Source of the DNA: Geminocystis sp. NIES-3708 | Lineage (GTDB): Bacteria > Cyanobacteriota > Cyanobacteriia > Cyanobacteriales > Cyanobacteriaceae | Assembly (NCBI RefSeq): GCF_001548095.1 | Contig: NZ_AP014815.1 | Location: forward strand, 372,001 to 436,000 | Reading direction: 5' to 3' | Length of the DNA stretch: 64,000 bases | Part shown: positions 1 to 64,000 of the stretch, piece after piece | Numbering within the stretch: the stretch's first letter is position 1 | Layout: each line of letters opens with the position of its first letter | Translations under genes and position numbers: made by a program | Notes under the pieces: model-generated | What the model was told of the DNA's origin: nothing | The model's input: only the letters and a program-made list of their open reading frames with translations | The model's database searches: none

Positions 1-186
1 TTAGATGTGGAAGAAACCATCGATTTTTCACAAATTATTGATCAAACCAGTATTGAAATGAAGCGATTAGGATGGACACAAGATCAAGGTAAAAAGTATT
101 TATTGGAAACCTATGGTAAAAAATCTCGTCATTTACTATCAGATGAGGAATTGATCGAATTTTTACAATATCTTAAAACTCAGTAG
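1..186 (+). CDS. C-terminal end of an unidentified protein (partial)
   Basis: An open frame enters from the left edge and stops with TAG at 184-186, giving 61 residues. The tail is acidic and predicted helical, and includes the run YGKKSRHLLSDEELIEFL near its end. I have a vague memory of similar C-terminal tails on several cyanobacterial proteins but cannot name the family, so no function is given. The start and most of the protein lie outside the window. Confidence 0.6.
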   Translation, partial: LDVEETIDFSQIIDQTSIEMKRLGWTQDQGKKYLLETYGKKSRHLLSDEELIEFLQYLKTQ

Positions 187-444
187 ATAAATTGTTTTAT
201 TGAGGCTTTTGTTTCATAAAAAATAGATATAGAATCAATTTAAGGTAATAAATGATCAAATTCAAATACTATTACAAAAATTCAAGATTGCCTATTGTCT
301 AAGCTTCGACTCCTTTAAAAAGTTGATTAAATATTCTCATAAAAGACAGTTATTGTTTTTTCTGACTGATACCTCTAAACTAAAATCATTAATTTAATCT
401 TTTATTTTAATCGATTTATCTTTATCCTTTTTCACCATAAGATT

Positions 445-1413
445 ATGAACCAATCCACTCAATTTTTAAGTCCTCAATTTTCTCGTTTCTGGTTACACTT
501 CTGTTTAGGATTTACCAGTTTTTTTAGTTATGCTTTGATTACTTCCTCTATAGGTCAAGATGCGATCGCTTTCGCAGGAATAGAGATAATGGTTGATCCT
601 TACAACGATTCCAACTTTGAACCATTGTCCATTGAAGCTCCATCAATTAAAACAAATCCATCAGCAAATAATAAAGCATTACCCACAACAAATCAAAATT
701 ATGGGATAGGAGAAATATTAATTAATGGTAATCCAACCCCCAAACCTCCGACTTTCAGTTCGGGAAATTTAATCAAATCAAATCAAACATTACCACAAAT
801 CCCTCTTCTATCCGAGCCTTACCGCAAACCGAATACAAATGATGAGATAAATCAAAATTCCACGGATGAAGAGATAACAGAAAAAACTAATGCAACACAA
901 TTATCTGTCTCCGTATCACCTTTTGATGAAACTCCCAAAGAAAATCAACCAAGTTTATCCTCCGAAAAAAGTGTTAAACCTGTCAGTAACTTATCAATTA
1001 ATTTAAGCCCCAATGCTTCTCCATCAAATAACAATACTTCCATCAATACTGAACAAAATATCAATACGTTGTCATCTCCATCAGTTTTAGGTAAAAGAAG
1101 AAGTTTAAATGATATTCTCGTATTTTCTACACCACCAGAAAACAACTCGAATAATTCTACTGTCAATTCTAAAACACCTGTTAATCAAGAATTATTACTA
1201 ACCACCAAAACTAATATCCATAAAATTTTGGTCAAAGTCAATAATGAAACTCAAGAATCTCAAGTGAGATCTCTTTACCCAGAAGCATTTAGGACAAATT
1301 TAAAAGGAGAGTCAATGCTACAAGTAGGAGTTTTTAGTAATAGCGAAACTGCCCAAGAAATATCTAATTCTTTACAAAAGATGGGCTTAAAAACTTTAAC
1401 AATTAATCACTAA
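445..1413 (+). CDS. Secreted or membrane-anchored protein with SPOR-like C-terminus
   Basis: The 322-residue product starts at ATG 445. A hydrophobic stretch at about residues 15-42 looks like a signal peptide or anchor. Residues about 60-260 are low-complexity, rich in Asn, Ser, Thr and Pro, as expected of an extended linker outside the cytoplasm. The last 35 residues (MLQVGVFSNSETAQEIS and following) have the pattern of a SPOR domain, a fold that binds denuded septal peptidoglycan, but they look like a short or partial copy. A role at the cell wall is inferred from this tail only. It stands alone on the plus strand, 274 bases before acpP. The linker would evolve fast, so homologues are probably recognisable only at the two ends. 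Confidence 0.6.
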   Translation: MNQSTQFLSPQFSRFWLHFCLGFTSFFSYALITSSIGQDAIAFAGIEIMVDPYNDSNFEPLSIEAPSIKTNPSANNKALPTTNQNYGIGEILINGNPTPKPPTFSSGNLIKSNQTLPQIPLLSEPYRKPNTNDEINQNSTDEEITEKTNATQLSVSVSPFDETPKENQPSLSSEKSVKPVSNLSINLSPNASPSNNNTSINTEQNINTLSSPSVLGKRRSLNDILVFSTPPENNSNNSTVNSKTPVNQELLLTTKTNIHKILVKVNNETQESQVRSLYPEAFRTNLKGESMLQVGVFSNSETAQEISNSLQKMGLKTLTINH

Positions 1414-1687
1414 TCATTAATCATTAGAATTTTTTGATAAGTCAGGCAATGGGCAAGAGTAATAATAATCGATTTTAAATTTCTTTTTTTGATATATCTA
1501 TTAACCATAGAACAATTTTATTTTGAACTCAATGATGCACTTGTTCCTTTTTTAGATATTATTATTAATTGCTTACCAAAAAAATGTAAACTTAAAAACA
1601 GTCACACCGTCTTGTATTGATTTTATTTCCTTCATTAAGGTAAAAACAACAAGCGGATTAATAAATAATACGAATATTCAAATAAAT

Positions 1688-1936
1688 ATGAACCAAGAAA
1701 TATTGCAAAGAGTACAAGAAATCGTAGTAGAACAATTAGACGTTGAAGCTGATCGTGTAACCCCTGAAGCTAATTTTGTGAATGACTTAGACGCAGATTC
1801 TTTAGACGTTGTAGAATTAGTGATGGCCTTAGAAGAAGCATTCGAGATCGAAATCGGTGATGAAGAAGCTGAGAAAATTGCCACCGTTGGAGATGCTGTT
1901 GCTCATATTGAAAGTAAAACTCAAGCGGCGGCTTAA
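1688..1936 (+). CDS. acpP: Acyl carrier protein
   Basis: This 82-residue acidic protein is the carrier that holds growing acyl chains as thioesters in type II fatty acid synthesis in the cytoplasm. The phosphopantetheine site is DSLD with Ser38, inside the usual ACP context [18 protein letters not shown], and the length is normal for the family. It lies 218 bases upstream of fabF on the same strand, the usual acpP-fabF order. The 274 bases before it hold no gene and probably contain its promoter. Identification is secure. Confidence 0.97.
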
Positions 1937-2154
1937 TTAGTTCAATGATAGCCAATTTTTAGTAAATATATAAACTTCTTTTTGGTTATCTGAATTTTTA
2001 ATAATTTGACTTTTTTAACCCTTCAGGGAATAGCGAATAACTATTTTTTATTCCGCAACACCCTGTTAAGTATATTTTTAACAACTATTAAAATAAATTT
2101 TATAGATCATTTCTGCTATAAAAAAGGCGAATATTCATTTATATAAGAAACATT

Positions 2155-3408
2155 ATGAGTGATTCACAACGAAAAAGAGTTGTTGTTACTGGTTTAGGTG
2201 CAATAACTCCCATAGGTAATACGGTAGAAGATTATTGGCAAGGTTTAACAGAAGGTCGTAATGGCATTGGTTTAATTACTTGTTTTGACACCACTAATCA
2301 TACTTGTAAAATCGCTGGGGAAGTTAAAAACTTTGATCCTTTATCATACATGGATCGCAAAGAAGCCAAACGCATGGCAAGATTTTCTCAATTCGCCGTA
2401 GCCGCTAGTAAAGACGCTTTAAAAGATGCCAATTTAGTGATCAATGATGATAACGCTGATGATATAGGTATTGTCATTGGTACAGGAGTTGGAGGCTTAA
2501 GTGTCATGGAAGAACAAAACGAAGTATTACTAACGAAAGGACCAAGTCGAGTAACACCTTTTCTTGTACCAACGATGATCTCAAATATGGCGGCAGGTTT
2601 AACCGCTATTCATGTAGGAGCAAAAGGTCCTAACTCTTGCTCTGTAACAGCCTGTGCGGCGGGTTCAAATGCCATTGGAGATGCTTTTCGTCTAATTCAA
2701 GGGGGCTATGCTAAAGCTATGATTTGTGGCGGTACAGAAGCCGCTATTACTCCTTTAGCGATGGCTGGTTTTGCGTCAGCGAAGGCTTTATCTACCCGTA
2801 ATGATAGCCCTGAAACCGCTAGTCGTCCTTTTGATCAAGATCGTGATGGTTTTGTGATGGGTGAAGGTTGCGGTATTTTAATTTTAGAGGAAAGAGAACA
2901 GGCTTTAGCACGGGGTGCAAGAATTTATGCTGAAATGGTGGGTTATGGCATGACTTGTGATGCTTATCATATGACTTCTCCTGTTCCCGAAGGATTAGGT
3001 GCTACAAAAGCTATTGAATTAGCCTTAAAAGACGGAAACTTAAGCCCCTCTGACATCAGTTATGTAAATGCTCATGGAACAAGTACTTCTGCTAATGACA
3101 CTACCGAAACTAAGGCAATTAAACGAGCTTTAGGTGATAATGCTTATAAAATTGTTGTTAGTTCAACTAAATCTATGACGGGTCATCTTTTAGGCGGTTC
3201 AGGTGGCATCGAAGCCGTAGCAACGGTTTTAGCGGTCGCCAATGATCAAGTACCTCCTACCATTAACTTAAAAAACCCAGATGTTGAATGTGATTTGGAC
3301 TATGTTGCCAATGAAAGCCGTAAGGTAACAGTAAATGTAGCTTTATCTAACTCTTTTGGCTTTGGTGGTCATAATGTGACGATCGCTTTTCGCAAACACG
3401 AACCATAA
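2155..3408 (+). CDS. fabF: Beta-ketoacyl-ACP synthase II
   Basis: A 417-residue thiolase-fold condensing enzyme that extends acyl-ACP with malonyl-ACP in fatty acid elongation. The Cys-His-His triad is visible: Cys167 in SVTACAAGSNAIGDA, His307 in NAHGTSTSAND and His344 in SMTGHLLGG. The N-terminus RVVVTGLGAITPIG and the C-terminal SNSFGFGGHN motif are also typical. Length matches the family. It follows acpP, which supplies its substrate. FabF rather than FabB is chosen because the length, motifs and acpP neighbour fit FabF, the usual cyanobacterial enzyme. Confidence 0.96.
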   Translation: MSDSQRKRVVVTGLGAITPIGNTVEDYWQGLTEGRNGIGLITCFDTTNHTCKIAGEVKNFDPLSYMDRKEAKRMARFSQFAVAASKDALKDANLVINDDNADDIGIVIGTGVGGLSVMEEQNEVLLTKGPSRVTPFLVPTMISNMAAGLTAIHVGAKGPNSCSVTACAAGSNAIGDAFRLIQGGYAKAMICGGTEAAITPLAMAGFASAKALSTRNDSPETASRPFDQDRDGFVMGEGCGILILEEREQALARGARIYAEMVGYGMTCDAYHMTSPVPEGLGATKAIELALKDGNLSPSDISYVNAHGTSTSANDTTETKAIKRALGDNAYKIVVSSTKSMTGHLLGGSGGIEAVATVLAVANDQVPPTINLKNPDVECDLDYVANESRKVTVNVALSNSFGFGGHNVTIAFRKHEP

Positions 3409-3474
3409 GATTTTTTTTTACATCAGTTTTATCATCGAGAATATTAACAAAATAATTGGAGTTTGATCACAACC

Positions 3475-4161
3475 CTAATTATTTTGTAGTTCTTCTTTGA
3501 GCAATTTTTGATAAATTTGAGGTAAATGCTGAGTCATCATATTATTCTCAATACCATAGCCCAAACTTGTCCATGTGGGAGATAATAGTTCTAAAACTCG
3601 CTGGATTTCACCTTTTTCTAATAGTTTGGCTATATCTTCATTCCATGCTTTAGAATCAGTCAGCCAATTATATAATACTTGATCTTGATATTTTGGCTCA
3701 AAACTATAATCTTTCCACAGAAAAAATTTTGAGGGGTTAGGATGATATACTGCGGCTTTTTCTGCCCAAGTTGTATTTAAAAATTGGTATCGACCAGAAG
3801 CAGTCGTACATTTGCCTTCATTTGGTCCATTAACAATGGTAATACATAAGTCTGGATGTTTACTCAAATCTTTAACATATTTTCCACTATAGATAACGTG
3901 ATAAGGATTAATATAATTTGATTCACTAGCACTGATGGTACGCATTAATGCTCTAACATAAGGATTTCCACCTTCCATTACTAATGGTGGACTACCATAT
4001 ATACTAGAAATAATTTGTTGACTGGCTTTTTTTAACTGGGTTTTTTTCTCTTGGATAATGATATTTAGTAATCCTGATAACATGATGAGAATAATCAAGG
4101 TTTTAAGTATATTACCGAGTTGTGCGGAGAAATTTTGTTTACTATTACTTAAATTAGTCAT
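3475..4161 (-). CDS. Membrane-anchored lambda-endolysin-type muramidase
   Basis: The 228-residue product has one hydrophobic segment at about residues 19-36, then a catalytic domain from about 65 to 225. That domain resembles lambda endolysin R / phage-type muramidases (GH104-like): RALMRTISASES with probable catalytic Glu80, a central Y..SGKYVKDLSKHP block, and TTASGRYQFLNTTW. Such enzymes cleave the glycan strand of peptidoglycan. Because the segment is an N-terminal anchor, the domain is predicted to face the periplasm. No holin or other phage gene is near, so it is probably a host wall enzyme rather than prophage debris. It is divergently placed, 224 bases from the TolQ-like operon at 4386. 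Confidence 0.78.
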   Translation of the reverse strand: MTNLSNSKQNFSAQLGNILKTLIILIMLSGLLNIIIQEKKTQLKKASQQIISSIYGSPPLVMEGGNPYVRALMRTISASESNYINPYHVIYSGKYVKDLSKHPDLCITIVNGPNEGKCTTASGRYQFLNTTWAEKAAVYHPNPSKFFLWKDYSFEPKYQDQVLYNWLTDSKAWNEDIAKLLEKGEIQRVLELLSPTWTSLGYGIENNMMTQHLPQIYQKLLKEELQNN

Positions 4162-4385
4162 ACTATTTACAGGTTACTATGAACATTCACACCTAAAGGT
4201 TCTTATCTATCATATATTAATCCGCTATAGCAATCTTAAATAAATTGTGAAAAATAGATGTTAGTTTATTTTTTCATTTCTATAGTAATATTTCATACTG
4301 ATCATTTATTATTGGTTATTTATTTTTGTATTATTCTTCTTCAGATCTTAAGATAAGATAGAAACTTACTAAAAAAATCACAATC

Positions 4386-5822
4386 ATGACTAAAATAAAA
4401 ACTCATAGTCGTCAAGAATTAGACATTAATTTTTTTACTGCCTTTACTGCTGCATTAGTTTTAACAGTTATAATTTACATTCTTTTTTTGCCCCTTAAAG
4501 AATCCTATGTGGGAGTTTTATTATACCAAAGAGGTTTAACTCAATATTTCACAGTTTTTTTTGCTTCTTTAGTAGCAGTCATTAGTATTAATAAATACTT
4601 AAAAATTCAAACGGAGCAAAAAGTTTTAAAAAAAATTGGTTTGCCAGAAAAAATTTCTTTTGATAATCATAAATCAGCACAATTAATACATATTCAAGAA
4701 GATTTTGCTCAAAGTGATAGTATGATTACTGGAAGATTGGCGAGAATTTTAAATGCTTATATTCTGTCGGGTAGTCGAAAAATAGTCACAGAATTAGCTT
4801 TAGATGATAGTTCATTTTATCTTAGTGCTTCTGAATCTTCTTACGCTTTACCCAGAATATTAGTTTGGGCGATTCCATTATTAGGATTTATCGGTACAGT
4901 ATTAGGTATCAGCAGTGCAGTTAATGGTTTTAATGGTTTTTTAGATAATAGTGCGGAAATTGAACAAATTAAAGAAGGTATTGGCACAGTTACCAGTGGT
5001 TTAGCAGTGGCATTTGATACAACTTTATTAGCACTTCTTCTTAGTGTTGCGGTAATGATTCCTTTAGTTTTAGTCGAAAGAATGGAATCACAGTTATTAT
5101 TAGCAACAGAAATTTATATTAATGATCATATTTTACCTCGATTAAAAGAGAATAATGAGCCTCAAGAATCAATATTAAATAATGATACTTTAATTCAAAC
5201 AGTTAATAAGGCTATTGATAATAAATTACCTACAAAAGAAGAGTTAATTCAACCCATAAAAGATGCTTTACCTACTCCTCAAGATTTGATAAACCCTGCG
5301 GAAATTTATGCCAAGGAAGCCGCTAAAAATTTACTAGAGCAATTTATTCATCAATTTCATGAAATTAGTGCCAAAGAAATAGAATTAATTAATAGTTTAA
5401 AACAAATAAACAAGACAATTTTAGAAGATAGAGATAATTTTTTACAAACTTTTGGACAACAAAATGATTTAAACCATTCAATTATTATAAATATTAAGGA
5501 ATTAGTCGATTTAGTGAAACAAAATAATGAAGATAATAGTCATAGTTTAAATGAAAAAACTCAGGTTATTAGTAGTGAATTAAGTAAAGCGGCTTTAAGT
5601 TTAGAAGAAAAAGTTATATCTTTAGAGAAGTCTAGTGCAAAAATTGCTGAACTTAATCAATTACAATCTAGTTTAGAAAAAGTTGTTGAGGTATTAAATA
5701 ATGTGGGAGAAATGCAAAAAACTTTAAGCAATATACAAGATAAAATTGAACTTTTACAACCAACTTTACAGGATTTAAGTAAGCCTAGAATTATTAGATT
5801 AGTTGAGCAAATTGAACAGTAA
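4386..5822 (+). CDS. MotA/TolQ/ExbB-like proton channel subunit with long coiled-coil tail
   Basis: The 478-residue protein has four predicted membrane segments at about 15-37, 53-72, 157-182 and 200-230. The last two carry the family signature: PLLGFIGTVLGISSAVNGF, then a Gly/Thr-rich helix IGTVTSGLAVAFDTTLLALL, matching the pore helices of TolQ/ExbB/MotA. Residues about 290-478 are polar and heptad-like and would form a long cytoplasmic coiled coil, which TolQ and ExbB lack but ZorA of the Zorya defence system has. Proteins of this family use proton flow to drive a B-type partner; two candidate partners follow at 5880 and 6361 in the same operon. The task of the complex is unknown. None of the usual ExbB/TolQ cargo genes (tonB, tolA, tolB, pal) is adjacent. 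Confidence 0.85.
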   Translation: MTKIKTHSRQELDINFFTAFTAALVLTVIIYILFLPLKESYVGVLLYQRGLTQYFTVFFASLVAVISINKYLKIQTEQKVLKKIGLPEKISFDNHKSAQLIHIQEDFAQSDSMITGRLARILNAYILSGSRKIVTELALDDSSFYLSASESSYALPRILVWAIPLLGFIGTVLGISSAVNGFNGFLDNSAEIEQIKEGIGTVTSGLAVAFDTTLLALLLSVAVMIPLVLVERMESQLLLATEIYINDHILPRLKENNEPQESILNNDTLIQTVNKAIDNKLPTKEELIQPIKDALPTPQDLINPAEIYAKEAAKNLLEQFIHQFHEISAKEIELINSLKQINKTILEDRDNFLQTFGQQNDLNHSIIINIKELVDLVKQNNEDNSHSLNEKTQVISSELSKAALSLEEKVISLEKSSAKIAELNQLQSSLEKVVEVLNNVGEMQKTLSNIQDKIELLQPTLQDLSKPRIIRLVEQIEQ

Positions 5823-5879
5823 ATTATATATTAGAAATCGACAAATATAATTATTAACTATTAATTATTCATTATTAAA

Positions 5880-6332
5880 ATGCGTAGGCGATCGAAATCA
5901 AATAAAATAGAATTAGAATTGTTCCCTTTTTTATCAGTTTTAGCTTGTACTATTGGTAGTTTAATTTTACTAATCATAGTTTTAAGCACAGAAACTTTAA
6001 AAGATAATCCAGAAGTAACAATTATTGCTAAAACAGAAGCAGGTGGTGTGAATAAAAAAAAACAACCCCGTTATATTGAGTGTCAAAAAGATGGAGTCGT
6101 TATTTATCCTAGTCAAGAATTTATATCAAAAAATGAACTTAGTAAACCTAATTCTAAACTAGCTAATTTTATCAAAGAAATTAAAAAAAATAAAGATAAA
6201 GAATATGTTATTGTGGCAGTTAGACCTAATGGAATTGATGTTTTTCAAAAAGTAAGAGATCTTATTGAAAAAGAAGAAATTGATATAGGTTATGAACCGA
6301 TAGAAGAAAATTGGAAATTAAAAATTCAATAG
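5880..6332 (+). CDS. ExbD/TolR-like small membrane protein lacking the membrane Asp
   Basis: The 150-residue protein has a basic start (MRRRSKSNK), one membrane segment at about 14-36 and a C-terminal domain at about 75-150. Aligned by eye to ExbD/TolR, the usual PFLDVLL motif appears as PFLSVLA, so the proton-carrying Asp is Ser19. The end of the protein (VRPNGIDVFQKVRDLIEK, then IGYEPIEENW) resembles the end of the next gene's product, so the two are probably paralogous partners. The ATG is 57 bases after the channel gene. It is placed in the ExbD/TolR group by motif position and context. Whether it is a true stator subunit or only a structural partner cannot be told from sequence alone. 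Confidence 0.7.
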   Translation: MRRRSKSNKIELELFPFLSVLACTIGSLILLIIVLSTETLKDNPEVTIIAKTEAGGVNKKKQPRYIECQKDGVVIYPSQEFISKNELSKPNSKLANFIKEIKKNKDKEYVIVAVRPNGIDVFQKVRDLIEKEEIDIGYEPIEENWKLKIQ

Positions 6333-6360
6333 CAAAAATTATTATAACGTTGATAAAATA

Positions 6361-7062
6361 ATGAGAGGAAGAAGAATCAGAAAAACTAATCATCCGGGTC
6401 AAAATTTAGATTCATTTTTAGATATTTTGACAAATACCGTAGGAGTTTTAATGTTTATTGGCTTATTTCTTAGTTTATTAGCTGTAGAAGCTGGAACAAT
6501 TATTCGTACTCCTTTACGAACAGAAACAGATAAACAAGGACGTTTTTTTGAAGTTAGAAATAATCAAATTTTTTATTTAAGTGATCCTAAATTAGAAGAA
6601 GAAATTGATCAAATTTTGATTACCTTACCCAATTGTAAAACCCCTGAAATACCTGAAAATATTCCTTCTTATTTATATAGTTTGTATATGCAACAAATAG
6701 AAGAATATGATCAATGTATAAAACAAAGAAATATTAAACTAGAAAATTTTTATTATGATAACGGAAATTATTTAATTTCATTTACTAATCAAGGTTCACT
6801 AAAATATGATGCTAATTCCTCATCTCAAGGAGAAGATTCTAAACAATTAAAAAATGAGAATTCTAATTTTATTAACACTTTAAAACAATTAAATCCTGAA
6901 GTAAATTACCTTGCTTTTATTGTACGCCCCGATAGTTTTGAAGCCTTTAGAGTAGCTAGAGAAAAGGCTTGGAGTCTTGGTTTTGAAGTGGGTTGGGAAC
7001 CTATTTCTCAAGATCGAGTTTTAGTTTTTGGCTCTGGTGGTAGATCTATTGGTGTACAATAA
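6361..7062 (+). CDS. ExbD/TolR-like membrane protein retaining the membrane Asp
   Basis: The 233-residue product has a basic start (MRGRRIRK), one membrane segment at about 18-43 and a periplasmic region. The segment begins NLDSFLDILTNTVG, which puts Asp21 at the position of the functional Asp of ExbD/TolR/MotB. The C-terminal part (FIVRPDSFEAFRVARE, then GFEVGWEPI) matches the end of the preceding protein. It starts 28 bases after that gene and completes the three-gene operon. The middle (about 45-165) is a poorly conserved insert not seen in the shorter partner. Assignment to the ExbD-like group rests on the Asp motif and context. Confidence 0.72.
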   Translation: MRGRRIRKTNHPGQNLDSFLDILTNTVGVLMFIGLFLSLLAVEAGTIIRTPLRTETDKQGRFFEVRNNQIFYLSDPKLEEEIDQILITLPNCKTPEIPENIPSYLYSLYMQQIEEYDQCIKQRNIKLENFYYDNGNYLISFTNQGSLKYDANSSSQGEDSKQLKNENSNFINTLKQLNPEVNYLAFIVRPDSFEAFRVAREKAWSLGFEVGWEPISQDRVLVFGSGGRSIGVQ

Positions 7063-7127
7063 TAATCTATTTTATCATCAATTATAATATAAAGATAGTA
7101 TCAGTAAATTATCTTTTTCTCTTTTTC

Positions 7128-7341
7128 AGGTTCACCTCAGTTCAATGTAAAAAACTTTGAAAAATAAAGGTTTAAGACTGGTGATATACCAAATTTTAGT
7201 CACTGAAAAAAATTAAATTTTGATAAATAATTATCGAAAATCAATTTGAATAAATGTTTAAATTAATTCTCTTCTAATCTCCTATTTATCTAGTTCCCTA
7301 GTCTCATCTTATCGCCAACAAATTTATATCGCATTCAGGTA
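7128..7341 (+). repeat. MITE-like dispersed repeat, copy A
   Basis: This non-coding stretch before ruvA aligns by eye along most of its length with 42395-42584 and, over its right end, with 21421-21480. Shared blocks include gtttaagactg(g/a)tga, aatcaattt, tagttccctagtctcatct and gccaacaaatttat. The left end (CACCTCAGTTC) and the complement of the right end (TACCTGAATTC) form an imperfect terminal inverted repeat. It contains no reading frame of note. The size of about 210 bases and the inverted ends suggest a MITE-like element. Confidence 0.6.
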
Positions 7342-7976
7342 TGTTCAGTTATTTTAAAGGTATAATAGACAATATTATTATTAATAATAATCGGAATATT
7401 TTAATTTTAGAAGTTAATAATATTGGCTATGAAATTCAAATACCTAGTCGTTTTGCTAGACAACTAGACATTAATTCTAAAACGATAATTCAAATTTTTA
7501 CCCATTTTCAAGTAAGAGATGATCAACATATTCTTTATGGTTTTTCTGTTGCGGCTGAAAGAGATTTATTTCGTCAATTGATCGCTATTTCTGGCATTGG
7601 TTCACAATCTGCCATTGCTTTAATTGATACATTAGGACTAGAAGACTTAGTACAAGCCATTGTAACGGGAAATATTCGTTTACTAACAAAAACTCCCGGA
7701 GTCGGACAAAAAACGGCGGAAAGAATTGCCTTAGAATTAAAAACTAAACTATCACAATGGCGTATTTCTGCGGGAATTAATCTCAACACAATTCATGTTT
7801 TACCCAATGCGGAAATTATGGCAGATTTAGAAATGACTTTACTAGCTTTAGGTTATACAAATAACGAAATACAACAAGCAATCTCTGTTATCAGTCAAGA
7901 TAATTTATTACAAAAAAATCCTCATGTAGAGGAATGGATTAGAAATGCTATTGCCTTTTTATCTTTAAATACTTAG
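7341..7976 (+). CDS. ruvA: Holliday junction branch migration protein RuvA
   Basis: The 211-residue protein binds four-way DNA junctions and positions the RuvB helicase. The N-terminal OB-fold (MFSYFKGIIDNIII) is followed by helix-hairpin-helix motifs: ISGIGSQSAIALID and KTPGVGQKTAERIALELK. The C-terminal RuvB-binding domain includes DLEMTLLALGYTNNEI. Length is normal for cyanobacteria. ruvB is not adjacent, and ruvC lies 16 kb away at 24041, as is common in cyanobacteria. The upstream region is occupied by a MITE-like repeat that ends at the start codon. Confidence 0.96.
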   Translation: MFSYFKGIIDNIIINNNRNILILEVNNIGYEIQIPSRFARQLDINSKTIIQIFTHFQVRDDQHILYGFSVAAERDLFRQLIAISGIGSQSAIALIDTLGLEDLVQAIVTGNIRLLTKTPGVGQKTAERIALELKTKLSQWRISAGINLNTIHVLPNAEIMADLEMTLLALGYTNNEIQQAISVISQDNLLQKNPHVEEWIRNAIAFLSLNT

Positions 7977-8027
7977 TAAGTATTACTATATTTCAGTTGA
8001 TTTATTCTCTAGGTGAAGATAACCGTA

Positions 8028-8054
8028 TTAGCACTCAGACCCGAAGAGCGCTAA
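8028..8054 (+). promoter_or_regulatory. CIRCE operator of groEL
   Basis: The site reads TTAGCACTC, nine bases, GAGCGCTAA, which matches the CIRCE consensus TTAGCACTC-N9-GAGTGCTAA with one mismatch in the right arm. It ends 36 bases before the groEL start. CIRCE is the binding site of the heat-shock repressor HrcA, so this groEL is predicted to be derepressed by heat. Confidence 0.92.
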
Positions 8055-8069
8055 ATTGATGTATGGTGA

Positions 8070-9767
<1,698 letters not shown>

Positions 9768-9783
9768 CAATTGACAGTTAACG

Positions 9784-9849
9784 ACAATTAACAATTAACA
9801 ATTAACAAGTTTTCCCCTCTTTTTCTAATTCCTAATTCCTAATTCTTAA
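9784..9849. repeat. Heptamer short tandem repeats (AACAATT and CCTAATT)
   Basis: Between the convergent groEL and aqpZ genes lie about three copies of the heptad AACAATT followed by about three copies of CCTAATT. Short tandem heptamers of this kind are common between genes in cyanobacteria and probably arise by slippage. Similar runs occur at 33166, 49488 and 63040. Confidence 0.75.
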
Positions 9850-10587
9850 TTATTCTTCAATTTCTTCAGAAGAAGTATTAGTCGTTTCAGCGAAATAGCT
9901 ATAGTAAAGATAACCAGCTAAAACTGCACCTAAAATGGGTGCTAACCAAAATAACCATAATTGCCCGATAATTTCAATATTACCTGCAAATAAAGCCACT
10001 CCAGTACTTCTTGCTGGATTAACAGAGGTATTTGTAACAGGAATACTGATTAGGTGAATTAAAGTCAAACCTAAACCGATAGGAATGGGTGCAAAACCAG
10101 CAGGTGCACGTCTATCGGTTGAGCCTAAAATGATAATGAGAAAGATAAAAGTTAAGACGACTTCGGTTACAAATGCAGAAATAAGAGAATAACCACCGGG
10201 GGAGTGAGTGCCATAACCGTTAGTCGCTAGAGGATTACTTCCTGTTAAAGCAAAACCTTCTGCACCATTGGCAATGATTAAAATGATTATAGCCGCTATA
10301 ATTGCTCCTACCACTTGAGCGATAATATAAGGTAATAATTCAGAAGAGGGAAAACGCTTACCAGCCCATAAACCAAAAGATACCGCAGGGTTAAAATGAC
10401 CACCCGAAATATGTCCTACTGCGTAAGCTCCAGTTAATACAGTTAAACCAAAAGCGAGAGAAACGCCTACAAAAGCGATACCGAGAGGATTACCATCACC
10501 TCCGAAATTAGCGGCTAAAACAGCACTACCACAACCGCCTAATACTAACCAAAAAGTACCAATTAACTCAGCTACGTATTTTTTCAT
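9850..10587 (-). CDS. aqpZ: Aquaporin Z, water channel
   Basis: The 245-residue inner-membrane protein has six membrane helices and two NPA half-helices: NPA at 66-68 ([10 protein letters not shown]) and at 190-192 followed by Arg193 (NPARSTG). Position 181-190 and the short loops fit the water-selective AqpZ group rather than glycerol facilitators. AqpZ moves water in osmotic responses. It is convergent with groEL and stands alone. The C-terminal tail is acidic (SSEEIEE). Confidence 0.93.
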
Positions 10588-10762
10588 TATTGTATGTAAA
10601 TTTTGTGAAGTTATAGTTAAAATTACTTAGAATTATACTTATTAACTTTATAAAATTGACAATAAGTTTTGTAAAATTTTGGCTCTTAATTAATCCATTT
10701 TCGCCTCTTTCACCCTGATTAATCGACTGAAATTGCCATTGCCCATTGTCTATTCACCGAGT

Positions 10763-11452
10763 TTAATTCACTTTAGTATCAAGAGCTTTTTGAGCAATTT
10801 TGGTGACGTAAATTGTTACTGTTATGGTTGCAATTAAACCAATAATATTTAAGATTAAAGGCAAAATATCAGTATCTTTGCCAGTTGTTTCAAGTGCTGT
10901 TTTCGGTATAGAACCTATATAAACATACATGAGCGTACCGGGTAACATTCCTATCCATGAAGCAAAAAAATAATCTCTCAAAGAAACTTTTGTTACTCCA
11001 AAAGCATAATTTAAAAATATGAAAGGAAAAAGAGGAGAAAGACGAGTTAAACCAACGATTTTCCATCCTTGTTGTGCAACGGCAGCATCTATGGCTTTAA
11101 ATTTCGGTTGAGTATCAATTTGTTTTTCTACCCAAGTGCGCAATAGATAACGCCCGATTAAAAATGAAAGAGTTGCACCAGCTACAGAGGCTATTGATAC
11201 GAGAATTGAGCCTTGCACGACTCCAAAAATTAATCCTCCCCCTAGGGTTAATGCTGAGCCCGGTATTAAAAATATAGTAGCAAAAATATAAATAATTATA
11301 AAAGCAATGGCACTCCAAGCCCCAAAACTAGCAATCCAATCATTAACGTTATCCCATCCTTGGTTGAAATACTGAAATAATCCTAGTTTATCAATCATTA
11401 TTATCACTAATACTACTCCTATGATAGTTAACCAAAATTTGTTTTTCTTCAT
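10763..11452 (-). CDS. TVP38/TMEM64 (DedA-like) family membrane protein
   Basis: The 229-residue protein has five to six hydrophobic segments and the family core: PGSALTLGGGLIFG, then RLSPLFPFIFLNYAFG and ASWIGMLPGTLMYVYIGS. These match the SNARE-associated/TVP38 domain of the DedA superfamily, for which lipid scrambling or transport roles have been proposed. The exact substrate is unknown. It is monocistronic and divergent from yidD. Confidence 0.85.
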   Translation of the reverse strand: MKKNKFWLTIIGVVLVIIMIDKLGLFQYFNQGWDNVNDWIASFGAWSAIAFIIIYIFATIFLIPGSALTLGGGLIFGVVQGSILVSIASVAGATLSFLIGRYLLRTWVEKQIDTQPKFKAIDAAVAQQGWKIVGLTRLSPLFPFIFLNYAFGVTKVSLRDYFFASWIGMLPGTLMYVYIGSIPKTALETTGKDTDILPLILNIIGLIATITVTIYVTKIAQKALDTKVN

Positions 11453-11606
11453 TGTAATGACAACTTTTGACGTTAGTTTGATAAAAGGTTAGATGACCGT
11501 TGATTTTCTTCTTTAGAATAATAAATAAAACTGTTAAGATAATGAAAATAGAATGAGAGATTATAGAGAAAATTTATAAATGTTGAATATTATCACTTAT
11601 TAATGA

Positions 11607-11873
11607 ATGATTAAAAAGTTACTTCTATTTCTCATTACTCTTTATCGTGTTTTGATTTCTCCTTTATTCCTTCCCAGTTGTCGATTTCAACCTACTTGTT
11701 CACAATATGCTCTAACAGCGATTGAGCATTATGGTACAATCAAAGGGAGTTATTTAGCAATAAAAAGAATTTGTCGCTGTCATCCTTTCAATGTCGGTGG
11801 TTACGATCCTGTACCTTCTTTGTCAGATAGATTTATTTCTAATTCTGAGGAGATAATTGACAATAAAAAATAA
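11607..11873 (+). CDS. yidD: Membrane protein insertion efficiency factor YidD
   Basis: An 88-residue protein with a hydrophobic N-terminus and the conserved Cys/Pro-rich core: [18 protein letters not shown], then [17 protein letters not shown]. YidD assists YidC in inserting inner-membrane proteins. Of two overlapping ATGs, 11603 runs into a stop after three codons, so 11607 is the start. The usual rpmH-rnpA-yidD-yidC neighbours are absent here. Confidence 0.95.
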
Positions 11874-12021
11874 TTAGCTTAACTTATTATTAGTATTAAA
11901 TATTTTTAATTTAACTGAATTATTATATTGCGATCCTTATCCTATGATATTTATATAGACTATTACCTATGTTTTTTACATATGTCATAGTATAAAATCT
12001 ATTTTAAAATTATTAAAAATA

Positions 12022-12354
12022 ATGGTGTTAGAAGCATTTGTTTTAGTGACTATTCTCTTAGGATTTTTTGGCATCATCTTTAAAGAAAATTTGATGATGA
12101 AAACCATATCTATGGATATTATGAGTACTGGAGTTATTGCTTATTATGTTCTAATAGCATCAAGAGAAGGATTATTTACCCCTATTCTGACGGAAGAACA
12201 AGTTAGTTATGCCGATCCTGTACCACAAGCAGTAATTTTGACCGCTATTGTGATTGGTTTTTCCACTCAAGCCTTAATGTTAGTCGCAGTGATGAAATTA
12301 GCTAAAAATAATCCAACTTTAGAAACGAAAGAAATCGAAAAAAATAATAGTTAA
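12022..12354 (+). CDS. MrpC/MnhC-like (NuoK/NdhE-related) antiporter subunit
   Basis: The 110-residue protein has three predicted membrane helices and the motif DPVPQAVILTAIVIGFSTQAL, a hallmark of MrpC, the antiporter relative of NuoK/NdhE. Its stop overlaps the next gene's start by one base, so the two are translationally linked. MrpC works in multi-subunit cation/proton antiporters. The other Mrp subunits are not encoded here. Confidence 0.85.
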   Translation: MVLEAFVLVTILLGFFGIIFKENLMMKTISMDIMSTGVIAYYVLIASREGLFTPILTEEQVSYADPVPQAVILTAIVIGFSTQALMLVAVMKLAKNNPTLETKEIEKNNS

Positions 12355-13805
12355 TGATTAATTTGACCATAGTTTGGATTACTTTACCTTTATTATTAGG
12401 TTTTACTATTTATCTAATACCTAAGTTAGATAAATATTTGACATTATTAGGAACATTAATTTCTGTTATTTACAGTTTAAAAATACTTTTAAATAAAGAA
12501 TCTTTCCAATTTCAATTATTAGATAATTTTGGGGTAACTTTTAGGGTTGATACTTTAAATGGTTATTTTATTTTAACCAATGCCATTGTCACAATAGCCG
12601 TAATAATTTATTGTTGGCAAAGACAGAAAATAGCCTTTTTCTATGCACAACTTATTTTGTTACATGGTAGTCTTAATTCTGCTTTTATTACCACAGATTT
12701 TATTAGTTTATATGTTGCCTTAGAAGTTATCGGCATGGTAGCTTTTATTTTAATTGCTTATCCTCGTACAGATAAATCTATTTGGGTAGCATTTCGTTAT
12801 TTATTTGTTAGTAGTGTTGTTTTATTATTTTATTTAGTCGGCACAATTTTAGTTTATAAAGCTAATCATTCTTTTAGTTTTGAAGGTTTAAAAAACTCTC
12901 CACCCGAAGCACTCGTCTTAATTTTTTTAGGCTTATTTGTCAAAGGAGGAATTTTTCTATCGGGATTATGGCTTCCTCTCACTCACTCAGAAGCAGAAAC
13001 TCCAGTATCAGCATTACTCTCAGGCATTGTCGTTAAAGCTAGTATTTTACCTTTAATTAGATGTGCGGCAATTAGTGAAGATATGGATTTTATCGTTAGG
13101 GTTTTTGCGGTAGCCACAGCCATCTTAGGAGTTTTTTATGCTTTGTTTGAAAAAGACATTAAGCGAATGTTAGCATTTTCAAGCATTTCTCAAATGGGTT
13201 TTATTTTAGCTTCTCCTTCTGTTGGAGGATTTTATGCTTTAACTCATGGATTATCAAAATGTACTTTATTTTTGTGTGCTGGTAATTTACCCACTCGAAA
13301 TTTATCGACTTTAAAAAATCAACCTATAAATACTAATCTTTGGATTCCTTTATCTTTAGCCTCTTTATCAGCAATAGGATTTCCTTTTTTCTCCAGTTTT
13401 GAAGCAAAAGCATTAACCTTAGAAAATCTTTTACCTTGGCAAGTGATTCCCATGAATATTATTGCTGTAGGCACGGCAATTTATTTCATTCAATTAATTT
13501 TATTACCTCATGAAACCAAAAAAGAACAAAATACTAATTCTTATTTACAATTAGCTGTAACTATCTTAATTATAGGAATTATTACAGCCAATATCATCTA
13601 TTATTCTGCCTATAGTTTAATTAATATTCTTAAAGCCTTAATAACTTTCAGTATTGGTTGTTTATGCTATGCCTTTATTTTTAAAAAATTAGTAATAAAA
13701 ATACCTCGTATTTGGGAAGAATTTGATCATCTAGTCGGTTTCATGACTTTAATTTGCATTTTATTATACGGAATTATTTTTCTGATTAATCCTTCTTTAT
13801 TTTAA
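12354..13805 (+). CDS. MrpD/NuoM-like proton-translocating membrane subunit
   Basis: The 483-residue protein has about 14 hydrophobic segments and the proton_antipo_M core: the Glu-bearing helix YVALEVIGMVAF, WLPLTHSEAETPVSALLSG, and KRMLAFSSISQMGF with a following His. It is coupled to the MrpC-like gene upstream by a one-base overlap. In cyanobacteria such proteins have been named NdhD5/NdhD6 or MrpD/MnhD and are thought to serve sodium or pH homeostasis rather than NDH-1. The next gene is a PucC carrier, so no full mrp operon follows. Confidence 0.85.
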   Translation: MINLTIVWITLPLLLGFTIYLIPKLDKYLTLLGTLISVIYSLKILLNKESFQFQLLDNFGVTFRVDTLNGYFILTNAIVTIAVIIYCWQRQKIAFFYAQLILLHGSLNSAFITTDFISLYVALEVIGMVAFILIAYPRTDKSIWVAFRYLFVSSVVLLFYLVGTILVYKANHSFSFEGLKNSPPEALVLIFLGLFVKGGIFLSGLWLPLTHSEAETPVSALLSGIVVKASILPLIRCAAISEDMDFIVRVFAVATAILGVFYALFEKDIKRMLAFSSISQMGFILASPSVGGFYALTHGLSKCTLFLCAGNLPTRNLSTLKNQPINTNLWIPLSLASLSAIGFPFFSSFEAKALTLENLLPWQVIPMNIIAVGTAIYFIQLILLPHETKKEQNTNSYLQLAVTILIIGIITANIIYYSAYSLINILKALITFSIGCLCYAFIFKKLVIKIPRIWEEFDHLVGFMTLICILLYGIIFLINPSLF

Positions 13806-14080
13806 TAGGTAATAAGCAGTCGTGCATAGACAATGGTTTTGAGGAAATAAAAAAATCGATTTTTGATGTCCTTTTTTGTTAATCTAATAAATTTAAACCC
13901 TTGATGATAAAAAACAAAAAATTTATTCACCATAACCTAAATAAAATATTCCTGTATTTAGTCTTTGTACTAAAATTAACATTTTCTTAGTCTCCTAGTC
14001 TCTCAGTCTCTCTTAATTTTGTCTTCACCCAGATATTAAAAACCTGTTTTTTGTCCTAAATATGTAATACTATAAATCGT

Positions 14081-15535
14081 ATGACTATCAATAACAATTA
14101 TGATTCTATTCCTTCTAAGAAAATAAGTGAATCAATTCCCAAAGTAAATATTTTTACCATGCTACGCTTAGGATTATTTAACCTTGGCATCGGTTTAATT
14201 TCTGTCTTAACTTTAGCAGTATTAAATCGAGTCATGATTTCTGAGTTAGGTATTCCAGCAACTATTGCGGCTGGTACTTTAGCATTATCTCAATTAGTAG
14301 CACCTACAAGGGTATGGTTAGGGCAATTATCTGATAGTAAAAAATTATTTGGTTTACATCGTACTGGTTATGTCCGTCTTGGGGTAGTTATGGTTGGAAT
14401 TTTTATCTTTTTTGCGGTGCAATTAGTCTGGTTATTAGGAGGGGATATTGTCAATAATAATGGTTGGCAATGGAATCCTCAAACTCTTATTTTTAGCATC
14501 GGTTTAGGTGTAATTTTCATGATACAAGGTGTTGCTATGGGAGCAAGTTCAACTCCTTTTACAGCTTTATTAGTAGATATTTCCGATGAAGATAATCGCT
14601 CAAAAATCGTGGGTGTAATTTGGTCAATGTTAATGGTCGGTATCGTTATTGGTGGTATCACAGGAAACATTTTACTCAAAAATTTAGCTGTGGGAGAAGA
14701 TAATGTTATTTCTTTAGACGTGCTTAAACCCCCCATTAATTATATATTTATAGTTGTACCTCTTATAGTCGTCATTTTAACCTTAATTGCCACTTGGGGA
14801 GTAGAAAAGAAATACTCTCGTTATCGTTTACGTTCATCTTTTGTGGATAGGGAAGACGGCATCAGCTTAAAACGTGCTTTAAAAATCCTGACTTCATCCC
14901 GTCAAACTGGAATTTTCTTTTCCTTTTTGGTGATAATTACCATGAGTTTATTCATGCAGGAGGCAATTTTAGAGCCTTATGGTGGCGAAGTTTTTAATAT
15001 GTCTATCGGTGAAACGACTATGTTGAACTCTTTTTGGGGTATTGGTATTTTAATCGGTTACGGTACAACTGGATTTTTAGTTATTCCTCGCTTAGGGAAA
15101 ACGAAAACCACCAAAATCGGCTGTATTTTAGTGGCGTTATCTTTTAGCTTAATTATCCTGTCTGGTTTAACCGCAATGTCTATGATGCTTAAAATTGCCA
15201 TGGTGTTGTTCGGCATTGCCGCAGGAATTACAACTATCGGCTCAATTAGCTTAATGTTAGATTTAACTCTTGCAGAAACGGCTGGTACATTTGTAGGAGC
15301 GTGGGGATTAGCTCAAGCTATGGCTAGAGGTATTGCTATTGCCATTGGGGGATGGATTCTTGATATAGGAAGATTAATATTTAGTAATACTTGGTTAGCT
15401 TATAGTTTTGTCTTTTTTGTGGAAGCATTGTTTATTATTGGTGCGATTATACTTTTAAATAAAGTTAATGTCCAAGAATTTCAAGCCACCACTCGTCAAG
15501 TAACAGCGATGGTAATGGAAGGGGAATTAGACTAA
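14081..15535 (+). CDS. PucC/BCH1 family major facilitator transporter
   Basis: The 484-residue protein has about 12 membrane helices. The N-terminal block LRLGLFNLGIGLISVL, followed by NRVMISELGIPA and QLVAPTRVWLGQLSD, is characteristic of the PucC/LhaA (BCH1) branch of MFS proteins. In phototrophic bacteria these proteins assist light-harvesting complex assembly or handle tetrapyrroles. Cyanobacterial members have been linked to chlorophyll or pigment delivery, but the substrate is not settled. It is convergent with murJ. The upstream 275 bases hold tagtctcc-type degenerate tandem repeats near 13987-14012. Confidence 0.88.
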   Translation: MTINNNYDSIPSKKISESIPKVNIFTMLRLGLFNLGIGLISVLTLAVLNRVMISELGIPATIAAGTLALSQLVAPTRVWLGQLSDSKKLFGLHRTGYVRLGVVMVGIFIFFAVQLVWLLGGDIVNNNGWQWNPQTLIFSIGLGVIFMIQGVAMGASSTPFTALLVDISDEDNRSKIVGVIWSMLMVGIVIGGITGNILLKNLAVGEDNVISLDVLKPPINYIFIVVPLIVVILTLIATWGVEKKYSRYRLRSSFVDREDGISLKRALKILTSSRQTGIFFSFLVIITMSLFMQEAILEPYGGEVFNMSIGETTMLNSFWGIGILIGYGTTGFLVIPRLGKTKTTKIGCILVALSFSLIILSGLTAMSMMLKIAMVLFGIAAGITTIGSISLMLDLTLAETAGTFVGAWGLAQAMARGIAIAIGGWILDIGRLIFSNTWLAYSFVFFVEALFIIGAIILLNKVNVQEFQATTRQVTAMVMEGELD

Positions 15536-15578
15536 TAAATTGTCTATTATTGTAAACTGAGAAACCCTGAGTTTAATA

Positions 15579-17180
15579 TTATTTACGGTTAAATTTAGTA
15601 TTTATTTTTGTAAATAGTATTTGTAATTCAGGAAGTTTTAACTGCATAATAATTAATAGAAAAATTATCAATGAAATTAAACTAGAAATAAGTAAATTTA
15701 TTCCTTGTAAAAATAATCCTTCTTCACCCCATAAAGAAGTAAGATAATTATTAATCCAATAACAACCAAAACCAGAAGAAATTGTGGCAATGATTAACCC
15801 ACTGAAGATGAATAACCATTCTTTTAAAGGTAAACCATTTAAACGTTTATGTAAGATCCAAATGAGTGCAATCATCGAAAAAATATTAACTCCAATAGTT
15901 GCAAAAACTAACCCTTGAGTTTCAAATTTTTTAACTAATAAATAATCTAAAATAACGTTAATAAAAATATTAATTATACTAACTTTAAATGGTGTTTGTC
16001 CATCACCTAAAGCATAAAAAACTCTTACGATAACGTCTCTACCTAAATAGAAAAACATTCCCACACCATAAGCTAATAAAACTGGTGCAACGATGGCGGA
16101 ATCTGCTGATTTAAAAACTCCTCTTTCATAAATAATTTTCACAATAGGATTAGATAATGCCATAAAAATTGCTGTCAGAGGAAACATCGTTAAAGCCGTT
16201 AAAACTAATCCTTGTCTAATTCTAAGTTTCAATTCATCCCAATTGTCTGGGGCAGCTAAACGAGAGAAAACGGGTAAAAATGGCACTAAAATCATATTAG
16301 AAATAATGCCTAAAGGAGTTAAAACAATGAAATTTGCGTAACGCATCGCCGCCGCCGCATTTTCAAGATAAGAAGCAAAGTATAAGTCTGTATAAACATT
16401 AATGTGTAGCATTCCCGAAGAAAGGGTTGCTGGTGCCATTACTTTCATGACATCGTTGACTCCTTCTCTACCCCAATCGAAACGTAATTTTAAAGTACTA
16501 ATGCCTAATTTTATTTGTGTAACTTGTTGTGCTAACCACTGCCAAAGCCCACCTGCAAGAGTTGTACCTGCTAACATAAGACTACCGAATTGAATATATT
16601 CAGGGGCATTAATGCGATCGCCTAAAAACAAAAATAAACCTCCAACACCGATGACAATAGTTAAGCTAGAAAATAATGGACTAATACTTGGTAGCCAATA
16701 TTGATCTGAAGCATTTAAACTACCAAAACCAATACCGATTAATCCAGCAAAAACCGCTAAAGGTGCCATAATTTGCAGTTGTAGAATTGCCATATCTCTG
16801 ACATTAGGAGTTAATCCGGGGGCTAATAAATCAATGAATTTATCAGCATAAATAACTAAAATTACTGTAGTAACCAATAATATTGTACTAACTAAAGTTG
16901 TAATGGTTTCAATTAATGGTGCAGCATCTTCTCGATCTCTTTTGGCTAAAACACTAACTAATGAACTATGAAAAGGTCCATTAATACCACCTAACAAAAT
17001 TAATAAAAATCCCGGAATCACGTAAGCATAAGCATAAGCGTTAACTACAGCCCCAACACCAAAGGCGGCGGCAACAATTTGTTCACGCACTAAGCCAAAG
17101 ATTTTACTAATCAGAGTTGCTACGGCGACAATTCCTGCAATACCAGCTAAAGATTTTTTCGTTTTACTATTTGTACTCAC
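15579..17180 (-). CDS. murJ: Lipid II flippase MurJ
   Basis: The 533-residue polytopic protein belongs to the MVF family and flips lipid II across the inner membrane for peptidoglycan synthesis. It shows about 14 helices and the family landmarks: FGLVREQIVAAAFG near the start, LLLGGINGPFHSSLVS, and GRDVIVRVFYALGDGQTPFKVS. Length is typical. The C-terminal helices (about 450-520) are less conserved, as usual in the family. The gene is divergent from bfd. Confidence 0.94.
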   Translation of the reverse strand: MSTNSKTKKSLAGIAGIVAVATLISKIFGLVREQIVAAAFGVGAVVNAYAYAYVIPGFLLILLGGINGPFHSSLVSVLAKRDREDAAPLIETITTLVSTILLVTTVILVIYADKFIDLLAPGLTPNVRDMAILQLQIMAPLAVFAGLIGIGFGSLNASDQYWLPSISPLFSSLTIVIGVGGLFLFLGDRINAPEYIQFGSLMLAGTTLAGGLWQWLAQQVTQIKLGISTLKLRFDWGREGVNDVMKVMAPATLSSGMLHINVYTDLYFASYLENAAAAMRYANFIVLTPLGIISNMILVPFLPVFSRLAAPDNWDELKLRIRQGLVLTALTMFPLTAIFMALSNPIVKIIYERGVFKSADSAIVAPVLLAYGVGMFFYLGRDVIVRVFYALGDGQTPFKVSIINIFINVILDYLLVKKFETQGLVFATIGVNIFSMIALIWILHKRLNGLPLKEWLFIFSGLIIATISSGFGCYWINNYLTSLWGEEGLFLQGINLLISSLISLIIFLLIIMQLKLPELQILFTKINTKFNRK

Positions 17181-17318
17181 ATCTTAAGAGAAATAACTGC
17201 AATCATTTATTATCTAGCAAAAGCGAACATAAAAATTTTAAAAAAAAGTAGAATAATGACAACTTTTTGCAATAATGTTAATATGATGTAAAGTTCAATA
17301 AATTAAAATAGTTTTAGA

Positions 17319-17507
17319 ATGTACGTTTGTATTTGTAATGCTATAACTGAAAAAGATATTCATAAAGCAGTAGAACAAGGCATTTCTTCCCTAGAAAAGC
17401 TATCGGAAGTAACCTCTGTTTCTAAACATTGTGGTTGTTGTACTGATCATGCTTGTAAAATTTTGCAAGAAGCTATGAATAATCGTAATCACAATATGAT
17501 GTCTTGA
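17319..17507 (+). CDS. bfd: Bacterioferritin-associated ferredoxin (Bfd-type [2Fe-2S] protein)
   Basis: The 62-residue protein has Cys4, Cys6, Cys38 and Cys41, at the spacing of the [2Fe-2S] ligands of Bfd; extra Cys40 and Cys46 are also present. Bfd donates electrons to release iron stored in bacterioferritin. No bfr gene is adjacent. The start MYVCICNAITEKDI is standard for the family. Confidence 0.88.
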   Translation: MYVCICNAITEKDIHKAVEQGISSLEKLSEVTSVSKHCGCCTDHACKILQEAMNNRNHNMMS

Positions 17508-17558
17508 TGGCTTTAATCCATCATCCTCATAAATTTTATGTAAATTCAGAAAAACTTT

Positions 17559-18038
17559 TTAGTATTCATAGTTAACATCTTCTTGTAAGCTATCATTTTG
17601 AGCGGCACTAAAAGCAAGGCGATCGCAACGTTCATTCTCTTTATTACCAGAATGTCCTCTCACCCAAGTAAAATTAACTTGATGTTGATTAGATAGTCGT
17701 AACAATTCCTGCCAAAGATCGGGATTTTTGGCTTTTTCTCTAGGATTACGTTTCCAATTATTAATTTGCCATTTTTTAGCCCAGCCTTTCATCATGGCAT
17801 TAACAACATACTGAGAGTCAGTATATATAGTTACTTGATGGGGTTTTGTTAAGGCTTTTAATCCCATAATAACAGCTAGTATTTCCATGCGATTATTGGT
17901 AGTTTTCCTAAATCCTCCAGATAGTTCTTGACGATGATTCTGATTATCTAAAATAACAACTCCATAACCTCCAGGACCTGGATTATTGAGACATGAGCCA
18001 TCAGTATAAATTTGTACTTGTGGTAAATCGTTATTCAT
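17559..18038 (-). CDS. rnhA: Ribonuclease HI
   Basis: The 159-residue enzyme cleaves RNA in RNA-DNA hybrids. The metal-binding carboxylates are visible: Asp13 in YTDGSC, Glu52 in NRMEILAV, Asp74 in IYTDSQYV and Asp139 in ENERCDRLA, with catalytic-loop His129 in WVRGHSGNKEN. Its start overlaps the end of the 69-residue membrane-protein gene by eight bases, so the two are co-transcribed. Confidence 0.96.
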   Translation of the reverse strand: MNNDLPQVQIYTDGSCLNNPGPGGYGVVILDNQNHRQELSGGFRKTTNNRMEILAVIMGLKALTKPHQVTIYTDSQYVVNAMMKGWAKKWQINNWKRNPREKAKNPDLWQELLRLSNQHQVNFTWVRGHSGNKENERCDRLAFSAAQNDSLQEDVNYEY

Positions 18039-18240
18039 TTAATTTTTTTCCTGATGAAGACAAAATATTATTAGTTTGTTGAGTGATAAATTCATTGATT
18101 TTCTGATCATAATTAGAGGCAATCGCTAAAAAAGCTCCACCAAAAATATAGAGGGGAAGAGGGGTAAAAAAATTTTTAATCCAAAGAATAAACTGAGCTA
18201 ATAAAAATAGTAAGATAAAACTGACTAACCAAACTTTCAT
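18031..18240 (-). CDS. Small membrane protein of unknown function
   Basis: The 69-residue product has two hydrophobic stretches (about 3-22 and 28-42) and a polar C-terminus. A strong ribosome binding site (GAGGAG on the minus strand, 18246-18251) lies about five bases before the ATG, which supports expression. It overlaps rnhA by eight bases. I recognise no family; it is probably a lineage-restricted membrane protein. Confidence 0.7.
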   Translation of the reverse strand: MKVWLVSFILLFLLAQFILWIKNFFTPLPLYIFGGAFLAIASNYDQKINEFITQQTNNILSSSGKKLNE

Positions 18241-18294
18241 TTTTTACTCCTCAAACACTTAAGAAAATTAATAATTAATAATAGTCAATCTTAA

Positions 18295-18313
18295 GGGCGA
18301 ATGCCATCCGCCC
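18295..18313. repeat. Palindromic repeat GGGCGAATGCCATCCGCCC
   Basis: A 19-base near-palindrome in the gap between lexA and the small membrane protein gene. Related copies with T for C at the fourth base are at 37963-37981 and 49518-49536. No T-run follows in either direction, so it is not an evident terminator. Confidence 0.75.
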
Positions 18314-18329
18314 AAAAAATTAATCAAAA

Positions 18330-18938
18330 TTATGAATTAAACAAACGAAATACTCCTTGTAAAACTCCTTGAATTTCTACTTGATCTCGAAGAACAGAAA
18401 TTGATTCATAATTAGGATTTGAGGCTTTGAGGATAACTTTATCAGGAGTCATGGATATTCTTTTTAAGGTTACGCCTTTCCCTTCCACTTTTGCCGCTAC
18501 AATTTCCCCCTCTTTAACTTCTTCAATATCAGAAACTGATCGCATAATGACATAATCACCTTCACTAATTTTATCTTCACTCATACTATCTCCTACAACT
18601 TGTAAAGCATAACAGTTAGATTGATTGAATAAAGAGTTGAAATCAATTTTTTCTTGCTTATCATTAAAAGGTTCGATTAATCTTCCTTGGGTAATCTTTC
18701 CTAATAAAGATAAACCTTGATCATAATTTTTTAAAATCTTTAAAGTACGTGCTTGTCCTTCTGACCAATCAATATAACCTTTTGTTCGCATTTTTTCCAA
18801 ACGGCTTTGAATTGGTGCTGGCGATCGTAAATTCATAGCTTTCATCATTTCCCGAATAGAAGGAGAATGCTTATTGGTACTAATATATTGAATTAACCAA
18901 TCATATAACTGTTTTTGAGCGGGAGTTAAATTTTCCAT
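18330..18938 (-). CDS. lexA: LexA-type transcriptional regulator
   Basis: The 202-residue protein has a winged-helix DNA-binding domain (1-65, PSIREMMKAMNLRSPAPI) and an S24 peptidase domain (about 75-200). The Ser-Lys dyad is present: Ser118 in VVGDSMSEDKISEGD and Lys159 in VTLKRISM. The normally cleaved Ala84-Gly85 bond is Gln84-Gly85 (LLGKITQGRL), so self-cleavage may be weakened. A perfect cyanobacterial LexA box lies at 18997-19010 upstream, indicating autoregulation. In Synechocystis, LexA has been linked to functions other than SOS, and the altered site fits such divergence. Confidence 0.93.
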   Translation of the reverse strand: MENLTPAQKQLYDWLIQYISTNKHSPSIREMMKAMNLRSPAPIQSRLEKMRTKGYIDWSEGQARTLKILKNYDQGLSLLGKITQGRLIEPFNDKQEKIDFNSLFNQSNCYALQVVGDSMSEDKISEGDYVIMRSVSDIEEVKEGEIVAAKVEGKGVTLKRISMTPDKVILKASNPNYESISVLRDQVEIQGVLQGVFRLFNS

Positions 18939-18996
18939 AGTCTTGTCATTAATTTAAGAAATAAAGAATCAATGTTCATAACTACTAATTTAACTT

Positions 18997-19010
18997 AGAA
19001 CACTCGTACT
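18997..19010 (-). promoter_or_regulatory. LexA box upstream of lexA
   Basis: On the minus strand the sequence is AGTACGAGTGTTCT, which fits every position of the cyanobacterial LexA consensus RGTACNNNDGTWCB. It lies 58 bases before the lexA start codon, a position suited to autorepression. Confidence 0.85.
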
Positions 19011-19093
19011 AAACAACTATTTTGATAAAATTGTTAACATTAGATTGAGCTTATAGTTCAAAAGCAATGACAAAAGATCAGATTTAAGTCTAG

Positions 19094-19684
19094 CTAAAGT
19101 AATTCTAATCGCCAATTATTACCATCATTAACTATTTTAGTAACTGAACATAATGAGGTTTTAATTTCTATATCATCACCTAATAAATATTTGCAGATAC
19201 CTTTTACGGAAATACTATGACCGATTAATAATAAATTTCCTTCAAATTTCTTAGTTAGTAATTGAGTAATTTGTTTCATTCTTATTAAAGCCATTAGTTC
19301 AGTTTCAGGATATTTGGGGATAATTTGTGATCGATAATTCCAATCAATACGAGGATAAATATTTTCTAATTCTTCACGGGGATGAATAACAGGTATTTCT
19401 GTCATCCAATCACGATTATGCCATTCTCCTAAACCTGCTTCTAGTTTGATATTTAAATCAAGTTTTTCCCCCAAAATATCAGCAGTTTGAATTGTTCGTA
19501 AAAAAGGTGAAGCGATAATATGATTAATTGGCTCATTGTATAATTTCAGAGCTAATTCCTGAACTTGAATTTTACCATCAAAAGATAAAGGAGGATCATA
19601 ACGCCTCAAAGCTGTTTCAAACCATTGTGGATAGACAAAATCAAACCTATTTCCATGTCTAACAATCCATAACGTTATAGTCAT
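19094..19684 (-). CDS. Histidine phosphatase family protein
   Basis: The 196-residue protein carries the phosphoglycerate-mutase-type motif LWIVRHGNRFDFV, whose His takes the phosphate, plus SPFLRTIQTADILGEKL and a second His in LLIGHSISVKGI. These define the branch-1 histidine phosphatase fold. The substrate cannot be read from the sequence. The insert WFETALRRYDPPLS and GLGEWHNRDWM resemble the eukaryotic UBASH3/TFC7-like subgroup more than GpmA. It is monocistronic. Confidence 0.85.
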   Translation of the reverse strand: MTITLWIVRHGNRFDFVYPQWFETALRRYDPPLSFDGKIQVQELALKLYNEPINHIIASPFLRTIQTADILGEKLDLNIKLEAGLGEWHNRDWMTEIPVIHPREELENIYPRIDWNYRSQIIPKYPETELMALIRMKQITQLLTKKFEGNLLLIGHSISVKGICKYLLGDDIEIKTSLCSVTKIVNDGNNWRLELL

Positions 19685-19903
19685 TAATCTTTATATTTGT
19701 TCAAATTATCTGACAATTATAATCTTTTGTGAAGGAAAATAAATTTTTACATACACTATAAGAAGAAAATTGACAAGTTTTTTAATGTTTTTTTAAGATT
19801 CTTGACAAAATGATGACAAATCTGAAATTTAGTTTTACCCTAAAGATAGTTAAAAAAAACAAAATCTGAATGAGTATTAAAGTTTTTTAATTTTCCTCTC
19901 AAA

Positions 19904-19919
19904 ACTCCTGTTTAGGAGT
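19904..19919 (+). promoter_or_regulatory. Hairpin enclosing a ribosome binding site
   Basis: ACTCCT (19904-19909), loop GTTT, AGGAGT (19914-19919) forms a perfect six-base-pair stem. The right arm is the Shine-Dalgarno sequence AGGAG, eight bases before the ATG at 19927. When folded, the stem would hide the ribosome binding site. Confidence 0.6.
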
Positions 19920-19926
19920 AAAAATA

Positions 19927-20262
19927 ATGAATATCTGGTTATCTCTATTTTTCTCTTTATCATTAACGACTTTAGTTAGTTTTGCTACCCCAGTGGTCTT
20001 CTGCACGTTAATTTTAGGTTGTGTTGCTATCATCTCCTATTTGCCAATGATGAACCAATGGGGGGAAAACCTTTATGAACAAATGTGGAATTTCTTAGCT
20101 GTATTTGGAGAAGGTTCGGGTAGTATTGGAATTTTAACCATTGCCGCTACTTGTGCGATCGCCGGATTTTTATTTGAAGCCCTAAATTTTTATCGTTATC
20201 GTATTCTCATCCAACAATCTGTTAATCATTCATGGAGTCAAGAAAAAGTTTCTAATCATTAG
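19927..20262 (+). CDS. Small integral membrane protein of unknown function
   Basis: The 111-residue product has three predicted membrane segments (about 3-24, 26-41 and 65-88) and a polar C-terminus. The start is fixed by an AGGAG eight bases upstream that is itself half of a hairpin. It probably belongs to a cyanobacteria-restricted family; no function can be given. It stands alone, divergent from the phosphatase gene, behind a leader of about 240 bases. Confidence 0.7.
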   Translation: MNIWLSLFFSLSLTTLVSFATPVVFCTLILGCVAIISYLPMMNQWGENLYEQMWNFLAVFGEGSGSIGILTIAATCAIAGFLFEALNFYRYRILIQQSVNHSWSQEKVSNH

Positions 20263-20536
20263 ACATCTTCCAAAAACTAATCTAAAGTAAATTTGAGGCA
20301 AGAAATTATCAATTTTAATGACTTCGGACTTCTTAGGTCAGTTTGAGATAAAAAAAGATGAAGACAAAACGTGAGAATAACTAGCTAGGGGAAAACTCTG
20401 AATATTTATACATTTTCGAGAGATTTTTATTCATTCACAAAAAGAAGAATCTACCCATCAAAAAGAGTCAGTCATCACCTGTTTTTAAATCGAACTGAGG
20501 TGAATTATTGAAGGAGTTTAATAAATTTTTATCTGC

Positions 20537-21322
20537 TTATCCGCCGAGATATGCGTCTAAAACTTTGTCATTATTTTGTATTTCCTCAGGAGTGCCATAA
20601 GCTAGGTTTGACCCTTCTGCTAATACCCAAACATGATTGCACAAAGACATAATCACATCCATGTTATGTTCAATAATTAAAAAAGAAATACCCTGTTTAT
20701 TCCAGTTAACAATATGTTCACAAATTTGATTAATGAGAGTCGGATTAACCCCTGCGGCTGGTTCATCTAATAAAATCAACTTAGGATTAGTCATTAAAGT
20801 TCTTGCCATTTCCAAAAGTTTTCGTTGCCCACCAGATAAAGCACCAGCATAGTCATAGGCTTTCTGTGCTAATCCTACGGATTCTAAAATAGTCATCGCT
20901 CTTTCCTTATTTTCTTTTTCTTCTCGGCGAATTTTATTCGAACTCAATAATACTGAAAATAATGATTCCCCCGTTTGATTTTGAGTACCTAATAACATAT
21001 TCTCTAGTACCGTTAAACGAGATAAAACTCTAGCTACCTGAAAAGTACGAATAAAACCTTTTCTAGCAATTTCATGAGGTGGTTGATTTTGAATTGCTTG
21101 ACCTTCAAATAAAATCTCCCCAGTATCAGCTTTTAAAAAATTGGACAACAGATTAAATAATGTACTTTTTCCCGCACCATTAGGACCAATTAAACCAGTA
21201 ATACTGTTCTTTTTTACATCTATACTGGCGTTATTCACAGCTTTTAAGCCACCAAAACTTTTCGATAAATTAACAGCAGTGAGAATAGAATCAGGGGTTT
21301 GAAATTGATTGTTTTGCTCCAT
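20537..21322 (-). CDS. LivG-type ABC transporter ATP-binding protein
   Basis: The 261-residue ATPase has Walker A GPNGAGKST, signature LSGGQRKLLEMARTL and Walker B LILLDEPAAGVNP. The layout, with GFIRTFQVARVLSRLTVLEN after the A-loop, is that of the LivG family in branched-chain or neutral amino acid and urea uptake. The cyanobacterial NatA subunit of the N-I neutral amino acid transporter belongs to this group and is a possible identity, but no permease or binding-protein gene is adjacent to confirm it. Confidence 0.88.
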   Translation of the reverse strand: MEQNNQFQTPDSILTAVNLSKSFGGLKAVNNASIDVKKNSITGLIGPNGAGKSTLFNLLSNFLKADTGEILFEGQAIQNQPPHEIARKGFIRTFQVARVLSRLTVLENMLLGTQNQTGESLFSVLLSSNKIRREEKENKERAMTILESVGLAQKAYDYAGALSGGQRKLLEMARTLMTNPKLILLDEPAAGVNPTLINQICEHIVNWNKQGISFLIIEHNMDVIMSLCNHVWVLAEGSNLAYGTPEEIQNNDKVLDAYLGG

Positions 21323-21420
21323 TTTTTCTACTCAAGTTTGTATGAAAAGATCTTAATTTATTTTTTTATGGTTTTTTATTCTCTCACAGAAATTACTAGA
21401 AAATGCAAAAATCAATTCTC

Positions 21421-21480
21421 TCCTAGTATCCTAGTTCCCTAGTCTCATCTGTGCCAACAAATTTATCTTGAATTCAGGTT
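21421..21480 (+). repeat. MITE-like dispersed repeat, partial copy B
   Basis: The block tagttccctagtctcatct is identical over 19 bases to 7291-7309 and is followed by gccaacaaatttat, shared by both, and by AATTCAGGT at the end. Only the right end of the element is present. It lies in the leader of hmpF. Confidence 0.6.
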
Positions 21481-21570
21481 ATTTTAGTGGCAGGATAATA
21501 TCTTTAACTATTATCATTTATCATTAGAGTAAGTAGTATTTTAAGATTAACCATAAAGGGATCAAGATTT

Positions 21571-23166
21571 GTGTTATATCTGGCAGAAGTAAAAATTCAG
21601 AATAGAGGGTTTGTCGGCGGCTACAAAACAGAATTAAAACTGTTAGCTTCTCAAGGAGTTGATCAAACTTGGAACACTGTAGCTGGAGAAGAAGTCATTG
21701 CGACAGATGCCATCGTTGATCAAACAGGAAAAGGCACTCTTTACATTGTTAACTTAGACAATAATAAGCAACTTCAAGGTAATCCAGAATTGGCAGGACC
21801 TCGTGTTGTTAATTATTTACGTCATTTTTCTCGCACTCTAGAAAAATCTAAATCTCAGGAAGAGGAAATAGAAGAGTGGAAAACTTCTTTGAAGATACAA
21901 GGTCAAGAAATTAGTCGTCGCCAGGCAGAACTAGATCAGCAACAACAAATATTACAACAACAACAACAAGAATTAGCTCACCTAGAAGAAGAGAAAAACA
22001 AGCTCAATGGTGCATGGGAACAATTAAGATTAGAACAGCAAAGACTTAATGAAAATCAAGCAAATCAAGGAGAAATTAAAGGTAAGTTAGAAAATTTACT
22101 GACGGATATTGGAAGTGATAGTTTTAATCCTGAAAATTTACATCAGGCTTTTTCTGGCGTTAATACTCAGCAGGATTTATTGAATAATTACTGGCAACAA
22201 TTAGAGTCTCAAAAAGTCGTTTTACAGCAAAAACAACAAGAATTAGATAGTAAAAAACACTATATTGAACAATGCCGTCAAAATTTACAATCTTTAGAAA
22301 ATAACTTACAAAAAGCGATCGCAGGATTACACTCCGATCAAATATTATTACAGCAGAAAGAAGATTCTCTTAAACAACTTAATATCTATTTGGAAGGATT
22401 TAATCGTCTAGATCAAGAAATTTCTTTTTTGGGAGACGATAATGACGATATAGAAATCGATTTCAATGCTTTAGAAACAATGCCTTTAGGAGATTTAGAA
22501 GAAACAGTTAACAATCTTAAGCAAGAAACCGCTAAATTGGTTAATTTTGTGAATTTGCAAGAAGAAGAATTAACTTTACAAAGTGATGAAGTAAAAATTA
22601 TTCAAGTAAAACTTATTCAAGCCAATGAAGTCGATAAATTTAATTTAGAAACAGAATTAGCAGACGCTCAAGAAGCGATGAAACTACTTAATGAGACATT
22701 AGTAGGTCAAAGAAGAACCCTAAAAAGACAACAAAAAATGCTCAACGATCATCTAAAGATTTTTAGTCGTCGTAAAGGGATAATTGATCTTGATTTTGCC
22801 AATACAATAAATGTTCGTCCTGTGTTAGATGAAATTGAAACTCAAAAAAACTTAATACAACAACAACGAGATAAAATTAATAGTGAAATTAATGCTTTAC
22901 GTCATAGTAATGCACAAGTTGAACACGCTATCAATAATCAAAAACAAGAATATGAACAACAGCAAAATCAACTTAATCAAGAACAAGAATATTGGTTACA
23001 ATCTTATCAAGATGTCACTAAAACTCAAGCAGAAATTAATCTTTTAGAACAAGCATTACATCCTATTCAGGAACAATTAAATCATCTTCGCAATAATTTA
23101 CAAGCCTTAGAGCAATCAACTCAAAAGTTTGGTCATGTGTTTAACGAGTTACAATCTATGTTCTAA
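21571..23166 (+). CDS. hmpF: Pilus motility/taxis protein HmpF
   Basis: The 531-residue protein begins with a conserved N-terminal domain (1-95, MLYLAEVKIQNRGFVGGYKT) followed by a very long Gln- and Glu-rich coiled coil (about 95-520). This is the architecture of HmpF, a cyanobacterial protein at cell poles or junctions needed for type IV pilus extension and gliding. The start is GTG at 21571, with AAAGGGA about ten bases upstream. The next gene starts six bases after the stop and is probably co-transcribed. Confidence 0.88.
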   Translation: MLYLAEVKIQNRGFVGGYKTELKLLASQGVDQTWNTVAGEEVIATDAIVDQTGKGTLYIVNLDNNKQLQGNPELAGPRVVNYLRHFSRTLEKSKSQEEEIEEWKTSLKIQGQEISRRQAELDQQQQILQQQQQELAHLEEEKNKLNGAWEQLRLEQQRLNENQANQGEIKGKLENLLTDIGSDSFNPENLHQAFSGVNTQQDLLNNYWQQLESQKVVLQQKQQELDSKKHYIEQCRQNLQSLENNLQKAIAGLHSDQILLQQKEDSLKQLNIYLEGFNRLDQEISFLGDDNDDIEIDFNALETMPLGDLEETVNNLKQETAKLVNFVNLQEEELTLQSDEVKIIQVKLIQANEVDKFNLETELADAQEAMKLLNETLVGQRRTLKRQQKMLNDHLKIFSRRKGIIDLDFANTINVRPVLDEIETQKNLIQQQRDKINSEINALRHSNAQVEHAINNQKQEYEQQQNQLNQEQEYWLQSYQDVTKTQAEINLLEQALHPIQEQLNHLRNNLQALEQSTQKFGHVFNELQSMF

Positions 23167-23172
23167 TTTTGT

Positions 23173-23904
23173 TTGAAAATCAAATTCGTGAATTTAATTC
23201 CTCTATTTTTATTTACTATATTCTCTGTCTTTAATCCTTGGGTGATAACTTCAGTTACTGCTGAAAGTATTAATATAACTGAAAAAAGCCAAGAATTTGA
23301 TTTAGATCCTTCTATTATCGAGAATAGCCCTGTTATTCAACAATGGATCAAAGAAATACCCGATGTTGCCGACAAAATTGTTCATGAGCCTAGTTTTCGC
23401 ACAAGATACCGTTTTGGTTATAGTCAATTTCCTTCTAATAATAATTCTGGAGGTTTTTTTATAGGGGTTGAAGATGTTTTTATTGGTAATACTCCTTTAA
23501 CTTTTAGTGCTAACTATAACAGTGATTTGAGTAATAGTTCTAATCCTAAAAATGAAAGATTGTCCGTAGGAGGAAATGTGCAATATTATGTTTTCCCTTT
23601 GGGAAATTATGTTAATTTTGCCCCAATGATTGGATATAAATATATGGAAACCAATGGTTATAATACTGGGGGTGTAAATTTAGGTTTCAAGATGGCTTTT
23701 GCTCTTTCTCCTCAAGGTGCAGCGGATATTTTTTTTACACAAAGTTTTGTTTCTCCCTCTAGTAATGATGAGGTAGGTATTACCCAAATCAATGTTGGCT
23801 ATGCCATAACTAAAAATTTACGTTTATCCACAGAAATCGGCTGGCAAAATTCTATTAAGCAAAAAGATTCTCAAGTTAGTGTTGGTTTTGAATGGATGCC
23901 TTGA
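23173..23904 (+). CDS. Secreted beta-barrel-like protein downstream of hmpF
   Basis: The 243-residue product starts with TTG at 23173, six bases after hmpF. Residues 1-30 form a signal peptide ending in SVTA. The remainder from about 75 has alternating hydrophobic/polar strands (TRYRFGYSQF, GGFFIGVED, SVGGNVQYYVFPLG, VSVGFEWMP) and ends in an aromatic-rich strand, as outer-membrane beta-barrels do. Its role is unknown; tight linkage to hmpF suggests a surface or motility function. The unusual start codon implies modest expression. Confidence 0.7.
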   Translation: MKIKFVNLIPLFLFTIFSVFNPWVITSVTAESINITEKSQEFDLDPSIIENSPVIQQWIKEIPDVADKIVHEPSFRTRYRFGYSQFPSNNNSGGFFIGVEDVFIGNTPLTFSANYNSDLSNSSNPKNERLSVGGNVQYYVFPLGNYVNFAPMIGYKYMETNGYNTGGVNLGFKMAFALSPQGAADIFFTQSFVSPSSNDEVGITQINVGYAITKNLRLSTEIGWQNSIKQKDSQVSVGFEWMP

Positions 23905-24040
23905 TAAGTCCAAACGTTTTTAGATTGTAAATGAAACAAAGAAAATAGAGAAGGGAAGTATTGATTTATTTATTAATAACCAAAATATATGCAACTTAAA
24001 TCCGTCTTAGTTTAGTAAGTAAATATTTTAAAATTATTTT

Positions 24041-24523
24041 ATGATATGGTTAGGAATTGATCCTGGATTGGCGATCATCGGTTGGGCTATTTTAGAAGGG
24101 GATGAAACAAAAACTCCCGAAATTATTGATTATGGTATTATTGAAACTCATAAAAGTATGTCCACGGGAGAACGATTAGTGGAGCTAGAACAAGATTTTA
24201 TGAGTATAATGCAGGAATTCCAACCTGATCATGTCGCCATAGAAATGCCTTTTTTCAGTCGTCAAATAAAGTCGGCAGGAAAAGTTTTACAGGCTTTAGG
24301 AGTGGTTAATTTAGTATGTTATCGTGAAGCTCAAATAATCCCTATTTTTTTACATCAAGCTAGTTGGAAGGCTCATTTAGGTAGTGGTAGAGCGACTAAA
24401 GATGAAGTGGCACAAATGTTGCAACAGGTTTTTGATTTACCTGATTTGCCTATTAATGATAGCGTAGATGCGATCGCCATTGCCTATGCAGGGGCTTGTG
24501 GTTTGAGAAACTCTATTGATTAA
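24041..24523 (+). CDS. ruvC: Holliday junction resolvase RuvC
   Basis: The 160-residue endonuclease cuts four-way DNA junctions. Its four acidic catalytic residues are Asp7 (GIDPGL), Glu68 (VAIEMPFF), Asp140 and Asp143 (INDSVDAIAIAYAG). The spacing and length match RuvC. It is unlinked to ruvA (7341) and no ruvB is in the window. Confidence 0.95.
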   Translation: MIWLGIDPGLAIIGWAILEGDETKTPEIIDYGIIETHKSMSTGERLVELEQDFMSIMQEFQPDHVAIEMPFFSRQIKSAGKVLQALGVVNLVCYREAQIIPIFLHQASWKAHLGSGRATKDEVAQMLQQVFDLPDLPINDSVDAIAIAYAGACGLRNSID

Positions 24524-24714
24524 CAATTATTGAAAACAAGTTATGGCTCTTATTTGACTTCAGTTTCAAGTTCAATTATTTGATGAAAACCAGTTTAGGG
24601 ATAATCCCTGATAAACCTGTAAACATTACATAGATAAAAATGTTTAACCTTGCTTCAATACTATACTAATCTTTTATTAAAATTTCCCTCGGTACCATTT
24701 AATCTTTTATTTAT

Positions 24715-24840
24715 TTAATTTAGCTTTTCTTTAAGAGTTGCTATATCCACTCTCATATCGTTTAATTTATTTTTGACTTCATCTAATTTCGTGTCAACTT
24801 GATCAAATTTAGATTTAATTGAATCCTTTATAATAGTTAT
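24715..24840 (-). pseudogene. Remnant of a small coiled-coil gene
   Basis: On the minus strand an open stretch with stop at 24715-24717 encodes KFDQVDTKLDEVKNKLNDM and a short tail, a lysine/aspartate coiled coil. No start codon exists before upstream stops (TGA TAA near 24855). The text resembles the coiled-coil gene decayed at 61599-61955, so both are probably relics of the same family. It fills most of the 361-base gap between ruvC and the ABC gene; the rest shows nothing. Confidence 0.5.
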
Positions 24841-24884
24841 TTTCTTAATTGTTATTTATCAAATATTATTTATTACTTATCAAT

Positions 24885-26681
24885 ATGGCTATTCTTGATA
24901 TTCAAGACTTACAAATAATTTTCACCAATGATGAAGGTCAAGCTACCATCGCTGTTGATAAAATAAATGTATCCCTAGAAAAAGGTGAAATTTTAGGTAT
25001 TGTAGGAGAATCTGGTTCAGGAAAATCGGTTACATCTCTTGGTATTATGGGTTTATTACCGTCTTCAGGGAAAATTAGTGATGGTAAAATTTATTTTCAA
25101 GATAATGCCAATAATTTACCTATAGATATAGTTTCTCTAGCAAAGGAGGCGAAAAGACACTATCGTGGTGGTAAGATAGCTATGATATTTCAAGAGCCCA
25201 TGAGCTCACTAAATCCTGTTTATAATATTGGTTTTCAGATTACTGAAGCTATTCGTTTACATCAAAACATATCTGAATTAGAAGCTAAAGGAAAAGCAAT
25301 TAATTTATTGCAAGAAGTAAAATTATTACCTAACGATGAAGAGTTAATCGCCGAATTTTTACAACAAAATACCATCAAAAATCCTTCTGACAAAGACATT
25401 CAATTCTATCTTAAGCAACGGAAACAATCTATTTTAAAACGTTTTCCCCATGAAATGAGTGGTGGACAATTACAAAGAGTCATGATTGCGATCGCTATTT
25501 CTTGTCAACCAAGTATTTTAATTGCTGACGAACCTACTACCGCATTAGATGTAACAGTACAAGCTACTATTTTAGAATTATTAAAAGAATTATGTCGTAG
25601 TCGTCAAATGTCTTTAATTTTTATCACTCATGACTTAGCAGTAGTTGCCAATATCGCCGATAGTTTAGCGGTAATGTATCAAGGAAAAATAGTTGAATAT
25701 GGCAAAACCAGAGAAATTCTCTTTAATCCCACCCAAGCCTATACTAAAGGTTTACTAGCTTGTCGCCCTCGTTTAGATGAAACCCGCTCTTATTTACCGA
25801 CTGTCGCCGATTTTATGGCTGATAATTCAGTAACTACTCCCCCTTCATTTACGGTAAATCCTAGGGAAATAAAGCTCAATCATCCGCTTTTGACAGTAGA
25901 AAAATTGAAGGTAGGTTTTCCGAAAAAAGGATCATTACCTTGGCAAAAAGAGTATTTTTGGGCAGTGAATGAAGTTAGTTTTCAAGTATTTTCGGGGGAA
26001 ACTTTAGGCTTAGTTGGTGAATCAGGCTGTGGCAAATCGACTTTAGCACGTACTATTTTGCGGTTAATTCCCACCGATGAAGGAAAAATTGAATTTTTAG
26101 GTCAAGATTTAACTAAATTATCTCCTAGAAGCAAACATTTAAGGCAATTACGGCGAGAAATGCAAATTGTCTTTCAGAATCCCTATAATTCTCTTAATCC
26201 TCGTATCAGTATTGGCAATACAATAATTGAACCAATGATAATTCACGGTATGGGTGGTAACAAGGAAAAACGTCAAGAAAGAGTTAGATATTTACTCGAT
26301 AGAGTCGGCTTAAATCCTAATTGGTTTAATCGTTATCCCCATGAATTATCTGGAGGGCAACGTCAAAGAGTCTGTATTGCTAGGGCATTGGCTTTAAACC
26401 CTCAATTAATCATCTGTGATGAGTCGGTATCGGCGTTAGATGTTTCTATTCAAGCACAAGTATTAAACTTACTCAAGGAATTACAGGCAGAATTTGGTTT
26501 AACTTATATTTTTATTTCCCATGATTTAAGTGTTGTCAAATTTATGAGTGATCGTATAATGGTAATGAATAAAGGAGAAATCGAGGAAATGTCAACAGCT
26601 ACACAAATTATCGATAATCCTCAAAGGGAATATACTCGAAAATTAATTGCCTCTATTCCTAAATTTCCCACCGCCGCTTAA
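24885..26681 (+). CDS. ABC transporter with two fused ATPase domains (dipeptide/oligopeptide type)
   Basis: The 598-residue protein contains two complete ATPase domains: the first with GESGSGKSV, MSGGQLQRVMIAIA and LIADEPTTALDVT; the second from about residue 330 with GESGCGKST, LSGGQRQRVCIARA and LIICDESVSALDV. Both belong to the DppD/DppF-OppD/OppF family. A TTG at 24849 is in frame, but the ATG at 24885 begins directly with the conserved ATPase N-terminus (MAILDIQDLQ) and is preferred. No permease or binding-protein gene is next to it, so the transporter is encoded in pieces, as often in cyanobacteria. Confidence 0.9.
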   Translation: MAILDIQDLQIIFTNDEGQATIAVDKINVSLEKGEILGIVGESGSGKSVTSLGIMGLLPSSGKISDGKIYFQDNANNLPIDIVSLAKEAKRHYRGGKIAMIFQEPMSSLNPVYNIGFQITEAIRLHQNISELEAKGKAINLLQEVKLLPNDEELIAEFLQQNTIKNPSDKDIQFYLKQRKQSILKRFPHEMSGGQLQRVMIAIAISCQPSILIADEPTTALDVTVQATILELLKELCRSRQMSLIFITHDLAVVANIADSLAVMYQGKIVEYGKTREILFNPTQAYTKGLLACRPRLDETRSYLPTVADFMADNSVTTPPSFTVNPREIKLNHPLLTVEKLKVGFPKKGSLPWQKEYFWAVNEVSFQVFSGETLGLVGESGCGKSTLARTILRLIPTDEGKIEFLGQDLTKLSPRSKHLRQLRREMQIVFQNPYNSLNPRISIGNTIIEPMIIHGMGGNKEKRQERVRYLLDRVGLNPNWFNRYPHELSGGQRQRVCIARALALNPQLIICDESVSALDVSIQAQVLNLLKELQAEFGLTYIFISHDLSVVKFMSDRIMVMNKGEIEEMSTATQIIDNPQREYTRKLIASIPKFPTAA

Positions 26682-26849
26682 TAAGTCAGTTAACAAATTT
26701 CTTCATTCTTATTTGTTAATTATTAGTTGCTAATTTGCTATGGAGTCTTTAGTTAGTTAGATTTAATACATTAAAATTAATTTTTTACTTGTATGATTAG
26801 GCACAAATACAAATAATACTTAGTACTCAATATTTACAAAAATAATGCT

Positions 26850-27821
26850 ATGAGTAAAAATAACTCCACATCTAAAATTGCAGAAAATCTTTTCCCAGAA
26901 CTAAATATCTCCAAGAAACGGATGAAAAAGAAAGATAAAAAGAAGATTGAGACACAAAAGCAAAGCGAAAAAGTGAAACTAGCGAAGTCTCAAAAGTCAG
27001 AGTCAAAAGTATTTCACTATATCTCCGAGGGCGAGGGTAGCTCGAAACTGTCTAAAAGTTTTTATGAAAAAGAGTTGGCTCGTCTACAAATAGAACTGGT
27101 GAAAATGCAATATTGGGTTAAGCATACTAATACCCGAATTGTAATTTTATTTGAAGGTCGTGATGCTGCGGGGAAAGGCGGTACTATTAAACGCATTACC
27201 GAACCTCTTAATCCACGAGGATGTCGGGTGGTAGCTTTAGGAACACCGAGCGATCACGAAAAGACTCAATGGTATTTTCAACGCTATGTCGCTCATCTTC
27301 CGGGTGCTGGTGAAATTGTTTGTTTTGATCGCAGTTGGTACAATCGTGCTGGTGTAGAGCATGTCATGGGATTTTGTACTGATGAACAATATCAAGAGTT
27401 TATGAAAACCTGTCCACAATTTGAGCAAATGTTAGTAAGATCAGGTATTATTTTGCTTAAATATTGGTTTTCTGTTAGCGATGAGGAACAAGAGCGACGT
27501 TTTCAATCTCGCACTAAAGATCCAGCAAGGCGTTGGAAACTGAGCCCGATGGATTTAGAATCTCGTGATCGCTGGGCGGAATATTCTCAAGCCAAAGACA
27601 CTATGTTTGCTCATACAAATATTCCTGAAGCACCTTGGTTCACAGTGGAAGCTGATGATAAAAAACGAGCTAGGCTTAATTGTATTCATCATTTTCTTAG
27701 TAAAATTCCCTATGTAGATATGACACCAGAGCCTTTGGAATTGCCCCCTCGTAAGAGTGCTCCTTTAAACTATGTGCGTTCCCCTATCAATGAGCAGTTT
27801 TTTGTTCCTCAAAAATATTGA
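26850..27821 (+). CDS. ppk2: Polyphosphate kinase 2
   Basis: The 323-residue enzyme transfers phosphate between polyphosphate and nucleotides. Walker A is GRDAAGKG (about 103-110), Walker B lies in IVCFDRSWYNR, and a basic lid follows (RFQSRTKDPARRWKLS). An extra Lys-rich, low-complexity N-terminus (1-55) precedes the catalytic core. Short PPK2 enzymes may act on nucleoside di- or monophosphates; the class cannot be settled by eye. It precedes kaiA by 186 bases on the same strand. Confidence 0.93.
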   Translation: MSKNNSTSKIAENLFPELNISKKRMKKKDKKKIETQKQSEKVKLAKSQKSESKVFHYISEGEGSSKLSKSFYEKELARLQIELVKMQYWVKHTNTRIVILFEGRDAAGKGGTIKRITEPLNPRGCRVVALGTPSDHEKTQWYFQRYVAHLPGAGEIVCFDRSWYNRAGVEHVMGFCTDEQYQEFMKTCPQFEQMLVRSGIILLKYWFSVSDEEQERRFQSRTKDPARRWKLSPMDLESRDRWAEYSQAKDTMFAHTNIPEAPWFTVEADDKKRARLNCIHHFLSKIPYVDMTPEPLELPPRKSAPLNYVRSPINEQFFVPQKY

Positions 27822-28007
27822 TGTGTCAGTATTTACAAGATTTTAAAACTACCATCCGATATAATCGACTACTAAAGTAAATTGATTAAATATTAATTCT
27901 TAATCCTTAATTTTTAATTCCTAATTGTTTATAATTGCTAATTGATTCCTCCTCAAGCTAACATATACCTGAGTCAATAATTTAGCACAATTAATTAATA
28001 AAATCTC

Positions 28008-28982
28008 TTGTCTTCTCGATTATCCATTTGTATTTTTGTTCCCGTAGCACAAATAGTTCATTCTTTAACCCAGTTATTAAGTGGTAATGGTGAATTATCT
28101 GTGTGTGATCGTTATCATTTACATATACTTAATTCTGTGATAGAGTTAAAAGAATTCGTCATAGATAATAAAGAAAAATTAGATTGTTTAATTATTCTTA
28201 ATAATAAGATAGGCATAGAACCAATAATTAACGAATTCTACGAACAAGGCTTGATTCTACCTGTTATTATTCTTGAACCTGACGATCTTGATCTATCCAG
28301 AGAATGTCTAGTGGCAGAGTCAGAAAATAAAATAGATCAAGATAATCCTAAAGAATTTGATTCTCTTAATCATCTTTATCATACCGCCGAAGTGAGAATA
28401 AGATTAAGACAGTTAGGCAATATTACAAAATATATTGATAAAGCTATTGCTCAATTTTTACACCTTGCACCGAGTTGTTCAATTATTGAAAATTCCCAGA
28501 GTCATCAAACATCAAAACCGATAGAAGAAAAACAAAATTTTTTATTATTACAACAAAAAAGATTAGCGGAAAAACTAAAGGAAAGATTAGGATATTTAGG
28601 GGTTTATTATAACAGAAATCCTAACTATTTTTATCGTTATCTTTCTAAGACAGAAAAAGATGAATTAATTAAACAATTAAAAGTAGAGTATAGAGACATT
28701 ATTTTAGAATATTTTAGTGTAGAAAGTGAGGTAAATCAAGCTATTGATCAATTCGTAAATCAATGTTTTTTTGCTGATTTATCTGTATCTCAAATCCTAG
28801 AAATTCATATGGAATTAATGGATGAATTTGCTCAGCAACTAAAATTAGAGGGCAGAAATGAAGATATATTGATTGACTATCGTTTAGCTTTAATTGATCT
28901 TATTGCCCATCTTTGTGAAATGTATCGTCGCTCTATTCCGAAAGAAGATTTGCCTTTTGAAATTTTATTTCCAGTAGATTAA
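28008..28982 (+). CDS. kaiA: Circadian clock protein KaiA
   Basis: The 324-residue protein has an N-terminal pseudo-receiver domain (about 1-160) and a C-terminal four-helix domain (about 175-310) that binds KaiC, with the conserved blocks RLGYLGVYYNRNPN, EIHMELMDEFA, DYRLALIDLIAHLCEMYRRSIP. KaiA stimulates KaiC autophosphorylation. The start is TTG at 28008; the text SSRLSICIFV that follows lines up with known KaiA N-termini, so an internal ATG is unlikely. Protein length exceeds the 284 residues of the S. elongatus protein, partly in the linker region. The weak start may keep KaiA low relative to KaiB and KaiC. Confidence 0.95.
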   Translation: MSSRLSICIFVPVAQIVHSLTQLLSGNGELSVCDRYHLHILNSVIELKEFVIDNKEKLDCLIILNNKIGIEPIINEFYEQGLILPVIILEPDDLDLSRECLVAESENKIDQDNPKEFDSLNHLYHTAEVRIRLRQLGNITKYIDKAIAQFLHLAPSCSIIENSQSHQTSKPIEEKQNFLLLQQKRLAEKLKERLGYLGVYYNRNPNYFYRYLSKTEKDELIKQLKVEYRDIILEYFSVESEVNQAIDQFVNQCFFADLSVSQILEIHMELMDEFAQQLKLEGRNEDILIDYRLALIDLIAHLCEMYRRSIPKEDLPFEILFPVD

Positions 28983-29046
28983 TTTTAAATTAAACATAAT
29001 AATAAAATAAACAACATATTCGATAACTAATTATTGTCAAAACTTT

Positions 29047-29352
29047 ATGAGTCCTTTAAAAAAAACCTATGTCCTTAAGCTATACGTAGCAGGAAATACA
29101 CCTAATTCTGTTAGGGCTTTAAAAACCTTAAAAAATATTCTTGAAGAAGAATTTAAAGGAGTTTATGCCCTCAAAGTTATTGATGTTTTAAAAAATCCTC
29201 AATTAGCAGAAGAAGATAAAATTTTAGCAACTCCAACTCTTTCTAAAGTTTTACCTCCTCCTGTACGGAAAATTATCGGTGATCTTTCTGATCGAGAAAA
29301 AGTTTTGATCGGTTTAGATTTACTCTATGAAGAAATAAGAGATCGAGAATAA
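29047..29352 (+). CDS. kaiB: Circadian clock protein KaiB
   Basis: This 101-residue thioredoxin-like protein, known for switching fold, binds phosphorylated KaiC and sequesters KaiA. The block [19 protein letters not shown] and the later [16 protein letters not shown] are diagnostic. It starts 64 bases after kaiA and ends 70 bases before kaiC, the standard order. Confidence 0.97.
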
Positions 29353-29422
29353 TTTAATTGGAACATTATTTTGTCATATAAAACTACTTTTTAAAAAATT
29401 TAATTTAGACTTAATTTTAATA

Positions 29423-30967
29423 ATGAATAATATAGAAAAAGAACAATTAAGAGCAAAAGGAGTCAAAAAAATTCGTACCATGATCGAAGGATTTGATGAA
29501 ATCAGTCATGGTGGTATTCCTATTGGTAGAACAACTTTAGTTAGTGGTACTTCAGGTACAGGAAAAACCCTTTTTGCAATCCAATTTTTATATCATGGCA
29601 TCAAATATTTTGATTATCCTGGATTACTGATTACCTTTGAAGAATCACCCTATGACATTATCCAAAATGCCTATAGTTTTGGGTGGGATTTACAAAGTTT
29701 AATTGATGAAGGTAAACTGTTTATCTTAGACGCATCACCAGATCCTGAAGGACAGGAAGTGGTTGGTAATTTTGATCTATCCGCTTTAATTGAAAGAATC
29801 CAATATGCCGTTAAGAAATATCAGGCAAAATTAGTATCTATCGATTCTGTTACTGCCGTTTTTCAACAGTATGACGCTGCACCAGTGGTAAGAAGAGAAA
29901 TATTCCGCCTTGTAGCTCGATTAAAACTACTAAATGTAACTTCTATTATGACTACCGAAAGACTAGAAGAATACGGTCCTGTAGCTAGATTTGGAGTAGA
30001 AGAATTTGTCTCAGATAATGTCGTGATTGTGCGTAATGTGTTAGAAGGAGAAAGAAGAAGAAGGACAATTGAAATCCTAAAGTTAAGAGGCACAACCCAC
30101 ATGAAAGGGGAATATCCTTTTACCATTACTACTGATGGCGTTAATATTTTTCCCCTTGGTGCGATGCAACTTACTCAACGCTCGTCTAACACTCGTAGTT
30201 CATCAGGCATCAAAACCCTTGATCAAATGTGCGGAGGGGGATTCTTTAAAGATTCGATTATCCTAGCTACAGGAGCAACTGGTACGGGTAAAACCTTGTT
30301 AGTCAGTAAATTTTTAGAAGAAGGTTGCCGACAAGGAGAAAGGGCAATTTTATTCGCCTATGAAGAATCACGAGCTCAACTATCCCGTAATGCTTCTTCT
30401 TGGGGCATCGATTTTGAACAAATGGAAGACAAGGGATTATTAAAGTTATTATGTTCTTATCCTGAATCTGCTGGTTTAGAAGATCATTTACAAATGATTA
30501 AATCTGAAATTGCTGAATTTAAGCCCAGTCGTATCGCTATTGATTCTTTATCAGCTTTAGCTAGAGGGGTTACTAATAACGCTTTTCGTCAATTTGTGAT
30601 TGGTGTGACAGGATACGCAAAACAACAGGAAATTACTGGTTTTTTCACTAATACAACAGATCAGTTTATGGGAGGACATTCTATTACAGAATCCCATATT
30701 TCTACTATTACTGACACAATTTTAATGTTACAATATGTAGAGATTAGAGGCGAAATGTCTCGAGCAATTAATGTCTTTAAAATGCGGGGATCATGGCATG
30801 ATAAAGGTATTCGAGAATATACTATCAGTAAAGACGGTCCTGATATTAAAGATTCCTTCCGTAACTACGAACGTATTATTAGCGGTTCTCCCACTCGTAT
30901 TAGTATTGATGAGAAAACAGAGTTATCTCGCATTGTCAAAAATGTAAAAGACAAAACGGTAGAGTAG
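29423..30967 (+). CDS. kaiC: Circadian clock ATPase/autokinase KaiC
   Basis: The 514-residue protein has two RecA-like ATPase domains. Walker A motifs are GTSGTGKT (42-49, CI) and GATGTGKT (284-291, CII). The CII phosphosites are Ser427 and Thr428 in ESHISTITDT, equivalent to Ser431/Thr432 of S. elongatus. The C-terminal tail contains SPTRISIDEKTELSR, the KaiA-binding segment region. It is the third gene of kaiABC and only 25 bases separate it from tex. Confidence 0.98.
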   Translation: MNNIEKEQLRAKGVKKIRTMIEGFDEISHGGIPIGRTTLVSGTSGTGKTLFAIQFLYHGIKYFDYPGLLITFEESPYDIIQNAYSFGWDLQSLIDEGKLFILDASPDPEGQEVVGNFDLSALIERIQYAVKKYQAKLVSIDSVTAVFQQYDAAPVVRREIFRLVARLKLLNVTSIMTTERLEEYGPVARFGVEEFVSDNVVIVRNVLEGERRRRTIEILKLRGTTHMKGEYPFTITTDGVNIFPLGAMQLTQRSSNTRSSSGIKTLDQMCGGGFFKDSIILATGATGTGKTLLVSKFLEEGCRQGERAILFAYEESRAQLSRNASSWGIDFEQMEDKGLLKLLCSYPESAGLEDHLQMIKSEIAEFKPSRIAIDSLSALARGVTNNAFRQFVIGVTGYAKQQEITGFFTNTTDQFMGGHSITESHISTITDTILMLQYVEIRGEMSRAINVFKMRGSWHDKGIREYTISKDGPDIKDSFRNYERIISGSPTRISIDEKTELSRIVKNVKDKTVE

Positions 30968-30992
30968 TCATATTATTAATTAATTTTAAAAA

Positions 30993-33140
30993 ATGCTCAA
31001 TATTCCTCAAGTTATCGCTAATGAATTATCTCTCAATATTCACAATGTTAACGGTGCTTTAGATTTATTAGTCGAAGGTGCTACAATTCCTTTTATTGCT
31101 CGTTATCGGAAGGAAAAAACAGGCTCATTAAATGAAATTGAATTAAGAGATATTAATGATCGTTTTATCTACTTACAAGAATTAGAAGCTCGAAAACAAG
31201 TTATCTTAGATGGTATAGCCTCTCAAAATCTTCTCAATGATACTTTAAAAGCTCAAATTCTTGCTTGTTTACAAAAAAATGAGCTTGAAGATCTTTATTT
31301 ACCATATAAGCCAAAAAGGCGCACAAGGGCGACTATGGCGAAGGAAAAAGGCTTAACCCCCCTTGCTGAATTTATTAAAAGTCTCAATCATCCTCAAGCA
31401 AAACCTTTATTGATGGAGAAGGAAGCCGAAAAATATTTATCAGAAGAGGTAAATAGTATTGAAAATGCCTTAAATGGTGCTGGGGATATTCTAGCGGAAG
31501 AAATAGCTGAAAAAGCTGAATTGAGAGCATATCTACGAGATTTTATCGCAGAAAATGGATCATTTATTTCTCACATCAAAAATGACTATCCTGAAGGCAG
31601 CACCAAGTTTGAAATGTATCGGAATTTTCAGAGTAAACTTACTAAAATAGCACCCCATAATATTCTTGCGTTATTTCGTGGAGAAGCGGAAAAAATTCTC
31701 ATGGTAGATATTGATTTTGATGAGTCTGGAGTGTTGAATTACTTAGAGTCAAAGATAATTGACACAAAAATTAATAGGGTAAAAGAATTTTATCGAGAAA
31801 TGCTTAAAGATAGTTTTAACCGTTTGCTCAAACCTGCTTTAATTAGGGATGTACGTTCGGAAATCAAGACATGGGCGGATGTCGAATCTATTAAAATCTT
31901 TGAAGCTAATTTACGAGAATTATTATTGTCTCCCCCTGCGGGTATGAAATCAACTTTAGCGATTGATCCCGGATTTCGTACAGGTTGCAAAGTTGCGATT
32001 CTTTCGGAAACAGGGCAATTTTTAGAATATCAGACAATTTTTCCCCATAGTGGTGATGAAAAAAGAGCTTTTGCGAAAGATAACATAAAAAAGCTCATCC
32101 ATAAATATAATATTGAGTTAATTGCCATCGGTAACGGCACAGCAGGCAGGGAAACAGAAGAATTTATTACGGAAGTTTTGGCAAATCTCGACAAAAAACC
32201 CATTAAAGTTATGGTAAATGAATCCGGTGCATCTATTTATTCTGCTAGTGATGTAGCTATTTCTGAGTTTCCTGATTTAGATATAACCATCAGAGGTGCA
32301 ATTAGTATTGGTAGAAGACTACAAGATCCTTTAGCAGAGTTAGTCAAAATTGATCCAAAGTCCATTGGTGTGGGACAATATCAACATGATGTGGATCAAA
32401 AATTGCTGAAGAAAAACTTAGAAGAAACCGTCGAAAGTTGTGTTAATTATGTTGGTGTGGATTTGAATACTGCTTCTAAAGAATTGTTGATGTTTGTGTC
32501 AGGAATTAATCAGACAATTGCGAATAATATTGTTAGTTATCGTAATGAAAAAGGCACATTTAAAAATAGAAAAGAATTATTAAAAGTAAAAAAATTAGGA
32601 GCAAAAACCTTTGAATTAGCGGCAGGATTCTTACGTATTCGTGATAGTGAAAACCCTTTAGACAATACAGCAGTGCATCCTGAGAGTTATGATATTGTGA
32701 AAACAATTTTTTCTGATTTAAAAATATCTTTATCTGATCTTACCAATATCAATGAAAAGATTAAAAATATAAATTTAAAACAATATATAACTGAAAATAT
32801 TGGACTCCCTACGTTACAAGATATAATCAAAGAATTAGAGAAACCAGGTAGAGATCCCCGTGCAAAGTTTCAATATGCAACATTTAGGGATGACATCAAA
32901 GAAGTTCGAGACTTAAAAGTAGGAATGGAGTTAGAAGGAATTGTCACTAATGTAGTTAATTTTGGTGCTTTTGTTGATATCGGAGTACATCAAGATGCTT
33001 TAGTACATATATCTCAATTAGCAGATAAATTTGTCAGTGATACTAACGAAATTGTTAAGGTTGGGCAGGTAGTAAAAGTGCGAGTTTTAGAGGTGAATGA
33101 AAAGTTAAATAGAATCAGCTTATCAATGAAAAGTAATTAA
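30993..33140 (+). CDS. tex: Tex family RNA-binding transcription accessory protein
   Basis: The 715-residue protein begins with the Tex N-terminal domain (LLVEGATIPFIARYRKEKTG), contains a YqgF-like nuclease fold around 325-430 (STLAIDPGFRTGCKVAIL), helix-hairpin-helix motifs near 500-560 and a C-terminal S1 RNA-binding domain from about 642 (MELEGIVTNVVNFGAFVDIG). Tex contributes to transcription and RNA-related processes. It starts 25 bases after kaiC and is probably read from the same transcript at least in part. It is convergent with ndhD. Confidence 0.95.
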   Translation: MLNIPQVIANELSLNIHNVNGALDLLVEGATIPFIARYRKEKTGSLNEIELRDINDRFIYLQELEARKQVILDGIASQNLLNDTLKAQILACLQKNELEDLYLPYKPKRRTRATMAKEKGLTPLAEFIKSLNHPQAKPLLMEKEAEKYLSEEVNSIENALNGAGDILAEEIAEKAELRAYLRDFIAENGSFISHIKNDYPEGSTKFEMYRNFQSKLTKIAPHNILALFRGEAEKILMVDIDFDESGVLNYLESKIIDTKINRVKEFYREMLKDSFNRLLKPALIRDVRSEIKTWADVESIKIFEANLRELLLSPPAGMKSTLAIDPGFRTGCKVAILSETGQFLEYQTIFPHSGDEKRAFAKDNIKKLIHKYNIELIAIGNGTAGRETEEFITEVLANLDKKPIKVMVNESGASIYSASDVAISEFPDLDITIRGAISIGRRLQDPLAELVKIDPKSIGVGQYQHDVDQKLLKKNLEETVESCVNYVGVDLNTASKELLMFVSGINQTIANNIVSYRNEKGTFKNRKELLKVKKLGAKTFELAAGFLRIRDSENPLDNTAVHPESYDIVKTIFSDLKISLSDLTNINEKIKNINLKQYITENIGLPTLQDIIKELEKPGRDPRAKFQYATFRDDIKEVRDLKVGMELEGIVTNVVNFGAFVDIGVHQDALVHISQLADKFVSDTNEIVKVGQVVKVRVLEVNEKLNRISLSMKSN

Positions 33141-33165
33141 GAGTTACGAATAAGGAATTTAATCA

Positions 33166-33186
33166 TTGTTAATTGTTAATTGTTAA
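33166..33186. repeat. TTGTTAA short tandem repeat
   Basis: About three tandem copies of the heptad TTGTTAA lie between the convergent ends of tex and ndhD. It is the same type of slippage repeat as at 9784. Confidence 0.7.
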
Positions 33187-34668
33187 TTATGAATGATTAA
33201 TTGTTACCTGTTGATTTCCATATAAAATTGCCGTGGCTTGAGTTTCACTCCAACGAGTCATTAAATGAGGTTGTAAACCAAAAATAACAATAATAAAAGC
33301 AAGAATTAAAGCTGGTATTTTTTCACTCCATAAAACTTTTGGTAAATTACTTAATTCGGGAGTTAAACGCCCGAAAAATACTTTATTTACCATTAATAAA
33401 AAGTAAACTGCCGTTAATCCAGTGCCGATTAAGCATAATAGAGTAGGAATAGGAAATACAGGAAAACTGCCTCGAAAAACAAGAAATTCTGAGATGAAAC
33501 CCACCATACCCGGAATGCCAGAACTAGCCATAACTGCTACAATCATTAAGCTGCCAGTTATGGGTAAGCCTTTTTCAGGATTGAGTAAGCCTTTTAAATA
33601 GTCAACATCTCGACTACCTGTTTTTTTGTACACTATGCCGACTAAAATGAATAACATTGCGGAAATTAAGCCATGACTAATCATTTGTAAGATGGAAGCA
33701 TTAATGCTTAGTCTGGTTGTTGCGGCGGCGGCTAACAATATGTAAGCCATGTGTGCAATTGATGAATAAGCGACTACTTTTTTCATGTCTTTTTGGGCAA
33801 TGGCACAACAAGCACCATATAAAGCACTTATTCCCGCTAAAATTGCTAAGTAAGGTGCACAAATTACCCAAGCATCTCGGAAAAAGCCGATACCAAAACG
33901 TAATAATCCATAAGTGCCGAGTTTTAGTAAGACTCCAGCTAATAAAACAGAAACAGGAGTACTAGCTTCTACGTGGGCATCTGGTAGCCAAGTATGAAAG
34001 GGAAATATCGGGATTTTGATAAATAAACCGATTAAAAGGGGAATTAATAGCAAAATTTGACTATTTAATGTCAATGAATGAGATTTTAAGGGCTCAAATG
34101 CGAAAGTTGTTTCACCACTTAACCAGACTAAACCGAGGAAGGAGATTAAGACTAAAAATCCTGATAAGGCGGTATAGAGTAAAAATTTCATCGCCGCATA
34201 ACCTCTTTTTGCACCACCCCATACAGCAATAAGAAAATATAACGGCACAATTTCTATTTCATAGAAAAGGAAAAAGAGAAGTAAATTTTGGGCTAAAAAT
34301 GCGCCCGCAACACCTCCACTTAATAGTAAAATCATTCCATAATAAAAACGAGGGCGCTGTATATCTTTGGGAGTAATATAAAGGGCAATTAGTGTTAATA
34401 AACTATTGAGGCAAAGGAGAGGAAAAGATAAACCATCAATGCCTAAATCATACCCCAAGCCAAGCCAATTTAACCAGACAAAATTTTCAGTAAATTGTAA
34501 ATCAGTAATTTCAGTATTAAAATTTAATCCTAATATAATATTAAGACTAAAGATGATTACTGCTATTATTAAAGAAATATTTTTATAAATTAAAGCATTT
34601 TTAAAGCTAGGTAAAAAACAAATAACAATAGCAGAAACTATAGGAATCCAAATAAATAAACTCAGCAT
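33187..34668 (-). CDS. ndhD: NDH-1 subunit NdhD (CO2-uptake or related paralog)
   Basis: The 493-residue polytopic protein has the proton-translocating core: YDLGIDGLSFPLL, FFLFYEIEIVPLYFLI with its key Glu, FHTWLPDAHVEASTPVSVLLAG, and KKVVAYSSIAHMAYILL. It lies 193 bases downstream of an NdhF gene on the same strand. This NdhF-NdhD pairing is that of NDH-1MS-type complexes used for CO2 hydration, paralogs D3/F3 or D4/F4. No cupA/cupS gene follows, which favours the constitutive D4/F4 form. The paralog number is inferred. Confidence 0.9.
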   Translation of the reverse strand: MLSLFIWIPIVSAIVICFLPSFKNALIYKNISLIIAVIIFSLNIILGLNFNTEITDLQFTENFVWLNWLGLGYDLGIDGLSFPLLCLNSLLTLIALYITPKDIQRPRFYYGMILLLSGGVAGAFLAQNLLLFFLFYEIEIVPLYFLIAVWGGAKRGYAAMKFLLYTALSGFLVLISFLGLVWLSGETTFAFEPLKSHSLTLNSQILLLIPLLIGLFIKIPIFPFHTWLPDAHVEASTPVSVLLAGVLLKLGTYGLLRFGIGFFRDAWVICAPYLAILAGISALYGACCAIAQKDMKKVVAYSSIAHMAYILLAAAATTRLSINASILQMISHGLISAMLFILVGIVYKKTGSRDVDYLKGLLNPEKGLPITGSLMIVAVMASSGIPGMVGFISEFLVFRGSFPVFPIPTLLCLIGTGLTAVYFLLMVNKVFFGRLTPELSNLPKVLWSEKIPALILAFIIVIFGLQPHLMTRWSETQATAILYGNQQVTINHS

Positions 34669-34861
34669 TTTTATTAATAAATAGTGATTAAAAAGACTAG
34701 CAGACTGGAAGACTAGGAGAATTTTATTTATTAATTTCTCATTCCTAACTCCAGCAAGTAAGCATTAGACACAAGTGTAAAATTTTTAAAAATCTATTTT
34801 AAGTGAAAAATTATCAATTTTAATAACTATTGCCTATTGCCTGACTTCTACAAGAAGTCTA

Positions 34862-36751
34862 TTAAAATAATGACCAATAATTGATAATATTTTCCCATTG
34901 TCCGCTTAAAATTAACCACATCAATAAGCTAACACCAATAAGAATAGTCATGATATAAAATTGTGATTGTCCAGAAGTGTTATATTTAAGAGCATTACCG
35001 CTAAAAATGGTTACTAAGCTCACAAGATTGACTATTCCATCAATAACATAGCGATCGCACCATGTGGTAAGTTTAGCTAAATTAGACACAAAAGCTACTA
35101 CTGTAAACTGATAGATTTTATCAAGGTAAAAATCGTAGGCTAAAAGATCTTGAATAACACGAATAGACTTCTCTACGGGGCGATTCCATCCTCTTCTTAA
35201 AGGAGCAAAAGTACCAATCAAGCAACCAATTAAGCCAGAAGCTATTATCAAAAATAATCCGTAATTGGTTGGAAAACTATCGTTATTGATAATAGGAGTA
35301 ATATTATTTAACCACTGAGAATAATTTAAAGGTACAAGAGGTGCAACTAAAGTAATGATCGTTAAAGATACCATCGGTATGGCCATTTGCCAAGGTACTT
35401 CTGGTGCACGACGACTTTTTGCTTGAGGTTTACCGAGAAAGACTAAACGAAAAACTCTGGTGAAATTCAAGGCATTAACAAAATTAACGATTAATAAAAT
35501 AATTAATAACCACCACGTAACTTTTAAGTTACCGTTAAACCAACGACTAAAAGTCATTAACATTCCTAGAGGTAATAACCCTACAATTCCAGCACTTCCT
35601 GTCATATAAGCCAATGTTGTTGCGGGCATTTTTGACCAAATTCCTCCCAATTCGGTGATATTTTGACTAGTGGTTGTTAAAATTATTGAACCTGCACTCA
35701 TAAACAATAAAGCTTTTGCCACCCCATGAGTAAATAATATCAAAAAAGCAATATCCACATGACCCATACCCACAGCGATAAATACTAAACCTAAATAAGC
35801 ACTGGTAGAATGACAAAGAGTACGCTTGAGGTCTATTTGTGCCAAGGCAATTAATGAGCCTCCAATAGCACTAATTCCACCGATAACGATTAAAGTATTT
35901 GTGACGACAGGGGAAAGGTTAAAAACTGGCTCCAATTTTATTAATACATAAGCACCAGCAGAAACAACAATAGAGTTTCTCATGATACTAGCAGGATTTG
36001 GTCCTTCCATACCTTCATCTAGCCAGAGATTTAAAGGAAATTGAGCACATTTGCCGATAGGTCCAGAAATTAAAGCTAAACCAATCAAAGTTACTGTAAA
36101 AGTAGGTAAAGGAGAAATTTCTGCCCATTTTTGCAGTTCTGAGAAACTTAGTCCTGCTCCGTCACTCGAAAGTGCGACAATTCCCATCAATAAAAGAATG
36201 TCTCCTACTCGTTTTGTTAAAAAGGCATCTCTAGCGGCAGTAACAACTAATGGTTGTGCATACCAAAAACCTACTAATAAATATGTGGAAAGAGTTAGTA
36301 ACTCTAACAATCCATAGCTTAGTAAAAGAGAGTTACTTAATGCTAATCCTCCCAATGCTGCTTCAAAAAATCCCATTAAACCAAAAAATCTGGCGATCGC
36401 CCAATCTTTCTCCATGTAACCTAACGCAAATATTTGAGCCAGAAGACTGATACCACTCACTAACTGCAATGCACCAACACTAACAGGAGAAATTTCGATA
36501 GCAAAAGATAAATCTAAATCAGCAATACTAAACCAAGGAAAAATAATATTTTGAGCTGGTTTGTGCCAAATATGAGCATAAACAATACTATCATGTATAA
36601 AAGATAGTACTGTCATAAAGATATTGATATAAGCGGCTGGTCGTGGCCCTGTCTTATGAATAAAACCTAATGCCCAAGGCAGACTTAAAACTGCACCCAA
36701 TAAACCATATAAAGGCACTAACCAAATATAATGTACTAAAAAATCTATCAT
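34862..36751 (-). CDS. ndhF: NDH-1 subunit NdhF (CO2-uptake-type paralog)
   Basis: The 629-residue protein is the NuoL homologue at the distal end of the membrane arm. It shows about 16 hydrophobic segments with LLELLTLSTYLLVGFWY, FPLNLWLDEGMEGPNPASIM and KRTLCHSTSAYLGL. The DEGMEGPNPAS text differs from respiratory NdhF1 (usually PDAMEGPTPIS), consistent with the F3/F4 branch of CO2-uptake complexes. It heads an ndhF-ndhD operon. The 302 bases before it contain no gene. Confidence 0.9.
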   Translation of the reverse strand: MIDFLVHYIWLVPLYGLLGAVLSLPWALGFIHKTGPRPAAYINIFMTVLSFIHDSIVYAHIWHKPAQNIIFPWFSIADLDLSFAIEISPVSVGALQLVSGISLLAQIFALGYMEKDWAIARFFGLMGFFEAALGGLALSNSLLLSYGLLELLTLSTYLLVGFWYAQPLVVTAARDAFLTKRVGDILLLMGIVALSSDGAGLSFSELQKWAEISPLPTFTVTLIGLALISGPIGKCAQFPLNLWLDEGMEGPNPASIMRNSIVVSAGAYVLIKLEPVFNLSPVVTNTLIVIGGISAIGGSLIALAQIDLKRTLCHSTSAYLGLVFIAVGMGHVDIAFLILFTHGVAKALLFMSAGSIILTTTSQNITELGGIWSKMPATTLAYMTGSAGIVGLLPLGMLMTFSRWFNGNLKVTWWLLIILLIVNFVNALNFTRVFRLVFLGKPQAKSRRAPEVPWQMAIPMVSLTIITLVAPLVPLNYSQWLNNITPIINNDSFPTNYGLFLIIASGLIGCLIGTFAPLRRGWNRPVEKSIRVIQDLLAYDFYLDKIYQFTVVAFVSNLAKLTTWCDRYVIDGIVNLVSLVTIFSGNALKYNTSGQSQFYIMTILIGVSLLMWLILSGQWENIINYWSLF

Positions 36752-37053
36752 TCTTACTTTTTTATATTGATATTAATCATCAAAACATATGGGATCAATC
36801 TTATAGCAATGTGTTAATCAATGATCAGATTTCTCTATAAAAGATTCTGATACCATTGTCAATTTTCTATAATTGACTTAGGAAAAAAGTTTTGATAGAG
36901 ATAAAAAATTACTTTGAATTTTAGTATAGTTAATTATTCATGAAAAAAAGGTATAAAAAATATAGAAATAGAAATGGGTAATAATTAAATCATTAAGCTA
37001 TTCAATTTTATTATTTATTATCATAATCTATCTGGAATATTTAGTACAAAATT
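36752..37053. other. Divergent intergenic region with inverted repeat
   Basis: The 302 bases separate divergent ndhF and the SHOCT-repeat gene and hold no reading frame. A perfect seven-base stem GTCAATT-ttctat-AATTGAC lies at 36858-36877, about 107 bases before ndhF. It might be an operator, but no known CcmR/NdhR consensus (TCAATG-N10-ATCAAT) is intact. No other signal was seen. Confidence 0.5.
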
Positions 37054-37917
37054 ATGGCAAAAACTTATTTTATTAGTCATAGCAATCAAGATTTAGAAAA
37101 AATTTATCGCACAACTATTTTATGGTTTAAAGGAAAACAATATGAAGTAGAAGGAACGGAAAAACAAGGTATTTATTTGATTCAAGCTAGAAAAACGAGT
37201 ACAATTAGAACATTATTAGGTTCAAATTTAGCCTTTAAAATTCAGATTTATTTCTCTAATGATAAATTGATTAATAATAAAGAATTAATAGTCGAAACTA
37301 CAAGGGGAAAATGGATTCAAAATATTGCTGGGGCGAGTTTTGCTGGTATTTTCACCAGTGGCTTTACCATTATGACTGGTATTGCTACTGCTGGATGGGG
37401 ATTTTTGCTAGAAAATGAGTTAATTGCTTACCTCGAAAATGAACTTAATTTTAAGCGAGTTAATACAGATATTTCTAATGAGGATAATCAAGATATTTCC
37501 AGACCTAATAATAACAATACTTCTACGAATATTTCTCAAAATACAGAAGAAAAGCGTATCATTAATGAATTAGAAGCAGAAATTAATAAACTAGAAATTG
37601 CTTTTACTGATGAAATTTTAACAGAAGCAGAATTTACCAGAAAAAAAGCTATTTTAGAAAGAAAAATTGATGATTATGAAGTTAATTTAGTTATCGAAGA
37701 AAAAATTGCTAAATTGCAAGATGCTTTTTCTCAAGGTATATTAGATCAGATGGAATATGAAGAAAAAGTTCATGAACTAGAAGCTAATATGAGAGAAACA
37801 ATTTTACAAGAAAGACGATTAGAACGAAATAAAATCAAAATTATTAAGTTAAAAGAGGCTTTCAATAATGGAATTATTACCAAAGAAGAATACCAACGGA
37901 AAATAGCTAATTTATGA
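37054..37917 (+). CDS. Protein with three C-terminal SHOCT-like repeats
   Basis: The 287-residue product has an N-terminal alpha/beta-like domain (1-85), a hydrophobic stretch (about 90-120), a linker (about 135-165) and three 23-residue helical motifs at 179-201, 220-242 and 265-287: KLEIAFTDEILTEAEF, KLQDAFSQGILDQMEY and KLKEAFNNGIITKEEY as their cores. Each matches the SHOCT pattern (L-x(3)-G/D-x-I/L-T-x-x-E-[FY]). SHOCT motifs sit at protein ends and are thought to mediate oligomerisation. The N-terminal domain is not recognised with certainty, so no function is given. Confidence 0.75.
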   Translation: MAKTYFISHSNQDLEKIYRTTILWFKGKQYEVEGTEKQGIYLIQARKTSTIRTLLGSNLAFKIQIYFSNDKLINNKELIVETTRGKWIQNIAGASFAGIFTSGFTIMTGIATAGWGFLLENELIAYLENELNFKRVNTDISNEDNQDISRPNNNNTSTNISQNTEEKRIINELEAEINKLEIAFTDEILTEAEFTRKKAILERKIDDYEVNLVIEEKIAKLQDAFSQGILDQMEYEEKVHELEANMRETILQERRLERNKIKIIKLKEAFNNGIITKEEYQRKIANL

Positions 37918-37962
37918 CTTATATTTATCAATAAAAAAATAGCATTACTATTATTTATTTTT

Positions 37963-37981
37963 GGGTGAATGGTATTCACCC
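37963..37981. repeat. Palindromic repeat GGGTGAATGGTATTCACCC
   Basis: A 19-base inverted repeat with only one central base unpaired, between the convergent ends of the SHOCT gene and argS. It belongs with the copies at 18295 and 49518. A U-run follows in neither direction, so classical termination is not supported. Confidence 0.75.
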
Positions 37982-38000
37982 TTACCAGTTAATTAATTAT

Positions 38001-39749
38001 TTACATTCTTTCTAACACTGAAATTCCTAATAAAGATAAACCTAATTTAATAACTTTTGCCGTTAAATCAGCTAAAACTAAACGAGATAATTTAATTTTT
38101 TCTTCCGCTTGTAAAATAGGACATTGATCATAAAATTGGTTAAATTTTTGACTTAATTCAAATAAATATAAACAAAGACGATTAGGTAATAAATCTTTTT
38201 CTACTTCTTTGATAATAAAATCTAATTGTAAAAGATGTTTTGCTAATACTAATTCACTGTCTTGTGTAAAAATAATAGGAGTTTCAGAATTGAGATTATT
38301 TAAATCAATATTACCTTTTCTGCTAATACCTTGCACTCTAACATAAACATATAAAAGATAAGGTGCAGTATTACCTTGTAAAGATAACATTTTATCATAA
38401 CTAAATTTATAATCAGTGGTACGATTTTGGCTTAAATCTGCATATTTTACAGCACTTAAACCCACAATTTTACTTACTTGATTAATAAAGTCTTCCGTTT
38501 CATTTCTTTCTTCAGTTTGCAAACGTTTTTGTAAGTCTAATTTGGCTCGATTGACAGCTTCATCTAATAAGTCTTTTAAGCGAATAGTTTCACCAGATCT
38601 TGTCTTGATTTTTTTGCCATCTTCTGCTAAAACTAAACCAAAAGGTACATGAACTAATTCTACATTTTCAGGGATAAAATTAGCTTTTTTTGCTACTTGA
38701 AAAACTTGAGCAAAATGATTAGATTGCCCTGCATCAGTTACATAAATTATTCGACGTGCTTTATCTTCATTGATACGATATTTTAAAGCGGCTAAGTCGG
38801 TAGTTGCATAATTATATCCACCATCAGATTTTTGTACAATTAAGGGTAATGGATTACCTTCTTTATTGACAAAACCATCGAGAAAAACACATTTTGCCCC
38901 TTGATCTTCTGTTAAAATATTAGCATCTTCTAAATCAGTAATAATATCTTGTAAAAAAGGATTATAAAAAGATTCTCCTCTTTCAGTTAATTTTATGTCT
39001 AATAGTTGATAAATAATTTCAAATTCTCGACGAGATTGCTCACATAATAATTGCCATGCTTTGATACTTTCAGGATCTTTACTCTGTAATTTTACTACTT
39101 CTTGACGTGCTTGTTCTTGAAAATCTAAATCTTGATCAAATTTTATTTTTGCTTGTTTATAAAGAGTAACTAAATCACCTATTTCAACAGCATTTGCAGT
39201 AGTTAAAACTTCTGGTTTTTCTGTTCTTAAATAGTTAATTAACATCCCAAATTGAGTACCCCAATCCCCCACATGATTTAGTCTTAAAACATTATAACCT
39301 CTTAATTCTAATATTCGAGCAATACTATCACCAATAATAGTAGATCTTAAATGTCCAACGTGCATTTCTTTCGCAATATTTGGACTGGAAAAATCAACTA
39401 TAATATTATAAGATTCATCACTTTTTGTTATTCCTAAATAATCATCTTGATAAGCTAATTTTATTTTTTTAGCAATATATTCAGGTTTAATTTTTATATT
39501 AATAAATCCAGGTCCTGCAATTTCTAAAGGTTCACAAAAATTATCTAATTTAACATTATTGATTATAGTCTGAGCGATCAATCTTGGAGGTTGTTGTAAG
39601 GTTTTTGCTAAAGATAAAGCAACGTTGCATTGATAGTCGCCAAATTTAGGATTACTAGCGGGTACTACTAAAGGATCTATACTTGAAAGTTCATCGCCAA
39701 AGGCTTGAATTAAAGCAGAAGTAAAAAGATTTCTAAGTTTGTCAATCAT
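38001..39749 (-). CDS. argS: Arginyl-tRNA synthetase
   Basis: The 582-residue class I synthetase charges tRNA-Arg. It has the HIGH-type motif [15 protein letters not shown], an N-terminal ArgS additional domain (about 1-95) and a C-terminal anticodon-binding DALR domain with [17 protein letters not shown]. The KMSK loop is degenerate ([12 protein letters not shown]), as is usual in ArgS. A longer frame with TTG at 39806 exists, but the ATG at 39749 (MIDKLRNLF) gives the family length. It lies 57 bases downstream of radC. Confidence 0.95.
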
Positions 39750-39806
39750 CAAAAAATTAGGAAATAAAGATAATTTTATTGTCAATTGTCCCTTGTTAAT
39801 TGTCAA

Positions 39807-40535
39807 TTATTCTTGCGGATATTGATCCCAAAGAGTACAATTTTGACGAATACTGCGATAGTCACCATTACCGATAATTAAATGATCTAATATAGGAATA
39901 CCAATGATTTTTGCACTTTGTAGTAACTGTTCTGTTAATGTTAAATCTTGTATGGAAGGTTCAAGATTGCCAGAAGGATGATTATGGGCGATAATGACAT
40001 TGGTAGCTGATTTACGTATTGCCTCACGAAATAGTTCACGGGGATGAATCAATGTTTCTGTAGCAATGCCGATAGTAATAACTTGAGTACTAATTAAGGC
40101 ATTTTTCGTATCTAATAATAATACTGCAAAACGTTCTTGATTTTGCCACATTAAATCGTGACTAAAGGCAGATGCCGCGGCATTTGGACTATCTATAATA
40201 GCTTTAATAGAAGGGCGAAATTGGAAAGTACGTTTACCTAATTCTATACCTGCAAGGATTGTTGTAGCCTTAGCTGGTCCAATTCCTTGAATTTTCATTA
40301 ATTCCAAAGGTGAAATTTCTCGCAATACATCAAGAGGATCTTGTTTATTTTGACTAAGTTGATTCAGGATATATTGTGCCAAGCCAACTGCCGATAATTT
40401 GCCTTTTCCTTGTCCTGTAGCTAATAATATAGCAATTAACTCCGCAGAGCTTAAATTTTTAGCTCCTAACTCCATTAATCTTTCTCTAGGACGTTCACTT
40501 AAAGGTAAATCGGCAATTCTTAGATTGTAAACCAT
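39807..40535 (-). CDS. radC: RadC family JAB-domain protein
   Basis: The 242-residue protein has an N-terminal helix-hairpin-helix domain ([22 protein letters not shown]) and a C-terminal JAB/MPN metalloprotease-like domain with the JAMM signature [14 protein letters not shown]. The early motif [27 protein letters not shown] is split by convention but typical. The molecular function of RadC remains debated. It precedes argS on the same strand. Confidence 0.94.
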
Positions 40536-40662
40536 AATTTATTACAAAACTAATATTTTTATCATGGTAAATCTTTTTTACTACATAGAAGCAAAAACGT
40601 CCAAAATTATTTAAAATACTTTTTGTTACAATATAAAATAATTAATCTAAGTTACTGTTACC

Positions 40663-41829
40663 ATGGAAAATCTTTCTAATAATCCTAAAATATCAGTTTC
40701 GCCAGTACAACATCTCAAAAATTTAGGCAATAAATTAATTAAAACAACTTTTTTAATTGGCATTCCAGTCACTATTTTATATATTGTCAATCTTCCTTAT
40801 CCAGCCATTCGTCGCCCTATATCAGCAAAAATGCCTATGCTGTTATTACCAAGTCAAATTTACACTGAATATCATTTTAAAAAATCTATCAGTTTAGTGG
40901 AACAAGCAGAACAATTAATTGATAATGCTACCAGTATTGACGATTTTCGGTTAGGGGAAACAAAGTTACTCGAAGCAAAACAAAGTTTAAATGCTATTCC
41001 CGTTAACTATGGTAATGACTTGCTTGGTGGTAGTTATGGTTATGGTTATAATTGGCGTTTTTCTATTTTTGGCTTTCAGGAAATGCGTCGTCAAGTAGGG
41101 GAATTAGAAGCTAAGGTTTTTCAAGAAAAAAATGCTCAAACTCTTTTGCAAAAAGCTGAATCAGCTTTTAATGAAGCTAAAAATAATTATCAAAATGCTG
41201 AAAATTCTAATCAACAACAACAGGCTATCATACAATGGCGATCGGCAATTAATAATTTAGAAGAAATTCCCGTAAGCACTTTAGCAGGAAAAAAAGCACA
41301 GCAAAAACTTAATCGTCATCGAGAAGAATTAGAAGCAATAGTAGGAAATATTGCAGAAACAGAAAAATTAACGACAATAATAGCTTCATCTCAACAATTT
41401 TCTAGTAAAGCAGCTATATTATCTAAAAATCCTCCTTATAAACCTGAAAAATGGACAGAAATTGCAAAATTATGGCAAATGGCAATTGATGAATTACAGC
41501 AAGTTTCTATCGATGATGGAAAAGGATATATAAAAGCAAAAAAATTAATAGCAGAATATGAAGCTAATTTATCAGAAATAAAACTACGCAAAACTCAAGA
41601 AGAAAACTCAATTATTGCTTTAAATTATGCAAAGAGTGAAATACAAAAATTAGTAGCAAATAATCCTAGCAATTCTAATGAATTAAATCTGAATCAAACT
41701 ATTGCTGATATTCAAGATATTATCAACCAATTAAATCAAGTGGAAAAAGGTACAACTTCTTATAATGAAGCACAAAAATTAAAAGAATTTGCGAATAAAA
41801 AACTGAAACAATTAACTCTTAAAAATTGA
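40663..41829 (+). CDS. Membrane-anchored coiled-coil protein of unknown function
   Basis: The 388-residue product has one membrane segment at about 28-48 followed by a largely helical, Gln/Lys/Glu-rich region with repeated 'EAKQSL'-like and 'AESAFNEAKNNYQNAE' patterns. Around 118-140 there is a Gly/Tyr-rich loop (GGSYGYGYNWRF). The topology is one anchor with the long C-terminal part outside. It resembles conserved cyanobacterial hypothetical proteins, but no function is known to me. It lies 34 bases ahead of yraN and may be co-transcribed. Confidence 0.7.
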   Translation: MENLSNNPKISVSPVQHLKNLGNKLIKTTFLIGIPVTILYIVNLPYPAIRRPISAKMPMLLLPSQIYTEYHFKKSISLVEQAEQLIDNATSIDDFRLGETKLLEAKQSLNAIPVNYGNDLLGGSYGYGYNWRFSIFGFQEMRRQVGELEAKVFQEKNAQTLLQKAESAFNEAKNNYQNAENSNQQQQAIIQWRSAINNLEEIPVSTLAGKKAQQKLNRHREELEAIVGNIAETEKLTTIIASSQQFSSKAAILSKNPPYKPEKWTEIAKLWQMAIDELQQVSIDDGKGYIKAKKLIAEYEANLSEIKLRKTQEENSIIALNYAKSEIQKLVANNPSNSNELNLNQTIADIQDIINQLNQVEKGTTSYNEAQKLKEFANKKLKQLTLKN

Positions 41830-41863
41830 AAATAAATAATCAATTATAGTAAAAAAAATTAAA

Positions 41864-42292
41864 ATGGAAAATATTGGGCATTTAGGAGAAAAAGTTATCG
41901 CTCAATGGTTAATCAGAAAAGGCTATGATATTTTATATTTTCGTTGGCGTTGTCGATGGGGAGAAATTGATTTAATTGCGAAAGATAATAAATCTGATAT
42001 TTTGATATTTATTGAAGTTAAAACTCGTAAAATTCGTAACTGGGATAGTGATGGTATTTTTGCGATTAATGATACTAAGCAAGAAAAATTATTATTAACT
42101 GCTGAAACTTTTTTAAGTGAAAATTCTTCTTTTTCTAATCTTAATTGTCGTTTCGATATTGCACTATTAAACTATTATAAAAAATCTTCTTTTAATCAAG
42201 AAGAAACTACTTTCATTATCAATGATAAAAATATCAGCTATCAAGGTTATCAATTTTGTATCATTGACTATATTGAAAATGCTTTTAACTAA
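41864..42292 (+). CDS. yraN: YraN family protein (UPF0102, endonuclease-like fold)
   Basis: The 142-residue protein contains the restriction-endonuclease-like core: GEKVIAQWLIRKGYDIL, GEIDLIAKD and FIEVKTRKIRN, i.e. the E-x(n)-D-x(n)-ExK pattern of YraN/UPF0102 proteins. The role is not established; a nuclease activity in DNA metabolism is suggested by the fold. The C-terminus has a non-conserved insert (about 105-130). It follows the coiled-coil protein gene closely. Confidence 0.88.
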   Translation: MENIGHLGEKVIAQWLIRKGYDILYFRWRCRWGEIDLIAKDNKSDILIFIEVKTRKIRNWDSDGIFAINDTKQEKLLLTAETFLSENSSFSNLNCRFDIALLNYYKKSSFNQEETTFIINDKNISYQGYQFCIIDYIENAFN

Positions 42293-42673
42293 TGTATAAA
42301 TTTTAATTTTACTGTATCTGAAAGTTGATAGTTAACACCTTTAAAAATCTCACAACTCACATAGTAAGGCTACTATGGTTTATTATGATTAAAATCATCT
42401 CAGTATGATGTAAAAAACCTTGAGAAATAAAAGTTTAAGACTGATGACAGACAAAATTTTACCCACTTAAAATAATAAAATTTGATCAAGAATTACAAAA
42501 AATCAATTTTAATAATGTTTAAGTCTATTTTATCCTAGTCTTCTAATCTCATCTTTGCTAACAAATTTATATAGAACTAAGGTAAGATCATATTTATTAC
42601 CAAGTCGCAAATCAAGTTATTTCTCTCCATAGAAGAGCTTTCTTCTCACAAATTTTATCTAGAATGGGTCAAT
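42293..42673. other. Intergenic region filled by MITE-like copy C
   Basis: No gene is present in these 381 bases. The central half (42395-42584) is a copy of the repeat found at 7128-7341. The left 100 bases hold short inverted pieces such as AGTAAGGCTACT, of no clear meaning. Confidence 0.6.
42395..42584 (+). repeat. MITE-like dispersed repeat, copy C
   Basis: This aligns with 7128-7341 over most of its length: atgtaaaaaac, aaataaa.gtttaagactg.tga, aatcaattt..aataatgttta and tctcatctt..gc.aacaaatttatat. The end reads AACTAAGGTA, complement TACCTTAGTT, matching the inverted-end motif ACCTnAGTTC. It has a similar small size and no reading frame. Confidence 0.6.
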
Positions 42674-44347
42674 ATGACTATTAAAAAATTACCCACTAAC
42701 GTTATTAAATTAATTGCCGCTGGAGAAGTTATCGATTCTTTTACTGCAGTGGTAAGAGAATTAGTAGAAAATAGTTTAGACGCTAAAGCCACTCGTATTG
42801 TTATCTGTGTTTACCCTGAATCATGGAGTTTACAGGTTGCGGATAATGGTGAAGGAATGGGAGAAAATGATTTATTGATGGCAATTCAACCTCATACCAC
42901 TAGCAAAATTAATTCTAGCGATGACTTAGCAAAGATTAATACCCTGGGCTTTCGTGGGGAAGCATTGCATAGTATCGCACAATTGGCTGACTTAAATATA
43001 ATCAGTCGAGTTAAAGATAGTTGCGGTTGGCAAATTATTACCCATCAAACAGAGGTAATTAAATCCTATCCGAAAGCCATCGCTGTTGGCACAATTATTA
43101 ATGTTACTAATTTATTTGGCAATATTCCCTTAAGAAGACAATTAAATCCTTGTTTTAAAAAACAATTAAAGTCTATCCAAAATTTGATTTTTGAATTGTC
43201 GTTATGTCATCCCCTTGTGACGTGGCAATTATTAGTTGATGCTCGTTTAATTTTATCTATTAGCGGTAATAATAACCGTAAAAAAATTCTTCCACAAATA
43301 TTAAAAACCGTTAAATATTCAGATTTAGAAGAAAAACAAATTCAAATCAATACTCCTCGTCAAAATCATATTTCTGAATTAAATTTGCTATTAGGAATGC
43401 CTGATAAAATTTCTCGCCCTCGTGCTGACTGGGTTAAAATTGGCATAAATGGTAGAGTCGTAAAATGTCCAGAATTAGAGTCTGCTATTTATTCTAGTTT
43501 TCATCGTACATTACAAAGAGATCGTTATCCTTTATTTTTCTTACATTTGCAAACATCACCCCAACAAATTGACTGGAATCGTCATCCAGCCAAGGCGGAG
43601 ATTTATTTAGATAATATTGAATTTTGGCAAGATACTATTAAAGAAAATATTGAAGAAATTTTTAAACTAACTGATCATAATATATCGACTAAATTTGATA
43701 ATAAAAGAGTAGAAAATATTTTAAAAGTTGCTGAAAATAAAGCTATATATAATTTAGAAAGTTCATCTAAAGAAATAGTAGAAAGTAAAAATAAATTAGG
43801 CTTAATTAATTTACAAGTAATAGCCCAATCACGTAATACCTATATTATAGCAGAACACCCTGAAGGTATTTGGTTAATTGAACAACATATTGCCCATGAA
43901 AGAATATTATATGAACAATTAAAAAAATCATGGGAAATAGTAACTATTAATAATCCTATTATTTTAAGCAAATTATCACCTAAACAAGTAGAAAATTTAG
44001 CTAACTTAACTTTAGAAATAGATTGTTTTGGAGAAGATTTATGGGCGATTAGAAGTCTTCCCAAAATGTTATTAAATCGAGATGATTGTTCTGATGCTTT
44101 GATAGAAATAAGTTGGGGAGGTGACTTAGATACTGCTCAAGTAGCGATCGCTTGTCGTAGTGCAATTCGTAATGGTAAAAAATTAACCATAAAAGAAATG
44201 CAAACTATTGTTGATGAATGGAAAATAACCAAAAATCCTCAGACTTGCCCCCATGGAAGACCAATTTATTTATCCTTAGAAGAATCATCTTTATACAGAT
44301 TTTTTCGCCGTCATTGGGTATTAGGAAAAAGTCACGGAATTACTTAA
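42674..44347 (+). CDS. mutL: DNA mismatch repair protein MutL
   Basis: The 557-residue protein has the GHKL ATPase N-terminus: NSLDAKATRI, DNGEGM and GFRGEALHSI. The C-terminal endonuclease-type motif DQHA-x2-E-x4-E appears as EQHIAHERILYE (403-414), so Asp and Ala of the motif are Glu and Ile. A late CPHGRP motif near 543 is also present and is typical of nicking MutL. MutL couples mismatch recognition by MutS to strand removal. The ATG is after a repeat-filled leader. Confidence 0.95.
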   Translation: MTIKKLPTNVIKLIAAGEVIDSFTAVVRELVENSLDAKATRIVICVYPESWSLQVADNGEGMGENDLLMAIQPHTTSKINSSDDLAKINTLGFRGEALHSIAQLADLNIISRVKDSCGWQIITHQTEVIKSYPKAIAVGTIINVTNLFGNIPLRRQLNPCFKKQLKSIQNLIFELSLCHPLVTWQLLVDARLILSISGNNNRKKILPQILKTVKYSDLEEKQIQINTPRQNHISELNLLLGMPDKISRPRADWVKIGINGRVVKCPELESAIYSSFHRTLQRDRYPLFFLHLQTSPQQIDWNRHPAKAEIYLDNIEFWQDTIKENIEEIFKLTDHNISTKFDNKRVENILKVAENKAIYNLESSSKEIVESKNKLGLINLQVIAQSRNTYIIAEHPEGIWLIEQHIAHERILYEQLKKSWEIVTINNPIILSKLSPKQVENLANLTLEIDCFGEDLWAIRSLPKMLLNRDDCSDALIEISWGGDLDTAQVAIACRSAIRNGKKLTIKEMQTIVDEWKITKNPQTCPHGRPIYLSLEESSLYRFFRRHWVLGKSHGIT

Positions 44348-44465
44348 ATTTTAAATAAATAAACTATATATTTCTTAACATATTAACCAAAAATTATCAG
44401 CAATTTAGTTATGATGTAATCAATTAAAATAATTGTTCAATTATCTAATTTTGGATGATAAAAAA

Positions 44466-46160
44466 ATGACTTCCTCATCTAAAAATCCTGTTATTGTCAT
44501 TGGTTTAGATTCTGCACAACCTTCCTTACTGGAAAAATGGATGTCAGAAGGGTATTTACCAAACTTAATTCATTTAAAAGAAAAAGGTGTTTATGGTAAT
44601 TTGGAGAATTTTCGAGATTCTAATGTCGAAACTGCTTGGACAACCATCGCTACTGGATGTTCTCCTAAAACTACTGGATATTGGGTAGCTATGGGTTTAA
44701 AAGAAGGAACTTATAAAACGGAAACTCTTGCCGCTTATGATTTTCAGGAATATCCCCCTTTTTTCTCACACTTAAAAAATTATCGTATTGCTACTTTTGA
44801 TGTACCTCAATTAAGAATCAGAGGAGATATTAATGGATTGCAAATAGGTGGTTGGGGGGCTCATTCCCCTCAAATACCTAGTTCTTCTGTACCTGAATCT
44901 TTATGGGAGGAGATTATTTCTAAATATGGTAATCATCCCGCTTTACACAAAGATTATTCTTTATCCTTAGACTTACCACAAACATTAGACGTAGAAAAAA
45001 GACTATTAACTGGTATTACCAGAAGAATAGATATTTGTAAAGATTTATTAAGTAGAGAGCCTTGGGATTTATTTTATACTGTCTTTGGAGAATCTCATGG
45101 AGGAGGACATCTTTTTTGGCATTTAAGTCAACCAGATCATCCTCTTTATGATATTTTTCAACCACTAATTGATCATGACCCATTACTCAAAATTTATCAA
45201 GCCATTGACCACGCCATCGGTGAAATACTAAAAATAGCGCCTTCTAATGCCAATATTATCTTATTTTCAGCTCATGGCATGGGTACAGCACAAATTGATT
45301 TACCTAGCTTTATTTTTCTTCCTGAATTACTTTATCGTTACAGTTTTCCGAATAAATATTGTCTTGGTTATAGTGATCCTTCTCAACCTATACCACCAAT
45401 GATCACTTCCTTGAAATGGAATTATTGGGAAAGAAATATTTGGGGTACAAAATATGATCCTAATCCTTTACGACGTTTTTTACGAAATCAACTCCCCACT
45501 AAATTATTTAATCTTTTTCAGCCTTGGATTGATCCTATCACTGATGATGACTTGATTTTTGATACTCAGTTAAGAAAACAAGGTGAAAAAGTTGTCCCAT
45601 GGAATCCAGCTCAATGGTATCAGCCTTTATGGTCAAAAATGAAAGCCTTTGCTATACCTAGCTTTGCGGAGGGATATGTACGGATAAACCTCAAAGGAAG
45701 AGAGCCTCAAGGCACTGTTGAACCCTCAGAATATGATACTGTTTGTGAAGAAATTTCTCAACTTCTTTATTCTCTTAAAGATGCACGAAATGATCTTCCC
45801 ATGGTAACTCGTGTTATTCGTACTCGTAAAAATTATAGCGATGACAATCCCAAATTACCGTCTGCGGATTTAGTAGTAGTATGGAGAGAAGAACATATGA
45901 CTGATGTCGTAGAAAGTCCAACCCATGGAAGAATTGGTCCTTTTCCTTTTTACCGCTCTGCAAGTCACAGAGAAAAAGGCTTTATCTTAGCTTGTGGAAA
46001 AGACATTCCTAAAAGTGATCAATTATTAAATGGTCATGTATTAGATATTCCCCCCACTATTTTAAATCTTATGGGTGCTGATATTCCAGCACACCTAGAA
46101 GGAAAACCCCTTAATTTTTCTTCAGTTTCACATCAGAAAATTGATGAAAGTAAAATCTAA
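44466..46160 (+). CDS. Alkaline phosphatase superfamily phosphodiesterase-like protein
   Basis: The 564-residue protein matches the nucleotide pyrophosphatase/phosphodiesterase type of the alkaline phosphatase superfamily. Metal-binding or nucleophile motifs: VIVIGLDSAQPS with Asp15, ETAWTTIATGCSPKTTG with probable nucleophile Thr59 or Thr60, LFSAHGMGTAQIDL, and ESPTHGRIGPFP. A longer frame from TTG 44433 exists; the ATG at 44466 starts 12 residues before the first Asp and is preferred. No signal peptide is seen, so it is probably cytoplasmic. The substrate is unknown. Confidence 0.85.
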   Translation: MTSSSKNPVIVIGLDSAQPSLLEKWMSEGYLPNLIHLKEKGVYGNLENFRDSNVETAWTTIATGCSPKTTGYWVAMGLKEGTYKTETLAAYDFQEYPPFFSHLKNYRIATFDVPQLRIRGDINGLQIGGWGAHSPQIPSSSVPESLWEEIISKYGNHPALHKDYSLSLDLPQTLDVEKRLLTGITRRIDICKDLLSREPWDLFYTVFGESHGGGHLFWHLSQPDHPLYDIFQPLIDHDPLLKIYQAIDHAIGEILKIAPSNANIILFSAHGMGTAQIDLPSFIFLPELLYRYSFPNKYCLGYSDPSQPIPPMITSLKWNYWERNIWGTKYDPNPLRRFLRNQLPTKLFNLFQPWIDPITDDDLIFDTQLRKQGEKVVPWNPAQWYQPLWSKMKAFAIPSFAEGYVRINLKGREPQGTVEPSEYDTVCEEISQLLYSLKDARNDLPMVTRVIRTRKNYSDDNPKLPSADLVVVWREEHMTDVVESPTHGRIGPFPFYRSASHREKGFILACGKDIPKSDQLLNGHVLDIPPTILNLMGADIPAHLEGKPLNFSSVSHQKIDESKI

Positions 46161-46259
46161 TTATAGATTGCTAAAAAGGTGTTTTCATGAGACTAGGAGA
46201 GATGGCTGCTGAGTTTGCATAAATAATTACTCTCATCAAAAAAACTTTTTCTATCAACC

Positions 46260-47666
46260 CTAATTATTCACATCTTCTAAAGATTTTCCTGTAGTTTCTA
46301 TTCTCAATAAATAAGTTAAAATTGCACCTAATAAACAACAAAAAGCTAAAATATATAAAAGATTAGAAACTCCTAAATCTTCTTTGATTATGGGTAAAAA
46401 AAACGTTCCTAATACAGCACCTAATTTGGCGATCGCCGCCGCTAAACCAGCCCCTGTTGCACGAATGGAAGTAGGAAAAACTTCCCCTGAAAGTAAAAAT
46501 GTTGTAGAGTTAGGACCAGCATTCATCAGTAAATTATAGATAAAAAAGCCACTGAAAACCAGTATAAAATTAGGATGTTGATTAATAGTCGGATCTCCAG
46601 AAATAGCCAATAAGAATAAACCCAAAGCCATACCAATAAAACCGATAATTTGCAGAGAAATTCTACCCACTTTATCTACTAATAAAATAGCAATTAAAAA
46701 ACCCATAATCAAAAAAATATCAACTATAGCTGAACCTTGGGCAGATTGTATTTGACGATTGATAAAATTATTTTCATTCTTAAAAGCTAAAAGAGCAATA
46801 ATTGTTGGGGTAAAAATTCCGATACCATAGGTAGCAATATCTTGTAAAAACCATGGTAAAGAAGCAAAAGCAGTATCTTTGAGATATTTATGGGAGAATA
46901 AAGAAATAAAATTAAGATTATTTTCAGCAGGTTTAGGATCACTTTCAGAGGTTACTTCTATCTCTATTTCTAATAATTCTTGAGCCGCTAATTCAGCGTT
47001 TTGATAATCACCTTTAGCAATATAATAAAGAGGACTTTCTAAGAGAAATTGTAACCGCAAAAATCCGACAAAAATTGCTAAGATTAAGCCAACTCCTAAC
47101 ATTAAACGCCAACCATATTGAATAATAATTATGTCAGAATCAGAGAAAAAATTGGTAAAAATATTGATCACGAAAACTCCTGTCAATGCCCCTAATAATG
47201 CTCCTACAGCCTGAAAAGCAAATGCTCCAATCACCATCCTACCTCGTAGTCTTGCTGGTACATTCTCGGTAATATACGCCACGCTAATGGGATAATCTGC
47301 ACCAATAGCAACCCCCACTAAAAAACGGAAAAAGATTAAGGAAGTTGCATCCCAAGCTAGGGCTGTTCCAATACTAGCAACTACAAAAAGAGCTATATCA
47401 ATTAATAACATTTTTTGTCGTCCAATTTTATCGGTAACAGCACCTAAAGTTAAAGAACCGATCAAAGAACCTACAATAGCAGCTACGGCGATCGCACCTA
47501 TTTGTGGAGAAGTTAAATTAAAGTCTTTTTCGAGAAAGGGTAAAGCAATGCCGATGATAAAAAAATCGAAACCATCAAGAGCGATTAATCCTGCGGATAA
47601 AATCCATAATAACCACATTAGACGAGTTAATTTCGATTTATCTAATTCGGTTTTAAAGTTACTCAT
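46260..47666 (-). CDS. MFS transporter, sugar/phosphate-porter-like
   Basis: The 468-residue protein has 12 predicted membrane helices. The loop motif GAVTDKIGRQKMLL between helices 2 and 3 and RFLVGVAIGADYPISVAYITE identify the major facilitator family, closest by eye to the sugar porter or PHS-type groups. A central cytoplasmic loop (about 215-255) follows helix 6. The substrate cannot be told. It is 36 bases downstream of another carrier gene and probably in one operon. Confidence 0.88.
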   Translation of the reverse strand: MSNFKTELDKSKLTRLMWLLWILSAGLIALDGFDFFIIGIALPFLEKDFNLTSPQIGAIAVAAIVGSLIGSLTLGAVTDKIGRQKMLLIDIALFVVASIGTALAWDATSLIFFRFLVGVAIGADYPISVAYITENVPARLRGRMVIGAFAFQAVGALLGALTGVFVINIFTNFFSDSDIIIIQYGWRLMLGVGLILAIFVGFLRLQFLLESPLYYIAKGDYQNAELAAQELLEIEIEVTSESDPKPAENNLNFISLFSHKYLKDTAFASLPWFLQDIATYGIGIFTPTIIALLAFKNENNFINRQIQSAQGSAIVDIFLIMGFLIAILLVDKVGRISLQIIGFIGMALGLFLLAISGDPTINQHPNFILVFSGFFIYNLLMNAGPNSTTFLLSGEVFPTSIRATGAGLAAAIAKLGAVLGTFFLPIIKEDLGVSNLLYILAFCCLLGAILTYLLRIETTGKSLEDVNN

Positions 47667-47702
47667 TATTGTTATCGATAATTACTAATTAATGAGGAAT
47701 AA

Positions 47703-49337
47703 TTAATCATTTTTAATTAATTTTTTCTCTGTTAATTTTAACCGAATTTCAGCATAATATTCTCTGGTAATTGGATAAAAATAAGCGAGTATTATTCCTA
47801 AAAATAAAACTATGGCAGGTAAAGGTGCAACTACAAGACGAATTGCCCATAATGCACTTTCTGGTTGAATGGGAATAGCCTCTCCTTCAATAGGTTTTAT
47901 AAAGCCTGAAGCCTCTAAAGCAATACCTACTAAAAATAAGCCAAATGCTAAACCAAACTTTTGTAAAAGTACCATAAATCCATAAAAAATTCCTTCTCTT
48001 CTTTCTCCTGTATTTAATTCATCTAAATCAATTACATCGGGTATCATTGACCAAGGAATTAGATAAGCAACAGAAACACCACATCCAGCTAATATTGCTA
48101 AAGCATATAGTAAAAAAGTTTGTCCTGGTTGTACTAAAAATAAGCCAATTTGAGCAATAATCCAAATAGTTGAACCAAGAAAATAAACTATTTTTTTATC
48201 CAAAAAATTACTGATTTTTTGCCATACAAATAACATAATTAAAGCTGTTCCTTGCACGGCGATCGCAACTCTAGGAAATTCAGCATCAGGTAATCCCATC
48301 CAATTAACAACGAAATAAAGAAGAATAGAAGCAGTTAATTGGACTGCTAACCACGAACATAAATAAATACCAACAACATAAAGAAAAGGTTTATTCTCAA
48401 AAATAATTTTTAACTGTTGAAAAAAGGTTAAATTATGTTCAGAATTATTCTCTGAATTAAAAGGAGATTCTTGTAATAAATGAGATTCAGTTTTTGCAAC
48501 AATTAAACTACTTGCAATGATGGCAATAAAAGCGGCAATTAATAAATACATTGAAGCAGAAAAAGAATCTTCTCCTGAAGTTGAATTCACTAAGTTAGCT
48601 AAACCAAATATAGCTAAAATTGTGGCAATACTTATCAAAATATAAGCTGTTTTTTTCCTTTGCTTATAGTTTAATAAAGGTTGATAACCTCTTTCTTTAA
48701 CAATCAGAGGACACCAAAATAATGGTAAAGTTGAAAAAATCGTAGAAATTACTCCTAAAACCAAATATTTTTCTTGATTATTCCCTTGATAAACTTGAAA
48801 AATTATTCCTGCTAAAATTAAGGAAATAATACTTGCACCAATAGAAAAACTAAATCGAAAACTATTTAAGCTAGTACGCTCATTATAATCTGTTGTCAAT
48901 TCTGGTGTTAAGGCTTGATAAGGTAAATTTACTGCTGTATAAAAAAGATTAAAAACAATACCAACAATTAGATAATAAATAAATAAAAACTTATTATTTA
49001 AAGAAGAATTATCAGTAAAACTAGGAACTACCCATTGTAAAAAAAAAGTTATGCCAAAGGGTATCGCCGCAATAATCATCCAAGGAATACGTCTTCCCCA
49101 TTTTGTTTGAGTGCGATCGCTAAAAACTCCGATAATAGGATCATTAATAGCATCAGAAATCTTACCGATAAATAAAATACTACCAGCAATGGCAGGACTT
49201 AAACCGGCAACATTGGTAAAAAAAGGCATGAGGAAGAATACTAAGATATTAGCAGTTAAAGCAGGACCAATATCTCCCGCACCAAAAGCGAGTTTCGTGG
49301 TTAAATTTAGTTTTTCTGATGGTTGAGTTGATGACAT
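47703..49337 (-). CDS. GPH-family sugar:cation symporter-like MFS protein
   Basis: The 544-residue protein has about 12 helices. The N-terminus LAFGAGDIGPALTANIL, then SDAINDPIIGVFSDRTQTKWGRR, and PYQALTPELTTDYNERTSLNSFR are the signatures of the glycoside-pentoside-hexuronide (melibiose carrier-like) family. It is the first gene of a two-gene unit with the MFS carrier at 46260. The substrate is unknown; sugar or related compounds are typical. Confidence 0.9.
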   Translation of the reverse strand: MSSTQPSEKLNLTTKLAFGAGDIGPALTANILVFFLMPFFTNVAGLSPAIAGSILFIGKISDAINDPIIGVFSDRTQTKWGRRIPWMIIAAIPFGITFFLQWVVPSFTDNSSLNNKFLFIYYLIVGIVFNLFYTAVNLPYQALTPELTTDYNERTSLNSFRFSFSIGASIISLILAGIIFQVYQGNNQEKYLVLGVISTIFSTLPLFWCPLIVKERGYQPLLNYKQRKKTAYILISIATILAIFGLANLVNSTSGEDSFSASMYLLIAAFIAIIASSLIVAKTESHLLQESPFNSENNSEHNLTFFQQLKIIFENKPFLYVVGIYLCSWLAVQLTASILLYFVVNWMGLPDAEFPRVAIAVQGTALIMLFVWQKISNFLDKKIVYFLGSTIWIIAQIGLFLVQPGQTFLLYALAILAGCGVSVAYLIPWSMIPDVIDLDELNTGERREGIFYGFMVLLQKFGLAFGLFLVGIALEASGFIKPIEGEAIPIQPESALWAIRLVVAPLPAIVLFLGIILAYFYPITREYYAEIRLKLTEKKLIKND

Positions 49338-49487
49338 ATAAGAATTTTATCTGAGTTATGATATTTTAATCTATTAAAAGTAGAAAATAAACAAACACAA
49401 TTCAGAATTAACAACTGTTTCGATAATTATTAACTATTTTGTTTAATTTATGACAAATTATTTGACAGTGTTATATACTTAATAATT

Positions 49488-49516
49488 AAGGATAATTCCT
49501 AATTCCTAATTCCTAG
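49488..49516. repeat. CCTAATT short tandem repeat
   Basis: About three copies of CCTAATT lie before the small zinc-ribbon-like gene, directly left of a palindromic repeat. Confidence 0.6.
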
Positions 49517-49517
49517 T

Positions 49518-49536
49518 GGGTGAATGCTATTCACCC
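49518..49536. repeat. Palindromic repeat GGGTGAATGCTATTCACCC
   Basis: A 19-base near-perfect inverted repeat followed by ctac, 26 bases before the ATG at 49563. It is the third member of the family at 18295 and 37963. Confidence 0.75.
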
Positions 49537-49562
49537 CTACAAATTTTTAATTCCTAATCTTT

Positions 49563-49787
49563 ATGGAAGCATTTTCTCGTGCCGCTCCTGAATGGACAAA
49601 AACTGCTGTTCATGCTTTATCATTTAATTGTCCTTTTTGTCATGCCTCTTCTCGTGAAGCAAAAAGAGTTTGGCTTAATCGTACTGCACCTGTGACGCTA
49701 GAAGATTATACTCGTAAATGGCAAGAATTTTATTTATGTGAATGTGATCAAGTGTGGTGGGCTTGGAGTAATGATCGAAATAAATAA
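49563..49787 (+). CDS. Small zinc-ribbon-like protein
   Basis: The 74-residue protein has two Cys pairs: FNCPFCHAS (residues about 23-26) and FYLCECDQVWWAW (about 59-61), a spacing that would suit one zinc-binding ribbon. It is small, Trp-rich and without a signal. No family is recognised. It stands alone, divergent from the carrier operon at 49337; the palindromic repeat lies just upstream. Confidence 0.65.
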   Translation: MEAFSRAAPEWTKTAVHALSFNCPFCHASSREAKRVWLNRTAPVTLEDYTRKWQEFYLCECDQVWWAWSNDRNK

Positions 49788-49955
49788 TAGTCTAAACTTT
49801 TCTAGGAAGTGAGAAAATGGTGAATAGGTAATATTGTAAAAGCGTTTCAGAGTAATTTTATTTTTGAGAATGTCTATTAATATTGAAAGGGCGAGTAGTT
49901 AATTTTGTAGAATATTCTTCACCCTAATTATGAGTAACAAATAAATAAAATATTA

Positions 49956-51632
49956 TTAGTGTTTAATTTTTAAAATATCAAATTTGAGTAAATATAACAA
50001 AGTTCTAATTAATAAGTGTTGGTTTTCTTTGCCATAAATTGAAATAAAAAAACCAACACTTAGAAATTGATTATTTTTGAGATCTACAATTATTGCATCG
50101 ATAACGCTATTAGACAAACGATAGTTATTACCAAAATTTGTTATCCAAATATTTCTTATTTTTTCTAAAGAACTATTTTCAGCCATTGAGCCCAATGTTA
50201 AATTTATTTCTGAAGTAAGATATTCGGTACTATAATGACTAAATAAATTGAAAGGATCATCACACAAAGGATGAAAAGGATTACCTTTTTTTACTGGTAC
50301 AGACATTTGTATAATATTTTTAATTTCTGCTAGTTCCTGCCATAATTCTCGATAAGATTTGATCACATTTTGCCAATCATAAATCTCTTTAACTCTTTGT
50401 TTTCCATTTTCTCCCATTTTTGCTCTCAAATCAGAATTATCTATTAATTCCACAAAAGCAGCAGCACATTCATCAATATCAATCATCGTAGCCAAAGAGG
50501 CATGAGCGATATAAGTACTATAATTCATATGATCAGAAAGATAATAACTGGCTAAATCTAAAGCATTATTTTGAGTAGGAATAACCGTAGAAATTCTAAA
50601 ACCATCTACTTCATGACGAATAGATTCTTGATAACCATTCCAATCAGAAACAATTACAGGTAAACCTGCCGCCATAGCTTCAATAGGAGTTAAACCAAAA
50701 GTTTCTTGAATGTTATCGGCTAAAGAAATGAATATATCAGCAGAAGACCAAATTTGTTGACGAATTTCTGGATTTCTTCCATCTAAAAATACGTGATTAA
50801 TAGAAGGAGAAAACAGTGTTGCACTTTCTTTAAAAGAGGAAGCTTCTTTATCATCTTCAAACCAACCACATTGGATTAAATGTATTTTATGTTTATGATT
50901 AACTTTTTTAGCCGCTTTTTCTAACGCTAAATACATTGGCACAGGATGTCCTTTGGCATAAAATATTAAACGACCAACAAATAGAATAACAATATCTTCT
51001 GATGCAATATTTAATCTTTGTCGAATATTATTTCTAAATTCAGGATTATATTGAAATTTATCTGCTTCAACTCCTAAAGGAATAATCGGTAACTTTAAGT
51101 CTAAATTAATATTAGAATTAAGTCTTTCTCCCAAATATTCTTTCCAATCATCAAGAATTTTATCCACAGCAACTTTAACCGCATTAGAAGTACAAATTAA
51201 AGCATCCCAAGGCTGAATTGGTGCTGTTAATAAATTACCAATATTAGTTATGGCTTCTTTACTTGCAATAGTATGAGTTACACCACAAATACTATAAGCT
51301 CTTTGATCATAAAATCTTCTCTGCCATGCAAAATCAGCTAAACCAGGCCCTGGTATGTAAAGATTATTTACTTCATTTAATTGATGGGGTTGTGTGGTAG
51401 ATAGAAACTTAAAATCACAGGATTCTTTGAGCCAAGGAGTAACTAATTGACGAAAATGCTTAAATTCCTCATCATTACCACTATAACAATAAAGAGTATT
51501 TTTGTCATTGGACTGAACATAGGCTTTTAAAAATCCTTCTCCTGCTGACTGTCTGCCTAAAAGTCTCTTTGTTTGAGTATTATAACCATCTGGTTTGTAA
51601 TAAATGGCAGTATTTTGATTTTTTTGATTCAT
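49956..51632 (-). CDS. Glycosyltransferase, GT-B fold (GT4-like)
   Basis: The 558-residue protein has a GT-B C-terminal half with IVILFVGRLIFYAKGHP and the E-x7-E motif ETFGLTPIEAMAAGLPVIVSDW. It thus transfers a sugar from a nucleotide donor; donor and acceptor are unknown. The N-terminal half (about 1-200) is less typical. An extra C-terminal region (about 430-558) has no counterpart in simple GT4 enzymes. It is monocistronic on the minus strand; no capsule or polysaccharide cluster is nearby. Confidence 0.82.
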   Translation of the reverse strand: MNQKNQNTAIYYKPDGYNTQTKRLLGRQSAGEGFLKAYVQSNDKNTLYCYSGNDEEFKHFRQLVTPWLKESCDFKFLSTTQPHQLNEVNNLYIPGPGLADFAWQRRFYDQRAYSICGVTHTIASKEAITNIGNLLTAPIQPWDALICTSNAVKVAVDKILDDWKEYLGERLNSNINLDLKLPIIPLGVEADKFQYNPEFRNNIRQRLNIASEDIVILFVGRLIFYAKGHPVPMYLALEKAAKKVNHKHKIHLIQCGWFEDDKEASSFKESATLFSPSINHVFLDGRNPEIRQQIWSSADIFISLADNIQETFGLTPIEAMAAGLPVIVSDWNGYQESIRHEVDGFRISTVIPTQNNALDLASYYLSDHMNYSTYIAHASLATMIDIDECAAAFVELIDNSDLRAKMGENGKQRVKEIYDWQNVIKSYRELWQELAEIKNIIQMSVPVKKGNPFHPLCDDPFNLFSHYSTEYLTSEINLTLGSMAENSSLEKIRNIWITNFGNNYRLSNSVIDAIIVDLKNNQFLSVGFFISIYGKENQHLLIRTLLYLLKFDILKIKH

Positions 51633-51917
51633 TTTTTAAATAAGTTTTTTAATCTAAATCTTGAAGTTCATACTGATGTGGTATCTTTTTGATAAATGAT
51701 GATTCAGTATCAACTTAAGTGAAAATTATCTAAAGTAATTATAATTTTTAATAATATGCTAGTAGAAATAATACAGTAAATTTTCTGGTTATTGCATAAA
51801 TTGCTAAATTGCCACTGATAAGCGAATAGGAAAATTTATCGGAAAAAACTTACTATGAATAGACATCTTCATAACTTTTTTCTTATTTATTGCATTAACG
51901 CAAAATTTTGTTTATCC

Positions 51918-53060
51918 TTACTTAATTGCTAATTCTTGTAAAGCATTTTGGGCATGAAAACGAACTTGAGAATTCCCATTAGCTTCTATGGCTTTTAAAA
52001 TATCAATGGTAGTGGTGGCATTGAGTTGTTTGAAACTATAGCAAAGAGATTGTAAGATTTCTGGAGATTTTAACTTGAGGGAATTGCTATGATAAAAATC
52101 ACTCAAGATTGTCACTGCTTGATTTTGTAAATTCGATTTTGTTACTCTACCTAACACTGTAATGATTTCAAGAGTTATAGAGAAATTAGATATATAAATG
52201 TATTCTTTTAAACATTCTAAGCTTTGGGGTGTTGCTATCCATGATAATGTTCTCACAATCGTAACTTTTAAGGTTTCAGGAATCTGCTCATCCCGTAAAA
52301 CTTTATTTAAGGATTCTATGGTAAAAATATGATTACTGCGACTTAAAGAAATTGCTGTTTGTTGTGCAACAGATAAGTTAATGTCATATAGTAAAGGAAA
52401 CATTAATTTTACTATCTCTAGCTCTTCAGGTAACTTTAACTTTAATCCTAAACCGATAATGGCTTCTTTTCTAACGGATGAAGCATAATCTTGAAGGGCA
52501 TTTATCATCACTGATTTAATTTCAGGAGTGTCAAAATTTCTTAAAGTTGCGATCGCTATTGCTCGAATAGTGCTATCTTGATCATTAACTACCGATAATA
52601 AAGGCTTAACTATTTGTACACTTGGAATTTGGGCTAAAGCCTTCGTAGCTAAAAAACGATAAGAAGAATTTTCTAACAACTGGGATAAAAAAGCAACGGA
52701 TTGTTTCCCTTGACTAGCTAAAGTTTGAGAAGCTAACAGAAGTAAATCTTCCTCTTGAGTTGTGGTTAGTAACTCCGTAACAATCAAAATAATTTCAGGA
52801 TCTTTGATTTCATTAAGTATTTTTAAACTATACCATCGATGTTCAACATTGGCTTTTTCATCTAAAATTATTTCTTTTAAAGGTGCTATTACCTCTTTTC
52901 CATATCTTACCAATATTTTTGCGATCGCCCATTTTTCTTCAAAGTTGCCCAATTCTAAAACTTTTAGAGCCAATTCTAAAGAAATAGCATCAGGATCATC
53001 ATAGGAAATATTAGTTAAATTAAAAAGAATAGAACTTTGTGAAGGAACAACAGTAACCAT
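51918..53060 (-). CDS. HEAT-repeat protein
   Basis: The 380-residue protein is built of paired helices of HEAT/PBS-lyase type: EKWAIAKILVRYGKEVIAPL, STIRAIAIATLRNFDTPEI and SSVRKEAIIGLGLKLKLP are clear units, repeated about nine times. Such scaffolds bind other proteins; some cyanobacterial relatives are phycobilin lyases, but the lyase-specific text is not evident. The ATG at 53060 (MVTVVPSQSS) is preferred over an in-frame TTG at 53075. The gene lies 163 bases downstream of a 68-residue gene on the same strand. Confidence 0.82.
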   Translation of the reverse strand: MVTVVPSQSSILFNLTNISYDDPDAISLELALKVLELGNFEEKWAIAKILVRYGKEVIAPLKEIILDEKANVEHRWYSLKILNEIKDPEIILIVTELLTTTQEEDLLLLASQTLASQGKQSVAFLSQLLENSSYRFLATKALAQIPSVQIVKPLLSVVNDQDSTIRAIAIATLRNFDTPEIKSVMINALQDYASSVRKEAIIGLGLKLKLPEELEIVKLMFPLLYDINLSVAQQTAISLSRSNHIFTIESLNKVLRDEQIPETLKVTIVRTLSWIATPQSLECLKEYIYISNFSITLEIITVLGRVTKSNLQNQAVTILSDFYHSNSLKLKSPEILQSLCYSFKQLNATTTIDILKAIEANGNSQVRFHAQNALQELAIK

Positions 53061-53223
53061 TAGATAATAAATCAAACAAAAAAATAATATCTTCCTTAGA
53101 GTAATTGTTAATCTAACGGTATTTCGTAATTTTTATCACATATTTTCTATCTTCAGTGAGTTACCAACTAACTATTATGCACTTTTAGCATCGTATGAAT
53201 AAAATAATAGCCATATTTGACCA

Positions 53224-53430
53224 TTAACTAAGTTTTAAAGCATTAACAGGCACTTCATCCCAAGAAGCAACGATTTTAATAGTAACTTCCCAACCCTGTT
53301 GTTTTTGTTGAGGCGTTAATTTTTCTAGCCAATTGTCATGACAATCTTCTGCTGCCTTTTGATTAGTGGTGGCAATACAAGCCTGAATTATACCACAACC
53401 GTCTTTTTGTTCATTAACCCAAATAGTCAT
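53224..53430 (-). CDS. Small hypothetical protein
   Basis: The 68-residue acidic protein has Cys at about 12, 18 and 30 and a compact globular composition (TIWVNEQKDGCGIIQACIAT). It has no signal peptide or membrane segment. The family is unknown to me. It lies 137 bases downstream of the CHAT gene and upstream of the HEAT-repeat gene, all on the minus strand. Confidence 0.65.
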   Translation of the reverse strand: MTIWVNEQKDGCGIIQACIATTNQKAAEDCHDNWLEKLTPQQKQQGWEVTIKIVASWDEVPVNALKLS

Positions 53431-53527
53431 AATAGTTGATAGTAAATAGTGACTCTAAGTTTAGAGAAAATCAATAAAATTATTTTAAAAATGCACAAAT
53501 ATTGACAATTTTTCTACCATTCTAATT

Positions 53528-53559
53528 GTCCACCTGTCCACTTGTCCACCTGTCCACTT
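53528..53559. repeat. Tandem repeat of a 16-base unit
   Basis: Two perfect tandem copies of GTCCACCTGTCCACTT (32 bases) lie eight bases past the CHAT gene's stop. Each unit consists of two near-identical octamers, GTCCACCT and GTCCACTT. Confidence 0.85.
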
Positions 53560-53567
53560 TGTCTTCA

Positions 53568-54956
53568 TCATTTTTCTTCTTTATCACCATAATAACAAAG
53601 AGGAGTTGTACCTCCGGGGCGACTATAAGCTGATTTATTTCCACATTCTCGACCTAGTGCATCAGTATCATAAGGACATTCACAACTATTTTTTAAAGAG
53701 TTACGAATAGGTTGTTTTGAGAAAGATTTTTTATATAGAGCGAATCCTGTTAATAAAAATACAGTAGTTAAAATAATGGCAACACTACTAAACAAAATTG
53801 TTTTTTGAGGAAAAAGAGATTTTAAAATGTTATTAAACGCAAAATTTGAACTATCAAAGTTCTTTTTGGTTAAATTTGACCAAAGAGGCGGATCAACAGC
53901 TAAATTTTGGCAAATAACAGGCAACCATGAAGATCCGGGTGCTTGTTCTTCAAGGTGATATAAGTCTTGTATTTTTGCTTTCCCGTCTTTAACAGCTTGA
54001 TATAATGTTTCTCCTCCAGAATAAGCTTGTAAGAAGTATTTTAAAAATTCTTGAGCTACTTCGTCAGGCACTGCTTCTCGCATAATAATGGTTTGTGGTA
54101 GCTGTAAATCTGCAAGGGTAAATCCTAACCCTAATCCATCACAGGAGTTAAAAATAGCTAATTCTAATCCGTTATGAATCGCTTTGGCAAGAGTGTTTTT
54201 TAATCTTTGAATATCAATAGTTTCATAGGGATTAATTTGCAATAAACCACATTGACTGTTATTCTTACTAACACTATGACCTGCAAAAAATAAAATTTGC
54301 CATGATTGCTCCCATAATGGAGTTAATTCTGTTAAATTCGGCTGATCTAAAAATACTACTTCTGCATTAGGTAAACTGTTTAATATACGTCTATCTCTTT
54401 CTATATCTATACCACGGCGATCACCTAAAATTGCCAAAATTCTTACCTTACGAGAATAATCTGTATTTTCCCCTCGATTAGGTTTTTGACAATTTGGTTT
54501 ACTCAGGGCAATTTCTGTTTGTGGATAACGATGCCACACTGCCCATAAATACCAAGGTAACTGCCATAAACGCACATCTGCCGTTTGAATAACAAAACGA
54601 ATTAAATCTTGTTGATTGAGATGAGGAAAAAGATCTAACAATAATGATTGTACTTGAGAATTTTCTAACCAATGATTAAGATCTATCTGCAAGGTATCAA
54701 TATATTCCTGACATTGACTGACGGCGACATTTGTTACTTGTGTTTCTGTTGCACCTAATCGCAAAGAAACTGATAAATTACGATAACTAGATTGCCAATT
54801 AGTATAACTTTTGTAGAGGTTTGGTGCAGGAGGTAATCTCCCCTCAGTTTCCACTAATAATTCTTTGGTGTCATCTTGGCTAAGGCGAATACTAACGGGA
54901 AAACCTGACTCAAAATTACCCTCTCCGATTTTGAAAATAATTAATTTCTTACCCAT
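53568..54956 (-). CDS. CHAT-domain (caspase-like) protein with membrane anchor and Cys-rich tail
   Basis: The 462-residue protein has a CHAT peptidase domain at about 170-345 with a His-Cys dyad: His227 in LFFAGHSVS and Cys272 in LAIFNSCDGLGL. Residues 1-165 form an N-terminal domain of unknown fold. A membrane helix lies at about 387-408. A 50-residue tail outside the membrane carries Cys425, Cys427, Cys438 and Cys454 with the motif CGNKSAYSRPGGTTPLCY, which I have seen in small bacterial secreted Cys-rich proteins. It lies 148 bases downstream of the DUF1822 gene and is the third gene of the sigma-like/DUF1822/CHAT set. Protease activity is predicted; the substrate is unknown. Confidence 0.86.
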   Translation of the reverse strand: MGKKLIIFKIGEGNFESGFPVSIRLSQDDTKELLVETEGRLPPAPNLYKSYTNWQSSYRNLSVSLRLGATETQVTNVAVSQCQEYIDTLQIDLNHWLENSQVQSLLLDLFPHLNQQDLIRFVIQTADVRLWQLPWYLWAVWHRYPQTEIALSKPNCQKPNRGENTDYSRKVRILAILGDRRGIDIERDRRILNSLPNAEVVFLDQPNLTELTPLWEQSWQILFFAGHSVSKNNSQCGLLQINPYETIDIQRLKNTLAKAIHNGLELAIFNSCDGLGLGFTLADLQLPQTIIMREAVPDEVAQEFLKYFLQAYSGGETLYQAVKDGKAKIQDLYHLEEQAPGSSWLPVICQNLAVDPPLWSNLTKKNFDSSNFAFNNILKSLFPQKTILFSSVAIILTTVFLLTGFALYKKSFSKQPIRNSLKNSCECPYDTDALGRECGNKSAYSRPGGTTPLCYYGDKEEK

Positions 54957-55104
54957 TACCTTTTTTTGACAATGTTATCCTATCATAACTTTATCAAAAA
55001 TTCTTTAATTAAGCTAATCAGCATCTCAGTTTATCGATTTATTTTTTACTAGCATTAAAAGATGAAAATTAAAGGGGTATTACTTATTACTTATTTTATT
55101 ATTT

Positions 55105-56508
55105 TTAAATGATAAATCCTTCACTTAATTGACTACTTCCACAACTAATTTGTATCCAAAAGTATTCTCCTTTTTTACCCCAAAATTTATACTGTAATAA
55201 GCGATCATCATTACGTGCTTCTAATTGTTTAAATATATAAGTATTTTCATCCATGATATTTACCTTTAAATTATGGGGTAAAGTATGAGAGTCATTAATA
55301 CCATAAAGACGAAAGAAGATACTATTTTCATTTTCTGACTTAGGTAATAAACCAATTACTAAAGCGAAGGAAAAACCTCCCACATCCACACCAAAATTGA
55401 GACGTTTACCACACCATAACCCAGCATTAGGATTATTGGGCTCTAAACGCCAGATGCCCTCCGCCGCATTCCAACGAGTATCATCGTCGTGAGATTTTGT
55501 CATGATATAATCAAGAGCTTGTATTGCTTGATGTTTATGAATACTATCAGGGGGCAAAACGCTTAATCGTTGGGCGGCAATTTTTAACTGTTGCTCGTCT
55601 TGAATTTGATAAATATATTGTAGATTAATTTCACCAGATCTCATCACAATGCCATTAGGAGGAAAAGAGGGAGAATCAGTTATTAAATCAAAATTATCAA
55701 CTAAATCTCGCAAATGTTGCCATCCCTGAGCGTAGGCTTCTTTAAAATTATGATTTAACCATGCACCTAAACTAATCGGTTGACATTGTTGATAGAGAAA
55801 TTGACGATAAATATCATCACTGAATATGGCAGCCCACTGGACAAAATTTAAACGAATACGTATTGTTAAACTATTAGTTTGATTTAATTGTAACAGTAAA
55901 TTACTTTTTTCTTGACTAGATAATATGGGTAAAGGTTCACACTTTGGTTGAGAAGAAAGAGCATATTTTTCAAATATAAATAATAAACTCAAATCTCTTT
56001 CTACGAAATATTCTGATAAACTATATTCAGCAAAATTATCATTATAACTAGCATATTTTTTAATTTTTTCATGACTAGAAAAACCCCAAAATCTTAGCCA
56101 ATTATTATCTAAATCAACATGAACTGGTAGAAAATAATCACCACAAAAACGAGGAATATCAACCCATTCTTGAGGAATATTAAATTCAGTTAAGTCTTGA
56201 CTTTCTTGAGGTAATAAAATTAAACGACTAGAATTATTATTAATCATAAAAGAAGTGCCATTAACAAATTCCCAAATACTTAATAAATTAAAGTGATCAA
56301 ACTCCCATTGAAAATTATTTATATTGGGATAAGTGATGTTTAACCATTGCAATAAACAGATAGAAGAAATAGCATTTAAAAGTCCTTGATATTGACTACC
56401 ATTAGGAGAACATTCTTTAGACATTGCCGTTGCTTTTGCTAAATCTTCAGGAGTAAATTTCAGCCATAAATGTTCGGAATGAAAAGCTGTAAATAAATCT
56501 AAAGACAT
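55105..56508 (-). CDS. DUF1822 family protein
   Basis: The 467-residue protein has the features of DUF1822: an N-terminal start LWLKFTPEDLAKATAMSKEC, a middle NWLRFWGFSSHEK... region and a C-terminal beta-rich domain with GVDVGGFSFALVIGLLPKSEN. DUF1822 proteins are cyanobacterial and have no known function. It begins 41 bases after the sigma-like gene's stop and precedes the CHAT gene. No membrane segment is seen. I recall that cyanobacterial genomes often place DUF1822 next to these two gene types, which supports a joint role. Confidence 0.8.
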   Translation of the reverse strand: MSLDLFTAFHSEHLWLKFTPEDLAKATAMSKECSPNGSQYQGLLNAISSICLLQWLNITYPNINNFQWEFDHFNLLSIWEFVNGTSFMINNNSSRLILLPQESQDLTEFNIPQEWVDIPRFCGDYFLPVHVDLDNNWLRFWGFSSHEKIKKYASYNDNFAEYSLSEYFVERDLSLLFIFEKYALSSQPKCEPLPILSSQEKSNLLLQLNQTNSLTIRIRLNFVQWAAIFSDDIYRQFLYQQCQPISLGAWLNHNFKEAYAQGWQHLRDLVDNFDLITDSPSFPPNGIVMRSGEINLQYIYQIQDEQQLKIAAQRLSVLPPDSIHKHQAIQALDYIMTKSHDDDTRWNAAEGIWRLEPNNPNAGLWCGKRLNFGVDVGGFSFALVIGLLPKSENENSIFFRLYGINDSHTLPHNLKVNIMDENTYIFKQLEARNDDRLLQYKFWGKKGEYFWIQISCGSSQLSEGFII

Positions 56509-56549
56509 AATATTAATATTGTTATTATTTACAAAATCATTGTTTAAAG

Positions 56550-58004
56550 TTAATTATTAATCAGAGAATAAACTGATTCATTAATCCATTCTTCGATTAA
56601 ATGGATAAAACAAACTTTAATATGTTTACTTTTAGGGAATACGAGTTTAAATTCTAACTCAATATTATTTTTAAAAATTATTGTGATTTTATGAAAAAAT
56701 GTTTCTTCAATTTCTTCATTCAAATTCCAATATTTTTGAATTAAATATTCTTTAATTTTATCTTTTTCCTCTGTACATAAAGATTGATATATAAAAAATA
56801 ATCTTTGCCAAAGAATTTGTTTACAATGTTCTTGTAACCAGGTATCTAAAGGAGTTTTTAATTCTCGAATTTTATCTTTAGTTAACTGTATTTTTTCATC
56901 TAATAATATTTCCTTAATTAGAGACTCAAGTAATATTGTTCTAATGGAAGTAATTGCACGAGTAACATGAAGTTGTGTCGTGACAAAATCAGAATAATTT
57001 ACAGACATAACTTCTGCTATTTCTGTTTGAGTTAGTTCTATTCCTTTCCACAGTTGAAATATAATTTTTTGAGGTAATTCAAGTTTAGAAAAAGCCTCAG
57101 TTAATATTTTATTAACTACATCATAATTTTTCTGATAATTTTTATCCTCATCATTAAAATTTGAGATAGTATCATCAGCTAAATTATCTAAATATTCTTC
57201 ATTACGAATAGTAAGAGGATTGCAATATTGACGAGCAAATTTAATACAAGTCAATAAAATATTTTCGCATTGTTGTGAATTTATAGGAGATAAAACACTA
57301 TTTTTTTTCTTTATTAGCAAATTATACTCATTACTAACTTGTATAAAATGAGATAAAGATGGGGATAATAACTTTTTATTTTTTCTTGTAAGAGGAGGCT
57401 TATAAATAAGATTAAAACATCCCCAAATTAATAAATATTGGTCTAAAATTTTCCCTGATAATCCTCCGATACTTTGTAAACATTTAGATTGGTGATTAGT
57501 TTTTAGTTGTTTTAATAATCCCCAATCAGATGCTCTTTCCCAGCCCATATATTGATAGGCTTGATCTATAAGCTGATATTCTATTTTATTTTTGGCATAA
57601 GTTTTTAATTTCGCCCCAAAATTTGTGTCATATTTAGACAGTAATTTAAGAGGGGAAGAAACTAATAAATTTGACCATTGAAAATAATCTTGCCAAGTAA
57701 ATAAATCCCAATAATTTTGTAGTCGTTGATAGACTTTTTCGGTAGCAAAAAAACAAGATTCTTGTAAATAAGCAATTAAATGTCTATGTTGAAGTGAGTC
57801 TTGATTTTGTCTTAACCACCGTAAAATTTCTTGGGCAACAATATCTTCTTCGGAGGAAATAATCTGTTGCCTTTGTAACAACCGAATATTTCTCTCTAAC
57901 TCTGGGTGTTTTTTCCAGTAGATAATCGAAGAAGAATCTTCTTCTTTCAAACATAGAAAGGAAGAAAACTGCGCCACAAGATTACTGCGTTTTTGCATTT
58001 TCAT
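56550..58004 (-). CDS. Sigma-70-like regulatory protein
   Basis: The 484-residue protein ends its central part with a sigma region-4-like helix-turn-helix (about 311-350: LPQKIIFQLWKGIELTQTEIAEVM, the underlined core being ELTQTEIAEVM). Region 2 is not clear: the N-terminal 200 residues are helical and Trp-rich, with LWGCFNLIY. The size is far larger than ordinary ECF sigma factors (about 200 residues), and extra domains precede and follow the HTH. It may be a divergent sigma factor or another RNA polymerase regulator. It is the first gene of the sigma-like/DUF1822/CHAT set. Confidence 0.72.
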   Translation of the reverse strand: MKMQKRSNLVAQFSSFLCLKEEDSSSIIYWKKHPELERNIRLLQRQQIISSEEDIVAQEILRWLRQNQDSLQHRHLIAYLQESCFFATEKVYQRLQNYWDLFTWQDYFQWSNLLVSSPLKLLSKYDTNFGAKLKTYAKNKIEYQLIDQAYQYMGWERASDWGLLKQLKTNHQSKCLQSIGGLSGKILDQYLLIWGCFNLIYKPPLTRKNKKLLSPSLSHFIQVSNEYNLLIKKKNSVLSPINSQQCENILLTCIKFARQYCNPLTIRNEEYLDNLADDTISNFNDEDKNYQKNYDVVNKILTEAFSKLELPQKIIFQLWKGIELTQTEIAEVMSVNYSDFVTTQLHVTRAITSIRTILLESLIKEILLDEKIQLTKDKIRELKTPLDTWLQEHCKQILWQRLFFIYQSLCTEEKDKIKEYLIQKYWNLNEEIEETFFHKITIIFKNNIELEFKLVFPKSKHIKVCFIHLIEEWINESVYSLINN

Positions 58005-58431
58005 AAAGTAGATTAAGGTAAATTTTCCTCAAACTTGTTTTCCCTATCTACTTATCAGTGTCGTTTTATGAATTTATGCACTTTTTTAACAAATATTTTT
58101 GTTTTTTTTTTGGATTGGAGAGGAAAAAATATTTTATAGAGATTGTGAAGAGTTAATAATTAGGGTGTCATGAGAGTAAAAGATAAGAGTTAAGAGTTAG
58201 GATTTTGAGAAATATTTATGAATTAAAGATGTCAAATGTAGTTTTAAAACTAAATACAGCAAGATTTTATTTAGGGAATGAAATCAAAAATATTGAGTTT
58301 TTGAATAAAAATAACCAAAATAATATTGTAATTTTTGTGTTAATATAGTATTTCTTGACCTCTGATTTTTATAGCTTTCTGATTCCCATGCACAAACCCC
58401 AATTAACCTTAAAACCCTTGATTTAAGAGAT
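58005..58431. other. Gene-free region upstream of the sigma-like gene
   Basis: These 427 AT-rich bases lie between the sigma-like gene and sds. No frame, tRNA, repeat or convincing hairpin was seen; it probably contains the promoter of the sigma-like/DUF1822/CHAT set and the end of the sds transcript. Confidence 0.5.
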
Positions 58432-59403
58432 TTATTTTATCCTACTCAAAACATAATCTGTTAACTCTACCAAAGAATCTGTAGCAGGGGATTTTTGCAA
58501 ACAATCTAAATCCTGTAAAGCCAATTGACTATGTTGATAAGCTAAAGCCCTAGCTTTTTCAATACCATCACTGTTATTCACCAATTCTAGGGCTTGTTGT
58601 AAATCTCCTTCTTCACTAAATTCTCTTTCAATCAAAATTTTTAAAGAAGGTTTTTCTGCCATGGCAAATAATACAGGTGCGGTAATATTTCCACTGACTA
58701 AATCAGAAGCAACAGGTTTACCTAAAACTTCCTCAGAAGCCGTAAAATCCAATATATCATCCACTATTTGAAATGCTAAACCAAGATTACGCCCATAACT
58801 ATAAATTTTATTCGCCACTTCTTCCCCCGCATCACTTAAAACAGCAGCAGCCTTTCCGCTATTGGCAATTAGTGAAGCCGTTTTAAAATAGCTTTTTTGT
58901 AAATATTTTTCTAAAGTTATATCTGTGTCAAAGCAACTTAATCCTTGTTGAATTTCTCCTTCCGCAAAATCTCGAATAACTTCTGACAATAATTTCACTA
59001 CTTGAAGATTATCTAAATTTGCTAAATACCATGAAGATTGTGCAAATAAAAAATCTCCTGCCAATACAGCAATACGATTACCAAAAAGAGTGTTAACTGT
59101 AGGAACTTGTCTTCTAATTTCAGCATCATCAACTACATCATCATGAACAAGACTTGCAGTATGAATCATTTCCGTAATTTCCGCTAAACGTCGATGTCTA
59201 GGAGTTAAATCTTGACCCTTTAGTGTAGCACGAGAAACTAATAAAACGATAGCAGGGCGAATTCTTTTCCCCCCAGCACTAAATAAATGCTCTGCCGCCG
59301 CACCTAAAATAGGATGTTGTGCCTCTACCAAGGTGGTTAAGTTATCAATTAGTTGCGATAAGTCATTTTCTACAGGAGTAAATAGAGAGGTTGCAGTTGT
59401 CAT
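58432..59403 (-). CDS. sds: Long-chain polyprenyl diphosphate synthase (solanesyl type)
   Basis: The 323-residue trans-prenyltransferase has both Asp-rich motifs: DDVVD at 88-92 and DDILD at 215-219, with GGKRIRP near 45. It condenses isopentenyl units onto allylic diphosphates. The position and size match the cyanobacterial solanesyl diphosphate synthase that supplies the side chain of plastoquinone. Chain length cannot be read with certainty from the sequence. Confidence 0.9.
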   Translation of the reverse strand: MTTATSLFTPVENDLSQLIDNLTTLVEAQHPILGAAAEHLFSAGGKRIRPAIVLLVSRATLKGQDLTPRHRRLAEITEMIHTASLVHDDVVDDAEIRRQVPTVNTLFGNRIAVLAGDFLFAQSSWYLANLDNLQVVKLLSEVIRDFAEGEIQQGLSCFDTDITLEKYLQKSYFKTASLIANSGKAAAVLSDAGEEVANKIYSYGRNLGLAFQIVDDILDFTASEEVLGKPVASDLVSGNITAPVLFAMAEKPSLKILIEREFSEEGDLQQALELVNNSDGIEKARALAYQHSQLALQDLDCLQKSPATDSLVELTDYVLSRIK

Positions 59404-60224
59404 TGATGAGTAGTTATTTATAAAAATAGTTTACGAAAGTTCATATATCTTATTATTATTTTAAGCTATGGTTTCCCTTACTGAGATAACAATGGATGTT
59501 TTTTTGTGCGAATTATAGTTAATATACAACAAAAATGTTGATATATCAGGGTTAACACTCAAGAAAAAAAATTTTAATCTTCTTCTATTGAAGGTCAATC
59601 TATGTTATTTTATATATATAAGTAACAATAAATCTCAGAACGAAAAAAATCCTAGATTATCGTTGTTGCCTTCATCAACTTAGCCTTAAATATTGTGGGG
59701 AATTAGTCTCATATAAGTGTTGGTAAAGGTTGTATGTATATATTTATTTCATAGCTAATGATTCACAGTCTAAAGGTTAACTAATGAAAAGTTAATGGTT
59801 TTTCTTTGGTGGAAAAAACTGGAATATTAGTTATAAAAATAAATTAAGATAGTTCATCTGACTCATGAAACATCATTAAAAAAGTAATTCTTGGTGTTTT
59901 TGATAAAAGAAGAAAGAGTTTGCCGTTAAATTCTGTGGTGTTTTATACATTGAGAATAATTAGGCTTTCAGACTTTCTCGTTACCTTTCGATAAGTTTAT
60001 TTGAGCGGTAAAAGATGTGTCTATTTTTATTTTATTTAACATCAACAAAATTTTATCTATTGCTATCAATCAAAAAGGTAAAAAATGTTATTAAAAGATT
60101 GTTAAAAAATATTTGATCATAATCAATAACAATTTTAAAGTTTTTAACAAAAAATTGAGTATCTATTGAATTAAAATAATTCTAATTAATTAACCCAATA
60201 TTTAAAATTTACGGAGATTTATTT
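59404..60224. other. Long gene-free region before a small ORF
   Basis: The 821 bases have no frame above about 60 codons on either strand and no tRNA or known RNA that I can recognise. It could hold the promoter of sds (minus strand), a long leader or a small RNA. No tandem or palindromic repeat of the window's families is present. Confidence 0.5.
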
Positions 60225-60335
60225 ATGCTAATACCGCTCCTTGCTTTACTTTATCTATTAATAATTTACATCTTGTTAACCTTAGCACAGAAAAAAATTA
60301 AATTACGTATAAATTCTTCTCAAAATTCGAGATAA
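60225..60335 (+). CDS. Putative 36-residue single-pass membrane protein
   Basis: ATG at 60225 and TAA at 60333-60335 enclose a 36-codon frame: MLIPLLALLYLLIIYILL, then a basic tail. The ribosome binding site GGAG (60213-60216) is eight bases before the ATG, good spacing. The first 21 residues form one membrane helix and the rest is Lys/Arg-rich. The size and shape fit small photosystem, cytochrome b6f or NDH-1 subunits, but the text matches none that I know. Confidence 0.5.
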   Translation: MLIPLLALLYLLIIYILLTLAQKKIKLRINSSQNSR

Positions 60336-60380
60336 TTAGAAATAAAATAATTAACAATTACTACTATTATTTCTCAATTT

Positions 60381-61526
60381 TCAATTATAAATTGCTTTAT
60401 GTATTTGTCCTAAAATAACTTCTTTTTTCGCCCCTGTAACATTAGGTAAATTGCCCTCATAATTATTGACGTGCCAATAGGCTAAAATGGCAAAAGCTAT
60501 AGCTTCTTTAAACTCACCACTTATGCCTAAATCATCGCTAATCAGTAAATGAGAATCGGGAAGATAACTTTGTAAACGCTCTTTTAAATAACTGTTACGA
60601 CTACCTCCTCCTGCTAAAATAACCTCATGAGGAATCGAAGGTAAAAAACGATGGTAACTATCGGCGATAGAAGCAACAGTTAATTCTGTCAAAGTCGCTA
60701 ACCAATCAGCATCACTTAAATGATAGTTTTGGGCATCTCGATGACATTTTTCTAAGTAAATATGCCCGAATAATTCTCTACCTGTAGATTTTGGTGGTTT
60801 TTGATGAAAAAAATCTTCTTTTAACCATTGCTTAATTAAAGGTTTACATGGCTTTCCTTGACGACTCCAATCACCGTTAAAATCAAAAGTCTGTTGATTA
60901 TCTGTTAATTTTTGTACTGCTAAATCTATTAAAGCATTTCCTGGTCCTGTATCCCAACCGATAACTTTTTCTTGCCATTTTTGCGTATGAGTTGAGGGTA
61001 AATAAGTAGCGTTACCAATACCGCCGATATTTTGTAAACAACGACTATGACGAGGATGATTATATAAACACAAATCAATTTTAGACACTAACGGCGCACC
61101 TTGTCCTCCTACGGCAATATCCGCCACCCGAAAATTATTGACAGTATCAATCCCTGTTAAATGAGCAATAACATCTCCTCTGCCTAACTGTAAGCTATAG
61201 CCTAACTGGTTTTTATGGGGCGGTTGATGATATACTGTTTGACCGTGAGAGCCTATTAAATCTACTTTGATATTATCTGGAATTATATTTAAAACCGCTT
61301 GAGAAAATTCAGTGGCGATGGCAGAATCTAATTGAGAAAATTCCGTCATAGAAAGAGAATCACCTTCACAAACTTGAAGAATTTTAGTGCGTAAAGAAGG
61401 AGAATAGGGAAAAGTTTGACCTACTAAAAGGTTAACTTCTAAATCTAATTTTTGTCCTTTAATTTCGACAACGGCGGCATCAATTCCATCTACAGAAGTA
61501 CCACTCATTAAACCAACTATAATCAT
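60381..61526 (-). CDS. anmK: Anhydro-N-acetylmuramic acid kinase
   Basis: The 381-residue kinase of the ASKHA fold phosphorylates 1,6-anhydro-N-acetylmuramic acid released from peptidoglycan turnover. The N-terminus GLMSGTSVDGIDAAVVEI, the GQTVYHQPP and the middle IGGIGNATYLP with GWDTGPGNALID are typical. A cytoplasmic wall-recycling role is known for the family. It is convergent with the small ORF at 60225. Confidence 0.94.
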   Translation of the reverse strand: MIIVGLMSGTSVDGIDAAVVEIKGQKLDLEVNLLVGQTFPYSPSLRTKILQVCEGDSLSMTEFSQLDSAIATEFSQAVLNIIPDNIKVDLIGSHGQTVYHQPPHKNQLGYSLQLGRGDVIAHLTGIDTVNNFRVADIAVGGQGAPLVSKIDLCLYNHPRHSRCLQNIGGIGNATYLPSTHTQKWQEKVIGWDTGPGNALIDLAVQKLTDNQQTFDFNGDWSRQGKPCKPLIKQWLKEDFFHQKPPKSTGRELFGHIYLEKCHRDAQNYHLSDADWLATLTELTVASIADSYHRFLPSIPHEVILAGGGSRNSYLKERLQSYLPDSHLLISDDLGISGEFKEAIAFAILAYWHVNNYEGNLPNVTGAKKEVILGQIHKAIYN

Positions 61527-61598
61527 ATTTAGGTTAAATAATAAACAAATAAGTGTAAGAGTAAAGTTTGAATATTAAACTGATGAAGAAATTTTACC

Positions 61599-61955
61599 AT
61601 GACTCAAACTATACAAATTAGTCTTGTGGATATACTCAGTAAATTAGATAGTAAAATTGATGAATTAGATAACAAAATTGACAAATTAAGTGAGTAATTA
61701 TAAGAAACGAAATTAGAGTTAAATGAGAAGATTAATAAATTAGAGACTGATTTTGAAAAGCAGAAAAGTCATGATGAGCAAATAAATAAACATCTTGATG
61801 CTATTGATAAATATTTTGATAGTGTGGATAAAAAATTTGATGAAGTTAACACTCATTTAAATACTATGACTATTGGATTTTTAAGTATTGTGGGAATATT
61901 AGTTACAGGTTTACAAGGGATTATCGGTAAATTAGTTTTTTTTCTCAATGTGTAA
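61599..61955 (+). pseudogene. Disrupted coiled-coil/membrane protein gene
   Basis: Reading from ATG 61599 gives 32 codons (MTQTIQISLVDILSKLDSKI and more), then TAA (61695-61697), one codon and another TAA. The same frame then continues, through KFDEVNTHLNTMTIGFLSI, to a hydrophobic C-terminus (IVGILVTGLQGIIGKLVFF) and a stop at 61953-61955. The parts form the usual small coiled-coil plus membrane-anchor layout, with two in-frame stops. It appears dead or in decay. The remnant at 24715 is similar. Confidence 0.7.
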
Positions 61956-62040
61956 ATCAGATTTGAATTGCTAATTGTTCATAGTTTTAAGATATGATGT
62001 AAGATCGCTCACTAAATTAAAAATTTTATAATTGAGGTAA

Positions 62041-63039
<999 letters not shown>

Positions 63040-63084
63040 TTGATAGTTAATAGTTGATAGTTGATAATTAATAGTTAATAATTT
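63040..63084. repeat. TAGTTGA/TAGTTAA heptamer tandem repeat
   Basis: About six imperfect tandem copies of the heptad TAGTTGA or TAGTTAA directly follow the ilvC stop codon. They are of the same slippage type as at 9784. Confidence 0.7.
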
Positions 63085-63102
63085 CTATTTTCTATATTAT
63101 CT

Positions 63103-64000
63103 ATGATGAATTCACCTTTATTAGAAATCCTTAACCTTGGAGTGGCTTATGGCACTACTAATAACGGTGATAACTCCAACTCTATTAGTTGGGCTGTTAA
63201 TGATGTTTCTTTCAACCTCAATTATGGGGAAGTTTTAGCCTTAGTCGGCGAGTCTGGTTGCGGAAAATCCACCTTAGGCAGGGCGATAATACGATTATTA
63301 CCAGAAAAAACTAAGGTTGAAGGTGTGGCAAATTTCAAAGGAGAAGCTATTTTTGCCTATGACAATCAAGCCTTACGCAAATTTAGAGGAGAAGCAGTTG
63401 CGTTAGTATTTCAAGATCCCATGACAAGATTAGATCCTTTAATGACGATAGGGGATCATTGTATCGAAACATTGAAAGCTCATCAACCTAAATTATCACC
63501 ACAAGAAGCGAAAAAAAAAGCCTTATCTACCCTTGCCACCGTCAAAATTTCTCCTGATAGATTTAATCAATATCCCCATGAGTTTAGTGGTGGTATGCGT
63601 CAACGGGTTGCCATCGCCCTTGCTTTATTATTAGAGCCGAAGTTGATCGTTGCTGACGAACCTACTACTAGCCTTGATGTCACTATTGCTTCGGAAATTT
63701 TAGCTGAATTAACTTCTTTGTGTCGTGAGCGAGATATGGCTTTATTATTGATTTCTCACGATTTAGCGATGGTAGGGAAATACTGTGATCGCATTGGGGT
63801 AATGTATCAAGGTAAAATGGTAGAAATGGGTAAAGTGCAAGATGTAATCTATGCTCCGAATCATGAATATACAAAATCTCTGTTAGCGGCTGCCTTTCAC
63901 TTACATAAACCCTCAGAATTAGTTGTCGAAGAAATAAAAGAAAATGAAACCCCTTTATTAGAATTAAAAAATCTCAAACAATACTATAGTTTAGAAAGTA
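63103..64000 (+). CDS. Dipeptide/nickel-type ABC transporter ATPase (partial, runs off the edge)
   Basis: From ATG 63103 the frame stays open for 299 codons to the window end. The ATPase domain shows GESGCGKST (Walker A), FSGGMRQRVAIALA (signature) and LIVADEPTTSLDVT (Walker B), of the DppD/OppD family. After about residue 285 a second domain seems to begin (PLLELKNLKQYYSL), so this may be another two-domain fused ATPase like that at 24885. An ATG at 63106 is an equal alternative start. Confidence 0.88.
   Translation, partial: MMNSPLLEILNLGVAYGTTNNGDNSNSISWAVNDVSFNLNYGEVLALVGESGCGKSTLGRAIIRLLPEKTKVEGVANFKGEAIFAYDNQALRKFRGEAVALVFQDPMTRLDPLMTIGDHCIETLKAHQPKLSPQEAKKKALSTLATVKISPDRFNQYPHEFSGGMRQRVAIALALLLEPKLIVADEPTTSLDVTIASEILAELTSLCRERDMALLLISHDLAMVGKYCDRIGVMYQGKMVEMGKVQDVIYAPNHEYTKSLLAAAFHLHKPSELVVEEIKENETPLLELKNLKQYYSLES

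Follow-up and report, generated by a model that had tools for sequence, protein, structure and literature searches.

A probable stress switch in Geminocystis, made up of a sigma-like gene, a DUF1822 partner and a membrane-bound caspase-like protease

Described systems and the Geminocystis locus

Caspase-like proteins of the EACC2 type were described in eLife in 2021, in a paper of which Kaur is reportedly the first author. The parts of that paper drawn on here present gene neighbourhoods in which an EACC2-caspase, an ECF sigma factor and a DUF1822 protein occur together, and suggest a route from protease to transcription (PMC8195603). The three genes analysed here, which lie in a window of 64,000 nucleotides from Geminocystis sp. 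NIES-3708, are a further member of these neighbourhoods, and the remark in an earlier note on this DNA that no described function was known for such a set is not borne out, since both the neighbourhood and the general protease/sigma proposal are in print. What is new here is the near-inseparability of the sigma and DUF1822 genes, the tracking of DUF1822 and CHAT copy numbers, the joint occurrence of mostly unlinked sigma and CHAT orthologues in the window's family, and a conserved Arg/Lys in a DUF1822 linker.

All three genes are on the minus strand. They encode a divergent sigma-70-like protein (56550..58004, 484 aa; NCBIfam, profile and structure matches), a DUF1822 protein predicted to be its partner or inhibitor (55105..56508, 467 aa; PF08852), and a predicted membrane-anchored CHAT (caspase-like) protease (53568..54956, 462 aa; PF12770 and alignments A3 and A7), with gaps of 41 bases between sigma and DUF1822 and 148 bases between DUF1822 and CHAT; re-deriving the coordinates gave the same adjacent arrangement as the earlier note. 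A 68-aa ORF follows the CHAT gene (53224..53430, minus strand) and travels with that gene in two relatives where it is relocated (L277 and L278, 69% identity in each).

As in the published neighbourhoods, the sigma and DUF1822 genes are adjacent and accompany a protease with a constant N-terminal part, a His-Cys caspase-like domain and a variable C-terminus that is often extracellular with a transmembrane helix. In the passages of PMC8195603 used here, however, the sigma factor is of the typical short ECF kind, whereas that of the window is long (484 aa); the short Cys-rich C-terminus of the window CHAT protein is unlike those published; and DUF1822 is termed a TPR protein, with no cut site named.

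The type III-E CRISPR Csx29-Csx30-CASP-sigma system, as presented in the part of PMC10028731 consulted, follows the same logic of a CHAT protease, a sigma inhibitor as its substrate and a sigma factor, and to this extent the parallel drawn in the earlier note stands. It does not extend to the components: no match to a Csx30-like substrate or a Csx29-like TPR-CHAT protein was seen among solved structures (50 of 663 Foldseek matches listed), which is weak evidence: the copy searched may lack those chains, and the CHAT profile search matched no chain at all and so had little power. A scan of nine window ORFs, made up of the three genes with six of their neighbours, brought up no CRISPR parts, Cas7-11/gRAMP included, and the candidate cut after an Arg in the window DUF1822 would be a further difference. 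The type III-E sigma model NF041236 (curated level 100 bits) does not match the window sigma at E<=1; below cut-off it matches two other places in the window genome and likewise 7 of 14 control genomes, while 10 of 31 sigma relatives match it at E<=0.01 (4.7e-8 for the strongest), alongside matches to many further sigma models. At the curated level a type III-E sigma identity is thus not supported for the window protein.

Regulated proteolysis of anti-sigma factors is also known from DegS/RseA, and in both cases the sigma factor would be released by a membrane protease that senses the envelope. The window protease differs in being caspase-like and not of the PDZ-serine or intramembrane kind, and DUF1822 differs in lacking a strongly hydrophobic segment (its 19-residue means peak at 1.74, against 2.27 in CHAT). 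The cyanobacterial protein HetF is caspase-like. In Anabaena, HetF-PatU3 provides a case of a protease removing a negative regulator, according to the portion of PMC12288457 consulted, and DegS/RseA-type anti-sigma proteolysis is mentioned in the part of PMC10028731 used above. The window CHAT protein matches the HetF model weakly (E 5.6e-4) and stays far short of its cut-off (NCBIfam NF045509, 18.3 bits where 1200 are required).

The sigma-like protein

Judged from its sequence, the first gene encodes a divergent protein of sigma-70-like type in which regions 2 and 4 can be recognised, although the signals are weak for the window protein taken alone. Pfam gives no match for it at E<=1, and its NCBIfam matches (FliA/WhiG, 5.6e-7; sigma70-ECF, 3.5e-5) all lie under the curated cut-offs; sigma70-ECF is matched by 27 of 31 members of its family (alignment A1, the best-scoring 31 of 50 sigma matches, with the window copy used for L124). 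With a profile of 67 sequences, the region 2-like segment (57537..57731, minus strand, about residues 92-156), which carries D-x-F-Q and TYA, matches 8b3z at E 1.6e-4 and SigF, FliA and RpoS weakly, and the region 4-like helix-turn-helix (56925..57107, minus strand, about residues 300-360) matches the sigma factor of 1l0o at E 3.4e-9, SigF (8jzt) at 1.2e-6 and FliA (9wsf) at 4.4e-6, the residue limits of both regions in the window protein being transferred by eye. The lack of RNA polymerase-binding features that would have told against the earlier note's reading is not borne out, as sigma features are present. In a structure search with the predicted model (mean pLDDT 87.4, pTM 0.51) the top 11 matches are all sigma factors (best E 0.014, probability 0.97).

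It could be argued that this protein is a derived adaptor, binding DNA or RNA polymerase and inactive as a sigma factor, with the DUF1822 arginine discussed below serving a structural or docking role. The divergent sequence and missing Pfam match, the N- and C-terminal additions, and the low whole-chain TM-scores to the top 11 sigma factors (0.14-0.16) are in keeping with such a role; but regions 2 and 4 both score in the profile searches and the arginine falls where the internal confidence of the DUF1822 model is lowest, and we consider an adaptor very unlikely.

Where a window-type sigma is missing, a shorter protein often occupies its place: in 38 of 51 such loci a same-strand ORF of 190-380 aa sits ahead of DUF1822 (alignment A2, 38 of 48 upstream ORFs after keeping this size range). 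Seventeen of the 38 match sigma70-ECF, and their profile matches the ECF factor SigE (E 0.0022). Profile comparison of the long (A1) and short (A2) types aligned 30 region 2 columns (Probab 0.80, E 0.07), by which common origin is not established.

Gene order and co-occurrence

Among the best 100 DUF1822 loci by E-value, a choice that favours strong members and that includes the window's own stretch (L124), a window-type sigma and a CHAT gene both lie nearby on the same strand in 20, with 29 having the sigma only, 44 CHAT only and 7 neither. The same search with the HEAT-repeat gene of the window (51918-53075) as a control gave one occurrence in these loci. The arrangement is far above chance, and the gene order that the earlier note wished to see searched for is conserved, the three families being found together at other loci too. 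Two further alignments comprise 30 of 41 downstream ORFs, 11 having been removed by eye (A4), and the window with 66 of 80 sequences (A5).

The strict co-occurrence that the earlier note looked for is found for one pair and not for the trio. One peptide pattern gave 287 confirmed relatives, and among the 80 best of these DUF1822 follows sigma in 74; three of the six misses are at a contig end; CHAT is near the pair in just 18 of these 80 loci and in 20 of 49 others. Within the window's family of 15 genomes the CHAT orthologue is mostly unlinked, lying elsewhere in the genome, and little was found by way of a conserved stretch upstream of the CHAT orthologues.

These counts raise the question as to whether sigma and DUF1822 are a self-contained pair with its own signal, CHAT signalling independently and lying next to the pair in some loci since both serve envelope stress regulation. 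The loci with no CHAT gene nearby (56 of the best 80 of 287, and 29 of 49) point this way, as does G026, a 99% complete genome with sigma and an Arg-bearing DUF1822 and no CHAT match. On the other side, DUF1822 and CHAT copy numbers correlate across 60 genomes (rho 0.85; 0.78 with genome size controlled; 0.85 when each family contributes a single genome, n=33, this last being the sole control for kinship on p-values and correlations), and the unlinked sigma and CHAT orthologues share presence and absence in the window's family, both present in 10 genomes and both absent in 5 at thresholds of at least 42% identity for sigma and at least 64% for CHAT, two of the five negatives (G005 and G014) being 67% and 63% complete and holding more distant homologues (44% CHAT, 26% sigma). 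We regard independence of the pair as decidedly unlikely. DUF1822 was found in 52 of the 60 genomes examined; G036 and G056 have it with no CHAT match, and in G010 stops interrupt both the sigma of the window type and the DUF1822 copy beside it, with CHAT retained.

The DUF1822 linker, the CHAT protease and the proposed switch

The window DUF1822 protein is full-length (PF08852, E 2.4e-66) and has been modelled (pLDDT 89.1, pTM 0.81), with a C-terminal beta-rich domain according to the secondary structure of the model (55111..55419, minus strand, residues 364-466). The 663 Foldseek matches are all weak, not one reaching E<=0.001, and many of the 50 listed are Ig- or FN3-like by entry title. 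The profile search for a solved relative returned just MHC chains, with E-values from 0.45 upwards, which we took as chance and rejected; with no solved relative by either route, the printed label of TPR protein is unconfirmed for the window protein.

The model has a sole internal low-confidence linker (55636..55677, minus strand, residues 278-291, pLDDT < 50), which contains the candidate cut R290/S291 (Arg290 codon 55639-55641, minus strand). The R290 position is Arg or Lys in 62 of 62 aligned sequences (A6, the window and 61 of 71), and the next residue is Ser or Gly in 51 of the 62. Eight DUF1822 positions have Arg/Lys in more than 90%, and the surroundings of R290 are the least conserved of these (mean top frequency 0.35 against 0.40-0.63, ungapped). 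When 100 rows are aligned, 82 carry Arg/Lys in this column; inspection by eye of the remaining 18 shows a G-A-R-like site alongside in 12, and displaced or doubtful sites only in 6. An unguided search of 78 linkers (161 sequences thinned at 50% identity) gave L-A-F-[AS]-F-R-[SGN], with Arg/Lys in the Arg place in 54 and a mean score of 10.66, where 20 shuffles given as many restarts scored 6.74-7.05, although kindred linkers outscore shuffles whatever the cause of their conservation. The search missed the window's own R290 site, and the matrix of the F-R form scores at least 7 in just 21 of the 62 A6 members (34%, null 21%), so that the two linker classes share little beyond an Arg and a small residue.

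R290 thus marks a possible cut site, and the linker with its conserved Arg makes DUF1822, which the earlier note had named as a possible substrate, a better candidate for that part than the sigma-like protein, in whose flexible loop no basic residue is conserved (9 of 67 at most) and no conserved cut site was found. The linker Arg is equally frequent at loci with no CHAT gene nearby, and for this reason could be a structural or docking motif.

The product of the third gene has a CHAT (caspase-like) domain (PF12770, E 6.1e-11) and probably crosses the membrane once. A conserved N-terminal part (54552..54956, minus strand, about residues 1-135) is kept across 55 aligned proteins (A7; A3 holds 60, both from 72 CHAT-like ORFs) and stands in the place of the EACC2 domain; it has no EACC2 match in Pfam, NCBIfam or PADLOC, libraries that showed no EACC2 model, and its position fits. 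The His-Cys dyad is intact, as claimed earlier: the predicted catalytic His227 (54276..54278) and Cys272 (54141..54143, both minus strand) are conserved in 54 of the 55, L063 having neither. Beyond a predicted transmembrane helix (53742..53798, minus strand, residues 387-405, the 19-residue segment of mean hydropathy 2.27) comes a Cys-rich C-terminal tail (53571..53717, minus strand) with 58-59% identity to small proteins in two relatives; these start, by eye, with an apparent signal peptide, and the tail is probably periplasmic. The C-termini of the 55 proteins vary, with CHASE2 in 30, Peripla_BP_6 in 8, nSTAND1 in 7 and WD40 in 3. The second CHAT protein of the window genome carries a macro domain.

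Such variability recalls a conflict or cell-death system, in which an EACC2-caspase cleaves itself on sensing an invader, and sigma and DUF1822 are a separate transcriptional arm with DUF1822 no substrate. Autopeptidase activation and sensing through variable C-termini are proposed in the passages of PMC8195603 used here, the C-termini just described (macro domain included) are of this kind, and the DUF1822 motif matrix scores CHAT proteins slightly above null (33 of 55 at >=7, against 44%). The 12 best of these scores nevertheless fall at scattered positions, the conserved linker Arg belongs to DUF1822, and at E<=1 PADLOC has no model that fits any of the three proteins (sigma, DUF1822, CHAT); a conflict system seems to us unlikely. 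The motif as a CHAT self-cleavage site we reject, given a mean best score of 7.84 against a null of 6.88 and the scattered positions.

We suggest instead that the sigma-like gene, its DUF1822 partner and the membrane-bound caspase-like protease probably form a stress switch. The sigma-like protein would be an alternative sigma factor, bound and restrained by the DUF1822 protein encoded directly behind it. CHAT would use its Cys-rich tail, in the periplasm, and its single transmembrane helix to sense a signal, and its cytoplasmic caspase-like domain would then cut the DUF1822 linker after Arg290, parting the N-terminal two thirds from the remainder and freeing sigma. Weighing against it are the scarcity of CHAT genes near the pair, the DUF1822-bearing genomes with no CHAT match (G026, G036 and G056), the state of G010, the L063 CHAT protein that lacks the dyad, and the equal frequency of the linker Arg where CHAT is not near. 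To this protease-gated mechanism we give, tentatively, somewhat less than an even chance. Its general form, in which DUF1822 would be a widespread cyanobacterial family of cytoplasmic anti-sigma factors, inactivated at the conserved linker (R290/S291 here) by an Arg-specific caspase-like membrane protease, as a CRISPR-free counterpart of Csx29-Csx30-sigma coupling extracytoplasmic signals to transcription, is a more speculative proposal, well below even.

The predicted cut site puts the proposal within reach of a single experiment. If it is true, cyanobacterial caspase-like proteases free sigma factors from their inhibitors, and the type III-E CRISPR protease switch would gain a CRISPR-independent parallel; the large uncharacterised DUF1822 family would be explained, and the CHASE2 and other CHAT proteins would gain a substrate.

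The three genes and their neighbours

The host genome of the window is cyanobacterial and 4.04 Mb in size, and, among the named relatives in our scan, Geminocystis sp. GBBB08 is the closest, with 71% identity between its sigma protein and that of the window. The earlier note had described three adjacent genes, and the ORFs for the sigma-like (56550-58004), DUF1822 (55105-56508) and CHAT (53568-54956) proteins were recovered at those positions on the minus strand, spaced by 41 and 148 bases. A polyprenyl synthase gene lies upstream of the set. Downstream of the CHAT gene, also on the minus strand, are a 68-aa ORF (53224-53430) without a match in a Pfam search and a HEAT-repeat protein gene (51918-53075). 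Relatives of the 68-aa ORF, 69% identical, adjoin a relocated CHAT orthologue at two of ten related CHAT loci (L277 and L278), and the ORF may therefore be a fourth part of the set. The HEAT-repeat protein, which is similar to the phycobilin lyase subunit CpcF and to NblB at scores below the cut-offs, is outside the conserved gene set.

Sigma matches of the window protein on its own are weak, but 27 of 31 family members (the best-scoring 31 of 50 sigma hits) reach E<=0.01 against sigma70-ECF. When 67 sequences are combined into a profile, its region 4 hits are the 1l0o sigma factor (3.4e-9), SigF and FliA; for region 2 it hits 8b3z (1.6e-4) and, more weakly, SigF, FliA and RpoS. In a PDB search with the predicted structure (pLDDT 87.4, pTM 0.51), sigma factors (sigma-S, sigma-B and primary sigma) take the first 11 places at modest scores: E is 0.014 or higher, and the query TM-score is 0.14-0.16. 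We interpret the protein as a divergent sigma-70 factor extended at both termini, its activity being predicted.

Linkage and co-occurrence

Among 80 named loci found via the sigma gene (the best 80 of 287 relatives, found by one peptide pattern), DUF1822 is next after sigma in 74, whereas in 18 CHAT starts no more than 6.5 kb from the start of sigma. At 100 DUF1822 loci, the best 100 by E-value among the matches listed and thus favouring strong members, nearby same-strand neighbours are both a window-type (long) sigma and CHAT in 20, sigma only in 29, CHAT only in 44 and neither in 7. We therefore regard sigma and DUF1822 as a tight pair and CHAT as a looser member. Of the 51 loci that lack a window-type sigma, 38 have a same-strand ORF of 190-380 aa ahead of DUF1822, and 17 of these short ORFs match sigma70-ECF. 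Behind CHAT, DUF928 accounts for 22 of 30 ORFs scanned (41 were found).

Within the window's family a CHAT orthologue (64-85% identical) adjoins sigma-DUF1822 in the window genome and in one other (G009) only; in eight other genomes the CHAT gene and the pair are on different contigs or over 0.6 Mb apart. The sigma and CHAT orthologues nonetheless have an identical distribution, in 10 of the 15 family genomes (Fisher 3.3e-4, uncorrected). One of the ten, G010, has a sigma gene with one stop and a DUF1822 copy with two on contig C28 (L154); its CHAT orthologue, unlike these, is open. Across 60 genomes the presence of DUF1822 and CHAT is concordant in 55 (both in 48, neither in 7), with DUF1822 only in four and a weak CHAT only in one, and their copy numbers correlate (rho 0.85; 0.78 after genome size, 0.85 at one genome per family). 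Sigma and CHAT are less closely associated (28 genomes have both, 2 sigma only, 21 CHAT only and 9 neither; p 0.02), as would follow if the long sigma is replaced by short types.

The CHAT protein and a possible cleavage site in DUF1822

Of 55 aligned CHAT proteins, selected from 72 CHAT-like ORFs, 54 retain the catalytic His227 and Cys272. The caspase-like domain is followed by a hydrophobic helix (residues 387-405) and a Cys-rich C-terminal tail, which shares 58-59% identity with proteins about 100 aa long from two relatives. Because these small proteins begin, by eye, with a signal-peptide-like segment, the tail is probably periplasmic. Stand-alone proteins of this size that look secreted, at L273:2506-2802 and L274:2408-2716, carry the Cys-rich domain of the tail. 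Among the 55 relatives the C-termini are CHASE2 in 30, periplasmic-binding-protein-like in eight, nSTAND1 in seven and WD40 in three, with others besides; a second CHAT protein of the family in the window genome (L284:4687-7173, C1, about 1.28 Mb) bears a macro domain. Behind one sigma-DUF1822 pair is a 1752-aa CHAT-like protein (L063:7565-12820) with Arg and Pro aligned at the His and Cys positions, possibly an inactive version.

The DUF1822 structure is predicted well (pLDDT 89.1, pTM 0.81); in the model a mixed N-terminal part leads into a helical part, after which come a low-confidence linker (278-291), more helices and, at the C-terminus, a beta-rich part. Neither a profile search nor the 50 inspected of 663 weak structural matches revealed a solved relative. 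One Okeania genome encodes, behind a sigma gene, a 931-aa protein (L208:7594-10389) that fuses a DUF1822 N-terminal part to a domain that resembles, by eye, a dynamin-type GTPase.

In an alignment of the window DUF1822 with 61 relatives, every sequence (62/62) has Arg or Lys in the linker column of R290, and 51/62 have Ser or Gly next. The surroundings of this column are the least conserved among eight positions with >90% Arg/Lys (0.35 vs 0.40-0.63), by a small margin over the next, position 368. Adding short DUF1822 proteins gives 100 rows (99 loci plus the window), of which 82 have Arg or Lys in the column. A column-blind search of 78 linkers, thinned to under 50% identical, gave L-A-F-[AS]-F-R-[SGN] (10.66, against 6.74-7.05 in 20 shuffles), with Arg or Lys at its Arg place in 54, and put the window protein's own site somewhere other than R290. 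About half of the 62 aligned proteins, mostly a 390-aa class, have G-A-R (Gly in 35 and Ala in 30 at the two preceding places) rather than the F-R form, which leaves Arg plus a small residue as the common core. No conserved basic residue was found in a flexible loop of the aligned sigma proteins. Metacaspases, orthocaspases and separase prefer Arg or Lys at P1, and we infer that CHAT Asp298, an Asp in 51 of 55 aligned proteins, could be the acidic pocket residue for it. The R290 linker site is a candidate cut site for CHAT.

A predicted protease-controlled sigma switch

We place the set among the EACC2-caspase/sigma/DUF1822 neighbourhoods that PMC8195603 describes. No DUF1822 cut site was found in the passages covered of PMC8195603 and PMC9679502, the two papers that name DUF1822 in the open-access collection searched, and the listings of related searches there gave no further paper on the set. 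Model searches class it neither as a Csx29-Csx30-sigma system nor as HetF-PatU3.

Several observations weaken the case for a protease acting on DUF1822: CHAT is often not a neighbour of sigma-DUF1822; one genome (G026) has sigma and DUF1822 with the conserved Arg, yet no CHAT match; two more (G036 and G056) carry DUF1822 and no CHAT match; the linker Arg is present regardless of a CHAT gene nearby; and the CHAT protein of L063 is without the catalytic pair. The most economical model is a sigma factor, an inhibitor and a membrane protease, in which DUF1822 would inhibit the sigma factor and be the predicted substrate of CHAT, the putative membrane protease. The Csx29-Csx30-sigma switch (PMC10028731) and HetF-PatU3 (reviewed in PMC12288457) share the working principle that this model would give the set.
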